The position numbers were made by a program, and so were the translations under genes. The notes under the pieces are model-generated. The model was given only the letters and a program-made list of their open reading frames with translations, ran no database searches and was not told the DNA's origin. Positions 1 to 64,000 of a stretch of DNA of 64,000 nucleotides are shown here, piece by piece. Each line of letters starts with the position of its first letter. Position 1 is the first letter of the stretch. The stretch is from positions 39,078,164 through 39,142,163 of the forward strand of contig CM049315.1 of the NCBI GenBank assembly GCA_026874595.1. The letters run 5' to 3'. Source of the stretch: Sipunculus nudus (taxonomy: Eukaryota; Annelida; Sipuncula; Golfingiida; Sipunculidae).

Positions 1-3000
1 AAATACACATTTGGGGAACAAGTCGACAAAAACTGGGGGAAAATCAAATTATCATCACTATTGCCTTAATTTGTCATAGTGGACAGCTGCGTTGACCGCT
101 AGCTAACCAGAGATCCAGAAAGCTCGATAAAATGACACATCATCAAACATTTGATGATTTCCTTCATTCTCATTTAACACAGACAGGGCCCTCTACACGC
201 ACTTGTCCAAACCTTTGACTGCACAACCATTACTTCACATTTTCTGTACGACCATTTGTAATAAATGTTACAGGACACTCTCCTTGGCTAGGTTGGTGAC
301 GTTTAGTTGTCTGTAGGGTTGGAGGAAACTGGAGTATCCGGAGAAAACTACCGTCCTTGGACGGCCACTTCAATCCACTCTCATGGCCGTGACGGGTCCC
401 CAGCTGAGAGAGCCGAGCATTGATGGTATTGATGTTTTATGTCAAGAGAGTCCGTTAACGATACACGTATGTAAAAATCGACACGCCTCGCAGGCTTGCA
501 GCAATGAAGATACAGATAGGTTAAAATAAATAAAAAAACATAAAAAAGACCCCAATTCAATTTCAATTTTACTTAAGTTCTGTCAATATTTCACGATCTT
601 TGTTTACTTTTTTAAAAATAAATTATAAGCATTAATCTAAAATATGTACATTGATCGTTCCTATATATCGATTCTTGTCAGGGCCAGTGATAATCATATA
701 GCTCTCACTGGATTCGGTAATTAATTAAATAAAAGCAACCATTGGATATTTGTCACATACGATTGAAATCTTGCTGATTTACGTTATATATCTGATTACC
801 CTGCGCTTGTCTGCATTCATAATTCTTTCAGTATTTAATCATCTGTTGAGGAATTTCAACAAGGAACCAGGAAGCAATTTTGCCAATAAGTCCCGGTGTC
901 GGTACAAATAACCTCTTATTACAAATATAAATCTCCAGTTCTCAAGTATTTTCCAATTTCTTTTGTAATGGCTATACGTCTATATCAGATCACCCTCTCG
1001 TGTCAGTCAACATAATTTCCTCCTGTTTGCCCAGGTAAATTTCCTTGTTATTCATACTCGGTGGACATACAAGTGTTTGGTTGTGTCTGTTGGATGAGGT
1101 TTCCGGGAAGTATAGATAAGACATCCTCATTTCCGTGTAGCCATTTCAGATTACATCGCCGCTTCAGATTAACGGACGGCGTGTGTGTGTGTATGAGTGT
1201 GTGGGTGTGAGTGGCGGGGGGGGGGGGGGGGAGCAGCTCAGGCCAACGCTTTTGTTCGGATAAACGATTTTGCCTGAGTTTCAACCAGATGTACTGCCAA
1301 CGAGTACTGGACCTTACCAGATTCCGATAGACACAAACTAATCAAGGTAGTCCAAATTAAACGCTGGAAACAATAGTTTTCCCGTCAGTTAAGGTAAGGA
1401 ATCATGTTAAATACATTAAAATCTGGGAAATCAGCATTTCTGATCTCTGTTTTGTAATATTTCCATTGCCGGAATTCAGATAAAGAATCAAATGTTCAGA
1501 TAAACGTGTTTGATAAAACGACGCACTACTGAGCAAATTACAATTTGCGACAATCTTATTTTTCATAAATTGATTCCAGCTTTTAAATCTTGTAGATTTT
1601 ACCTGCTTTTATTGAAATAATATATCATGACATTGATCATTTGGTTAAATCAGCGAGGGGGGGGGGGGGTATTCTGCACAGTACGGGGGTAACCTAAAAA
1701 AAAGGGGAGGGGGGACCTCAAATCTTTACACAGGGCCACGCTTCCTTCTCATCGCCCGACACCTGAGGAAGAGAACGTGTTTGCAGACAGAAAAGTAACT
1801 GAAGTCAAGTGTAGTGCTTGGTCGCTGCTAACTGCATGCGTCCTATTTTACAGCAAACATACGTAGCACACTCGGGCAAGGCTGGGGCGAATTCGTTTCC
1901 TGAAAGCTATCCAGTGTTATATAACGGACCGTACGCGTATGTTGAGTGCTTGCTAATCAAACATGTTTAAACTATGTCAGTGCATACTTGAATGTATGGC
2001 GACGGCTTCATGCAGGTAAACGCTGCTCCGCTCGGCTATATCTTATCCCGCAAAACAGGGCCCACCTTATCAAAATCACTGCTATATTGTGTTCATTGTC
2101 AAATGATATCTGATTTTTTTCGGATCTACACATTGTTGCTTGGCATTGAATTGGTAAGGCTGTTCTAACTAATGTAACAATATGAATCCGATAATCTACT
2201 TGGAGATGAAACGTTTTAACGTCCGGAAGTTGAATCGATTATCCCATACTAGTATAATTGATGCTCTGTAGATATGAGCGTATTAAATTTTATTAGCTAA
2301 TCAGATATACTGACAAATGGCTTTAATCAACCTTGATCATGATTTGTCTGCTTTGATGGTAGGAAAACTGGAATTATCAAACTTTATAGCTACCCAGTCA
2401 TATGGTAAAAACTGTGTTCATCTGAACAAATATACTGATTTAAAGCTTTTAATTAACCTTGGGTACTTTGAACTGAACTCGGGTATTTCAGATTTACCAT
2501 ATGTCGTAAAAGGTCATGTGATCATTATATTCCATCTTTTCAATTGGTTTTAGCAGGGTTCCATTTATCATAACATTAGTATTGCCTTTGAGCGTGAACG
2601 GGCTCTCGCTCCGCGAATGCACGCTAACCACATGATAAATTACGTAACCACGTGATAAATCACGATGATTCACAGTCTGAAAAAATTAAAACTAATACAA
2701 GAAACACTGATGACTCTTAATGGACCAGGAGGCTTTACGACATTGATAAGTCTAATCACTTAAGTATATAATCAAATAGAAGGCAAACCTGCCTTTTTAC
2801 GACATCCTGGCTTAATGAGCGACTGCAGCTTTAATTAGGTCTGATTTAATTAGTTTTGGGTGCGGCCCTGAATGCAGTTCATTGACAATGTGTTTACCGA
2901 GCTTTTAGATTAACCATGCACTTATAAGGGATAAGTTTTCATATGTAGCCCTTGACCCCTTTAAAAGTAACGCACGTTGACGTACATGGCGAGACAAAAA

Positions 3001-3480
3001 CTATATCTTTACCAACGTATTTGGCGCCCCCTGCGAAGGTCAAAAGAACTCCTTATCCAGCAACAAGGTTGGGCAGTGTTTAAAATCATAATGGCATCCT
3101 TCAGCATTTAATGATATGGAAGTCGATGACAGAATAGAATTTCATTACAATATATAATGTGCAAACGAAATGTATAATTGCGTTTGTTCTATGAATTCAA
3201 TATGTATTTCACATAAAATCGCGAGGTCGTATTATTTCCATGAAAAATCATTGCATGTATTAGTTAAAAGACATTTAAATAAAGATTAGCCTTGCCCTTG
3301 GTCTACTATACGGTCCATTGCAGTTATCGTAAGTTCTCTGTAGACTTTTGAGTTATCCTCCAGTAAACTTATATTTTTGTGTTAGCATGGAAAAGGTACA
3401 GATGTAAATGACAGTTTTATATTTTAAATCTTCTTGGGGATATTACAAATATACCTGACACAATGTATAAAATATAATTT

Positions 3481-3539
<59 letters not shown>

Positions 3540-4240
3540 AAGTATAATCTGTGAGTGTGTGCCTTTGTGGCATTTCTTTCAGATAAAATATTTTCCTGAC
3601 ATTTAAGCTCTTTATATTTTACATAACTCTAGGTTATCCATGCAAATTACTTTAGTTTGCGGTTAAGTAATTTTCCGCGATTATGGTTACACAACAAATT
3701 AATTGTAGCTTCATATATTTATCATCAGTGTAATGAAAAGAATACATTTGTTTCAAAAAGTTCTTGGAAAACTCTGCCTTTTCATTTGGTCAAGACTTTA
3801 TTATAAATGGCGAGCCTTTAACAAACATTTGTTAGCGTGGTGGTATCGACCATGGCTCGAGATTTATTTAATACATTGGATTAGAAGCGGTTAAATATAA
3901 ATTTTCAATATCATTTAAACATTTACTCAAAACGGAAACATGTGAATGTACATGTGTTTGTTTGAGTAACTTTGATCAATATGTTAGTGAAGTTTTATTG
4001 AGATATATGCGTGATGTTTCAGAATGAAGTGTCGAAGGGCGTTCAGATCGTGTGCTAATTAGCTTGCGGGTGACTGCTTTAATCGATGGATTTACATACA
4101 GTTGTGACGGTAAAAAAAACTTGTTAATTTCTCTTAGTGCTGGAGATAGATAATGACAACTGGGAACTGAAATATAAAAGCCGGTTACGTGCCGTATTAA
4201 TATTGTCCCAAAATGTATATATGAACCGGGTTGTTAGTAC
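1..4240. other. Gene-free stretch with simple repeats
   Basis: I see no exon chain or recognisable protein here. Open frames are short and lack family motifs. The stretch holds a GT-rich tract (about 1178-1215) running into a G homopolymer (1216-1231), a second G homopolymer (1657-1669), and a (CA)n-(TA)n microsatellite (about 3480-3535). Confidence 0.6.
3480..3535. repeat. (CA)n/(TA)n microsatellite
   Basis: A short CA run passes directly into about 22 TA units. It is a simple sequence repeat and is likely length-polymorphic. Confidence 0.95.
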
Positions 4241-4400
4241 GTATTGGTTATACCCAGTGAAATGTTATGCATCACGCAATGTTGTACGAGGCGTGGGTAA
4301 TGCATGGCATTCCGATTCGAAAGTGAGCGTAGGCTATGATTGACGCACGCCAAGTAAAACTTTAAGTGATGTATAACATTTCACTTGGCTATAAATGATT
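4240..4400. repeat. Foldback (palindromic) element, copy 1
   Basis: The left arm around 4250-4272 (containing CAGTGAAATGTTATGCATCAC) is matched in reverse complement by 4365-4392 (GTGATGTATAACATTTCACT). A weaker inner match pairs GGCGTGGGTAAT with ATTGACGCACGCC. The sequence just downstream (to about 4480, including CAGCTGTTTTGCTGTAACA) is related to 46080-46210. The structure is that of a small foldback or MITE-like element; the family is unknown. Confidence 0.65.
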
Positions 4401-4939
4401 TGACCCACGTGCTCCGCGTCCAGTTCGGAGGTCATTAATATCAGCTGTTTTGCTGTAACACTCCCGCTCATTAACGACCTATTTGGTCTCGTTTTCGCGT
4501 AACTGCATACATGCGGCGTAGTAGTCTGGATTCCCCCGAATAATAAGTTATAAAAAGGGCATTCCAACTTCCACGAATTGATCTCCTGATGTACATCGAA
4601 CAGGAAAGATATCAAAATCCCGTGCGATTCGGCCCTGGTGACATGACAGGGAATAGGCCGCTAAAAAGTCCGACGATGATGTTTCGAATCATTCACGAAG
4701 CACTGCGTAGCTATTACGATTTCGTTACAATAAATCTGCAGTTCGTGTCGTAGGAGCTACAAGTTACTACGAATTACAAGGAACCACCGTGCTTCTGCTA
4801 CGAACAACATAGGCATTCGAAACGATTTATACGGAACATATAAGACTTGCTACGCAACAGTAAGAATTCTAGCGATTTTCTCGAATGAAACTGCTACGCT
4901 TCATGTACGCTAAAGGCAAAGTGAGTCACGTGTTTCAAT

Positions 4940-4970
4940 GGGGGTGGGGGTGGGGGTGGGGGGGGGGGGG
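4940..4970 (+). other. G-quadruplex-type G-rich tract
   Basis: Runs of five G separated by single T, ending in a G homopolymer of more than ten. This fits the general G-quadruplex pattern of four or more G runs with short loops. Confidence 0.8.
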
Positions 4971-5007
4971 TGAAAGAGGTAAGCATCATTTGGAATCAAA
5001 CTCATGT

Positions 5008-5410
5008 ATTCTTCACGTTATTTCAGTGGCAAAAATTGGACGAGCAGAGGTATAGATCTTACGATAGGGTAGAAGGGTTATATGCACATCTTCCTCCTCC
5101 CGCTATGCCTCCGGCAGGTTTGCCTTCTGCGGTTGCTGGGCCTCCTCCTTAAATACATAAGCCTATCCTGCATGTCATTATACCTCTGTTGACTTCTTTG
5201 ACTGATTGCTAGCCTGACCTCACCGACACCCTTTCGCCAGAGGTTGTTTCTACTCAAAAAGAACAAAAAGAACCTCTTCTGGTTTGGTACTGTAGGACTA
5301 CTTGTCCCCACTGTGGTCAGGACCACTTGTGTCAGATGACATACTTTAAAATCGAGGAAACACCTTCTGTTTTACGCTCTTTACACAGCGCTTTAACTAT
5401 GGGCCTACTA
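5008..5410 (+). other. Possible exon remnants, unrecognised
   Basis: After a good acceptor (TTATTTCAG, about 5016-5024) an open frame reads WQKLDEQRYRSYDRVEGLY and ends in a proline-rich tail at 5152. A second frame starting just after a stop at about 5213 contains CPHCGQDHLC, a cysteine/histidine cluster like a small zinc site, near 5300-5330. The second frame runs into the dispersed repeat that starts near 5372. I do not recognise a family. It may be the edge of an old mobile element or a decayed gene; support is weak. Confidence 0.2.
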
Positions 5411-6080
5411 CCTATATCGTATAAGCGCTGTTTGTTATGACCTCGTATCCTGAATTGCTACACCAGAGGGGAGCACTGTATTTTTGTCCAATCAGATGAG
5501 ACCTTGTGCTGGAAGACACAGCCAAGCGAGGAATACACGGAGCCAATCATGTTCATTTCGTTTTGAGTGACAGCTCATCGCCCCGGTAACCGTCTGAACA
5601 GGCCACAGGCTCAGAGAGAATTGCCCCAGACGTGGTTTGTTTAGGGACTTGAGCACACAGGATGCTCGCCCGATGAGCTGTAATTCAAACGAAATGTAAC
5701 GACAAAGGCTGCGTGCACACCTCGCTGGCTGGTTTCAGTTCTGCAGACAACAGATACATGGCTACGCTAACACAGTCATAATGTGATAATCGAATCGGTC
5801 GATGATGCGAGAACGCAAAGGGAGCAATCTAAATTCGACCGTTAACTCTCATCAAGCGGCGCTGGAAGCGCAGCTATGGGCGGAGCCAGGATGCTTGTCG
5901 AGTGTTTGTTTATTGGCATCTGGTTGGCTGCTTGTCACATCATACGCATGTTTTTTTCAGTGGACAACGAACCGCCATCTGGTGTCTAAATATATCATAC
6001 ACGGTCAAAGCTGGCAGCGTGAAAATCAGTTGCTTCTTTAGAAGCGCAAGATTTCCGCAGCCTCGGGAGCGTATTTCTGT
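5372..6080. repeat. 0.7-kb dispersed repeat, copy 1
   Basis: This block matches 57228-57935 in the same orientation along its whole length, for example TTTACACAGCGCTTTAACTA near the start and GCGCAAGATTTC near the end, with scattered substitutions and small indels. Open frames inside are short and differ between the copies, so it is probably non-coding. No clear terminal inverted repeat or target duplication is seen. Confidence 0.85.
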
Positions 6081-6336
6081 TTACATTTCATATGCGCATA
6101 CTTACAAAATATAACTTTATCCGTAAACTCCTTATCACGAATACACATTTGTATATGTAATTTTCCTGTAAAACTATTCTATACATGATTGAACGGACTA
6201 CAATTACCTATTCGCAACATTTATACTTACGTCATCCGTGTATTTAAATCCCAGATGCCTTATGGGCCGTATATTCAAAGCCCAAAATAAAACCCTAAAC
6301 CAGAGTCGTACTCTTGTGAATCTGAGTCTGCGCAGT
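6076..6336. repeat. Dispersed repeat B, copy 1
   Basis: This segment is related to 47468-47715. Shared landmarks in the same order are a TTTACATTTCATATGCGC-like start, a TGGGCCGTA core, and AGAGTCGTACTC followed by CTGCGCAGT at the end. It abuts the 0.7-kb repeat at its left side, whereas the copy at 47.5 kb does not, so it is a separate element. Confidence 0.65.
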
Positions 6337-6349
6337 ATGACCCTTTGAT

Positions 6350-9300
6350 AATGCATGGACCATTTACATTTACTTATACATGCAGACAAATGATAAAAGT
6401 TTTCTTTTTTTCGTAGCTGTAAAGTATTTCCTTAGTAAAATGTCATAACAGTAAGTACTTCTTGCTATGGCGTAAGTAATAAAGGATTTTGGTAATACGT
6501 CTTAATGATTCTTAGCTATTTCGGATTTATTCTTTTGTACTGCTTAGGTGCTAATTAACGGTATCGTAGCCAGTTCTGAAGCATTCGTAGTACTTCATGG
6601 CATTTACGTAGTGATACCTACTTGTTGATAGACCACGTCGCGTTGCGATTTGCCTCGACGTTTACCGAATAGTTTACGTAAAGCTAACCATCTACCACGA
6701 AGGACCTACCACAGGCTACGAAGCGTTTCAAAGAGTTACATATACTGAGGTTACCTTTTTGTTCGCGTGGGTTTTAATTCCACGATATTCGCGAATGGGA
6801 AATGATCGCGAATATAAAACCCTCGGGAATAAGATATCCAATCAGCTATGAGGGACAAAGGGGGGGGGGGGGGGCGCGGTATTGATGGTTGTGTACAAAG
6901 GGGTTATCACAGCTCTGAAAACATGGTTCATTAATCAGCAAACCTAATATGCTCATCATATTGAAACAAGCTAATGCAAACACGTATATCCGCTGTGACA
7001 CTCGTCATATTATATGACTGTAACAAATGGCCGAGTTTTGTGTTTGATACTAAATACAAATCCTACTGTCTGGTGCAACCGCGAAAATTAAAACCCTCGG
7101 GAAAAGATCAAAATGAAGAAATTGCGAAATATTAGCCCCGCGAATATAAAGCCAACAACAGTATATGACTAATGAAATTTGACACTCAAAACTAAAATCA
7201 TGGGCTACGCTCACTCAGGCTAAGCCAATAGTTGGCTCGTAAGTGGTACAAACCACGCAGAAGCGCTTCACGAACTCCTACGAAGGACCAAAAAGATTGT
7301 CCAATTCGTAGCGCATCGGGGGCCCAATCTTGGAATTGGGTACACCCTTTTACGCTTAAGGCAACGCTATAAGTAGGAACAATCTATTTAAATGAGGGCT
7401 AAAAGAGGTTTGCACCACTCGGAGTTGTTATACGTGATTACACTGGCAAAATATGGACGAGCTTATACAAGAGCGTATAGGATATCAACTGCTCATAGGA
7501 TATTAACAACCTGCTCATATTACGTTCACATGCTCGTCACACGACAATCACATTTTGGCCATCATAGTAGAACATTAAAATATAATAAAGCTGAGCTTAG
7601 GTATGAATGTCCAATGATGAGTGTGAGAATGTCGCATAATGAGTGTGTGAATGCCAAATGAGCCCATGTTTTCGTTGATGTACCAGAGATCATGGTTCTG
7701 TTAAACAGTATATTTTTTGTATATTTTTATTAAATTTCTATACCAATACCAATATTATTTACCAATACTTTATTTGATTTTTCAAATTTCCATACCAAGA
7801 CAGGCAATGCTCATACGTTTCCACTTATAAAAATTTTGTAGGACATCTAGATGCAGGCATATAAAACATATACTAATGTTCGAGTTAAAAGTCCGGAATG
7901 ATTGTGTGTGAATGTCCCATGCGTGATTGTAATGATAAATAAATTATAATGATATAATGGACCCATTTACTCTCTTTTGTCATTGATAACTGTGGTCATT
8001 TGTACCAGTGTGAAGCACATTTTGTCATTATACAGATGATATTCTTTGTTTAGCAGCAAACATATGAGGGTGAATATGCGTATTCAGCGAGTATAATAGT
8101 TTGCGAGCAATTACTCTTTAATCATCAGAGGATGAGCTGGTGTATTATCTGTTATTTTACTGGTTAACATTTTGTATAAAAATGTCAGAATTTTTAACGC
8201 TACAGTAAAGTGTAATTTCTACCAGACTAAATTATGTGTGTTAAGAGTTTTGAGGTCTTGTATATGTACAGCGTATACTGATCTTATCAGTTGTTAAACA
8301 TTCGGACAAAAGTGCTTGGATAAATTTAATGGTGGTAGGATGTTGGTGGTGTCGATGGGGGGGGGGGGGTGTCATGGGTTTACCTGAATACTTTGTGGAG
8401 TTTCCGATTTGTTGTGTGTAGGGGGCACCCTGCATATTGTTTCGCCCAGGGGCCCGTAATGGTGTTAAGACATCTCTGTGAGAGCGAGGTGTATGTGTGT
8501 GTGTGGGGGGGGATGCTTGTTTGTGTGTGTGCGCTTCTGTTCGTGTTTGTTTACAACACAACCCACGCGATTATGTACGGAATCTCATTAAATGGTCATT
8601 GCATTCCGGGAATGGGCATTTCGGGGTGTGCATCCAGCACATTCTCCCGATTCAGGAGCGATGAATATTCACAAGTGAACGTATAAACCTGGGAATATAG
8701 GCCAAAAATAAGTGAATGCAGACAAGGTCCAGCCTCATGCGCCTCGCATTGTGGCCTGGTAAATTATTTAGGTCACGGTCGAGCGCCCAGCATCTCGTAG
8801 TAACGGTGTCTAGTGGTGACCTGCAATTCAGCTTGTGCACACCAGCGATTTTTAAATTTTAAACAAAATGCACCTGGATTTCAATATTAGTTCTGAGGTG
8901 AATGGATGCAAACAATGGTTACGGAGTATCCCACAATAGGGACTCTCACATGGCGGAGGCATGCATCCATAGGGATGTATATTTCTAGTTTATACATGTA
9001 GACAACGTTATGAAAGTGTTTATTTGGTTTCGCTTGGTAGAAGCTTTGTAGCTGTAACGTAGAACCTTAGCAATACGCCATAACTGAATCATATGAAGTC
9101 CTTGTTTGAGCGTTAAATAATACTTTGCGTTAACTCATAGTACCTCTTTATGATTCTGAGCTATTTCGGAGGGGGGAGGGGGGGGGCAGGGGCAGTAAAT
9201 GCTTTGTCAGAGGGAAGCATAGCCTCCGAGGGGGATGGGGGTTGAAAAAATTTAAAAAAAAATGCTAGAAAAATGGTATTTTTTGTGGGTATTAATTACA

Positions 9301-9985
9301 GAACATTATTGCTTGCTTTTATTTACGTGCCATAAAGGTAACCGAGAGATAGTCACCGGTCGAAATAAACTTTGTTGCAAATACTGCCATCAGTTTTGTG
9401 GGGGTCTAAGAATGCTCAGATCTCAAGGGGAGATGTTATTTTAATGTTTTTTAAGCGTAAAAATAAAGGCCAATCTTTTATTATAAATAAATAAATAATT
9501 TGTTTGGGGGGGGGGGGTTAATATATATTTCTACATTTCGGATATTAAAAATTTAAGTTTTTACACATGTGGGCCTATGTGTATTTCTGTATGATTGTAT
9601 ATAGTCCAACCTTTCAACCCAAATTAACCAATCGTTGTTTCAACGCGAATTAGTTTTATATATTATACATAGACGGCAGCACCTTACGCCGTCGGTGACT
9701 AAGCAAATAAAATACCTGTGGACCAACCTCCAGCGCAGGGTCAGGATCTATTGTGGATACCTAGGGCCTCCGAGAGGAAAAATATGAGGCGGTACAAGAA
9801 GATTTCCGGGACCACTCTCTGCGCCTCCCCCCCCCCCCCCCCCCCCCCCGGATTCAGCTATATGGGTTCAATCAAATCTATACTCGAATTTAAGGTTGAA
9901 GCAATGTAGCTTAAGGGAGGGGAAACATACAATGGACTAAGAGAGGGGTGCACAGGAATGCTTGACCTTTATTCTGCATTTAAAC
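6350..9985. other. Gene-free stretch
   Basis: No supported gene. It contains poly-G tracts (about 6860-6874, 8356-8369, 9496-9508), a poly-C tract (about 9827-9850), a TG-rich interspersed element (8480-8700), and diffuse sequence rich in CTACGA-like motifs (6440-6745, 7200-7370, 9045-9175). Confidence 0.5.
8480..8700 (+). repeat. TG-rich interspersed element, copy 1
   Basis: A TG-rich microsatellite leads into a segment with ACGGAATCTCATTAAAT, GGGAATGGGC and GATTCAGGAGC. Related segments occur at 23185-23470, 23620-23900 and about 53405-53545 in this window. The body plus variable TG tract recurs as a unit, so this is an interspersed repeat family, not a random microsatellite. Confidence 0.75.
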
Positions 9986-10014
9986 CGTGTACTATATGGT
10001 ATGTTTTCATGTAT

Positions 10015-11048
10015 ATACTTTCTCCGCAATGACAGCCTCCATGCTTGTGAGTTCCAAGCAACGCAAACAATCAAATTCATTACAAATAATTATCGATAAA
10101 GATATTGTCCCGAATGTCGATGAATTTTCTCACCTTGGCTTGATCATTGACGCCCATCTCACATGGAAATCTCACACTTCTACCGTTTTTAAAAAGCTAT
10201 GTTGCAAAATTGGACTTTTACATCGGCTCAGCAAATTTCTACCACAGAAGTTTTTAGTCACTATATATCACGCCTTTGTTCAACCCTCAATAGATTATAG
10301 CCTAACAGTATGGGGCAGCTGTCCCAGCACATTCCGTGCCGCAATCCAACGAATGCAGTGTCGTGCGGCTAGGATAATAACAAAAAATTACGACCCAACA
10401 CAAAGAAGTTTAGATTTAGTGAAAGAAATAGGCTTAATGACAATTGAACAGCGATATTTGTACCTCCTATCTATTTTAACCTATAAATGCATAAATGATT
10501 TAGCCCCTTCATATTTATGTAAGAATTTTCATATGGCGAAGGGCATTCATAATTATTCGACGCGGTTAACCGAAAACAAAAACTGTATCCTTCCGAAACC
10601 GCGTATTGAAGCCTTCAAGGCTACCTCTTTTTATGCAGGCAGTACTCTATGGAACTCCCTTCCTCGACACATTAAGTTTGCTTCTAATTTGCAGCATTTT
10701 AAAAAATTATCACGTTCGTACTTCTCCGATTTTACAATGATGTCATAATCTTATCACAGCACGAAATTGTTTTAGATGTAATCGTTGCTCTCACCGCTGT
10801 TAGTACCGTCCCTTTTATTAATTTTATGATATTATCATTCCTTTGTAATGATTTTACAGTCTCATTATGTCTTTTATATTTCGCATTGTACATGTACTTT
10901 TATGTATTTTTATTATCATGTTCCATTGTTTATAATATCTTGTATATCTTGGAAGAGGGCCCTGCTTATAACAGAATTCTTATTCTGGTACAGGCCACCC
11001 TTCACAATATAATAATAATAATAATAATAATAAATAATAATAATAATG
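10015..11048 (+). mobile_element. 5'-truncated non-LTR retrotransposon (LINE), 3' end
   Basis: An open frame ending at 10748 encodes the C-terminal part of a LINE reverse-transcriptase protein. It shows the thumb-region landmark HLGLIIDAHLTWKSH, then a segment with PQKFLVTIYHAFVQPSIDYS followed by LTVWG, and the terminal domain with ALWNSLP-like TLWNSLPRHIK. The catalytic FADD-type palm motif lies upstream in such proteins and is absent, so the copy is 5' truncated. The frame is open to its natural stop, so the remnant is fairly young. About 270 bp of 3' untranslated sequence follows, ending in an (AAT)n tail at 11010-11046. The clade looks like CR1/L2/Jockey-type by general pattern, but I cannot assign it by eye. 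Confidence 0.85.
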
Positions 11049-12345
11049 TCAAATGGAGGCCTTATTAATCCGCAAGGATTCACGAAACAGTTCGTGTATT
11101 AAGGTGGTGAAAGCCATTTTAACTAATTTTACTGTATATAAATATAATATTATCCTTTAGTTATATTATTCACGTAGATTAAACCGTAAAACACATGACA
11201 TATTAGGCCTAATTATTCCATAAACATACTTAAAACCATAAAACATACGCCAAAAGAGACGTTCTCGTTTTTGATCAATTTCTTGTGCCTATAGAGGAAG
11301 CACAGACGGGCCCCCATTAACCTATTTGGGTAACTCCCGATAAAAACCTCAATGTTAGCTAATACAAACATCAAATGAGACTATGGGTACCTTAAGTTTC
11401 CCTTCGTTTAACTGGCCACTATGAAAAACCATTATTTCCCCGGACCCCGATAAAAAAAAAAAAAAAAAAAACACGAAAGAAAAATAAAACTTTCATTTTC
11501 AAGTGCGTTTAAGGACACAGTCCTAGCCGGCTTGGTCCCTCTAAGGCTCTCCTGACAAAATTTTATAAACAAATGAGACCAACATTTTAATTTTTTTTGT
11601 ACCCTGAAGGAAATTCTTGGCCGTCCCGGGCTCCGTTTGACCACATCCCCCCTCCCACCCCCACCCCCACTCATCGTGCCTGGGGATAACCTTGACATTA
11701 CCTAGGTAATGTGGAGTACATGTCGGTGACGTGGACTATAATGATCATTACACCCAATTGTTATGGCTATGAGCCAGGCCTTTTGTAAGTTAAGTCTATT
11801 TATGTTCAAATGTTGAGCCCATGTTTAAGGACAACATGAATCTTTCTTGGACCTTCTGGCAACCAATGATTATTTATAACATATTTTAAAATATATTGAA
11901 CTTGGAGACATCAATACATCAAGGAGTGGTATTTACAATATATGCATGAATTCAACTTTTTTAATACAATATATACATAAATTCACATCATATTTTGATA
12001 CCGAATTTACAATTGACAAAATAGATGTTGAGGGAATTGTAAGCATATCGCAAGTTGAACTATGGGTTGGCGTTGGCAGACTTTCGTTATGAGGCGCATT
12101 TTGCCTCTGTTTTACATCACTGGATTTATATGTTCTACAAGTGATACCTTCGGCTGCATCATAAGTGACATCCGGACTTGTCAGGGACTCGGACTTGGAC
12201 TCGAGGGATATCTACTCAACTCGAAGTTAAAGACTAAAAACAACTGAGAGCTTCCATCTCGAATCCAGTGTGATAAAAAATTATAACGATTTACAGGCAT
12301 ATATAAATACGAACTTCTAACCAAAATAAAAAAAATGGACTTATA
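11048..12345. other. Intergenic, no gene seen
   Basis: It holds an A-rich tract (11452-11471), a C-rich stretch on the plus strand (11647-11668) that would be G-quadruplex-like on the minus strand, and a short GACTCGGACTTGGACTCGAG-like motif cluster near 12180-12215. Otherwise it is AT-rich without exon signals. Confidence 0.5.
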
Positions 12346-13156
12346 TACAGTGGAACCTCGCCTTACGGTCGCCTCTGTACAAAGGGCACCTATTTACAGC
12401 CACTAACGGGCACTCCCTTAAAAATTTACTATTTATTGTCATATATTTATTTTCTCAATTGCGGGCACCTCTCTACTCCTAATTACTGTCAAATCATCTC
12501 TGTATTACGGACAGATTGACATACGAGCTTTGGGCAACCGTGAAAACTCCGCGTTTCTCTGTCTTTAGCGGCCAGCAGGTCGACCGTTTGAAGCTTGTGC
12601 AGTGTACGTAGCCATGCATCAAACGTCCGTAGTAGCTTTCCTGCCGCGAGATGTGCTTGGGCACAGGCGCTTGAATCCCTATAATCATGATATATACGGT
12701 TTATCAAGGTTAAGAACAAGGAGGATTTTCTTCGCCAGTTTGCCGAGAAGGCTCGTGGCATGAACGAAAATAATTCATTAAAAATTACTTGTATATTATT
12801 TTTTAAACTGTTGTTATTTTCTTGTGTTGAGCCCGTTCAGTGTTAGCCCTTAGATTGCAAGCAAGAAAATAATTAATTTATAATTAATTGTATAATATTT
12901 TTAACCGTTATTTTCTTGTGTCGATGCCGTTCAGTGTAAGCCCCATGATTGCAAGCAATATAATAATGAATTAATAATTATTTGTATATTATTTTTTAAT
13001 TGTTATTTACTTGTGTTGATGCCGTTCAGTGTAAGCTCTTAGACGGCAAGTAAGAAGGTCCCGAAATTGATAACCTCCCCACTAGGGGCACCTCTCTATT
13101 GCCGACAAGATGTCGGGTCCCGTCAGTGCCTGCATGTAATATGGAGGGTCGACTGT

Positions 13157-13157
<1 letters not shown>
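12346..13157. mobile_element. Non-autonomous DNA transposon with terminal inverted repeats
   Basis: The left end reads TACAGTGGAACCTCGCC and the right end, reverse complemented, reads TACAGTCGACCCTCCAT, giving inverted termini of the form CAGTsGAmCCTC. Both ends sit in TA-rich flanks (TATA), compatible with the TA target site of the Tc1/mariner/pogo group. The open frame on the minus strand (12489-12761) begins PRAFSANWRRKS and shows no recognisable catalytic motif, so this is probably a deletion derivative. The 3' third contains an internal 94-bp tandem array. Assignment to a pogo/Tigger-like lineage is inference from the ends. Confidence 0.7.
12768..13055. repeat. 94-bp tandem repeat inside the TIR element
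   Basis: Three copies, marked by CCGTTCAGTGTAAG-like landmarks with CAG at 12838, 12932 and 13027, so the spacing is 94 and 95 bp. Each contains TTGTATATTATTTTTTAA, a TTTTCTTGTGT segment and a GCAAGCAA or GGCAAG end. Copies are diverged by substitutions and small indels. Confidence 0.85.
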
Positions 13158-14785
<1,628 letters not shown>

Positions 14786-15745
14786 TTACTGCACGTACGT
14801 ATATAAATCCAGACTTCCATCACAACCCACCCAGAGGTAGGGATGAGACACAGAAAGATATTGGTTCTAACAATCCGTCTTCTTTGGTTAGAAGGTGACG
14901 GATAAAGACGCCGTCAAACGTAAACTCTGACACTCTCTGAAGGCTGTAGTCCGCTACAAGGATGTTTCCGTTAGGCATCATTGTTGTACAGATCAACAAC
15001 ATTGTTGATCAGTAAACTGTCCATCATACTGACCACCACCGAGCGACCTGACACGTCCCCCGTCCTGACTGAGCACGTGAACCATCTTGTCTGTTATAGC
15101 TGTGACCAGGTACACCGGGCCGGTGTCAGGGTGTACAGCGCACGTCACAAATTCAATGCCGGCTGATTTGAACTGTTGTAACAACTCACCTTGGTAGGAG
15201 TACCTGAGTAACTTTTGTTTGTATTGAGCAATTAGGAGATCTGAATCGATCCCCCGGGGCTTCTGTACCTGTGGCCGGAGGTTGATGACGTGTACCTGAC
15301 CTCCAGTAGGCCTATGGGCTGCTACAGTCTTACCGCTCTGTGAGAGAACGTAGACAGTATTGTTACTGACGGCTACACCAAATACATTACCACCGTCCGA
15401 CGTCCTATACCTGGCCACCACCTTCCCGCTCGTGTTGATCCTTGTAGCCTGGGTCTTGTCATAATCACCAACAATCACAGTCGAGTCAGGTCCCGGCTTT
15501 ATGTACCAAGGCCATGATACTTGTTCCCCATCTATTGTCGTCACTTCTAACTGTTTGGTCGGCTTTGTGGTATAATCTGAAGAACATTCTTGCATTGTCT
15601 CGGCCCAAGACGTGTGATTCCGATCCGCTCTGCTCCTCTCCGTCAACAACGTCTTGGGAACGACTCTTAGGAAAACGCCTCGTAAGGTTCCAAATAGGAG
15701 ACCCCTTTGGAATCGTATAATTGATATTTCAAGCGGTGTCAACAT
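14786..15745 (-). pseudogene. NHL-type beta-propeller segment, frameshifted (TRIM C-terminal part)
   Basis: A frame on the minus strand (15745 to 14993) encodes repeated propeller-like strands, including SWPWYIKPGPDSTVIVGDY, GNVFGVAVSNNTVYVLSQSG and GPVYLVTAITDKMVHVLSQDG. This is the pattern of the C-terminal beta-propeller of TRIM2/TRIM71-like or related mollusc TRIM proteins. The frame stops at 14993, but an adjacent frame continues the same domain with MPNGNILVADYSLQRVSEF (about 14980-14880). A third frame then gives a natural-looking end, SVSHPYLWVGCDGSLDLY, with TAA at 14788-14786. Two frame changes are therefore needed. It sits about 540 bp downstream of the RING/B-box frame on the same strand, so it is probably the lost C-terminal half of that gene. 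A functional downstream exon with sequencing errors is the alternative. Confidence 0.65.
14991..15010. repeat. Perfect short palindrome at NHL frameshift
   Basis: Arms GATCAACAA and TTGTTGATC (9 bp, 2-nt spacer) sit at the point where the propeller reading frame breaks. Confidence 0.9.
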
Positions 15746-16198
15746 AAAATAATTACCTTTTTGTTGTCTTTGGATGTTTTATTAAACATCTGTAAAGTAT
15801 TGGCACCAAAATAATGCTCAATAGCCCTACTTATCCATAATTTTGCCAAGAGCTGATGTGTTTACATAGAGAACATGCCGCCATGATTACATTAAATGAC
15901 CCACAGTCCTTTGCAACGGGATTTAGACTGGGAACCCGCTCTGATCTTATCGCTGTTTGATCTGGAAAAAGCGGGCGATAATAGATCTCGGTGGCGGGTA
16001 CCACTCAATCAACGTCCGCTCATTACAAATTCCTGTATATTGTTATGTTTAAATCACGGCGGGCTTATAAGGATCGTTAGGGATAATATTTCATTAATAT
16101 ATTAAGGTAAGAACGTGGTAAAGTTGCCAGAAAGACCCATTTACTACCAAAGGCACTAACGGATGCATTTTGGTGTGTATATTTAGTAGTTTTAAGAG

Positions 16199-16204
16199 TT
16201 TATT
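16199..16204 (-). promoter_or_regulatory. Candidate poly(A) signal AATAAA for the TRIM gene
   Basis: TTTATT on the plus strand is AATAAA on the minus strand, about 80 nt downstream of the stop codon at 16283-16285. It suggests that the RING/B-box frame may be expressed as a complete transcript ending before the propeller segment. Confidence 0.45.
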
Positions 16205-16266
16205 TGGTGCCTTCTACCAGTGTCTACCATTTCACCATTACAAGGCCTAACTGTACAGGCCATTAA

Positions 16267-16293
16267 CACAACTGTGATCGTATCACAGTTGTG
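16267..16293. repeat. 12-bp-arm perfect inverted repeat across the TRIM stop codon
   Basis: Arms CACAACTGTGAT (16267-16278) and ATCACAGTTGTG (16282-16293) are separated by 3 nt. The last codons and the TGA stop of the TRIM frame lie inside it. In RNA this would form a stable stem with a tight loop. Confidence 0.95.
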
Positions 16294-17485
16294 GATCCAC
16301 AACAAATTCTTGCACTACGGCTCCTGCCTTGTCTGCTAGTGCTCTAGGAGATTGTGTTATCATCGTCCCAGTATTACAGGTAAATTCAAAATTCCCCTTC
16401 CAAATATCTTCAGTATTGAGGCTTCCTGCTAATTTGGTTGTCAATACTCTGTTAGAACTAGTTACGACAGCTCCGAGATTACAACTGAATTCAAATTTTC
16501 GTCTCTCTCCGTCTTCTGTGGTTGCACAGATGTCGTCACCCAGCTGCGGACACGCGGGAGGTGAACTGAGTGCAGAAGTGAGGGCATCCAGTGCTTTGTA
16601 CATTTCTGATGTTTTCATTGACAGGTTACTGATGATATTCATCTTGCTGTCACGTGCCAGGTTGTCTATTTCGTTGACGACATTAGACGCCTCTGAACAA
16701 GCCAGGTTTTGTTTTTCTAGCGCTGAGGCCACCGCCTTGTGATAAAGCTCGTCACGTTTATCTAAACTATTCTTAACTGCCTCGTACAGTTGTTTTCTGT
16801 ATTGCTCCAATTTTTCCTCTGTTTCTCTCCTTCTTTTATAAAGTTTATCCAGTGCGTTGTCTGTATTCACCGTGATCAGTTTATCTAGCTCATTTATTTT
16901 ATTCTGAATTATATTTTTGCCTGTGGATAAAACACCGGCGATTTTTGCAGTTACCTCGGTGACGTCACAGACGTCATGGGCGTCATGCAGCTCTGACTCG
17001 ATACAGTCCAGACCCAGTCCTGACTGACAGGTTAAACAGACGTGTGTATAATTACTGATGTGGACTTTACACAGGTTACTTATAATCAGATGGCCAGAGA
17101 ATGGCTTTCTTTCTAAATGTTTCCGTGTACAATCGTCACACAATATACGGTCACAAGTGCCACAACGCGCATGCGCCGGTGAAGCTTTACCCTTAATCAG
17201 ACACGCTTTGCAGTTCCTAAGTCCCTCAGATCCAGCTAAGATTTGTACAGCGTTATCAATATTTACGTCTGCAGGTAGTCCGGCCAGCCTTCCAGACGGT
17301 AATGGTGTGGTTTTCCAGCATACAGGACATTGTATAGTTTGTTTATTGAGTAAGGACCGTGCTGTGGTGAGACACTGATAACAAAAACAGTGTTTACAGT
17401 CCAGCTGTCGTGGGTTCCGTCCAGCCCGACTCTGTTCACAGATCAAACAGTCAACCAGTAGGTCTAGACCTTTGTTGGATGCCAT
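16283..17485 (-). CDS. TRIM-family RING/B-box/coiled-coil protein (putative E3 ubiquitin ligase)
   Basis: The single open frame gives 400 residues from ATG at 17485. Residues 13-56 form a C3HC4 RING finger (C13, C16, C30, H32, C35, C38, C53, C56), which in this family recruits an E2 and transfers ubiquitin. A B-box type 1 like zinc region follows (CKACLIKG through CDRILCDDC, about 92-125), then a second B-box (CKVHISNYTHVCLTC to HDAHDV, about 138-172). A charged coiled coil covers about 185-310. The C-terminal 70 residues hold two diverged copies of a motif (KFEFSCNLGAVV and NFEFTCNTGTMI) that I do not recognise. Just upstream of the ATG is a good acceptor (CTTTTAATCAG), so a 5' untranslated exon may exist. 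Many molluscan TRIM genes end in an NHL or similar propeller; here a frameshifted propeller part lies about 540 bp downstream. The product may be a shortened RBCC-only protein or a broken gene. Confidence 0.85.
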   Translation of the reverse strand: MASNKGLDLLVDCLICEQSRAGRNPRQLDCKHCFCYQCLTTARSLLNKQTIQCPVCWKTTPLPSGRLAGLPADVNIDNAVQILAGSEGLRNCKACLIKGKASPAHARCGTCDRILCDDCTRKHLERKPFSGHLIISNLCKVHISNYTHVCLTCQSGLGLDCIESELHDAHDVCDVTEVTAKIAGVLSTGKNIIQNKINELDKLITVNTDNALDKLYKRRRETEEKLEQYRKQLYEAVKNSLDKRDELYHKAVASALEKQNLACSEASNVVNEIDNLARDSKMNIISNLSMKTSEMYKALDALTSALSSPPACPQLGDDICATTEDGERRKFEFSCNLGAVVTSSNRVLTTKLAGSLNTEDIWKGNFEFTCNTGTMITQSPRALADKAGAVVQEFVVDPQL

Positions 17486-18026
17486 GTCACCTGATTAAAA
17501 GGAAATGTACATTGAGATATGTACACGTAGATACTTCATACATCATCACAACATATGTATTTTTCAAAACCAACACCGATCACCGATAACATTAAAAGAA
17601 ATTGTAAAACCTCCGGAATTTCTAAAGAAATGGCTATTTGTGCCATAGGTTTTGCATGCATGAACATGCATTCATATCAGTTGCAGGAGATGTTTATTCA
17701 AATTATATCTATTTTTACCTTAGCTACTCGGCATTTTATCTTGATTTAAGACCAACAACAACATTATAAATGCGATATAGAGTTATGATTACCTGATTTT
17801 TTTTATTTGTTTAAAATGACCCGCATAAAAAATAAACAAATGTCATTAATCAGAAATCCTGTTTATCAATTTCACTTAACCTTTTTTTCATATTTTCCAT
17901 GAAATTATGAAGATATATTTTCTTTAAATTGCTACATAAAGAGTAATTATATTGCTATTAAATGACTATACGCAGACGTCATTCCTCTAAAATCGTGTCT
18001 AAAAATTACACTCGTCCACGAAGTGG
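17486..18026. other. 5' flank of the TRIM gene
   Basis: AT-rich sequence upstream of the TRIM start on the minus strand. It probably includes the 5' untranslated exon and promoter, but no convincing TATA box or donor site could be singled out. Confidence 0.3.
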
Positions 18027-18108
18027 TAGATCATTGAAATTTAACCGTATATGTTTGAGTGTATATGTAGATCATTGAAATTTAATCGGATATATCTGAG
18101 TGTATATG
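18027..18108 (+). repeat. 41-bp tandem pair
   Basis: TAGATCATTGAAATTTAA begins at 18027 and again at 18068. The two units differ at a few positions. Confidence 0.95.
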
Positions 18109-18116
18109 TAAACCTG

Positions 18117-18657
18117 CATTACATTGACTGATAAAATTACACAATTTGTGTCTCTAAAATATTTGGGCCTCTTTATAAAGATACTGATAGCTAGTGAACA
18201 CTCTGCTATTTATTGCGTGACTCCTGGACTTGATAAGACTTGTCACAAGTCGAACAACAAAAAACGACCTCGGTGCTATCTATAATTGATTAACGGGTGC
18301 TGCACATTGTTACAATCAATGTATCCCAAATAGCCATTTCTCAAGCGAGTTTGTTTGAGTTGAAATTAGCCAAACGACTTAATTTTCACACTTATAATAC
18401 CATGACAGGTGTGGATCCAGGATTTGAGAAAAGGAGGGGTCCAACCAAAGAGGACTAATTTCAAAGCCAAAGAAAGGTTCCAAGGTCCAGAAAGGGGGGT
18501 CCAGGCCGCGAAATTTGGTCTGAAATCCTTAAAAAAGGTTACGGCGGCTGAAAAAAAAGGGGAGGTGCGGACCCCCTGGACTTACATTTGACTGATAAAA
18601 ATACACAATTTATATCTATAAAATATTTGGGCCTCTTTGAAAAGATACTGATCCGGG
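18117..18657. repeat. Short direct repeats flanking a 0.4-kb segment
   Basis: The roughly 73-bp segment starting TTACATTGACTGATAAAATT (18117-18190) recurs at about 18583-18657 (both end in TTTGGGCCTCTTT followed by AAGATACTGAT). The segment between the copies includes a GTGGATCCAGGATTTG motif of a type seen near other repeats here, so an insertion flanked by duplicated sequence is likely. Confidence 0.8.
18210..18410 (+). repeat. Local direct duplication, copy 1 (partner 19705-19912)
   Basis: Landmarks GGACTTGATAAGACTTGTCA, GGTGCTGCAC, TAGCCATTTCTCAAGCGAGT and CCAAACGACTTAATTTTCAC occur in the same order in both copies, about 1.5 kb apart. It lies upstream of the TRIM gene. Confidence 0.9.
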
Positions 18658-18779
18658 ATCAATATTCTAGAACTCAAACGGTAAAATTTCGGCCCCTTTG
18701 ATGGTTTCTAAAGCCACTAAGAAAGTGTTTTTATCAATAAGGCAATATCTTTACTTATCTCTTTTACCAAGGCTAAACA

Positions 18780-19040
18780 CAACAGTTGTCCAATGGCCCA
18801 GATCTCTGTTCGTGTAACCGCTGCTTTAAGAACATGAATATACATAAAAGGTCGGATCATTTCACATGACTTTTTCTGTGTATTCATTTTCTTTATCTAG
18901 GTGGCTATTCATAAACCGCTGCTTTTTACAGCAATGTACTCTTGGTCTGAACATCAGGGTGCGCACAGAGCAAAGAATGTCAGTCAAACCAATGATAGCA
19001 TGGTACCGCATTGTGCATTCATCTCCAACATACCAAGTGT
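18780..19040 (+). repeat. AACCGCTGCTTT interspersed element, copy 1
   Basis: Contains AACCGCTGCTTT (near 18820 and 18914) and a core around GCACAGAGCAAAGAATGTCA followed by AAACCAATGATAGCATGGTA. The reverse complement of 32465-32605 aligns to the same core, and the left arm at 32328-32430 shares the AACCGCTGCTTT start. It is a dispersed foldback-type family. Confidence 0.7.
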
Positions 19041-19527
19041 ACGATTCACCGTACGATATACCGAGTGTTTATAAAACAGGATGAGATGGGTCCAGAAGGC
19101 GCGCCGAGCACACCTTTGCTGTTATCTTGATCATTACATAGGTATAGCTTGTGACCACTCTGCTATTTATGGCCGGACCATAAAAAAAAACACCCCAAAC
19201 AGTGCGGTATCATTATACAAAAGGGTTTCGACACCTGTTGTAACAGAAACTGAGCTGCTTATATAATTATTTATATCATTTTGTTCATAAGTGACATATA
19301 CTCAAATTAGTTATATCCATATGCACAGATCTTCATTTGCCCACCCTTTCCACGCCGCCTTCAACACGTCTTCTGTGGTGCATGTGGTAGCATAAAGGAA
19401 TTATAAACCAGCGGCCACACGATCGAATGAGGGGCCTATACCGATATCTGGCGTATATTGAATAAACATAATCTGTTTAATATCTTATAAATAAAAATAA
19501 GCCAAAAAGCGCCGATCTCAGGGCGCA

Positions 19528-19583
19528 CAAGGTGTCCAGTTTGTCACGATCGTAACCCAAACACGCCCAGAAGGGACACCTTG
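19528..19583. repeat. 10-bp inverted repeat
   Basis: CAAGGTGTCC (19528-19537) and GGACACCTTG (19574-19583) are perfect complements with a 36-nt loop. Confidence 0.85.
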
Positions 19584-19704
19584 CAGCAGATCAGATCAGA
19601 GGGAACAGAGGTTTTCTAATGAAAAAGAAAAAAGTTGATGTGCTTCAATAGTCTCCATAACACCTAATATACATGATAAAGTGCATTTCCACACAACATA
19701 GTCA

Positions 19705-19912
19705 CGGTGTGTGACTCGAGGACTTGATAAGACTTGTCATGCACTAGACGACCAACAACATCACGGCCTCGATGTTAACTATAATGAATTACCTGGTGCT
19801 GCACTTTATTACAACCAATATTTAATGTATCCTAAATAGCCATTTCTCAAGCGAGTTTCTTTTGAGTTGAAATTAGCCAAACGACTTAATTTTCACACTT
19901 GTAATACCATGA
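19705..19912 (+). repeat. Local direct duplication, copy 2
   Basis: Partner of 18210-18410, in the same orientation, with scattered substitutions and small indels. The right end (TAGCCATTTCTCAAGCGAGT onward) is the best conserved part. Confidence 0.9.
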
Positions 19913-20142
19913 GCCAGGCTTCATATGAGCGACAGTGTATAACTTACCGGTATACCTGGCACAGGGAGTGATCTTTCCGTGAATTTCGCTAGATCGTGTT
20001 TGTCTTGTTCTGTTTATCACACGGTCACACTCTGATCACCTGACGACCAAAGTTTGTAAGTCCAAAAAAAGTACGCTTTGCTTTAGAGAGTGAGGCTGAC
20101 AGTATCTCGTTCACGTACGCGTCAAGTACGACATTATCCGCA

Positions 20143-20181
20143 CATGAGATCTGTCTATGAACTTCCAGATAAGATCTCATG
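20143..20181. repeat. 10-bp inverted repeat
   Basis: CATGAGATCT (20143-20152) and AGATCTCATG (20172-20181) are perfect complements separated by 19 nt. Flanking bases extend the match imperfectly. Confidence 0.85.
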
Positions 20182-20676
20182 CACACATTCGTGCGCACTG
20201 CAGGTATTACTTCGAATTCGATTCATTTCGCCTGGCAATTGAAATTACAATAATTGAGGCAATAGAGCAAATATAGAATAAAATTGACAACATTTATTTC
20301 AAATGTAACATCTAGAAAGAATATGATTGTATGTTTGCTTTTTAAATGTTGTAAAACCCGGGAAACTACATTGCAGCGTGAAATCGGTGACGTGGCGGTG
20401 TAAATGTAGACAAACCAACAGCACGTGCCACCCGTTTAAACACGTGGTTGGTTAACCTTGGTGTCGTCGGGTCCCACTCGGAACACCTCGCCTCATTTGT
20501 GGGTCACGTTGTCCTATTTGTGCACATGACCTGGGGTCACCAAGCCCTGAACCTGAAGGAGAGTAGTGAATGGTCTGGCTTTCTCTGGTTGGCCATCATG
20601 TGGTGGAGCATTAAAAACACCCGATTGCTTGATTTTTAAGTATGTTAAGCATAATTTCCAATAAAATTGACGGTAC

Positions 20677-20970
20677 TGGTCAATTTTTCTTTAAATCTGT
20701 GGCCAATCAAAGAGGTGTTGTCCAAATCCTTGTTTGGGACTGCTTATATTAGGTATTTTGGGCTTCACTGCATTCGGGCCAGGATGGTTAAAAAAGGAGT
20801 TACACAAGCCCCCTTTTTCTTGGTCAATTTTTCTTTAAATCTGTGGCCAATCAAAGAGGTGTTGTCCAAATCCTTGTTTGGGACTGCTTATTTTAGGTAT
20901 TCTGGGCTTCACTGCATTCGGGCCAGGATGGTTAAAAAAGGAGTTACACAAGCCCCCTTTTTCTTGGTCT
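20677..20970 (+). repeat. 144-bp tandem duplication, nearly identical
   Basis: TGGTCAATTTTTCTTTAAAT starts at 20677 and again at 20821, and the unit end TTTTTCTTGGTC recurs at 20965. The two 144-bp units differ at only two positions that I can see. Because 144 is a multiple of three, the forward frame (20667-20972) stays open through both copies, but it has no recognisable domain and is probably fortuitous. Confidence 0.95.
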
Positions 20971-20974
20971 AGTT

Positions 20975-23180
20975 TGACTGAAGAAACAACAAATTCTCTG
21001 GTAAAAAAAAAAAGTTTAATATCAGAATTTATTTTGAAAATTATTTAAAAGAGGCCCAAACCTCAGGTGTTTTATAGATGTTATATAGGGAAAATAAATA
21101 CAGCCACGTGTCCTGTGGTCTGTGAGAATACGTATTCGGCCGAGGAATTCAGAGGTTCCGGGTCCATGTGGTCCGTCATGTTTGTTGTACATGTTTGTTG
21201 TACGCTGAAGTAGCGTGTCGTGTGCACAAGAAATTGCCGGGTCCTTTCATTGCCTCAATAGAACTTGACCCTGTGCGGAGGTTGCCAGTACAAATCATGC
21301 CAATACACGGGACCTGCACAGGTGTCGCCACACGCAGCTTACCACTCTTGAAGATTATGAAAAGTTTCAGGTTTAGTCCATGTGACAGAGGGGTGATATA
21401 TTAACATTATGATTTTTTTTTATATTTTCTACATAATCTTATAGGTTTGACTTTGATAAATGTTTAATTTGCTGAAAGTCATAGTTATGTCAAATGGTGG
21501 CAACCCTCCGACCGACTTACTTTTTTTTTACCGAATACACGAAAAAAAATGCCCACAAATGTTATACAAAGATGATGAAAGGAGTCCAAGAAAAACAATC
21601 CTTTACATAGACCATATTAAAAATCAAACAATATAGTTGATACACCATAACCAATCCATGCAACTGTTTTAAAATTTTCTACGTTGGATTCAGGAAACCG
21701 TTTTGAACAGATAGTTGGAAAATCAAGCGGTTTGACACTAGTTGAATTTATTGGGTTTATTGATTGGGCACATATCAACCACCAAAACCGGTTCATTTTA
21801 ACCATTTTTATATATGTTTATAACCAATCTGTTTTTAGATTGTAAATTGATTCATTAGAGGTAATATGGAAAATTTAATATGCTATCAATATGTATTTAC
21901 TATTTCTTCATACAAAATAAACAATGCATACAGTTTACATTTCATTTTACGAGTTTGAAACATCAGTTTACATGTTATCGTGTCATCTTTGGACGTTTGT
22001 AAAACAATACTAAATATATGTATATGCGTTACCAAGCTCGCCATATTATTTAGCCTCTCTCACTGTCATGTGAAATGAGCACTTACAAACGCAAATCAAT
22101 CGTCCTTGTCATGGGAAAGTTCGTTTGATTTATTTGAACTAGATGGCAGCACCTAACAGCATAACATAGAAAAGCAATATGAGACAAAGGTTTCTTTATG
22201 ATTTACCAAGAAAATGGAATATTCCAGTGAATAAGTGACCCCCAGACTTAACAAATATCTATAGCATTATGATGAAGACTCCCGTTGTTTAGAATATGCA
22301 CACAAAATATGAAATATACCAGTATACCAATGGAAATTAATGAATGAATGTCCAGTCTAATGTAGTTTCGCTTATTTCCGGCAGTGTAATTTAAACTAAA
22401 GATATAAACCATAACAACGAATGAACCCACTTTCAGGACTGATGGATCCGCCTTTTATACCTGCAAATTATCTCTCCATTCCTATTGTCAATTGGAGCTT
22501 AATTTATCCCTTCGCTGACAGTTTATTTATGATTTCCCATGACAGGCATTTGATGAAAAATTCATTCGAACATCACTGGGCATTACCTGATAATACACTT
22601 GCGAAAGTTCATATACGATGGGAGGGTACTTAGTAACAAATAGCTCGCTTCTATGGCAGAATAAATGTTTATCTGTATTTATAAGATACAAGTTAACATT
22701 TTTACATCAATCATTGTGTCAGGAGACACAGTTATTTGATAAAATGCAAACTCCTAAAATGTAATGTAAATAAATACAGTAAAGTTTTCACTTTTCGGTG
22801 TTTCTCGAGGGTTCAATTTTCACACATCACGTTTGACCTAACAGAAAGTATAACAATTATTATGTGAATTAATTATAATATTAAATAATATGTGCACAAA
22901 ATCTAATTAACAAATCATTGTTCGTTAAAGGCAGAAAATTGGGAAGATAAGATATAATTTAAATATCAATGTTTGAACATACACAATCTTTTTTTATTTA
23001 TAACTATAACCTTTTACTTTCAGCTTTGCCCTCGATGATTGGACCTCTTATTCACGAAAGTTTTATTTTCGCGATAATTCTCCTTTCGATTTTGTTCTCC
23101 TTTCACGAATTTGAAAGCCTCGCGAACAAATGGGCAACCAAAGTATTCAGCTAACAAGACCAACCAGACCACTTTATTTA
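20975..23180. other. Intergenic, no gene seen
   Basis: AT-rich sequence with short open frames that show no family motif and no consistent splice signals. Confidence 0.5.
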
Positions 23181-23184
23181 CCAG

Positions 23185-23470
23185 GTCACATCTAATGTAA
23201 TTGCCTCCGCCAGGATTGTATGCGTTCATCCCCGTTCGTGTGTTTGTGTGTGTCTGAGTGTGTATATGTTTTCTCACAACAAAACTCAGTCATGAACGGA
23301 ATCTCATGAAATTTTCAGGGCATTTTGGGAATGGGCCAAGGAATAATCGATTGAATTTTAGTGTTGATCTGTACATGATCCGGATACAGGAGCGTCACTA
23401 AGAGTATTCATACATTTAAAGTCACTTATACACGGATGAACCTGGTATTATGGACCGAATAAGTGAATGC
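23185..23470 (+). repeat. TG-rich interspersed element, copy 2
   Basis: Starts with TTGCCTCCGCCAGGATTGTA, passes through a TG-rich tract and CTCACAACA, then ATGAACGGAATCTCATGAAA, GGGAATGGGC, and ends near GACCGAATAAGTGAATGCAA. Closely related to the next copy at 23620. Confidence 0.85.
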
Positions 23471-23619
23471 AAACATAATATGACGACCAAGGACTTCTTG
23501 CTTTTGTACCAGACCATAAAATAATTCCGTTATTACGACCATTCGCCGTGATACTGGTGACCGATTCATGATTCGAATGATCAATAATGGTTTCACTCCC
23601 TAACTTGGTATCGTGCTTG

Positions 23620-23900
23620 GGGATAAATTGCCTCCACCAGGATAGTATGCATTCATCCTGTTCATGTGTGTGTGTGTTTGTGTGTTTGTGTGTTTTTTCA
23701 CAACATACCTGACTCAATCATGAACAAAATTTCATTAAATTTTCAGGCTACTTCGGGAATGGTCGAATGAAAAAAATCGATTTGATTCTGGTGTAGATCC
23801 GGAACATGGTCCGGATTTAGGAACGTCATCAAGGAATATTCACAATTTAAAGTCACTTAATTAAGCACGGATTAAATATGAAATATGAAAATGCAAACAC
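23620..23900 (+). repeat. TG-rich interspersed element, copy 3
   Basis: Starts TTGCCTCCACCAGGATAGTA and follows the same order as copy 2, including the TG tract, TTTTTTCACAACA, AATTTCATTAAATTTTCAGG, GGGAATGG and CATGGTCCGGATTTAGGA. Two copies within 0.7 kb in the same orientation suggest local duplication or preferential insertion. Confidence 0.85.
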
Positions 23901-26900
23901 GGTTTGGGGGGCATTGCAGGGGCAATGGTGGGTATGGAAGGAGCCTCCCACATGCTTTGGTATTAGATCATATGGCTAATGAATTGTGTGTGTAGAGTTT
24001 GGTGTATAGAGTAAAACTATGATAAACTTTTGCCCCAGTAAACTCCTATATGATTATTTTGATAACAAGTCTGTCAATGCATGGCCACACCGCTCAGGTA
24101 GCGTTTCGTGTACATAACGGACACAGAAACATACAATGCTGATCCAATAAACCAGATGAACCTTTGATATGGCTGAACGGTATACGTTAAAGCCCTTTGC
24201 TGGACGACACCGAATCTAGTTATATGCCATGTAAGCATCAGAAACACCTTCATGCCCTGTATACAACACGTACGCTTTGTCGTGGTCCGCTGGACTGAAT
24301 ATACCAGTCCCGAGTTATGGTTTGACCGTTCACATGTAAGCTGGAAGTATAAGTATAGTGGGCAGTTACAGATCTGAAGAATAATTCTGTAAATAGCACA
24401 TGACAGACTCATTTTTAGCGCGTGTATTGCATTCCATACAATATATTCTCATGATTTTATATGTTTTTGAACACTCAATATTGCCATTTAATTTAATTGC
24501 AAATAAAGTATGTTAAAAACATGCTTAGGTGTGGGTTCGTGCTTCAATAAACATATATTACTTTACAACATGGATACTTATTTCTTCGCCGTTAAAGACT
24601 GTTCGTGCTGCATGACCGCCTGACTTAGACGAATATATAAGACGACCACCAACACAACCAGTTTGACAGGTCGCGACGATAGTCGTATATGTGGGATTTT
24701 ACTGTATATAGTTTGTTGGGTTACACCTGTTTGAATGAATATATCATGAATACATCATATTTCATATATCATATATCATGAATAATTACATCAAACGGAT
24801 ATCCTTAGCTGTCAAATTGGGCCATATATGCAGCCTTTGTAAACATGTACATATTATCATGATAGTTCTTGAATATAAAAAGCCATATACCAGAGGTTAG
24901 ACTTCATACCGTACATGCGAAGGGTTCCTGTATAATGTTCCTCCGCTGTAGTTCGTGCAAGCCGTGAGAGACATATTTAGATTATTCTTTCAGGTTGTAT
25001 GTCTATTAGTTTGCGGGGCTACGTAGGAATGTGATTTTTTTTTAATAAATAGTTCTTCAGAGTCAATGACAGTAAATGTTTCATCGATTGGGCATTATGA
25101 GTAAACATAATATATAAATAAGCCCGGGCATGAATGAGAGTTAAATATGGTATACACCGATAATCTTCCTTGTCTACACGATACAATGTACCTCTTATGT
25201 GTGTTTACTCAGTTTAAACAAATATTGATAGATACCACTGAACTCACAAAAGGAACTACCGTGGCCATCAGTTTTTTAAATTTGGTTTTAGTCCCACAAT
25301 TGTTGCCAAGTTATCTTTTTTACATTGAGAGAACGTGGTGTTTGTTTATTTCTAACCCCTTGGTAATTTACCATGGGCCGGATGAGATATGTATTATTCT
25401 TGTTATCATTTTAATTTTATTGAATTTGAATTTATAATAGAATATATTTTAAATTTTTAAGCAATTTTATGTTTACCTTGATCAAAGTATAAAATATACA
25501 ATTTACTTGAATATATATAATATAAATGGCACTGCCACTCTAACACACGACGGAATTTAACACATAGCTACAATTCAAAATATGCTATTGTTTACTTAAT
25601 ACCATTAATAAGGTCTGCTGTATGCGAATCATCACGCTATATAAATAAGCTGCACATCGTACGTGCCTCTTGGGATCATTTGCTACATATATCAAGGTGT
25701 TGTTTTCATCATCAGCATAGATTAACGTGACGGTGCTTGGAGAAACGAAGGAAGATGTGGGCGGGGTTAAGAATTATCGTTTTTATTATTCAATAGCTTT
25801 ATATGTACTGTAGATAAAGAATTGTTCGTGATGATGTTAACCTTACCTGATTTAACCCAAATTCTTTTTTAGCAACACGTGGGCATTTGATGTGAAGGAG
25901 AGAAACAAACAAAACAAAAATTACCCCTTCCCCCCCCCCCCAAAAAAAAAGACATTTTTTTTTTATAAATCCTGTAATGCTTTAGCTTTGCCGAGATTAT
26001 TAACAGATATACTATTTTCCTCCGTATAGGCATCTCCACCAAATTTAGTGCTCGAATAGTACCAGTCAGGTTGTGGGTTCGAGTCCCTTTCAGACCGTCT
26101 CCTGTCCTCAAATCTCTTTACCACGAAGGTACACCCTATCGACCATGGTACTCGTCACGAGCTGCAGGTAAATGTAGAAAAAATAATCGCTAACACCTCT
26201 TATGACTTCTTAGGTTGTATGCTCCTCAAAGGCCTGATATAAAGCTGCAAGAATTAAAAAGCCCTAAAGACAAGGAAGACACAGTGTAAAGTCTACTGAG
26301 ACTGCTATTGCCGGTTACATCAAACTGCAAACTCCCGCTTTTACTCTATCATCATCTGGCTGCCTCCATGACTCTTGTTTTGTCAACTCCGCCATTTTAA
26401 TATTTAAAATCACAAACGTCATTATTATAATCCCAAACACAGTCAGTTCGTCATACATGTCATCGTTAGCTTCGTCATCAAGGACATCGTTTTGATTCGT
26501 CTCATCGAAATCTTCGTCATCCACGTTATCATTACGATCTTCATCATCAGATTCATTGACATCAACTTAATCATACTCTGCGAAAAGTGATATATCCTAT
26601 TATGTTTTCTTTTTTTTGTTAATTTGAATTGATAATGCAGCGAAGTCACTTTTAATTCAAGGGTTAAATAATCCAATAGCTGATGATTAAATTGGTAGAA
26701 TAGGATGTCAGAACATATATACCTTGAATAATGAAATAACTGAATGTTCCTGTTGGTTGATACATAATAACTAGTGGCTGCCGGTATCGGAACATTTCGT
26801 AAGTTGCATACATTGTATTCCTCAAAATCATCATCATTCTCACATAAACTGAAAACAGTCACATCATGAATTCGCTGTAGTTTTAATCATCATCTAATCA

Positions 26901-27362
26901 ACAATCACTTGCAAACCACATACCAAACTTACTTCCGTTCGTCTGTTAGTCATTATCAACATCAGTGATCCGAGATAAACATTGCCGACACTCTGAGCAA
27001 ACCAAGATACAGTGACCAGGATACTTGATATAACACCAGTGTCAAAAGATTATGATGAATGGTTAACCTGGTGTCATTAGCCCAACACGTCTCAACACTT
27101 CCTTCTATTTTAAGCACCAACAATGTGAAAAAATGACAAAACCATATATCGTGTGCTGCTAAGTGATATAGATTATAGCATGTTATATATAAGCCCACGC
27201 TAAGCTTTGTGTTAGATGCCGGCATGACCTCAGCTGACATGAGGATACACAGGTATAACGTGGTTACTATGTGTTTGTAACCGCATTAACATTAGTTATG
27301 TCAAATCTATCCCCACCACAGAAAGGAAGCAGCATTCAACTATTCGGGTCAGTGAATGTGAT

Positions 27363-27434
<72 letters not shown>

Positions 27435-29197
27435 CAATGGTCTCCTTCATTTTTTTATGCAGACACGCATTAAAATTATAATCAAACCAATTTAAAAATT
27501 CACTAGTTAACGTATTCCAAACATGATGATCCATATTTCCTTAATTACACTGTTAAAATTATAGTTTTCTATGTGAAAGCACTCTACAGTATAAACACGT
27601 TTTGATCCTTGTTGACGAGCGTTGCCGAGTGTTGTGAATACAGTGAATTATCAATCATAACTATATGAGCGATAACGTAGTTAGGCCACAGTTCATTATG
27701 CCGTCCAGCTACAGGGGGCTTATCTGTGTTCCTGATTAATCTACAGATCTCTGTGATAACGGTCCTGAGATGCCAGCCCGTCCAGTCGGACGGAGCATAA
27801 CCTTTGTTCTGTAGTAACGTTCGTGTTGACTGTGGTTACGCACTGTCCCAGCACGGGATACAGCATTAGCCCGCCTGCTGTGACAGCGACCGGACGCTCC
27901 GCCGTCATAAGGCAGGTAGGTTCGTCTTTGTTTACAGTTATAAAGTATACTGATATAAGCACCATAGATCAACGCGCAACGTGTTTATGTATATTGTCAG
28001 CGTGCATATATTTATATATATATATATATGTATATAATAAATTTAATATATATAATATATATGATTTGTGTGTCCATGTACACGTAGGCTTAATGTGTCT
28101 ATAGATATGCATATGTTTAAATATGGAAAAGTGTACACATTATTTTTACATGTGTGTGTGTGTATGTGTGTTAGAATCAAATGCCAGAACGCCTCTTGCT
28201 TTTTACACAGATTTACAGGCTTAATGTAGGAAATAAAATAACATATTTATATCATCGTATAAATATATCCATTATTCATGGTTTAACAGAAACTCATATA
28301 CTATATTAATCAGCTCCTAATAACCATGGGTATAAGACAAGCATGGTTCGAATGTATTCGTCAGCGATTCCGGAGCAATTTCTTTCAGGAGGCGGTCGCG
28401 TTCCATTCTTGGTAATCCATTTCATTCAACTTGATTTGAAAATAGAGAGGGCTTTTCTGTGTCTTTTAGACGTGTCATATTATAAATATACATATATATA
28501 CATATATATATTTATATATATATATATATATATATATACTAATAAATCATTTTATTCAGATTATACTGATGTTCCACAAAGCCTTATTAGTAGGAAGCCA
28601 GCATATTTAAACTGGTTTGAACACACTGCGTGCCTGTAAAATTGTCTCCTACTAAACATATTAAATATTGTTAGTTCGTGCATTATTATTATGATAATTA
28701 TTAGTAATTTTGAAACATTTTCAAACATCAAGCCTTGCCATTCAGCTCCAGCAGCTGGATATTTAGAGATGATTTCAATAACCCCGGAATAATGAAACCG
28801 GAAGCTTTTCTATAGTCTCTTGGTGTATTCTAGGGTAAATTAAAAAAAATGAGGCATAGCAAGCATCTAGTGAAAATACAAACAGCTGGGATGAACTGTT
28901 TAACAGTTTATGACCATCCACCATGATGTTACAGAACAATTATAGAGTTTGGGGCCTTCACTTCTGCACACAAACAAAATAGAAAAGAGAAAAGGTAAAA
29001 AAACATGAGAGAAATGTGTAAGTATATAATCCCTTTACTGTTCACTCTGACACTCTTTACATTTACATTACAGACAATATCTTGCTAGGCTTTTGTTCTT
29101 TTTTTCACAAAATTTCAACAAATACAACTAAGATTACATCTCTTTAGGTCAATAGGAACCTTTAGAACTGATAATAAATATACAATATTATATTATA

Positions 29198-29243
<46 letters not shown>

Positions 29244-31070
29244 CATTACAGATAATATCTTGCTAAGCTTTTGTTCTTTCTTTTCCATATGGGACTAACA
29301 TAACCACACTCGTGCATAGAGAAACATGAAATATTTATTTACTTATACGCCATATTTTATCTAAGTATGTAATAATCGAAAATAATATTAATGTGTGTTA
29401 CCAACATAACACTTGCCAGTAATTGACTGGCATAAGTGTTAGCAGAATTATAGGGGGGGGGAGCTGCGCCCCTTTGCGCCCCCTATACGCCCCTGAATGC
29501 GACCGCTGCGTGAGTCAGCTCGCGGGTTAATGGTTTTCATAATCCGCCATTCACACAGAAATGCCACATGGGTGTATGAAGCCAAGAAAGCCGGAGAGAA
29601 AAAGGTCGAGGAAGCGAATGGCAATTAAGTTCGATTTACATTCTTTTGATTTTCCTCGGCCATAATTCTGGGTCAATAACTTGTGTAAATGCTCTGTGAG
29701 CAGCAATATTATAAGTAATAAAATCCAAATGAATAGGTCATATATTTTACGATACATGCAGTTGGGTTACTTTATAACGGAGATCCAAAGTGCGTACGTA
29801 CAACTCGTTCACATCCGAAGGCAGGTATATAAACATTTGTATACTTAGAGGCAAATTTACTCTGCCCAGCTGTTTCGGGTTTATCTCTCTCACATACATA
29901 GCGTCCCCTGAACAAAGGTCCGATGGACATCTGCCTCTAGTTATGTTTGTCCATCGGTCAATTTACTTTGCTAGCTATTTACACTCCATACAACACGTTT
30001 ATATAAAGCACGTTGGATATACGATGGACGAAATATTTTTTTAAAATAAAAGCAATGCTTAGGGGGAGATGTAAATTAGTCACCGTGTGCACTTATATTC
30101 ACATAGATAGCAACTGCACATGTGTCAGACTATACTGACTTAATTGAAAGTAAAAAAAAATATATCATAATAATCAAGAAGAATTTAGAATCCAAGATAT
30201 GATAATGAAAAGATAATAATATATAGGCAGTATGTTTCAATCATTCGTATGTTTCATTTATATTCACATATAACCACATTGGTGAACATGTGAAACATGA
30301 AAAAGCTGACGTAGCACCTGACAATTAATCTAAGTATGCACTTACTGCACATTTATTCAGCACATTAAGATATTTAGCATTTGGCAAAAATGTCTAAATA
30401 ATATCAAATCCGACGAAACACTTTCAGTTTATTATTGATTAACATCGATCTACCGCATCATCTACATCCTCAAGCACATCTCATGTAAACAAACGGAAAG
30501 GGGTGGTCGTCCGAGCCTCTTACGCCCTCATACTGACAGGATACCAAACACTACAACATAACATGTGGCAGGAGCGGCCAGTGAGAGCTCTCTCAGTTTG
30601 AGCGGTGCCATTAGGAAACATGACCGGGGTCAAACTTTCTTAGTCGTCCTGATAAGCAACAGCATGATGTGATAACCCGTACACTAGGGCGCCTGGTACC
30701 CGTCTGAATATAGGCCCGGTATCTGAAGCATTTGATACTTAATCACCGCAAGAAAAAATTATAAATCGCCCGAATAAATATTTTATTAATTATACAATCA
30801 ATTTTTATCATGGGGATGTTATCACTGAAATTTTCCGTTGTTGTCGTGATGGTGAGGGCATCCCATGCTTCATGCTTATGCATGACATTTTTTTACATTA
30901 AAATGAATAATATACTTCCTTTTCTTGATACTTTAAAATGTTGTATATGTTTTTACACTAAACAAATGGTAATAAAAATATTTTTAAAAAATTAAGCATA
31001 ATAACTATTATCATCAATACCATATTAGCCAATTAGGATCAGTATCCTACAACTCTTGACTTTCAACATC
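23900..31070. other. Gene-poor stretch with microsatellites
   Basis: No exon chain is supported. It contains (TA)n tracts at about 27365-27431, 28013-28030, 28498-28540 and 29203-29240, and a 50-bp direct repeat (TTTACATTACAGACAATATC at about 29064 and TTTACATTACAGATAATATC at about 29241). There is also a GGGTTCGAGTCCC motif near 26076 that resembles a tRNA B box without a complete cloverleaf. Minus-strand frames in 26.3-26.9 kb are Asp/Met-rich readings of ATC/ATG-rich sequence. Confidence 0.5.
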
Positions 31071-31800
31071 TCCTTATCATCATCTTCATTATATTCTTCA
31101 TCTTCGTCGTCATGAACACCAGTCTATTCACTCTCTTAATCATTGCGATGAACATCATCAATACTGTTAATATTATGATCATCATCATCATTTTCATGGT
31201 GTTGATTTAGTCTAGCTTGTTTTATTCTGAGGACTTTTTCACAGGCCTATACAACAATTTTAAAAATAAATTAATTATCATATGTAACATAATTGCATAT
31301 ATATATAAAGTAAGGAGTACACAGGGAATGATTGAATAATGTTGAAGATATGTACTATTAAATTTGAATAAATGGTGATCACCGGGCATTTTTGATAATT
31401 GTTCACGCGAATAATGTCATGAATAGCGTGTATTTAATATATCATATCAATAAAGACAATTTAGCACATCTGCTTATTTTCTATATTCACTTCACCTTCA
31501 CTTAACAGTTTTTAATGTTAATAATGTGGGTGCATTACTATGTGAAAACATTATTTAAAAAAACGCTGAACGACACCATTATCATCAGAATATTAATCAT
31601 CACCATCATCACCTTCACTATTGACGTCATCGTCGTTAAAATCATCTCACCATTGACATCATCGTCCGCCTCATCAACATTATCATTATTATTACCCATC
31701 TGACACTGTCATCAGTTAAGCGACCATCACCATCATCATCATAATCAATAACATCATCATCCATACTGATTTTATTTACATTATTACATACTCATTCTTC
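31070..31800. repeat. CATCAT/ATCATC-rich low-complexity region
   Basis: Imperfect trinucleotide sequence dominated by CAT/ATC units, densest at 31070-31210 and 31575-31770. It ends just before the first coding exon of the TRPC gene and may include its promoter or 5' intron. Confidence 0.7.
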
Positions 31801-31828
31801 ATTCCTCAGGTCTGATCACGTGACCAGG

Positions 31829-34800
31829 ATGGCGGAAAACAATGTACCACTGGCGCCTATGACGGTGCAAGAAGTAAAAGCCTTAAGCATCAGACAGCTA
31901 GGCGATAAAGAGAGAATATTGATGGATATGGTCGAATCTGGTGATTATTATGATATCAAAGAATACTTGAAGGTTAGTAAATATGTTTACCTGTTATCAT
32001 ACTGAGGAATACTGTTGCAATTAGGAATTTCCTTCAAAGATTGTATAACATTGGCTCAGTATTACATCTGAAAACAATACATACCTTATTTACGATGATC
32101 ATATGAGAAACGAATCCGGGGGAGTTAAGGGGGTCTCAGCCGCAACAACCCGTCTTTTAAGAAACAAGTCTAATTTTTTTTTCTTCGAGGTAGTCCCCCT
32201 CCCCCCCCCCCACCTTTCCCCTTTTCCAGACATGAGTACCTTTTAAAAGGATTTTCAATAAGTGTTCCTGAGTTACACTTCTCAGGCAGCCGCCATCCCC
32301 TAGAGTAGTTCCAGATCTCCTTTGCGTTAACCGCTGCTTTGTATGTCAAGCTTTTTTTCAGGGTTTCAAGCTGGTACAGGGCCAAGGATTTTAATAAGAT
32401 CGATAAGATTGTGGTTTCGCATTGTGCACCAAACCAATGATAGAGGGCCGTCGCGGGTTTGAAACTTGAAGTTGGATGTAAAATCCGATACAACGTTCTC
32501 ATTGGTCTGATTACAATTCTTTGCCCTGTGCAAGCCCTGGTGCTGAAGCCCGGAAAATCTTGCTTTGCAAAGCAGCGGTTACAGCGAAGAAGATACACAG
32601 TGACTGCAGTTTATAGCCGCTGCGTGAGGATTGTATTCCTGGGTTGGATCCCCCTTTTCCCAATCCTGGATCTACCCCTGCATATGTATATACCAATCTC
32701 ACGAGGAACAAAAACACATAGGTGCCTACAAGGCTGGAAAATTATTTTTTTTAATGTTTTGTAGAAAACGGATGTAGACATAAACGCCCGGGACTACCAC
32801 GGTCGGTCCGTCCTACAGATCGCTGTGACCAACCAGTATAAGGAGATAGTGGAGCTCCTCTTGGAGGTTCCGGGCATCAGGATGGGGGACGCTCTCCACT
32901 TCGCCGCTAAGGAGGGAAACGACAACATCGTAGAGATGTTACTCGAATGGCAGGAGAGAGAGTGAGTAATATAACTCCTACACACGATCATACATACATA
33001 CATACATACAAACAAACCCACATGTCAAAGCACGTAGCCCCCTCCCACCCATACCTATACAGCCCCCCCCCCCCCCCACGCACACACATACACAATTAAC
33101 GTTAAAATGCGGCTCAGTTCTGGGTATAAATTTCGCACTTCTTTTCCACGACCAGTTGGTTTTTAGGGCCGCTATCTGAAATTTGCAAATGCCTATTGTT
33201 TTGCGCTTGGTATGTCGTTATGTGGCATATCATTAAGTAAGCCACAACTGAAAGAAAAGTATTTCTTGATGAATTTCCACCACCTTATTTTTCGTCATAG
33301 CGTGTAGCGTCAAGGGTTAACGCAGAAAAACTTAAAATAGCGGTTTTTCCATAATTTCGACATGCGACATGTGTTTAAGTATGTACAAACAAAATGACAG
33401 CCGTTCGAGAAACTGGGAGAAATTTCGCGGTTCGATAAACTTGCGCAGATGCGCAAGATAACATTCTGAGTAAAACGTTTAGGCGAGAACCATTCTGTAG
33501 AGAGAGTTTAATGGAAAGGGCACGTTAATCGGCAAAGTTGAAAGTGGAATAACGATTTTTTTCACCTCATTGCACTGAACTTATAAATCATATAATGACG
33601 TTACATCAAATCTTTAAAATAATAATACTTACTCTTTATTTTATCATTTACATTAAACAAGTGTAAACACATCCACTTCGCTCCCTTTTTCAAACAATGG
33701 AACAGGAAGTTAAGAGGTTATTGATGAGGACACCCACTGGGCCAAATGCTCTTTATCTGAAATTAATTACTCTCTGACAGGAGTTATTACGATTTGCAGA
33801 TAACCCTGTGTGAAACGCTGACAGTAATAACCTGTAATTATGCATGGTTTTATTGTTCAGCTAAAATTATATGCAAGCTCAAATTTGTTATGTTATGCTA
33901 TAAACTAACAAAGTATGCTAATATATTATTAAATAATATAAATTATATATATTGTTAAATTATTTATTTCCGTTTAGAAAAGCATATTTATCTACAATAC
34001 TATTTACTTTATTATAACGCACTATATTATACACAGTATGCTATTATAATTATAATATTATATATTTCAGGATTGTATAGGATAAAAAACGATAACGTAT
34101 CTTAGTTAAGATAAGCATACCTCTGTACTGTACTATATAGCTTTATATATTTTACTGTAATCTACCATATTATACTATACAATAATTGTATAAAATAATA
34201 TACATATGTAAAAATCTATTGTTCCGTCTAGTATCCATGTATTTAAGATTTGTCAAGTAGTAATGTACATAATGTATTGCTCCGCCTAGTTTCCAAGTAT
34301 TTTATCATTTGTTACTGTATAGAGACCAATTTTCATGAAATATGTCCTATTTTCATGAAATAGGGATATTTCTGCAAAGAAGGTTACTAGGACTCTTCAC
34401 ATTGCTTCCAAAAGCCCTTGCTTTGTACAGATAATGAATTTTCATTTTTTGGTCACAATTAGTCATTATTCATTGGTTTCTGATCTTTCTTTCGTATAAA
34501 ATCCTCATAACAGATATGACATGATTTTATTAAGTATGTCCGTATTTTTTCAGGAAGTCCGTCGTGGATGAGCCTTACATGAGCGCTGAGTTCGCGCCCC
34601 ACATGACCCCGCTCATGGTGGCGTGTCATCAGAACCACTACACCACTGTCCGTCTGTTCGTCCAGCGGGGCCAGACAGTGAAACCACCGACAAAAGCAGA
34701 TTGTGAGTAACGCATTTTTAACCCATGCGTTTTTGTGTCTGAGCTACGTATACTCTATCTGATTTGTTATCATTATGATTATTATTAATTTATTTATTAT

Positions 34801-36012
34801 ATTATAATATCACATTTAATATTATGAACAGCAATATTGGTAATGGTAGCTGTAAGAAATATTAGATATTCGTACATATTATTGTACTAGAATTAATATT
34901 AGTATCATCATTACTAAAATATTGGAATCAATATTTCTTGTTTTATCTTTACAAATTCCGCTTCACTGCTGGGTTTGTAGCCAAATAATTATCACAAATG
35001 ATTAACCACACTAAAAGATTTTGAAAACTAAGGATAAGAAAACACGATACGTTTAAGTTAGCCCGCCGTATTCGTATCTTTCTTGTCTAGACGAGAACAG
35101 TAAGTATGCAGAATACGGGGAGACATTGGAGCTGTCTCTGGCGAGGATTGACGCCTACCGAGCCATGACAAGCCCCAGCTACATCGCCCTGAGCAGTGAG
35201 GATCCTATCCTAGACGCGTTTGTCTTGAGTCATGAGGCGGAAAAACTGAAAGAAAAAGATCCAATCTTCCAGGTATTACGACAAGTACAGAAAACATTCT
35301 TCCTGGTATAAGTACCCAAAACGTAAAGGAAGGGTTAATAATACCTGATGAATTATTAAGGATTCCATAATGTAGGCTGTGTATGGAGCCCCTAACATAA
35401 TGCACATTTTTATTTATCACAAAGGACCACAGAAAATACAAACAAGTTTTTATTTCTGGGTTATTATCGCGTTCCCTCGCGATCTTTTCGCGTTCCCTCG
35501 CGATAATATCGCGTTCCCTCGCGATCTTTTCGCGTTCCCTCGCGATCTTTTTCGCGTTCCCTCGCGATCTTTTCGCGTTCCCTCGCGATCTGTTCGGCTA
35601 GGCTGGTTCCCTGCTCCTCTATATCTGGCATACATTCAAATAAATGGACGCGGGAACCAGTACAACAGTTTACTTTACCTCGTTCCTTGTGTCTTTAACA
35701 CCATTACGCTCCAATAAGATATTCGCTCGATGTCAGGTCGTGTTGTAATGTAGTTATTAAAGTGTGTATCAACAATGTTGGGTAAAGATTGTTAATAATT
35801 ATAAGTACATCTCAAATGGTCTGATAACACACACACACACACACACACACATATATTTATATATATCGTATATATGGCATAAATGTTTTCTTTAATATTT
35901 TATATCTTTTTCTTTTACCTTACATGAAATTAATATTAGACCGGATTCTATTAAATACTAAAAATACTGGACACAGTTCATCTTGGAAAATTGATACTTC
36001 CACTGTCAAAAC

Positions 36013-36082
<70 letters not shown>

Positions 36083-37700
36083 TCATGCTCCACATATCTG
36101 CTGTTTATTATTATGGATCCTCGGCCACCCAGAGATATGTGCAAACCGGTGTTTAAGATGATCTAATTTATCTGGAAACAACCTAAGACATACTAAAAAT
36201 AATCGGAATGTCTTAAAGTTATTAGATTTGCTATATAGAAATGACGCCTTCGTTGTTGGTCTTATATATTTATTACAGAAACACGATATATCACAAATAA
36301 CAATATATATAACAATAATGTCATCTTAGTACATACATACATTTTCAGGCATTTTTATCATATATTTATCATCTTTCCTTCTAAGATTTCTTCAGTTAAA
36401 ATTGCGGAAAAGTTAACAAATGATTCTCTTTTAAAAATTCGCATGAAATAATTCTATGAAACAAAATGTTAATGAGTAATATATATCTGAAGATGGTGTA
36501 AGAGAGACTAAAATAGACTTAATGGGAAGATCGTGCTGGCCGGCCCTGATTCGGGGGTTCGACCCAGCAATGGGATAGATTACGCACCCAGGGCTCGCAA
36601 GTGCAGTGGTCACCGGGCCTGGTTACCGCAAGGAAAAAAAATCAGAAGAAGCGTGCGATAATGCCGTGTCACATAATCCGAAAGCGGAATGGAATTCTGC
36701 AGATGTTAATATTAAAATAAAGAAAATGGTGGCGGTGACCTCCAACAAAAAAATCTTTAATAAAAGAGTAATTGTAAATGCCAAAAGTAAAGTTTGCAAA
36801 TGTCAAACTGGAAAGGAGGCATAACAATCCAGTAAAATGTCCATCTGGCTCGTACTAATTAAAAGTCAAGAACCAGGTCCCAGATATCAAAATAAGCAGT
36901 TTTTATTCTCATTCTCTAAAGGTCGGTTCTATGCTTCATTTGTTTACCGACTGGCAAATGAAGAATGTGTTGGTCCTCCCAGGGCATGCTTGTGGTTTTG
37001 TATTCACTGGTGTGGGGTCGGCAAATAAGTTAAATATTTCTGTTTCTTAATGGAGAATCACATTTACAAAAAATACATTAATGAGACAAGGTTGGTATAA
37101 AAATGATCTAGGGTAAAATAACCCTCTGAACACTGGAATATCTGCATACTAGTGTTTAGTATCAGAAGAAGAAGAACAGATGAGGCCTAAAGCCAAAAAT
37201 AATTATGAGACTGTTACAACTGATAATGTAAAACCAACTGATAAAGTAATAAATAAATGACCGATAACTTATCACTAACCAATAATGTAATGCGAAGTCA
37301 AACGATAATGTAACAGATTTTACTAGCCGTTAACGTAAAACAGAATTAATTGGTAAATTAAAAACATTTCAGTGAACCTGACCAAACCAAATTGGACCTC
37401 CCGCATGCTTCTTGGACAATACATGCATTTTTTTAGCTGAGTTGACCATAGGTCATCAGAGCATTAGTGATCACCCCTTGTCCGTCCAAGCATAAATTGG
37501 TCTCTTTCGCGTCGCACTTTTCATGTCTTGTATTATGATTATATAGCACAACTTAGGACATCAAAAGTTCAGAACATTTCATAATGATAAATTCAAACCA
37601 GTTGGGGATCCAGAAATTTCAGAATTTAGGCTGGGGGGGGGGGTCAAACTGGGTATGATTAAAATAAAAGTTCTTAAATTGCGCATTTAAGTTTTTGTTT

Positions 37701-37772
<72 letters not shown>

Positions 37773-39285
37773 GCGCGCGAACTTCCGATCTTAAGAAGGA
37801 CCAGTCCAATATGCGATCATGATCTGCCGATGCATTCCTACAGCTTTGAATTAAAAGAAAGAAAAGAAAAGATTAAATAAATATGAGTTAATCATCTACG
37901 AGTATTATAATTTGTATATTTTATGGTATTATGCGTTGAAAGTAGCTGGTGGGTGGAAAGGTATATACCTGCAAAGGTTCTATACCTTGTACAATGATTT
38001 AAATAAATTTAAATACGTGTATATTTTTTGTATTTTTTGTCTTATTTTATAAATAACAGATGTGTATAAAATAATACCAATATCAGTAAATGAACATAGG
38101 GAGATGGGCATGTGCAAAGTTGATATTGTTGATTGGTAATTTGGCCTGACCCATCTTAAAATGGGTCTGAACCAATAACTGACGTGAAAAATATTATTAA
38201 TTTCTGTCAATTACATCGGGATATGGACCTGTTCCATGTTGACATTGTTGATCCGTTGTTTGGTCTGACTGCTAATAAAAAAAGAGATAGAAAAGAATAA
38301 TTTGATAATCTAATTGCTAAAAATATAAAAAGAAGTCTGCAAAAAAATGAATAAATGGGGAACAGATAACATGTATCAGAAACATGGCAAAAAGTCTAAT
38401 CTCTCTTATTCAAGTATCGCTTTGTTAACCTGACATCGAGTGTATATCTAAGAGGTGGAGCATGGTGGTGTTAAAGACACAGAACGAGACACAGATAACT
38501 GATGTTCTGGTTCCTGCGTCCACTTTTCTGTATGCTAGATGTTGCATGCTAGATATAGGGGAGCAGGGAACCAGCCTAGTGATCATTTGTAAGATCGCGA
38601 GGGAACGCGAAAAGATCGCGAGGGAACGCGAAAAAGATCGCGAGGGAACTCGAAAAGATCGCGAGGGAACGCGAAAAGATCGCGAGGGAACGCGAAATTA
38701 TCGCGAGGGAACGCGAAAAGATCGCGAGGGAACGCGAAAAGATCGCGAGGGAACGCGAAATTATCGCGAGGGAACGCGAAAAGATCGCGAGGGAACGCGA
38801 AATTATCGCGAGGGAACGCGAAAAGATCGCGAGGGAACGCGAAAAGATCGCGAGGGAACGCGAAATTATCGCGAGGGAACGCGAAAAGATCGCGAGGGAA
38901 CGCGATATTTACCCAGAAAAAAAATATCACGTATGTCACTTTAGGGGCTCCATAGCTGTGCAATACAAGAAATAAAAAAAATAAGAAGTCAAGATTTTTA
39001 ACTAAATCCCAACATGTAGCACCACCAATATCAAATTGTTACAATTGATTTGTTTAACCTCAGAACGCTTACGAGGAGCTGGGACAACAGTGTCGCGGCC
39101 TGGCGGTGGGTTTGTTGAACGAGTGCAGGACGTCGGAGGAAGTCTACTACCTGCTGGCCCAGACCCACGATGCTGAGCTAACCGGCATGGCACCTGATCC
39201 AGACTTCCCAAGGCTGCAGCTAGCCTTAGATTTCGAACAGAAAGAGGTTATAGAGCTTCTGATTAATTAATCAACAACAAAGATA

Positions 39286-39347
<62 letters not shown>

Positions 39348-42300
39348 AACTTACTGTCATATTGGTACTTAGGAACGCTTTAAAAAAGGCAATAACTTGC
39401 GGTGTGATGCTATTGAATGCAAATACCTCTAGAAATAAATATTAATAAAGGTAATAAGAACATTATCTTCATATTTATAAGTCAAGAGGTGAAATGACAC
39501 ATACATGCCTCGGGCCAGTCAAGGCTACTGATAGTATCTTACAATAATTGATTTGACTATAAGTAACCTCTACCAAGCAAATACTGACAAAGTATTTTTC
39601 ATTAACAATACTTTACTTTTCCTGTTTCAGTTCATCACTCATCCTCACTGCCAGCAGGTGTTACAGAACATCTGGACAGCGCATCATCCGGAAATTATGC
39701 TGATGAGTCCGTTGATGACGTTACTGTATTTCATACCTCGGATTCTCCTTTTGCCGTTCGTATACATCGGCTATTTCTTCCTTCCGTGGTTGAAATGCTG
39801 GGAACCTTGGAAAGCCCCCATGAACAAATTCGTCGGGCAGACTTTCTCCTTCTTGACTTTCATCGTCCTTGTTATAGTGAGTATGAGTACTGGACAGTAC
39901 GATAAGCGTGCGCCAGACATACGCGGACTGGATATTTGCATATACATCTGGGTGGCAGCTTACATATGGATGCAAATGAAGCGTACATGGTTCGGTGGCA
40001 CCAAACTGTACGTCAAGTACTGGTGGAATATATACGATGCTTTCATGTTGTTGCTGTTTGTGGTATCGTTCGTGGCCCGTTTCGCATCGTGGGTCAGAGC
40101 TATAAACGACCGCGCTTACAGGGAGGTGGAGCGTCGTTTCTGGCCTTGGAATGACCCGATGCTGGTGTCCGAAGCGTTTTACTGCGCAGCCAGTGTTATG
40201 GCAATAGGCAGGATCATGTACCTTTTCATGCTCAGCAGAATCCTCGGACCAATGCAGCTGTCTCTCGCCAGAATGATGTACGACGTTCTGCAGATGCTCC
40301 TCCTTTTCTTCCTGACCATGTTTGCCTTTTCTTTTGGTATGAACCGTATGTACAGATATTACGACGGTATGCAATCGTTCAACCCCAACAGTCGCACTCC
40401 AACTGCTACGCAAAATGCCGCCTATTCCACGTAAGTTAGTTAAGCTATATATAATTTTTAGCTAAGTGTAATCATTCAAAGTGTTATGAAACATTAATAT
40501 AAACATATTTGAATTTAGCTATTCCGACTGTATGATTCAAAGAGAATTGTTCGATCAACCGTTTGCCTATTAAGTATTGCATTGAGTTAATGATATATAA
40601 GGATATGTGCAGAGCTTCACATTGTCTGCAGAAGAACATTTAACGTTTTTTGGAAGCAACGACCATGTTCTCGTTCCATAACTCTGGCGACCATCTGATT
40701 TATTTTACTTCTCGTTTCTTGGACTTTCCTGAAAAGTCCTGATTGACCATGCAAAAATATAAGCCTTATATAAGTATGATTATATATGTATATATGAGAT
40801 GCAAATCACCGGTTTTACATGGAAAGGAAAATAATTATTTCCATTAGATGAATAAATAACCCTGTTTGTCTAATGCAGATGGGAACAGTCATTCAGTACG
40901 TTCTTCTGGAATCTCTATGGACACGGTGGTCCTGAAAACGCCGACGTTGTCATGGACAACAGGTACAACTCCACCTACATATTACCAGAGAACAAGCACC
41001 ATTTTACCGAGGTCACGGGGTACATTTTAAACGGCATGTATCACCTGATCACGGTGACGACACTGTTGAACATGCTGATCGCTATGATGTCAAACACGCT
41101 GACTCATGTTCAAGTAAGAACGAGAAGTAATTGAGAAAATTTAAACAAATTCGTAGTGATTATATCATAACGTCACTAAATGAAACCATATATTACCATT
41201 GCTATCCTCAGTCAGAGTATATTGATATATAAATGTACCCTTCCTCAGTTACCTGCATTATAACAATGTTCTGTCTGCTTACGTACGTCTAAATGCCTCA
41301 TTTAAGCATACCTTAGTGAATTGAGAAATTCAAGATTTATACAAATTCGTAGTGATTATATCATAACTTCAATATATAAAACCATATATTACCATTGCTA
41401 TCCTCGGTCAGAGTAAATTGTTATATAAATGCACCCTTCTATCAGCTACCTACATTATAACAATGTTATATCTGCGTGCGTCTTTCCAAAATGCCTTATT
41501 TATGCATAGCCAAGTGAATTGAGAAATTCAAGATTTATACAAAATCGTAATGATTATATCATAACTTCAATATATAAAACCATATATTACCATTGCCATC
41601 CTCGGTCAGTGGGTTGTAATATAAATGCACCCTTCTTGAAATTATCTATATTATTACAATGCTATGTCTGAGTGCGTCTTACCAAAATACCTCATTTATT
41701 TATAACTTTGTGAATAACCCTCGAACGCTCTTTCAGTCATTTTACAGAAAGGACAATTTAGAGAAACATCAAATAATTCCAAACAACGGACTAAAAATAC
41801 ATTTGTTACCCACATACATAAGGTACACAAGAATCCACTTAAGCTTTTAACACGCATTATACGCACACATGCAGTGCTGTTTTTATTTTTTTAGGATAAT
41901 GCTGACAAAGAATGGAAATTCGCCCGCTCCCAGCTGTGGATGGATTTCTTCAGTCACGGTGGGACTTTGCCCCCTCCACTCAACGTCATTCCCAGTCCAA
42001 AGTCCATCTTCAGACTCTTCCTGTGGATTAAACTAAAGATCTGTGGAGGCAGTCCTACCCAGGGAGAACCTAAATGTTCCATGGATGTAAGCAGTTTTCA
42101 ATATATCCTAAAAATATGTTATTATATCCAAAGTGATCTCGAGTACCAAGCACGTATTTGAACATAACGTTTCACATTGTTTGCACTATACACTGTATAT
42201 TCCTTTTCTTCTTTCAGAGGTGCTACTATATAGAGACTGATGAAGATAAAAGAGACCAGGCTGAATTTCAGAGAGAATTCAAAGTAAGAAAAAATATAAA

Positions 42301-45300
42301 CACCTTTTTCAGCTTCACACAAAAATAAACTCTACTCTGTTCTGCTCATTTAACAAAATGATGCATCACATTTTGTGCCTCGGAAAACCCAATTAAACTC
42401 TAAGATTTGCCTAAATATTTTATTGTTTCTCTAAACACTCAGGTTCTCGACCTTTTTTGGAACACCAGGTGCTTACGTAAGCTTCTCTGTTGTGTTGAAG
42501 GATATTAAACGTTTGAAGTAATCAAACAGGTGGATACAGGGTAAGCGATCACTCTGAATTAAGTTTCAGAGACAATGGTACTTCAGGTATTATAATGATC
42601 CGCATAATATTTGCACAACAGAAAACATTATGAACTCTCAGTGAATTTATGACAGTTACATGCAAGGAAACCTGCACAGTTTACAATAATATATGGATGT
42701 GGTAGCCGTTTCTCATGCTCCCTCTCCGGAACCTTATTAATTGTTCAAGGCAGACCGCTCTTAAAGGTGATGTTTTAATCTCTTCCAGTCAGTGATGGTT
42801 CGGCTGTTGGAGCGCTACCTGTATACTTCTGAGCAAGAGGCGGGCGAGGAAGAAAAAGTAACCCCTGACACTCTGGAACAGATGAAGGCAGATCTTCTCC
42901 GGGAGATGAACAAACTCTCATCCGCCAGCAGTAAAGTTTCTTCTTCGTTTTCTTCTCCAAAACTGCGTGTAGGTAATCTTTGACATGCTCCGCCGCTCTC
43001 CTAATGCCTTTTCCACGTTTGTATGTTGCCCTTGCCTGTATATTCTGTGGCAAAGACGGAAACATGCTGGGTTTGCATGCTCCTCTTTTTTTCCAAAGTA
43101 GATGGTCAAGTTGTAGAATGTTATCGACATTAAGCCATTGCTGAAGGAACTGCATAAAAGGATTAGACGTGAGTACCTTAGCCTTAATCCAAGAAACAAT
43201 TTGCAACTTGGTAGGGAATGGTTTGCATCATTCGAGCTATGATTAAATTGTAATTTTTGTGTATTGGAGATTTCAGTCATGCAAACACATAGAGATGTAA
43301 ATCAAGACTGGTTTGACCATTAGAACTTTTCATTGTTCAAATGTTCCAAAATAACACTTTATATTTGGATATGTAATCTGTAAGTAACCAGACTGAATCT
43401 TACGACAAACTGTTTCCTATTTTTTTCTCGAAGAACCGAGGTTATGTTTCCCATATTTTTTTTATGCTAGTAACAAATTGCTTTAATAATTGATACACAC
43501 ATCCGTGATAAACAGGAATTACACATGAAATATTATTTGCTTTTAAATTCCTATAGTCATGTATCAGCTCAAATTAAGCATTATTTATCGGGTCTCAAGC
43601 CTGTTTCCTTCCATTGTAATTTTCTGCTGTTCCATGTCTTTCGTATGATGAACCGTGTGTTGCCCTTCCCTTCAGTTTCCTGCTCTCCTGTCTATTTCAT
43701 TATCCTTCTTTTCCCTCTTCTCGTAGAACCATTTTATTTGATTTCCATTTTTTCCAATTAGATGGAGTTGTTACCCACCCATTCAGTTCCCCTTTTTTAG
43801 CCCTCAGCCCTTGGGCTGATGGGCTATTGTCGTCACCCAAGCAGTCCGTCCGTCCGTCCGTCCGGCGTCCGTTAACTTTTACCTTGTGAGCGGGATATCT
43901 TATTTCTCAGGAACCATTGGGTGGATTTTCACAATACATACTATGATCATAGGAACTGATGGTCTGTGACTGCTGCACAAGTTTGGGGGCGCCACCTACA
44001 ATTTCTGATTTTTAATGAATTGTTCTTGGATTTTTCAACTGTGGCCTTGTGAGCGGGTTATCTCTAAAAGGATTCACAATAGGAATATTATTTCTTTGGT
44101 GAAGATGTATATCGACAAAATCACGGTCAAGTTTGAAGATGGGTGACCTTGACCTACTTTTCAAGGTCACAGAACTTATAATAGAATAAAACTTGGAAGC
44201 TTATTTTTCAGGAAGCATTTGGTGGATTGTTATGAATTATGGTACATACCTCTACATTTTAAATTTATAACTGAGACATGTACAGATATACATCCATGTG
44301 AGAACAGATATTTAGTACTTGTTACTGTTACCACCTCTTAACACATTTCTTTTGGCTGAGGGCTTTTGTCAGCTTATGCTGATATTCTAGTTTTATATGT
44401 TACGTTACCCTGAATCTTTTCCTTATTCCCATAGAATCATTTTAACCACCCACATACTTTCCTATTCGTTTATACATGATCTGCATGTGTAGTGTTACAT
44501 TGTGTAAACCACTCAGATATACTTTACTCCTTTCTCATGCAGTATAATCCCTTCCACCGTCACCAATTTCTTGTTGTTCTTAAATGACGCATCTGTTATC
44601 AAGAATGTGTCCCACTAAGTTGCCTCAATCACTTCCACACGTTTCCATAAATAATAGTATCATTATTCCTGTACCCTAATATCACCAGATACTGTATCAT
44701 ACGACTACGAATGTGTCCCATCAAGCTGCCTCAGGTACTCGCACAAGCCCTTATATATAATAGTATTTGTGTTCCTGTATCCCTTTAACACAATCAATTC
44801 TGTATCATACACCTCCTAATGTATCATACACCTCCTTCTGATCAGATGTTTTTTTTGAGCTTTCAGCTGTTTTACTATGTAGTCAGCACGTTTACTGTTT
44901 CACAATTTACGTTTTTACAAAAGCGGTATAGGGTGGCTAAGCATGTCGAATATTATTGCACTCCCTCTATGTCTCTCTCTCTCAATGTTTTTCTTTCTTT
45001 TTACTCTGTTTCTTGAAAGAAAAAGTCTAAATCTTATTTAGCTATTATTTGCATTTAAAGTTACCAAGTTTTAATGTTTCTCTCTCTCTCTCTGTTTAGT
45101 CTGTCTCTTGAAAGAAACAAAATATTAAATTTATTGAGCTAATGTATAAATGTAAGGGCAATTTACTGTAATGCTTTAATAGTTACATAATTGCAAACGT
45201 TAACAGCTAATTAAGAATGTAATCAGCCAGTCCCTACATCGGTTCTACGGATATTGAGTAAAGTTAATTTTTTTAATAATCTGTTTTTGAATATTGCACT

Positions 45301-45681
45301 ATAGTTGAGCGTTTTAGTTATTTTGAATATAACTCTTTACGGGTTATAAATTTCTGTTTAATGTTCTTATGTTTACATATGGAAGTGTATGACTTCGTGT
45401 TATAAAATTAATTTATTTTTCAAACATTTTAAAAACATGTTCTCGAATTTAAGGTAGACTTTTTTAAAACATAAACGACATAAAAGGTTTATTGTGTACT
45501 CCAACATCTGAATTGCGCCAGACAGGGCTTTAACCAATACAGCAAACAGATAATGTCAGTGACTGATGATTTGAAGCTATGTATCTATTTTCAGAACTCT
45601 AAGGAAGCCTCGCCGCCTTGGCATAATGTTCATGACATCACGGTTAAAGAAGCCATCCCGTCGAACATTGTAAAATCATGA
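31829..45681 (+). CDS. TRPC-type transient receptor potential cation channel, 11 coding exons, 804 aa
   Basis: Exons: 31829-31972, 32765-32961, 34554-34702, 35091-35272, 39064-39246, 39631-40430, 40879-41113, 41895-42086, 42218-42283, 42789-42968, 45595-45681. All junctions are GT/AG and all phases join, giving 804 residues with the stop TGA at 45679-45681, a usual TRPC length. The N-terminus has ankyrin-type repeats ([44 protein letters not shown], about 58-110), then the TRPC linker ([41 protein letters not shown]). Exons 6-7 carry S1 (about 356-371), S2 (386-402), S3 (419-440), S4 (464-487), S5 (505-527), the pore helix (STFFWNLYG, about 558-566) and S6 ending NMLIAMM (616-622). The TRP box EWKFAR is at 636-641, followed by [16 protein letters not shown] channels are plasma-membrane, receptor-operated, calcium-permeable tetramers. 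The pore LFW motif of vertebrate TRPC is FFW here, and an N-glycosylation site NST (582-584) lies in the outer pore. An acceptor at 31808-31809 implies a 5' untranslated exon. Orthology to a particular TRPC subtype is not decided. Confidence 0.95.
32328..32605. repeat. Foldback element in TRPC intron 1 (AACCGCTGCTTT family)
   Basis: Left arm from 32328 (GTTAACCGCTGCTTTGTA) and right arm ending near 32605 (AAAGCAGCGGTTAC) are inverted repeats with a central unpaired region around 32435-32465. Both arms contain a diverged ACAGGGCCAAGGATT or GGGCAAAGAATTG core in opposite orientation. Related to 18780-19040. Confidence 0.75.
32988..33080. repeat. (CATA)n tract and poly-C tract after TRPC exon 2
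   Basis: A tetranucleotide CATA run (about 32990-33010) lies about 27 nt after the exon 2 donor, followed by a C homopolymer at about 33062-33078 and a CA-rich tail. Confidence 0.85.
35374..35740 (-). mobile_element. Repeat element with hairpin minisatellite, copy 1 (TRPC intron 4)
   Basis: The element begins near TATGGAGCCCCTAA (35383), has TATTTCTGGGT before the core, about six tandem units of CGCGTTCCCTCGCGA (35466-35592), then CTAGGCTGGTTCCCTGCTCC and GTGTCTTTAACACCA, ending near CGATGTCAGGT (35738). Every landmark recurs in reverse complement and reverse order at 38420-38955. There is no coding capacity and no clear TIR. Core plus fixed flanks suggests a non-autonomous mobile element with an internal tandem array. 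Confidence 0.85.
35828..35875. repeat. (CA)n/(TA)n microsatellite in TRPC intron 4
   Basis: About 12 CA units followed by a short TA-rich run. Simple repeat. Confidence 0.9.
36016..36079. repeat. (TA)n microsatellite in TRPC intron 4
   Basis: About 31 TA units. It lies between the two inverted copies of the hairpin minisatellite element. Confidence 0.95.
37703..37769. repeat. (TA)n microsatellite in TRPC intron 4
   Basis: About 33 TA units, the second (TA)n between the inverted element copies; it is followed by CGCGCGCGAA. Confidence 0.95.
38420..38955 (+). mobile_element. Repeat element with hairpin minisatellite, copy 2 (inverted)
   Basis: It begins near ACCTGACATCGAG (38430) and has TGGTGTTAAAGACACAGAAC, GGGGAGCAGGGAACCAGCCTAG, then the tandem core (38593-38906), and ends CCCAGAAA followed by TAGGGGCTCCATA (38942-38954). 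This is the reverse complement order of copy 1. The core has about 15 units against about six in copy 1, so the array length has changed since the copies separated. It lies in the same intron, with no exon between the copies. Confidence 0.85.
38593..38906 (+). repeat. 21-bp minisatellite with hairpin-forming unit
   Basis: About 15 units built on TCGCGAGGGAACGCGA, in which TCGCG and CGCGA are complementary around an AGGGAA loop. Unit joints are of two kinds, AAAAGATC and AAATTATC. One early unit is 22 bp, and one carries AACTCGAA in place of AACGCGAA. Because 21 is a multiple of three, both strands stay open and give artefactual heptad translations (DREGTRK and FPRDLFA). Confidence 0.95.
39285..39345. 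repeat. (TA)n tract after TRPC exon 5
   Basis: Two TA runs interrupted by TTTATA, starting about 38 nt after the exon 5 donor. Confidence 0.9.
41129..41720 (+). repeat. Threefold 190-198-bp tandem repeat in TRPC intron 7
   Basis: AATTGAGAAA starts units at about 41129, 41319 and 41518. Each unit contains CGTAGTGATTATATCATAA (or close), CCATATATTACCATTGC, CCTCGGTCAG-like and ACCCTTC landmarks. The first unit starts 15 nt after the donor of the pore exon, and the array ends before the TRP-box exon. Confidence 0.9.
43799..44395. mobile_element. Small TIR element in TRPC intron 10
   Basis: Perfect 11-bp inverted ends AGCCCTCAGCC (43799-43809) and GGCTGAGGGCT (44354-44364). Inside are a (GTCC)n tract (about 43844-43864) and motifs such as TTACCTTGTGAGCGGGATAT, GGTGACCTTGACCT and TCAAGGTCACAGAACTTATA, typical of a widespread repeat in mollusc introns. 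There is no transposase frame, so it is non-autonomous. Its outer limit could be nearer 44395. Confidence 0.7.
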
Positions 45682-45780
45682 GGACTATAATTTTTTAATT
45701 AAACACACACATATATATTTATTAATAAATATATATAAATATTTATAAAATATATATATATATATTATGAAAGTTTCTCA
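45682..45780 (+). promoter_or_regulatory. TRPC 3' UTR start with candidate poly(A) signal
   Basis: AATAAA occurs at 45724-45729, 43 nt after the TRPC stop codon, within a TA-rich tract. It is the nearest canonical signal, but the TA-rich context makes a chance match possible. Confidence 0.4.
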
Positions 45781-45999
45781 TAAATACTACCTCTGAAACA
45801 ATGGAACTGTTTGAAAGTAGATTATATTGCAATGATAGGTTGCACGGGTAATGCATTATCATTAAGGCAGCAGCAAGAACCGGCAGCGACCGGAAAATAT
45901 AAAGAGTGTGCATCGAAGGTGAAGACTAGGTACAATGATAATAAAGAACGTGCAAATCCATCACTAAAATACGAGCTCTCAAAATACAAGACAACCATT

Positions 46000-46215
46000 A
46001 TCTATAGCGCAGTGAAATTTTATTCTTCTTGTAAGGTTTTATGATGGCGCCGTGAGGCGGAGCAGAGCGCGCCATTGTTGACCACGCCAAGTAAGCGATT
46101 TGCATAACATTTTACTGTGCTAAGCTGGTTTGCAAACACACCCCGCCTTTAGGTCAAAGTTCATTTCTATGAGCTGTTTTGTTGTAACATTCCCGCTAAT
46201 AATCCAGTTCTATAA
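46000..46215. repeat. Foldback element, copy 2 (related to 4240-4400)
   Basis: TAGCGCAGTGAAATTTTATTC (about 46003-46024) pairs imperfectly with GCATAACATTTTACTGTGCTA (about 46102-46122). Downstream, GAGCTGTTTTGTTGTAACAT matches the corresponding part of the 4.4-kb element. Confidence 0.6.
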
Positions 46216-46872
46216 TGGTCTGCTAATTCTCAGCTGGTTAATGTTCAACCCCTCAGTGTAAATATGAAGGAAAACTAGCAGCTTTAAGTGTCTGATGCGT
46301 CTGAACAAAACGATGAATTACTTTCACAGCTGACGGATATGCCTTAGGTCTATGGGACCGATGAGAAGTCTTTCCCTTTTGGTTTTTTTTTCAAAATACG
46401 ATGTGGAGTTGTAATTGGTTCATAATTGAAATGAGAATGGCGGATCCACAGGTGTGTAAACCTCAACTTTGCACGAACGAGAATTGTAGAAAAACGCACA
46501 GTTTAAACTGAATGAGATGATATGGAAATGTTATTGACGTTCTGTTTGTTTAGCGAATTCGGATTCGGAATAAAATCATGGGGAATTCTAAGTTTAAAAA
46601 TATCAGTGTAAAAAACAGACAATCGAGATGCGAGAAACTACGTAGTAGTTTTGCTCAAGATTGAAGCAAACACCAGGAGCCTTTTAACTTACTGACTGTA
46701 AGCTACATGGGTAATGGTTTCATGAATTCGGCATGGTTCTTTACCAAGTTGACTACCTCAGAAAAGCAAAGGAGGATATTTTAACATGCAGATATAGGGT
46801 TAACATATTGTCTTCATTATTCTATAGATAGTTAACAAATGTAATGTAGGTCCAATAAATATGCTGATCTTG

Positions 46873-46932
<60 letters not shown>

Positions 46933-47235
46933 GACATGACAGGGTAGTTTTTGTAAACTTCATTGTAATCTGTAAAAACTGAGAGTAATCCTTGTATATA
47001 ATTGCACATTTTCCTTCCAATATAAGGATTAATCATTTTTATTCACAATGAAGTGCTTACCACAATTTAATTTGTATTAACTCAATTCCAAAATAAATCT
47101 TGTACGTCTTCACAGTGTAGTTTATTTTTTGCAAATAATATGCAATTTAAATGTAGAATTGATAGATGCCATGTTTCCTTTTTACATGATCCTTTCACAT
47201 GATCAACCAAAAGGATTGTTATCTTAATTTAGAGC

Positions 47236-47275
<40 letters not shown>

Positions 47276-47467
47276 GTAAGCCATGGACAAATCTGACACA
47301 CAGGTACTGTCACCTGCCGGTAAATTACATAACTAATTTATGGTTCACTTTACGAAGTGGACAAAAGGCTGTCACCCATCTGCCAGGAGTCGTTTCTACG
47401 GCCGGGACTCCTTGTCTCAACTGGCAAACTTTAAAATCAAAATTTTTTACATATCAAGGAAACACTT
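46215..47467. other. Intergenic, microsatellites
   Basis: Contains a (TA)n tract (46877-46927) and a (GA)n tract (47236-47272). No gene is supported. Confidence 0.55.
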
Positions 47468-47715
47468 TCTGTTAACATTTCATATACGCGCATTCTTACA
47501 ATATATTACTTATTCCGTAAAGTCCATACCATAAAAACACCCACCTTTATGTAATTTGCCTTGAAACAATTCTTATCTAACGTACTTGAACGAAATACAT
47601 TACCATCCTCACTGCGTTGATTCCTACGCCGCTGGTGCATTGTGGGCCGTAGGTTTGAAAGCCCACAAACCTTAACCAGCAGAGTCGTACTCCTATGAGT
47701 CCGATTCTGCGCAGT
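47468..47715. repeat. Dispersed repeat B, copy 2
   Basis: Related to 6076-6336 in the same orientation. Copies are clearly diverged, but order and landmarks (TGGGCCGTA, AGAGTCGTACTC, CTGCGCAGT) are kept. Confidence 0.65.
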
Positions 47716-48506
47716 TTGGGAGACTGTCAGGATCAAAGCGCCATCTGTCACCGCATCGCTTACCTAGGGTTATACTTACCGTGACGTCAAAAGTTAAACA
47801 CGTTCCATTAAAGTGGTCCTTTTGAGCCATTAGGAATTCCGTGAATGCCCATTGTTCCACTAATGCCTTCTTCACAGCAGTCATACGCTTCGGAACTATG
47901 GGGCGAGGGGTCGCTATAAATAATGTATGGTTCAAATGGTCAACTTAGACCCGTTTTAGCCAAAAAATATGTTAATTGCAGTCGATTCCGTACATATAAA
48001 GGCTGGAAGATCTATTGTATGGCGGTATCGGCAAGCTGGTAATTATTTCCTCCCCCTCGTATAGTTAATCACGTCGGCATACTTCGCAAAGTAATTCTAC
48101 TGGGACACAGTAGATAGCATAGCTCTACTCACTTGCGTTAGCCAGAATAAAGTGCATTTATAGCCTGAGCAAGCATCCATAACGGGTGGACTGTTCTCAT
48201 AGTTTTAATTTAATTTTGTTGTAAAGCAAAGACGAGACGCAATATTTTATTTCTACAATATCTAATTCTTAATATATCAGAAAAAAAAATCTATACAAAA
48301 AATTAATACAAACAAGCACACACTTCTAAACATTTTTCGAAAGAAGATTCTTTAAAATCTAATTTTAACAGAAGGGTTAGGCATCCAAGCGTACAAGGTA
48401 ACAATATAACGCGAACGTAACCAAGACTAGGTAAAACAGAACTAATATCAGGATTCCTCGTCTGTTGTATATGAAGTAAATATTGGTAGTAATAAAACAT
48501 CATGTT
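47716..48506. other. Intergenic 3' flank of the secreted-protein gene
   Basis: No gene is supported. On the minus strand a canonical AATAAA (TTTATT at 48246-48251) lies about 256 nt downstream of the stop codon of the next gene and could be its poly(A) signal. Confidence 0.35.
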
Positions 48507-49236
48507 TTATGAAGGGTTTTTTATGAAGTGTCCGTAGAGTGTGCTTTTCTGTGGAACGTTTGTAATAGAGCCTGTGTACAAGGACATTTCGGATCCTGCG
48601 AAGGTGGCGACACCGTCGTTAAGAATCATAATGGCTGTGGCATTACTCTTTTGCCCTTTTACTGGACTAGCTACTTCCGTGAAGGTCACACGCAACCCTT
48701 CGATAGTCACGTGGTACGTGTGCATGATGTTGTCATCGGCCACTCGGACTGCGCATGTATGTATGTAACTGTTATTGTGGGTCACATCTGGAATTTCGAG
48801 GACTGCACATGGGACAACTTCTACTGCTCGGCTTGAGGCAAGCATGGGAAGTGCACTCACTGACCCGGACGAGTTTGTCCCAGCCAACCGCAGTTCATGG
48901 AGCCCGTCAACCAAAGGAGAAAGACCCCTATCGTCGCTTGTGCTCTTTGTGCCCCCGTTATATTCAAAATGATTTCCATCTGAAATTAGATTTAATAAAT
49001 ACACTTGAAGGAAACCAATATTAATTTCTATTACTGTCACATGCAACCATGTCTATATAAACACAGAGAAATGGTATGTTAACCACAAATAATTCTAAAT
49101 TTCTCATTGCAAGAAATTAATGGGTGAACATGAAAATAAATACAACTTATGAAAAACTGAAACCAACTTTTAATTGATATCATAGACGCTATATTGAATA
49201 TAATGGAAACATTAAACTGGGTGTGTCTATCGCTAA

Positions 49237-49283
<47 letters not shown>

Positions 49284-50448
49284 GTGACAATATCTAACGT
49301 AAATTGTATATACATACCGATGTCAAATGCATGAATCCGATGATGTTCGCCATCAGCCATAAGATGAATAAATGTCGTCTTCAAAGTATTTTCGATGTCA
49401 CCGAAAACCCTGTTAAAGTTTGTAACTTTTTTCAGACAGAAATTCTTATCCTGATTTCTTTGCAAGAGGAATACGAAACTTTCCGTGAAGAGGTGATAAA
49501 TTCCGTCCGGCATACGAAATGCCGCATCAACTTTGATCTGTCCTGTGCTTGTGTCCGTCAGAGTTCGACATGATATTTGCTGTTTACTGTCTGTCAAAAC
49601 CTGGAATATTAATCAAACTGAAATGGAATATGTTTTGTTACATTCGAAATATACATTTCCTTTCGCATTTACATCAAGGCACATTCCGTAACGTACATAC
49701 ATTGTACTCAAATTGCTTTGACATTACTGGTTTAATCTATTTAATATACGAAAATAAAAGATAAATTCTTTTTTTTATATATAAAACCGTTCAGAAAGAT
49801 AGCCCGTGAAAAGTGTCCATGTTCATTAATCAGCTAAATGTGATGTGTTTTCTGTTTTCTTTGATAATGTATTTTTTAAAGAGCAGCTTGTTTGGTCACC
49901 TTAAAGAAGATCGTATGACAATGATATTAAGGAATATAAATATTTTAGACACATATTGAAGCATTGTACAATGCAGTTGAAATGTTAATTCTAAAATCGT
50001 GTTTTAAATTTTAATATCTCTATCATTTGTATTAGCTGCGTCCTCGATACCTCTTTGATGAAACAGTATTTCTAAACTGGATTTTATGTTTTGTTTGTAC
50101 TATTTAAACGGATTATATTACCAGATTGGTCATTCGTTCACGCCTTGCGCTGGTATCTTTTGTATCAGGGTATTCCACTTCAGGTCCTATATAATAAAAC
50201 ACACACACCGTCTCTCTAGGAAGGCCGTATGGTCGAATATATATCGGACAGCGGTTACGTGTTGCACACCAGAGCGCGCAGTCTTCTATACTCTCCGTAA
50301 ACTCTCTTTTTATTTTGGCGCCCTGTGGACTGGTGTAACGGGAGAGTTGCTCAGTCGTAAATTCTCCTGTAGTGTAAACATCTGCAGTCACTTTGGTAGC
50401 ACATATTATTAATGTTAACACCGATATGATAAGGAAGATATGAGCCAT
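48507..50448 (-). CDS. Secreted 360-aa protein with PAN/apple-like N-terminal motif, three exons
   Basis: Exons (minus): 50448-50122, 49600-49318, 48979-48507. Phases 0 and 1 join cleanly, giving 360 residues. A hydrophobic signal peptide opens the protein (MAHIFLIISVLTLIICATKV), so it is predicted to be secreted. Exon 1 has EDCALWCATRNRCPIY and a later CVFYY, a cysteine spacing like a short PAN/apple module, which in other proteins binds carbohydrate or protein. Exons 2 and 3 (DAAFRMPDGIYHLFTESFVFLL; then AVEVVPCAVLEIPDV, TCAVRVADDNIMHTYHVTIEG and a GSITNVPQKSTLYGHF end) match no family I recognise. The third exon alternates hydrophobic and polar residues like a beta-sandwich. A decayed paralogue sits about 4.2 kb upstream (53.7-54.6 kb). 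The ATG at 50448 was chosen over an upstream TTG because it directly starts the signal peptide. Confidence 0.8.
49242..49280. repeat. (CT)n microsatellite in intron 2 of the secreted-protein gene
   Basis: About 19 CT units in the intron between exons 2 and 3. Confidence 0.95.
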
Positions 50449-50742
50449 GACTGTGATATTAACTGAGATTGATTGTGCCAAACAGCATGATACAGCTCAC
50501 ACAACAGGGACAGGTCAGCACTCGCTTGGCGTTCTGGTTATATGCCAATAAATCCATTAAATACTAAGTAATCTCGAAAAGGGCCAGCTCGAATTCTGTT
50601 TAAGCCTTAGAATGTTCCACATAAAAGAGATTTTAATGGGGAAGGCCTACAGGAGCCACGGCCATTAGGCAATCTGTTAAATAAAGGTTGTACATCAAAA
50701 ACTGCTTAGCTGGTAATTCAGTTGCGAAACAATGGTCATATC
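50448..50742 (-). promoter_or_regulatory. Promoter region copy 1 of the secreted-protein gene
   Basis: This segment directly precedes the start codon and is duplicated in tandem at 50743-51030 (CTGTGATATTAACT at 50451 and again at 50749). On the minus strand it carries a TATA-like ATATAA (50538-50543) about 90 nt upstream of the ATG. Confidence 0.7.
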
Positions 50743-51030
50743 ACATGCCTGTGATATTAACTAAGATTGATAATTCCGAACAGCCGGATATAGTTCATAC
50801 AGTAACGACAGGACAGCACTGGCTTAACGGTCTCCTTATATACCAATGAATTCATTAAATACTCAGCATTCTCGGAAAGGGCCAGCTCGAAAACTTAGAA
50901 TGTTCCATATAAAAGAGCTTCTGAACGGGAAGGCCTAAAGGAGACCCGGCCATCAGGCAATCTGTTTAACAAAGGCTGTACATCAATAACTGCTGAGCTG
51001 GAAATTCAATTCCGAAACAGTAGTCACCCT
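50743..51030 (-). promoter_or_regulatory. Tandem second copy of the promoter region
   Basis: Diverged copy of 50448-50742, offset 298 bp. Its TATA-like motif is the more canonical one, TATATAAG on the minus strand (50835-50842). The equivalent start codon position reads ATG TGA, so no protein starts there. It could act as an alternative upstream promoter. Confidence 0.7.
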
Positions 51031-52015
51031 TTGTGGGATGAATTGCATACTTCATCAGACAACTGTATTTCAGTATATATGAGTCTCTAAGCCCGTAATT
51101 TATATCAATTAATGCAGCAAGTACCTTTCTGTGCTTTGTTTACTGGTGGTACGCACGTGTAATACGCAGAACAGGATATTGTGTGTTGCATTAAAGGACA
51201 GCAGTCGGGTGGCATGTTTGTGTGATGTATATCTGGACCAGAGTTCTCTGTATCTATGTTATGTTCAATTCATAGCGATCGTCCAACTAACCTCCCCTTC
51301 ATCTTCCCGCATATATGGTCAAAATTTAGTAACTCCGTTTTATTTCGTTTTCCATACAAGGACAATAAACGCACATATTCTGTTAGCCGGACCCATTGCA
51401 ATAGAGCACACAACCTATTTAGCAAGCAGCGTTTGTTTCGTCTTATCTTCGGAGAAATAAAGGAGTGTAATGGATAAGGTAACTGTATGGTTCAAGAGGT
51501 GTTTATTTTAAATGTTCCAAGTTTTAACAATGTTACCATCTAAGATGAGGGGAGGAACACTAGCGTTGCTGGCTGTGTAAATTGTTTTAAATTATTCATT
51601 ATCTGAAGTCGGAAAAGAAATCGGGCATTGGATAGTAATAAGGCATTATAAACGTAAAAGCTGAGAACGTTTTCATTTCGATCATATAAAATATACTCCT
51701 AAGAAAAATATTGCTTTAAATGAGTTTCAGGATGGTCATGCTTCCTGAAATATAAGAAGCATGAAAATAGTATGCACATTGTATTCATGTAGTCATTTCG
51801 AACTCCAGTCGAAGACCGTACTTCAATGCAAATATCTCATTAAAAGAAATTTAATAAGAATATTTGAGATAACCTTGCTTATTTAAAGTTAGTTTAGAAG
51901 TGACCTTTACTTGAATGTTAAGTTACGATTAACCACTGATGTAGAGCTAAACTTTAGTATGTATACTCTTTTTTTAGTAAAATTTTTGTAGTATATGAAA
52001 AGAGTTTTCTTTTCT
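51031..52015. other. Intergenic, part of an older duplication
   Basis: 51211-51400 resembles 56480-56650 (TGTGTGATGTATAT, then TCAATTCATAGCGAT against TCAATTCACAGAGAT), in the same relation as the gene and its decayed paralogue. No gene is seen. Confidence 0.45.
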
Positions 52016-52185
52016 ACTGGACTCGAGATGGACTTGGTCTGATTTCTGTAGTTCTTACCTCCGAGTCCAAGTACATGTTCGAGTCCATGACCCTCGACTC
52101 AAAGTCCGAGTCCAAGCCATTAAGAATGTGGACTTTAATTCGCACTCGAGTCCAAGTTCGGACTCGAGTCCTACATTACTGACAG
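52016..52185. repeat. GAGTCC-motif cluster
   Basis: GAGTCC/GACTC words recur about ten times (for example GACTCGAGTCC, CCGAGTCCAAG), forming a degenerate low-complexity array. A smaller similar cluster lies near 12180-12215. Confidence 0.75.
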
Positions 52186-52682
52186 TTACAACTCCGGGAG
52201 AGTGTGTACGGGTGGTAACAGGACCAAGTGCAGGATATGTGCTCCCGTGAGTGTAATTTTTTTCAAGTCGTTAAATTGGACTGGAATTTCACGGAGTATA
52301 TTGACAATTTTGCTAGTCGCAGATCTGTATGTTGTGCTTTAAACACTGTTATTATGAGGTTTTAGAGTTATATTTTCAGAGGTTCTGAGGTAGATCTGAT
52401 AAAGCTTTTGCACTTTATATCTTGTTTTAGTTTTTACCGGTAAGCTTTTGAAATTTTACATATTATCTTGGCACGATTGCAGTTCTATGTATGTTTATGA
52501 AGCTTTACACTTTATTTTCGCATTTATGGTAAGTTTTTGAAGTGGTTGCATGTTAACCTTTTTATTTTTGTAGTTTAATGAATGTTGTTAAGGTTTTAAA
52601 CTATTGTTTCCGCACTTAAGGTTTCTGCTTTTAGTTTCAGATTTTTGGGACGTTATTTAATTTTTTTTTATTGATACAATAT

Positions 52683-53400
52683 GTGCCCTGTCGACTCCCC
52701 GGGTGTTCAAAATCATGTTTTTCTGCCGGTAGTTTGAAAAATATAGGTCACTATGACCAATACCAGGTTTCCATGGAGATTTGCCCAAGACTTCTCTGGA
52801 TATCACGTTAGAAGATATAAGGACTCAAGGATACAATTTATGCCCTGTCTGAGTTACTGCGTCCTCATAATGATGTTTTCGTCCCACAGATCGAAAAATA
52901 CAGGTCATATTGACTAAATATCATCATTTTTTTCAAGGAGATTTGCTTAGGTCTTCCCTTATTGTACAGATAAAAGTTTCTAGGTCTAACGGCCGTTCTT
53001 TTTGATTTAAAAGTATCAAAAATAATGAAATAAATGGCGCCACCAATCTTCAGGAACTGAGGAAATATCCCATGCTTGATATGCATGGAAAGCATCAGGC
53101 AACCAATGTATTTTTTATTCAGATACTGGCGCTTTTATATTTTTTAAAAATTATTCTGGGGTGCAATAACAGACATCGTAACCCATAGAATATAGGTTAC
53201 AGTGACCTAAATTCAGGTGTCGAGGGAGTTTTTAAGGACCTACATGGATGTCTAGAAAGAAGATTCTACGCACAATTGCACAGTAATGTTTTGTGCCCTG
53301 TCTGACTGTCATGGCGCTTAAAATTATTTTATTTTGTCCAGTAGCACGGAGAATATTAGTCACTTTGGCCTAATTTCAGGTTTCCACGGATTTTTGCCTG
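52683..53400 (+). repeat. Diverged tandem repeat, about 150 bp period
   Basis: Units share TGCCCTGTC (52683, 52841, 53295), a TATAGGTCA or TACAGGTCA segment, CAGGTTTCCA or similar, and GATTTGCC-like ends. About four units are present, one of them (about 53155-53290) strongly altered. No coding sense is seen. Confidence 0.65.
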
Positions 53401-53404
53401 ACTT

Positions 53405-53545
53405 TATTGGAGAATTGATTAGATTTTGGTGTGCATCCGGCACATAATCCGGATTCCTGATTCATCAAGGAATATTCACAAATGAATAGTCACGTAAGCA
53501 AAAATGAAAATCGGAATATGGGCCGAATACGTAAATGCAAACCCG
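53405..53545 (+). repeat. TG-rich interspersed element, copy 4 (partial, no TG tract)
   Basis: Contains GATTAGATTTTGGTGTGCATC, CACATAATCCGGATTC, AAGGAATATTCACAAATGAA and ATATGGGCCGAATACGTAAA, matching the 3' half of the copies at 8.6 and 23.4 kb. It occupies the place where exon 3 of the decayed paralogue would be expected. Confidence 0.7.
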
Positions 53546-53668
53546 GAATAGGGATCAACCTACAATCCCCGGGGACCCCGCAAGACGGCTGCTTGCATTC
53601 AATATAATCCACTCTTCTTATTTACCTTCGTTTTGATCCTCACTTAATATCACCGACACATCTTGTAC

Positions 53669-54012
53669 CGATGTCATACGCCTAAACCTGGTGATGTTTG
53701 CCATCTCTCGTTTGGTGAACAAACGCAGTCTTGACAGTCTTCCCCATGTCAGCCAGCTCCGTGGTGATTGTAGTCACCTTATCTAAGCTAAACTGGTTTT
53801 CAATATTTCTCCTCATTAGAAATACCAGACTTTCCGTGATCATGTGGTAGCTACCGCTTGGTAAACTAAAAGCACCATTGTCTTTGATTTTCCCATTGAT
53901 ATGTATGTCATTGTACGACATTAGTAATATAGCTCTTGACTGTCTGTCAAAACCCTGAATGGTTATAGGACATCAAAGATAAATTAATATGAACACTAAC
54001 TGCACTCCATTT

Positions 54013-54083
<71 letters not shown>

Positions 54084-54617
54084 GTGTGTGTGTCTGTGTT
54101 ACCGATAATCCCTTTGTACCTTTTATTCTGTTACAATATAAGACTGAGAAAGTCAGTCACGATATTACATTTATTTAAATCTAAAATGTCTTTCTTACTG
54201 ATACATCCTCTTAATCTCTCGTACCATCTTCTTAAAAAAGGAGAAATAATTGTATAATTTAGCATACATTGTGCGGGTAAATTTTTATATATTATTAACA
54301 GATCAATCATTCTTTCTCGTCTGACACTGGCGTCATGAGTGTCCGGGTATCCCTAATAAGCCCCAACAGAATATAGCAAACAGTTCGCCAAGAGAACCCA
54401 AATGTAGATCGGGCAGCGCTCGCTTGAAGCACACCAGAGGGCGCAGTCGTCTATTCTCGCAGTGAATTCTCTTCTCATTGAGAGGGCTCTGTGACTGGAG
54501 TAACTAGAAAGTTGTTCTTTTAAATTCCCAGTTGTATAGAGTTCTGCAATGTCGTGAGCAACAGAAAATAATGACGACAGGATGGCAATATTTTGCAAAA
54601 ATAAATATAAGCTTCAT
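53669..54617 (-). pseudogene. Decayed paralogue of the 48.5-50.4 kb secreted-protein gene
   Basis: Exon 1 is recognisable as ELYTTGNL, EFTARIDDCALWCA and RCPIYI, then CLLYSVGAY followed by an in-frame TAG where the intact copy has V, then GYPDTHDASVRRERM. The start ATG (54617) is one base out of frame with the signal-peptide remainder. The donor differs from the intact copy, and exon 2 has a stop near its start (YY*CRTM) and a frame change before INGKIKDNGAF. It continues SYHMITESLVFLMRRN and KTVKTAFVHQTRDGKHHQV, with another TAG just before the expected donor. Exon 3 is not found. Multiple independent lesions make this a pseudogene and not a sequencing artefact. Confidence 0.85.
54010..54082. 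repeat. (TA)n/(TG)n microsatellite in the pseudogene intron
   Basis: About 30 TA units followed by a short TG run, between the two recognisable exon remnants of the decayed paralogue. Confidence 0.9.
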
Positions 54618-54619
54618 CG

Positions 54620-57227
54620 GCATATTTACACCTAACACAGAATCGGCTCGTCAGGGGCGCCTCTTTATAAACGCTTGAGTGCCCATTTATAAACCACTAG
54701 CTGATACACCCAGTAAACATGGGTTTTAACGTCTTGTTTTTTTTTTTTTTTGGGGGGGGGGGGGGCAGTGAAGTGATGAAGTAGGGAATGTTGTGCGTGT
54801 AATAAAAGGAGATTTTATACGCGTTATACGAAGAGAAGTATTGTGGACTGGTTGGTGCGTAAATCGTCAATATCAGCTCAAGAATGATATAGATGTCCAC
54901 AATATGGGTGATAGTAATGTTTGAATTTCAATAATCAAAATATCTGGATGCATTTGCGTAAGTCGAAAAAAAAATAAACAGTGTAGGTAGAGGGAAGGAA
55001 CGCAATCTTTTTTTTTTTAAACACGCGGCTGTTATTATAGACATTCCGATCTTTGCCGAAACCAGTTGGGCTGTTTCCGCTGATAGCGTACACGTAATTT
55101 ATAAACAACTCAAAAGTCACTCCAAATGATGTGTTCATGAAAATGCTTTATTTTCATATCGGTGAGGTAACTGCGGGAACCAGTGGCGGATCCAGATGTC
55201 CCCTGCAATACATAGAACATTCTAAATATGTAAAGTAATGAGGAAATTCGGAAGCACCTTTCACACAAATATTATGAAAATTCTCTTTTCTTAAAATATT
55301 TTGCATAACGTAGTCAAACTTTGCGTGTTGCGGGCTAAAATTTTATATTTCCAAAAAAATTGGATATTAATTTGAAAGTCCAAACATTGAATATTTTAAA
55401 ACAAATTGATATCTATATGGTGAAAATGCTCACCTACGTTTATAACTTGCAAAATACTTTAAATGCAATCCTCGTGATAGTGTAATTGATATGTTTAGTC
55501 GCATGTTTAATCTGCGTGCAATTTATCGGCTTTTGTGGTCTAAGTAGCCCCTAGGACTCAACAGAGCACAGGTACTGAGTTCGAGTATTAGCTGAGGAGC
55601 CGTGAAATTTGCCGCAACCCCAGCTGAGCTCTGTCTATGGCTTATGAAGGCCTGGTCTCATTCACAGGCGAAAGGCGGGGGGGGGGGGGGGGTAGGGCGA
55701 TATACGGTGTTATGACCCAACAGAGTTTAATAACAGAAGGACTTCCTATTTATATCACAGGGCTGATCATTTCCTCAAATTAATTATGAAATAAAATGTT
55801 ATCAATTGTGAGTAAATGAACAATTTAATTGCTAGGATATAAAATAATATGTAAAAATTAAAATTTATTAATAATGACTGCGAAAAAAAATTGATAAAAT
55901 GTGAAATGAACGGATCCGTGGATTCAGGGCCCAGGTTCCGGGGACTGAAGCGGAAAACACACAAAAAACACTCAAAGTGATGGGTACATTAAGATATTTT
56001 TATTCTCAAATCACTGCGGGACAATGACCTTTAAAAGAAGTATGGCATAGTATCATAGGCAATGGGGTTTCAGAGAACATTGAGGACAAAGGTTGAGCGA
56101 GTTCCTGTTTTAAGTATTAGAATGGCTATCCCGGTCGAAGTGACATATGGACTGTCCTGAATAGCATGAGATTCTTCATGCTTCAGAAACGTTTCCATGA
56201 AAGGCGGTTTTTATGTGTCACGGCAAGCAGACCAGGCAAATATAATAATCCATTCTGTATTAGCAGGTATTGACATACTCAAAACTCGGTTATTTTGATT
56301 ATAAAGGCGACCTGCCTCATAAATTCTCGCATGATTCATCTAATGTGTGGCTCCCCGCCAGAAATCAATATCGTTTTATTTACCCTGAACCTTACTGCAT
56401 AGCTAGTGGCATTTATCGATGTATGAAATGGTATTAATTTAGCAGAACAAAATGCAACATGAAGGAGGGCCAGTATCCACGCTTGTGTGATATATACTGA
56501 TTTGTCCTCTATTTATATGCCGTATTCAATTCACAGAGATAATCCAATTAGTATATTTATCACTATGGGGACGCTCCCTGTTTGACTAATAATTTCTGAC
56601 CCCACCGAAAACACTTCATATCAGTCAAGCACAAAAACACGTAATGATAAAGTATAACGCTGACCTTGTTTGTACTAATGTTTTTTTTTTAGAAATATCA
56701 GGTCTACAAACCCCTCATGCCATCTGAGTTCTCTTTGTAAATTACCATAACAAATTCTTTCTGAGAAAATGCCCGTGATCACAAGCTGACTACTGAAAAC
56801 ATCCAAAGCATTAGTTACTTCCATTCATGTATTAATTTCAAGTCTTTAAGGCAAATAGGTGTCATTCGTATGAAATCGGATTCTTTTGCTCATTTAGTGT
56901 TTCAAAAAAAATTGCCTACGTATTAATGACATCTGTGTTGTAAACTACATCTGAGTTTGTTCTGGATAACCTTGCGGACTTGAAAAATGTTTCAATGTGG
57001 TGAAATTTGAAAATACAAATACTATTTTACTACACTATATAATACTGTAATATATAAATACATTACAAAACCTGTTTCATATTTTGATTAATATATTAGT
57101 TAGCAGGGTTTCAGAAACATTGAAATTAAGCTGTAAAATGTTATTTATGGTCCTGTCCTAAATATACAGTATCTCATCTAATTACTTTGTCATCTGCCAG
57201 ATGAATTTTATTGTGCATCCAAAGCTA
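54620..57227. other. Intergenic, no gene seen
   Basis: Poly-G tracts at about 54752-54766 and 55678-55692, and AT-rich sequence. The part at 56480-56650 is related to 51211-51400. Short open frames show no motifs. Confidence 0.5.
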
Positions 57228-57935
57228 TTCTTACGCACTTTACACAGCGCTTTAACTATAGGCTTACTTCTTATATCGTAAGCGCTGTTTGTTATGACCT
57301 CGTATCCCGAATTGCCACACAAGAGGGGAGTACTGTATTATTGTCCAATCAGATGAGATTGTGCTTGAAGACACGGCCAAGCAAGGAATACACAGAGCCA
57401 ATCATGTTCATTTCGTTTTGAGTGACAGCTCATCGTCCCGGTAACCGTCTGAACAGACCACAGGCTCAGAGAGAATTGCCCCTGACGTGGTTTGCTTAGG
57501 GCCTTGGGCACAAAGGATGCTCGGCCGGTGAGCTGTAATTCAAACGAAACGTAACAACAAAAACTGCGTGCACACCTCGCTGGCTGGTTTCAGTTCTGCA
57601 GACAACAGATACATGGTTACGCTAACACAGTCATAATGTCATAATCGAATCGGTCGATAAATGCGAGAACGCAGAGGGAGCAATTTGAATTCGACCATAT
57701 CTCTCAACAAGCGGCGCTTTAAGCGCCGGTATGGGCGGAGCCAGGATGCCTGTCGAGTGTTTGTTTATTGGCATCTGGTTGGCTGCTTGTCACATCATAC
57801 GCACATTTATTTCAGCGGACAACGAACCGCCATCTGGTGTCTAAATATATCATAAACGGTCAAAGCTGGCAGCGTGAAAATCAGTTGCTTCTTTAGAAGC
57901 GCAAGATTTCAACTTCCTCGGGAGCGTAAGCTTTT
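57228..57935. repeat. 0.7-kb dispersed repeat, copy 2
   Basis: Same-orientation partner of 5372-6080, aligned over its full length; the flanks on both sides differ, which sets the element boundaries. Confidence 0.85.
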
Positions 57936-58567
57936 CCAGGTGAGGTAAATCCTATAATTCAATGACAACCTCAGTCTCATCCAACTTTATGCTTTGCCTT
58001 CCTAAGTTTCAGAGATATTCATTCGTGTTGCCTTAATTTCTGCTCCCCGATTGTTATAGTCGTGCATCTTCAATACATATTTACCCTTGGGTACCGGGAG
58101 TCCTGAAATGCGGCAAAGAAACCACAAAGATTGCTTGCACGAAGAAGGGTCCGTGCTGTTTTACACGAGGTCAACCTATCTCAGAGATTAATTTTTTTGC
58201 TGTTTTGAGTAAGATTAACTATTAGGGCACCAGTAAATGCGATTATATAAACAGAGACTATTCGGCGAAGTTTAAGTATATTCATAACTGCTGATGGTCC
58301 TTAGGCCTTTATTTTCAAGAAATGCAACACAAAAAATACCTTGAATTCCAGTGAAGAATCGGAATCAGTACGCAGTTATGTTTATTTGTAAGTGAAATAG
58401 AGTTTCATAGATAACAATATTTTGTGTTGAACTAGTTTATTTAACAATTGGGACTTTGAAAGCCAATTATAAAAAAAGATGTATATATGTGTATAAATTA
58501 TATAGTGTTCTGCTAAAAAAGTCATTTCATTCATAATCGACTAACTTTTTACCTATGACAAACACAC

Positions 58568-59581
58568 ACACGTCTATAAACATACAAATACATATGCTAC
58601 CTGAGAAAGGCGTTGTCACTGGGAATAAGACGTGTTAACGAAATCAGCGGTACAGATGACCATGGGATAAGGTTTATCAGGTCTCAGCCCAATAACACAC
58701 CGAAGTATAACATGATACTATAGCCCACGTCTGGATCGAACTGGTGGTCAAGGCAGGACCACCAGATGAAATCGGAGAAGGTTGTGTGATTTTCCATATA
58801 TTTATGTTGATTGGCCCTAATAAGTATATGCAGTAGATAATTTTGCATCAGACCTGCTTATTCCATGACAATTTACAGTACTGAAACCAAAAAATTAATA
58901 CTGTTGGAATATTTTTTCTGGGCCTATCTTTTTCACATTGGCAGCTATACGTTTCGCATACAAGAGACGACATATGCATGTGTATACAAATAACGCATGT
59001 GTCTGTAACATGCCTTAGACTATAACCTCAACTGACTACACTGAATAAACATCGTGAATTACGATGTCGCCTGAGCTTCAACTAATACAAAGCATCTTTC
59101 ATATGATTTCACGGTATAGAATGCTTCTTTATACAATCGTTATATCAACGATATTTCCCAAGCAATGAACTGTCGGACCTATGTTGTCTATCGGGAAAAA
59201 AACTTCTCACTTAAAAAAATCCGTACACCCTGTATATGCCTCACGTCTCTTTCCAAAATTTATTTTTGTGTGATTTCTGGAATAGAATAATTTTTTTCTT
59301 TCTATATTGATATTTTGGGGAGAGTGTTCCTGGAGAATTCCAGCAAAAGTAGTATTTATCTATATAAGTGAATACATGACAAAAGTGTCTCTTTTACCGC
59401 ACATCATTATAGAGTGGATGAAATAGAAAAGAAATCTGCGTTAAAAATAACGCACCGTGTGAATTTATACTTACATAAAGTATAGAAATTACCCAAACAG
59501 TAGAATATGTATTAAAGTTACAATACTCTGTAAACTTTCAGTTAGTATTACTTATGGCTAACATGCTGGCCTATTGCTAAG
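58568..59581 (+). promoter_or_regulatory. 5' flank of the carbohydrate-binding gene, duplicated at 61.1 kb
   Basis: Segments 58568-58880 and 59375-59581 recur at 61125-61440 and 61485-61680 (for example GTGTTAACGAAA with ACAGATGACCA, and AGAAATTACCCAAA with TACAATACTCTGTAAA). The middle part is missing from the second copy. No clear TATA box was found. Confidence 0.6.
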
Positions 59582-60710
59582 ATGGCCGTCATCATGAAAC
59601 CATTGTGGATGTTACTCATCTTGGTGATCATGTCAACATCTGGACAAACAGAGCTTTTCAAGAACCCCGATTTTGTATTGCCATTTGACGAACAAAATAA
59701 CTGGTGGGGACTGGGAAGTAATCTACTACAAAGCAATGAAGCGTACCGGGGCACGTATAGCGGTCAGATCACGAATAGGTAAGAGGATTCACGAATTAGG
59801 GAGCTCATCATTTTCAATACCTTTCCAATTTACAGCCAATGTGGTTTCAATTTTCTCCATGAAACTTATGAGTCAAGAGGAAAAGTGAATACAGTTCCCA
59901 ATTGAACCAGAAATTGCAACAAGGACTTGTATGTTTTATTACAGACAAGCAGTATGTTCCCAATCAGCCAAATCAAAGTTATGCCTTTTCCGCACGAGTG
60001 AAGTTACTGAATCAGCAAGATGGAAAGATGTGGCACTTCATGAAACCTACAATGTTTATCACCTATACCAACGGTACGTAAACGAGTATACGTTAACAAG
60101 GAGCCTTGGTATACAATAACTGTTCTATTTACTCTAACTTTGATATGGCAAACTTCACCAGCAAATTAATCATTATGACTCGTAGGGTTTCATCGTAACC
60201 CAGCTGTTTAGTTATAATAATTAGGTAATATAATTCCAATATTAATAATTGATGAATAAGTTTAGAAGCCTCGTAGACCAGGAAAAGTATAACCCAAATG
60301 TGCTTTATCTCACTGACCATTTCGCAGGCGAAATTGTGTGCCTTGTGTATACAGTTCTTAATTACTCATATTGTATGGACGTTTCCGTACATGTGATTTA
60401 CTGATGATTCTGGAATGGCGTTTGAAATTTACCTTTGATCGTCACGGTCTTATCCCTCGAGGAAAACCTCTTGTGCCATGGACATATTGTAAAAGAGGAT
60501 ATGCCATGGCTTTCAAATAATATGGCAAATAATTCTTGTTTCATGTATAACAGGAGAAGAGGATTACAAAACACTTTGAGAGTCCCCGTATATGATGCAA
60601 GCGGATGGATGGATTCAAACTGTAGGAGATGCATCTACAGATGGCAGGGGTTGGAGCTTAACGAGACCACTGAGTGTCATATTTACAGTCGTTTTGTATA
60701 AGTTTAAATT
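59582..60710 (+). pseudogene. Carbohydrate-binding module gene (CBM4/9-like, GH10-xylanase type), disrupted
   Basis: Exon 1 (59582-59778) encodes a signal peptide and ELFKNPDFVLPFDEQNNWWG, then EAYRGTYSGQITNR, the start of the CBM4/9-type module that precedes GH10 domains in mollusc proteins. Exon 2 (about 59945-60075), in the frame that fits the module, reads QYVPNQPNQSYAFSARVKLL and KMWHFMKPTMFITYTN. That frame does not join exon 1, because the splice leaves one base too many. Exon 3 (from about 60554) joins exon 2 in phase as GEEDYKTL, then has TGA where a residue is expected, then ADGWIQTVGDASTDGRGW. One frameshift and one stop argue for a pseudogene. No GH10 catalytic domain is found downstream. 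The module normally binds beta-glycans extracellularly. Confidence 0.65.
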
Positions 60711-61124
60711 GAGATCGCCTTGAAAACTTTTTTATGACTGCTGAAGATACAATACGGTAGAAGGTCTGAAAGTTACTTTCCCTGAATCAGTTCTATGCAT
60801 TGGATCAGACACACTAACTATAACAAAGAGATTGAATCAGAATTTGTTGGTGAAGTAGAATTTCCCAGATAGCCTGTGTTTTACATTATATTTTATGCCT
60901 ATTTGTATTGTCAAAGGGGAAAGTGACTGCTAAATAATTAAAAAAAAAAATAACCAACCTGCAAAGGTTTCACGAATATTGGAACGACAGAATGACCCGG
61001 TTTCATATAAACGAAAATCCCTTCCCTAAGAAGCGATGTGTAGGTGCGTGTATGTCTTTTTCATTGTTCGACAATTAAAAGTGTTGTGCTCAAAAGGCAT
61101 TGAATTCTTAATATACGACCTATA

Positions 61125-61868
61125 TACCTATGGCAAATACATATGTATACACATTTATAAACATTAAACGAGATCAGATGTCTGCGAACAGTGGGAATAT
61201 GACATGTGTTAACGAAACCAGCGATACAGATGACCACATAACACATCGCTCGATAACACACTGAAGCATAGAATGATAATATAGCCCGCGTTTGGAACTA
61301 GTGGCCAGGCCAGAACCTCCAGATGCAAACGGACAAGGCTGTGTGATTAATCATTTATTCATGTTTATTGGCCCTACTGAGTGCATGTAGGCAAATAATA
61401 ATACATTTTTTCTATATTATGATATGAAATATCACAGCAACTTTTACTGTAAAACTAATTTTCTGTTTGCTTTTTCAGACATATAAATTGTCTTCAACCG
61501 CACATCACTATAGAGCGGAAGAAAGAGAGAATAAACTTTCGTTAATAATTACTCACTGTGTGAACATTATACCTACATAAAGTAGAGAAATTACCCAAAT
61601 AGTAGGATTTGTTTTAATGTTACAATACTCTGTAAAATATCAGTTGTTATGATATATGACCAACATGCTGACCTCTTGCTTAGATGGTCGTCATCCTGGA
61701 ACCATTGTGAATCTTACTCATTTTTATGATCACGTCAACATCTGAACAAACAGAGCTATTCAAGAATCCCGATTTTGAGTTGCCTTTTGACAGACAAAAT
61801 AACTTTTGGGGTTTGGGAATTAATCAAGTACGAAGCAATGAAGTCTACCGGTGCACATACAGCAGTTA
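61125..61868 (+). pseudogene. Partial second copy: 5' flank and exon 1 of the carbohydrate-binding gene
   Basis: The equivalent ATG is at 61684, but the frame has an early TGA after MVVILEPL. The same frame continues TSEQTELFKNPDFELPFDRQ and NFWGLGINQ, then ends in TAA, with no donor equivalent to that of the first copy. Exons 2 and 3 are not seen. It keeps the upstream sequence of the first copy in shortened form, so it is a tandem duplication about 2.1-2.6 kb long that has since decayed. Confidence 0.85.
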
Positions 61869-61869
61869 A

Positions 61870-63040
61870 AAGGAATAAATGACAATGCTGTAATATCTCA
61901 TCACTGATTATATTTATGTACATGGGTCTTACCTCAAGCTTCTGGAATATTCACATTTAAAAAATTAAAAAAGCACAGATTGCTTTAAAGGAGTATACCA
62001 AACAATGTGGTGATAACAACAACGAAGCACATATGGCGTCGTTAACGTTTTCTCGAGTGCACTAAATATTTTCTAGATATTGGGACAACTATTCTAAAAT
62101 TTTTCCAACAGAAATCATCCTAGATTGCATCTTTCTGGAAGTCCCCGACTCAGGGGTCTACTACCTTGTCAATTTGAATTCTCTGACTGAAGTGACACTC
62201 AGTCCCACCTAGCGGGAGGAGGCTGATTTAGCCATAGATTTTTTGGAAGGCCGACATGCAGATCCTGTAATGTTTGTTCTCTTGTTGGTTGCGTTATCTC
62301 TATTACGTGTATATGCATTAGTGTATATAATAATTATATTATATAAAAATAAATTAATAATACAGCATGACTCTCTTTGTGCTATATTTAAAATGCATTT
62401 TTATAGATGGTTGAAATCAAATGAATAGTTTTCAACATTGAAGTATTAAATGATAGAGATAATGATATATACATCCGGCAGAATATTGCATGACACAAAA
62501 TACTTATATTTTAAAAGTATGTATTTACATTTTTTTGTGTAACATTGATATCTAAATTTGTTTGCTACAGATAGAATCTGAATCCAAGTATTGATCCTCT
62601 CGCCGTAGACACTGAAGTGAGTACGTGTTCACGCCCATGTATACGAACAACCGCACCATTTAAATAGGAAGATATATTGTTACGCATAACCAAGTATAGG
62701 CTCCTATCAAATGCTGTATTACACATTTCTTTTGCGACAACGGGGGAATCATAAAATAAAAATACCCAGCATTTAAAATAAAAACCCTAAAATAATATTT
62801 AAGGTATTATCCGTGCTTAGATAGTTAAGTTAGTATTTTGCTCCTAGGTTGATGAAAAATGGTTTTATTTCTAAAAGTGGCAAGGTTCTGCGAACAAATA
62901 CCTGTATATCGTACTTTATTTATCCAAAACGGTGGGACTACCTCCATTTCCCCAACCCTCTACACACAGGGCCCCTTTCCCTGTCGAAAGATATAGGGGC
63001 GGTGGTCGGGGTTAGGGATGGTTCCCCGGACAACGGCTAG
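61870..63040. other. Intergenic, no gene seen
   Basis: AT-rich; short open frames without motifs. It leads into the satellite at about 63040. Confidence 0.5.
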
Positions 63041-64000
63041 CCATAGTCTGACACACACCCTTTATACTTGCTTATGAATTTACTTAAGACAGTCTGTGCC
63101 ATGTCTGTGACAATCTTGTGACAGTGACAATCTTGTGACACACACCCCTTATACTTGCTTGTAAATTTGCTTGGGAAAGTCAATGCCATGTTTGCGACAA
63201 TCTTGTGACAGTGACAATCTTGTGACACACACCCTTTATACTTGCTTGTAAATTTGCTCGGGGAAAGTCTGTGCCATGTTTATGACAATCTTGTGACAGT
63301 GACAATCTTGTAACACACACCCTTTACACTTGCTTGTAAATTTGATTGGGAAATTCTATGCCATGTTTGTGACAATCTTGTGACAGTGACAATCTTGTGA
63401 CACACACCCCTTATACTTGCTTATAAATTTGCTTGGGACAGTCTGTGCCATGTTTGTGACAGTGACAATCTTGTGACACACACCCTTTATACTTGCTTGT
63501 AAATTTGATTAGGAAAGTCTGTGCCTTGTTTATGACAATCTTGTGACAGTGACAATCTTGTGACACACACCCCTTATACTTGCTTGTAAAATTGCTTGGG
63601 AAAGTCTATGCCATGCTTGTGACAATATTTTGACAGTGACAATCTTGTGACACACTCCCTTTATACTTGCTTGTAAATTTGTTTGGGAAAGTCTATGCCA
63701 TGTTTGTGACAATCTTGTGACAACTTTGTGACACACTCCCTTTATGCTTGCAGGTACATTTGCTTGGGAAAGTCTATGCCATGTTTGTGACAATCTTGTG
63801 ACAATGACAATCTTGTGACACACACCGTTTATACTTGCTTGTAAATTTGCTTGGTAATGTCAATGCCATGTTTGTGACAATCTTGTGACAATCTTGTGAC
63901 ACACTCCCTTTATGCTTGCTGGTAAATTTGCTTGGGAAAGTCTGTGCCATGTTTATGACAATCTTGTGACAGTGACAATCTTGTAACACACACCCTTTAC
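63040..64000. repeat. 87-bp satellite array, reaching the window edge
   Basis: The landmark TTATACTTG (or TTACACTTG, TTATGCTTG) occurs at 63062, 63149, 63236, 63324, 63411, 63487, 63574, 63661, 63742, 63829, 63910 and 63997. Spacing is mostly 87 bp, with 76- and 81-bp units where an internal subrepeat is missing. Each unit contains CTTGTAAATTTGCTTGGGAA, GTGCCATGTTTGTGACA and one or two copies of GACAATCTTGTGACA. As 87 is 29 codons, minus-strand frames stay open in stretches (unit includes SQDCHCHKIV and SKFTSKYKG), which I take as fortuitous. The array continues beyond the window. Confidence 0.97.

Follow-up and report, generated by a model that had tools for sequence, protein, structure and literature searches.

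Two arrays of a 21-bp minisatellite lie in opposite orientation within a single intron of the window (the whole 64,000-bp stretch of Sipunculus nudus DNA that was analysed), and the question raised by this locus is whether they are two insertions, the product of a local rearrangement, or parts of one larger element, and what such arrays might be for. An earlier note on this DNA had described two minisatellites of 21-bp units, in about 6 and about 15 copies, with flanks that match in reverse complement, in an intron of a TRPC gene. All of this is borne out. TRF gives arrays of period 21 at 35467-35596 (6.1 copies) and at 38591-38905 (15.0 copies), and the longest inverted arms are 128 nt at 95% identity and 104 nt at 96%; between the flanks on the inner side of the two arrays the match is 76.6% over 154 bp. 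The host is a TRPC-type gene, in which the exon preceding the intron matches TRP_2 (Pfam, 1e-15) and an exon further downstream matches Ion_trans (Pfam, 3.5e-12), with a weak Ion_trans match under the cut-off (1.1e-4) in another exon. The exon directly 3' of the intron matched none of the Pfam families. A search of 34000-40000 against Rfam gave ten matches, all under the gathering scores and mostly to miRNA families on AT repeats, and ARAGORN found no tRNA in 35000-39400.

The interpretation that accompanied this description, that two copies of an element lie head to head, is wrong. The stretch 35382-38954 makes up a single DNA transposon, and the two minisatellites belong to its terminal inverted repeats (TIRs). 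Its ends read TATGG...CCATA, and the hexamer GCTGTG borders it on either side as a perfect 6-bp target site duplication (TSD). The interval noted earlier, 35374..38955, holds as the approximate extent, and the exact borders are 35382 and 38954. The features of the locus are as follows.

35273..39063, plus strand: TRPC intron of 3,791 bp, 94% of it element, with GT at 35273 and AG at 39063 read from the sequence and the TRP_2 exon upstream.
35376..35381, no strand: GCTGTG, left copy of the target site duplication, by flank comparison.
35382..38954, plus strand: entire non-autonomous foldback-type IS3EU-like transposon of 3,573 bp, subfamily A, from same-end copies, TSD and terminal 27-mer.
35382..35395, plus strand: left terminus TATGGAGCCCCTAA, read from the sequence.
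35395..35461, no strand: foreign filler replacing the usual left-end stretch AGTGACATACGTG, from matches elsewhere in the genome.
35464..35596, plus strand: left minisatellite, 6 units of TCGCGTTCCCTCGCGATCTTT with the left-type spacer TAATA, from TRF and unit reading.
35597..35745, plus strand: left inverted arm, inner part, by arm comparison.
35746..38395, plus strand: interior, module A, with AT and CA microsatellites, from other copies.
38396..38590, minus strand: right inverted arm, inner part, by arm comparison.
38591..38905, minus strand: right minisatellite, 15 units with the right-type spacer TAATT, from TRF and unit reading.
38906..38954, minus strand: right terminus ...CACGTATGTCACTTTAGGGGCTCCATA, read from the sequence and the terminal 27-mer.
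38955..38960, no strand: GCTGTG, right copy of the target site duplication, by flank comparison.

The filler, which matches two other genomic places (L040 over 35392-35461 at 96%, L041 over 35395-35444 at 100%), interrupts the left TIR after 14 bp, and because of it the left array of the window begins 82 bp from the end; in the family the array starts 46-47 bp from the TAYGG terminus. The longest stop-to-stop frame in the interior is 112 aa. Minus the element and one copy of the TSD, the TRPC intron would be about 212 bp (roughly 210 bp) long, a case in which one insertion is able to convert a short intron to a long one.

That the DNA between the arrays is element DNA follows from other copies, where the same order is found between the same ends. 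When the genome was searched with the left array's flank, at least 40 matches were obtained (40 of 215 candidates were scored), of which 30 were assigned to loci, and in these loci the similarity continues past the flank into the DNA between the window's arrays. In four copies that were followed to the far end, the interior leads to a second inverted array and then to GGGGCTCCATA, and the window element therefore spans 35382-38954; the interior order is identical in other copies, at approximately 90-97% identity. Two separate short elements inserted head to head in one intron would also present two arms that resemble units with similar flanks, and a genuine head-to-head pair of full elements does exist at C12:45323220-45330740. 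In the window, however, the inter-arm DNA is the same as in other copies and is enclosed, as it is there, by these ends and by a single target duplication. The two arms are also of distinct types: 32 left arrays contain TAATA 91 times and TAATT not once, and 9 right arrays contain TAATT 49 times against 2 occurrences of TAATA. A fixed order of left and right arms is unexpected from two random insertions, and the distinct spacers indicate that the arms are not freely exchanging. A head-to-head pair, to which we assign practically no probability, is thus refuted by the interior that the copies have in common and by the TSDs at their outer borders.

A local inverted duplication was also rejected. 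The earlier note had proposed to decide between other copies with the same flanks and a merely local inversion, and the terminal 27-mer, allowing up to 2 mismatches, has 188 matches (88 forward, 100 reverse) in the 1.43-Gb genome, against 0 for a reversed control pattern, so that chance is excluded and a local inversion is refuted. Its suggestion of a mobile family with expandable arrays is upheld by arrays of 5-39 units on the left (32 measured) and 6-39 on the right (9 measured).

All 25 TIR pairs of less than 30 kb among the first 100 of the 188 end sites were collected, and these comprise 22 short pairs (667-4,299 bp) and three long ones (14.9, 21.3 and 23.5 kb). Together with the window element they form a set of 26 copies in which both flanks were read. 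The duplication is an exact 6 bp in 21/26, agrees at 5 of 6 positions in 4/26, and is offset by one base in the remaining copy, which is the 14.9-kb element on C2; no fixed motif was found among the 21 exact hexamers. The copy at C13:51043695, for example, has AAATAT on both sides, and the two full C12 copies, which are outside the 26, have AGAATC at all three junctions of their head-to-head arrangement. In the 667-bp copy, which has an exact TSD, there is little apart from a short spacer between the ends with their arrays. At one end on C2 the sequence is CCATT. Among the 30 loci of the flank search, eight, with the window's own counted, belong to subfamily A and the other 22 to subfamily B, in which an extra stretch is present that, translated by hand, resembles a piece of LINE reverse transcriptase (KYADDTV...). 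The flank of subfamily B is thus RT-like, yet both ends of the copies show TIRs and a TSD, and a LINE or SINE with a VNTR was rejected.

A transposase match is present near the right end in all three of the long TIR pairs and in 0/22 short pairs. The ORFs of the 14.9-kb C2 copy include an integrase-core match near the right end, with a HECT match (1.9e-6) to its left, and no domains beyond these two were found in the seven ORFs scanned. When the C2 integrase piece was used to search the genome, 88 matches were obtained, the best being C2 itself, C7 (94%), C16 (94%), C14:192574 (93%) and C6 (89%). At C14:47277461 the match is 79% over 72 residues and is one of protein similarity only; the remaining matches are to other families at 70% identity or less, plus one short match at 74%. 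The Pfam family rva_4 is matched by the transposase at 1.3e-24 on C16, 3.4e-14 on C7 and 5.1e-11 on C2, and C16 also matches rve at 0.0013, which is under the cut-off. On C7 the match is 1.6 kb away from an end, at 18710345, the partner of which is truncated. In the window's own family a complete transposase gene was not seen among the copies read, the longest open core being the 224 aa of C16, and the transposase core had 0 sequence matches in the PDB at an E of up to 1.

According to the available portions of two papers (PMC12730594, PMC10045372), the IS3EU superfamily has TAYGG..CCRTA ends and 6-bp TSDs. The window family has a 6-bp TSD in the proportion given above, TATGG..CCATA ends with a TIR of ~46 bp plus the array (IS3EU TIRs being over 30 bp), and a transposase that is IS3/IS481-like, of the DDE type, at the domain level only. 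The ends, the duplication length and the transposase domain are consistent with membership in IS3EU, and the long TIRs, which consist largely of short tandem repeats in variable number, are those of a foldback element. Mutator elements of the FB type have 8-11 bp TSDs and a MULE transposase; the 6-bp TSD and the rve-type transposase found here set the family apart from these and from the P superfamily (Galileo) as well. Polinton/Maverick elements have 5'-AG ends and carry DNA polymerase B, ATPase and capsid genes, and while the 6-bp TSD is common to both, a Polinton identity was rejected on the TA ends and on the domains, which in the seven C2 ORFs scanned are HECT and integrase core only. Another candidate is a non-autonomous Helitron, Helentron/DINE-1-like or pearl-like, that carries a minisatellite at its centre and is of a kind common in bivalves, and array-bearing Helentron elements do exist in bivalve genomes, as far as the available portions of the literature describe them. 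The window element, however, has both a TSD and long TIRs, and an rve-type transposase is found between the same ends. Helitrons and Helentrons to our knowledge make no TSD (no 6-bp duplications) and have no long TIR, and we know of no pearl or Helentron element with a 6-bp TSD or an rve-type transposase. This identity is ruled out by TSD, TIR and transposase, and its chance of being correct is negligible.

The long copies are modular. The left part of the C16 element is a window-type interior (91-97% in the matched pieces), followed by seven reversed units and one forward unit and then by sequence of the C2 element. The same A|B join occurs in C14 with three reversed units and in C7 with five, and the junction inside the array is identical in 3/3 composites examined. 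The 21-23 kb form thus has three known genomic sites, and at two of them (C16 and C14) the TSDs are exact. The 3-4 kb form resembles the left module of the composite between ends and the 15-kb form its right module, and the module A interior of the window is common to other copies and to the 21-23 kb composites. TSDs and module order are the grounds on which C16 and C14 are each taken as one element, the middles of the long copies apart. Such a composite could originate by exchange within like-oriented arrays or, alternatively, by the fusion of neighbours that stand like the two C12 copies, if the inner ends were lost.

The arrays themselves are regular in period. The core-to-core interval is 21 in 446/476 cases (22 in 25, 20 in 4 and 24 in 1), and CGCG follows CGCG at a spacing of 10 (621) or 11 (543), about one helical turn, with other spacings totalling 35 (12 in 32 cases, 9 in 1 and 2 in 2). 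The left arrays measured include the window's own (L009), two copies of one duplicated place (L015 and L016) and three without the usual terminus (L023, L029 and L034). No array of fewer than five units was found among the 32 left and 9 right arrays. As background, just two other arrays with a period of 18-24 are present in the 64-kb window, with 2.2 and 2.6 copies.

Related families were examined at 17 loci by reading the DNA upstream of transposase matches, which share 54-70% identity with the transposase of the window family. An array with a period of ~21 bp is present in 17/17, with at least five units in 16/17, and arrays of about the same period but of other sequence are thus carried by related families. 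Six further unit types, mostly palindromic, occur in these loci.

TTACTAATTCGTGCGCACGAA: L085, L086, L087, L096, L102, L107 and L109, with a variant in L111 (2.9 units).
TTAACTTGTGCGCACGACTTA: L100, with a variant in L112.
TCCGCCCGGGCGGATTACTAT: L098.
43-bp double unit: L101.
TATCTCGTACGTACGACATAC: L103.
ATCTCGAGATCCCGAAATAAC, about twice, then A-rich repeats of 20-23 bp: L099, L104, L105 and L106.

In the last four loci merely two clear 21-bp units precede the A-rich repeats. A stretch of the same A-rich 20-23 bp repeats also precedes the sister end in L102. One sister family that includes a copy with an open core frame has the unit TTCGTGCGCACGAA. In the 12 ends printed, TACGG lies 34-46 bp ahead of the first unit as a putative terminus, and GACAY and an A/T tract stand between TACGG and the array in all of these except L103 (11/12). 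A terminus was not found in the locus read for L087, and in L111 the terminus is TACTG, with the TRF array 105 bp in. An exception to the pattern is seen beside a second transposase-like copy in the sister family, where the ends carry two units in L097 and L108 and no unit in L110; the same flank is found in all three places, and these are therefore internal junctions. Dyad symmetry is above that of shuffles (P 0.03 or less) in 6/8 units or half-units, the window unit (5 of 10 pairs, shuffle P 0.20) and one half-unit of L101 (P 0.24) being not significant. Other 20-22 bp arrays in the fetched loci reach up to 3.8 copies, and two or three units alone therefore mean little.

It is possible, though in our view doubtful, that the arrays are functionless by-products of slippage or unequal exchange and that the 21-bp period is an inherited accident. 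The variable length of the left array would fit this, as would the window unit with no significant dyad and the short 20-22 bp arrays found elsewhere, and the growth of arrays by recombination is also discussed for Galileo in the part of PMC3573991 available. By-products of this kind would not, however, be expected to recur as ~21-bp arrays of other sequence near the ends of related families, with dyads in most of the units; nor do they sit well with the lack of arrays below five units among those measured in this family or with the sparse background of the window. The similar ends of ~21-letter repeats in related transposons suggest instead that the arrays help the transposase grip DNA, since turnover of the sequence with the period kept near the ends is the pattern that would be expected of transposase sites. 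A parallel is Galileo, in which the tandemly repeated parts of the long TIRs contain sites bound by the THAP domain, and such sites have been suggested to offset the cost of TIR length (PMC3688188, in the portion available). We put at about even odds the broader proposal that throughout a clade of animal IS3EU-type transposons every family has a subterminal array with a period of about two turns (21 bp), usually palindromic, in which the sequence has turned over between families while the period and the position (34-47 bp from a readable TAYGG end) were kept. Such arrays, which are iteron-like, could offer many binding sites in phase with the helix and co-evolve as a platform with the transposase, which would explain the repeated origin of foldback forms.

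In RNA the two arms are predicted to pair. The gain from arm pairing is -268.1 kcal/mol, against -40.5 +/- 7.6 for 30 shuffles, and in the minimum-energy fold of the whole intron 124 of 129 paired left-array bases are joined to the right array. As a side effect, pairing of the arms in the TRPC transcript probably places most of the intron in a loop. Both the size of this gain and the pairing in the whole-intron fold could be taken to mean that the arrays act mainly in RNA, as long hairpins entering small-RNA or editing pathways, or as a means of shortening the effective intron. Such pairing, however, arises from any foldback element, and a role in RNA leaves unexplained the ~21-bp period and the arrays near transposase genes, where a second arm was not shown to match. 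We consider a primary role in RNA quite improbable, and arm pairing is strongly predicted as a consequence of the foldback ends.

Our explanation of the locus as a whole is that a single IS3EU-type non-autonomous foldback transposon was inserted in a ~210-bp TRPC intron, that it would be moved in trans, and that its arrays would serve as phased binding sites and as recombination joints; we would give this a probability of roughly 0.85. The locus holds one element with one TSD, and the same ends and arrays are found on transposase-bearing relatives. Movement would be by cut and paste, via a transposase supplied in trans by the larger relatives with the same ends (15-23 kb). Each 21-bp unit could be bound by the transposase or by a partner, and the sites would lie on one face of the helix, 21 bp being two turns of B-DNA with CGCG every ~10 or 11 bp. 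Many sites might then be held simultaneously once both ends have been brought together. The arrays may double as recombination joints, the 3.3-4.3 kb, 15-kb and 21-23 kb forms differing by whole modules joined inside arrays.

Foldback elements have been known for a long time, and one such family can now be connected with relatives in its own genome that bear a transposase and have the same ends. The six further unit types permit a direct test, in which a sequence that changes while period and position are kept would make protein-DNA co-evolution readable, and the family also shows how arrays join modules.

Among known systems, pearl/Helentron and the array-bearing elements of oysters are similar in being bivalve mobile elements with tandem arrays, as described in the accessible parts of that literature. 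Tandem repeats with similarity to IS3EU are known as TCAST10 in Tribolium (PMC5844308) and as CgiSat35 and CgiSat47 in oyster (PMC8268682), but their monomers (at least 486 bp for TCAST10, 690 and 129 bp for the oyster satellites) are far longer than 21 bp, and end arrays are not described in the available portions of those papers. The window family also resembles IS3EU/GingerRoot, which includes the fungal Styx and shares the 6-bp TSD, TAYGG..CCRTA ends, a TIR over 30 bp, an rve-type DDE transposase and large elements that carry extra genes; for Styx, which is placed in IS3EU, the text available describes recent movement that left 6-bp duplications. Unlike the window family, IS3EU/GingerRoot elements are not described with foldback ends of 21-bp arrays or with array-joined modules in the accessible parts of PMC12730594, PMC10045372 and PMC10853768. 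Within the accessible text of the literature on IS3EU, GingerRoot, foldback elements and molluscs or bivalves, we found no prior description of foldback or 21-bp-array ends for the superfamily, and a literature search for subterminal palindromic 21-bp repeats found no paper. Galileo, of the P superfamily of Drosophila, resembles the window family in its very long, repetitive TIRs of variable length and its chimeric copies (PMC3688188, PMC3573991) and in the transposase-domain sites within its TIR repeats (PMC3688188), but in the portions of these papers available its unit is ~210 bp and not 21, its TSD is 7 bp, and its transposase is a THAP-bearing P transposase rather than an rve-type one. 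Tetris and other foldbacks placed in Mutator (FB, Tm1) likewise have long TIRs with tandem repeats, non-autonomous copies and arrays that can become satellites. Tetris differs in its 220-bp repeats and 8-10 bp TSD, and while its transposase was not found by its authors, as far as the available part of their paper reports (PMC4079207), the window family has transposase-bearing relatives with the same ends.

Outside the window, at C12:45323220-45330740 (locus L011), two full elements lie head-to-head with 6 bp between them, and AGAATC is present at all three junctions of the pair, which reflects either one target that was used repeatedly or a joint event. At C15:7502689-7507397 (locus L079) there are four consecutive end sites, all in the same orientation and spaced by about 1.5 kb, and the right-end half of the element repeats within the 1.7 kb of sequence read from this locus. 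This series is a satellite-like array with its origin in a transposon end.

In the window's own copy, the left subterminal stretch is substituted by 50-70 bp of foreign sequence (window 35395-35461), which is also present at two other genomic places (L040 and L041). This sequence is filler DNA, perhaps derived from break repair. Further inside the element, a B-box-like stretch, GGTTCGACCC, was seen by eye at window 36520-36630 and is perhaps, on the same visual reading, an old SINE piece; ARAGORN found no tRNA there (window 35000-39400).

Among the larger relatives, the transposase region of the long C16 copy (L082/L088) consists of two coding parts separated by about 1 kb containing 15-bp repeats, GGACAATTACCCCCC, present in both orientations. 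The 14.9-kb relative carries, alongside its transposase, a further domain match:

L046:4983-5630, + strand, HECT ubiquitin-ligase domain match

Other features of the window are as follows:

9984-10748, + strand, open frame of 254 aa
20677-20969, tandem duplication of 144 bp, 98% identity
63049-63999, about 87-bp repeat array containing subrepeats of 17 bp, TGACAATCTTGTGACAG, extending to the window's end

Judged by eye, the open frame resembles the terminal portion of a LINE reverse transcriptase.
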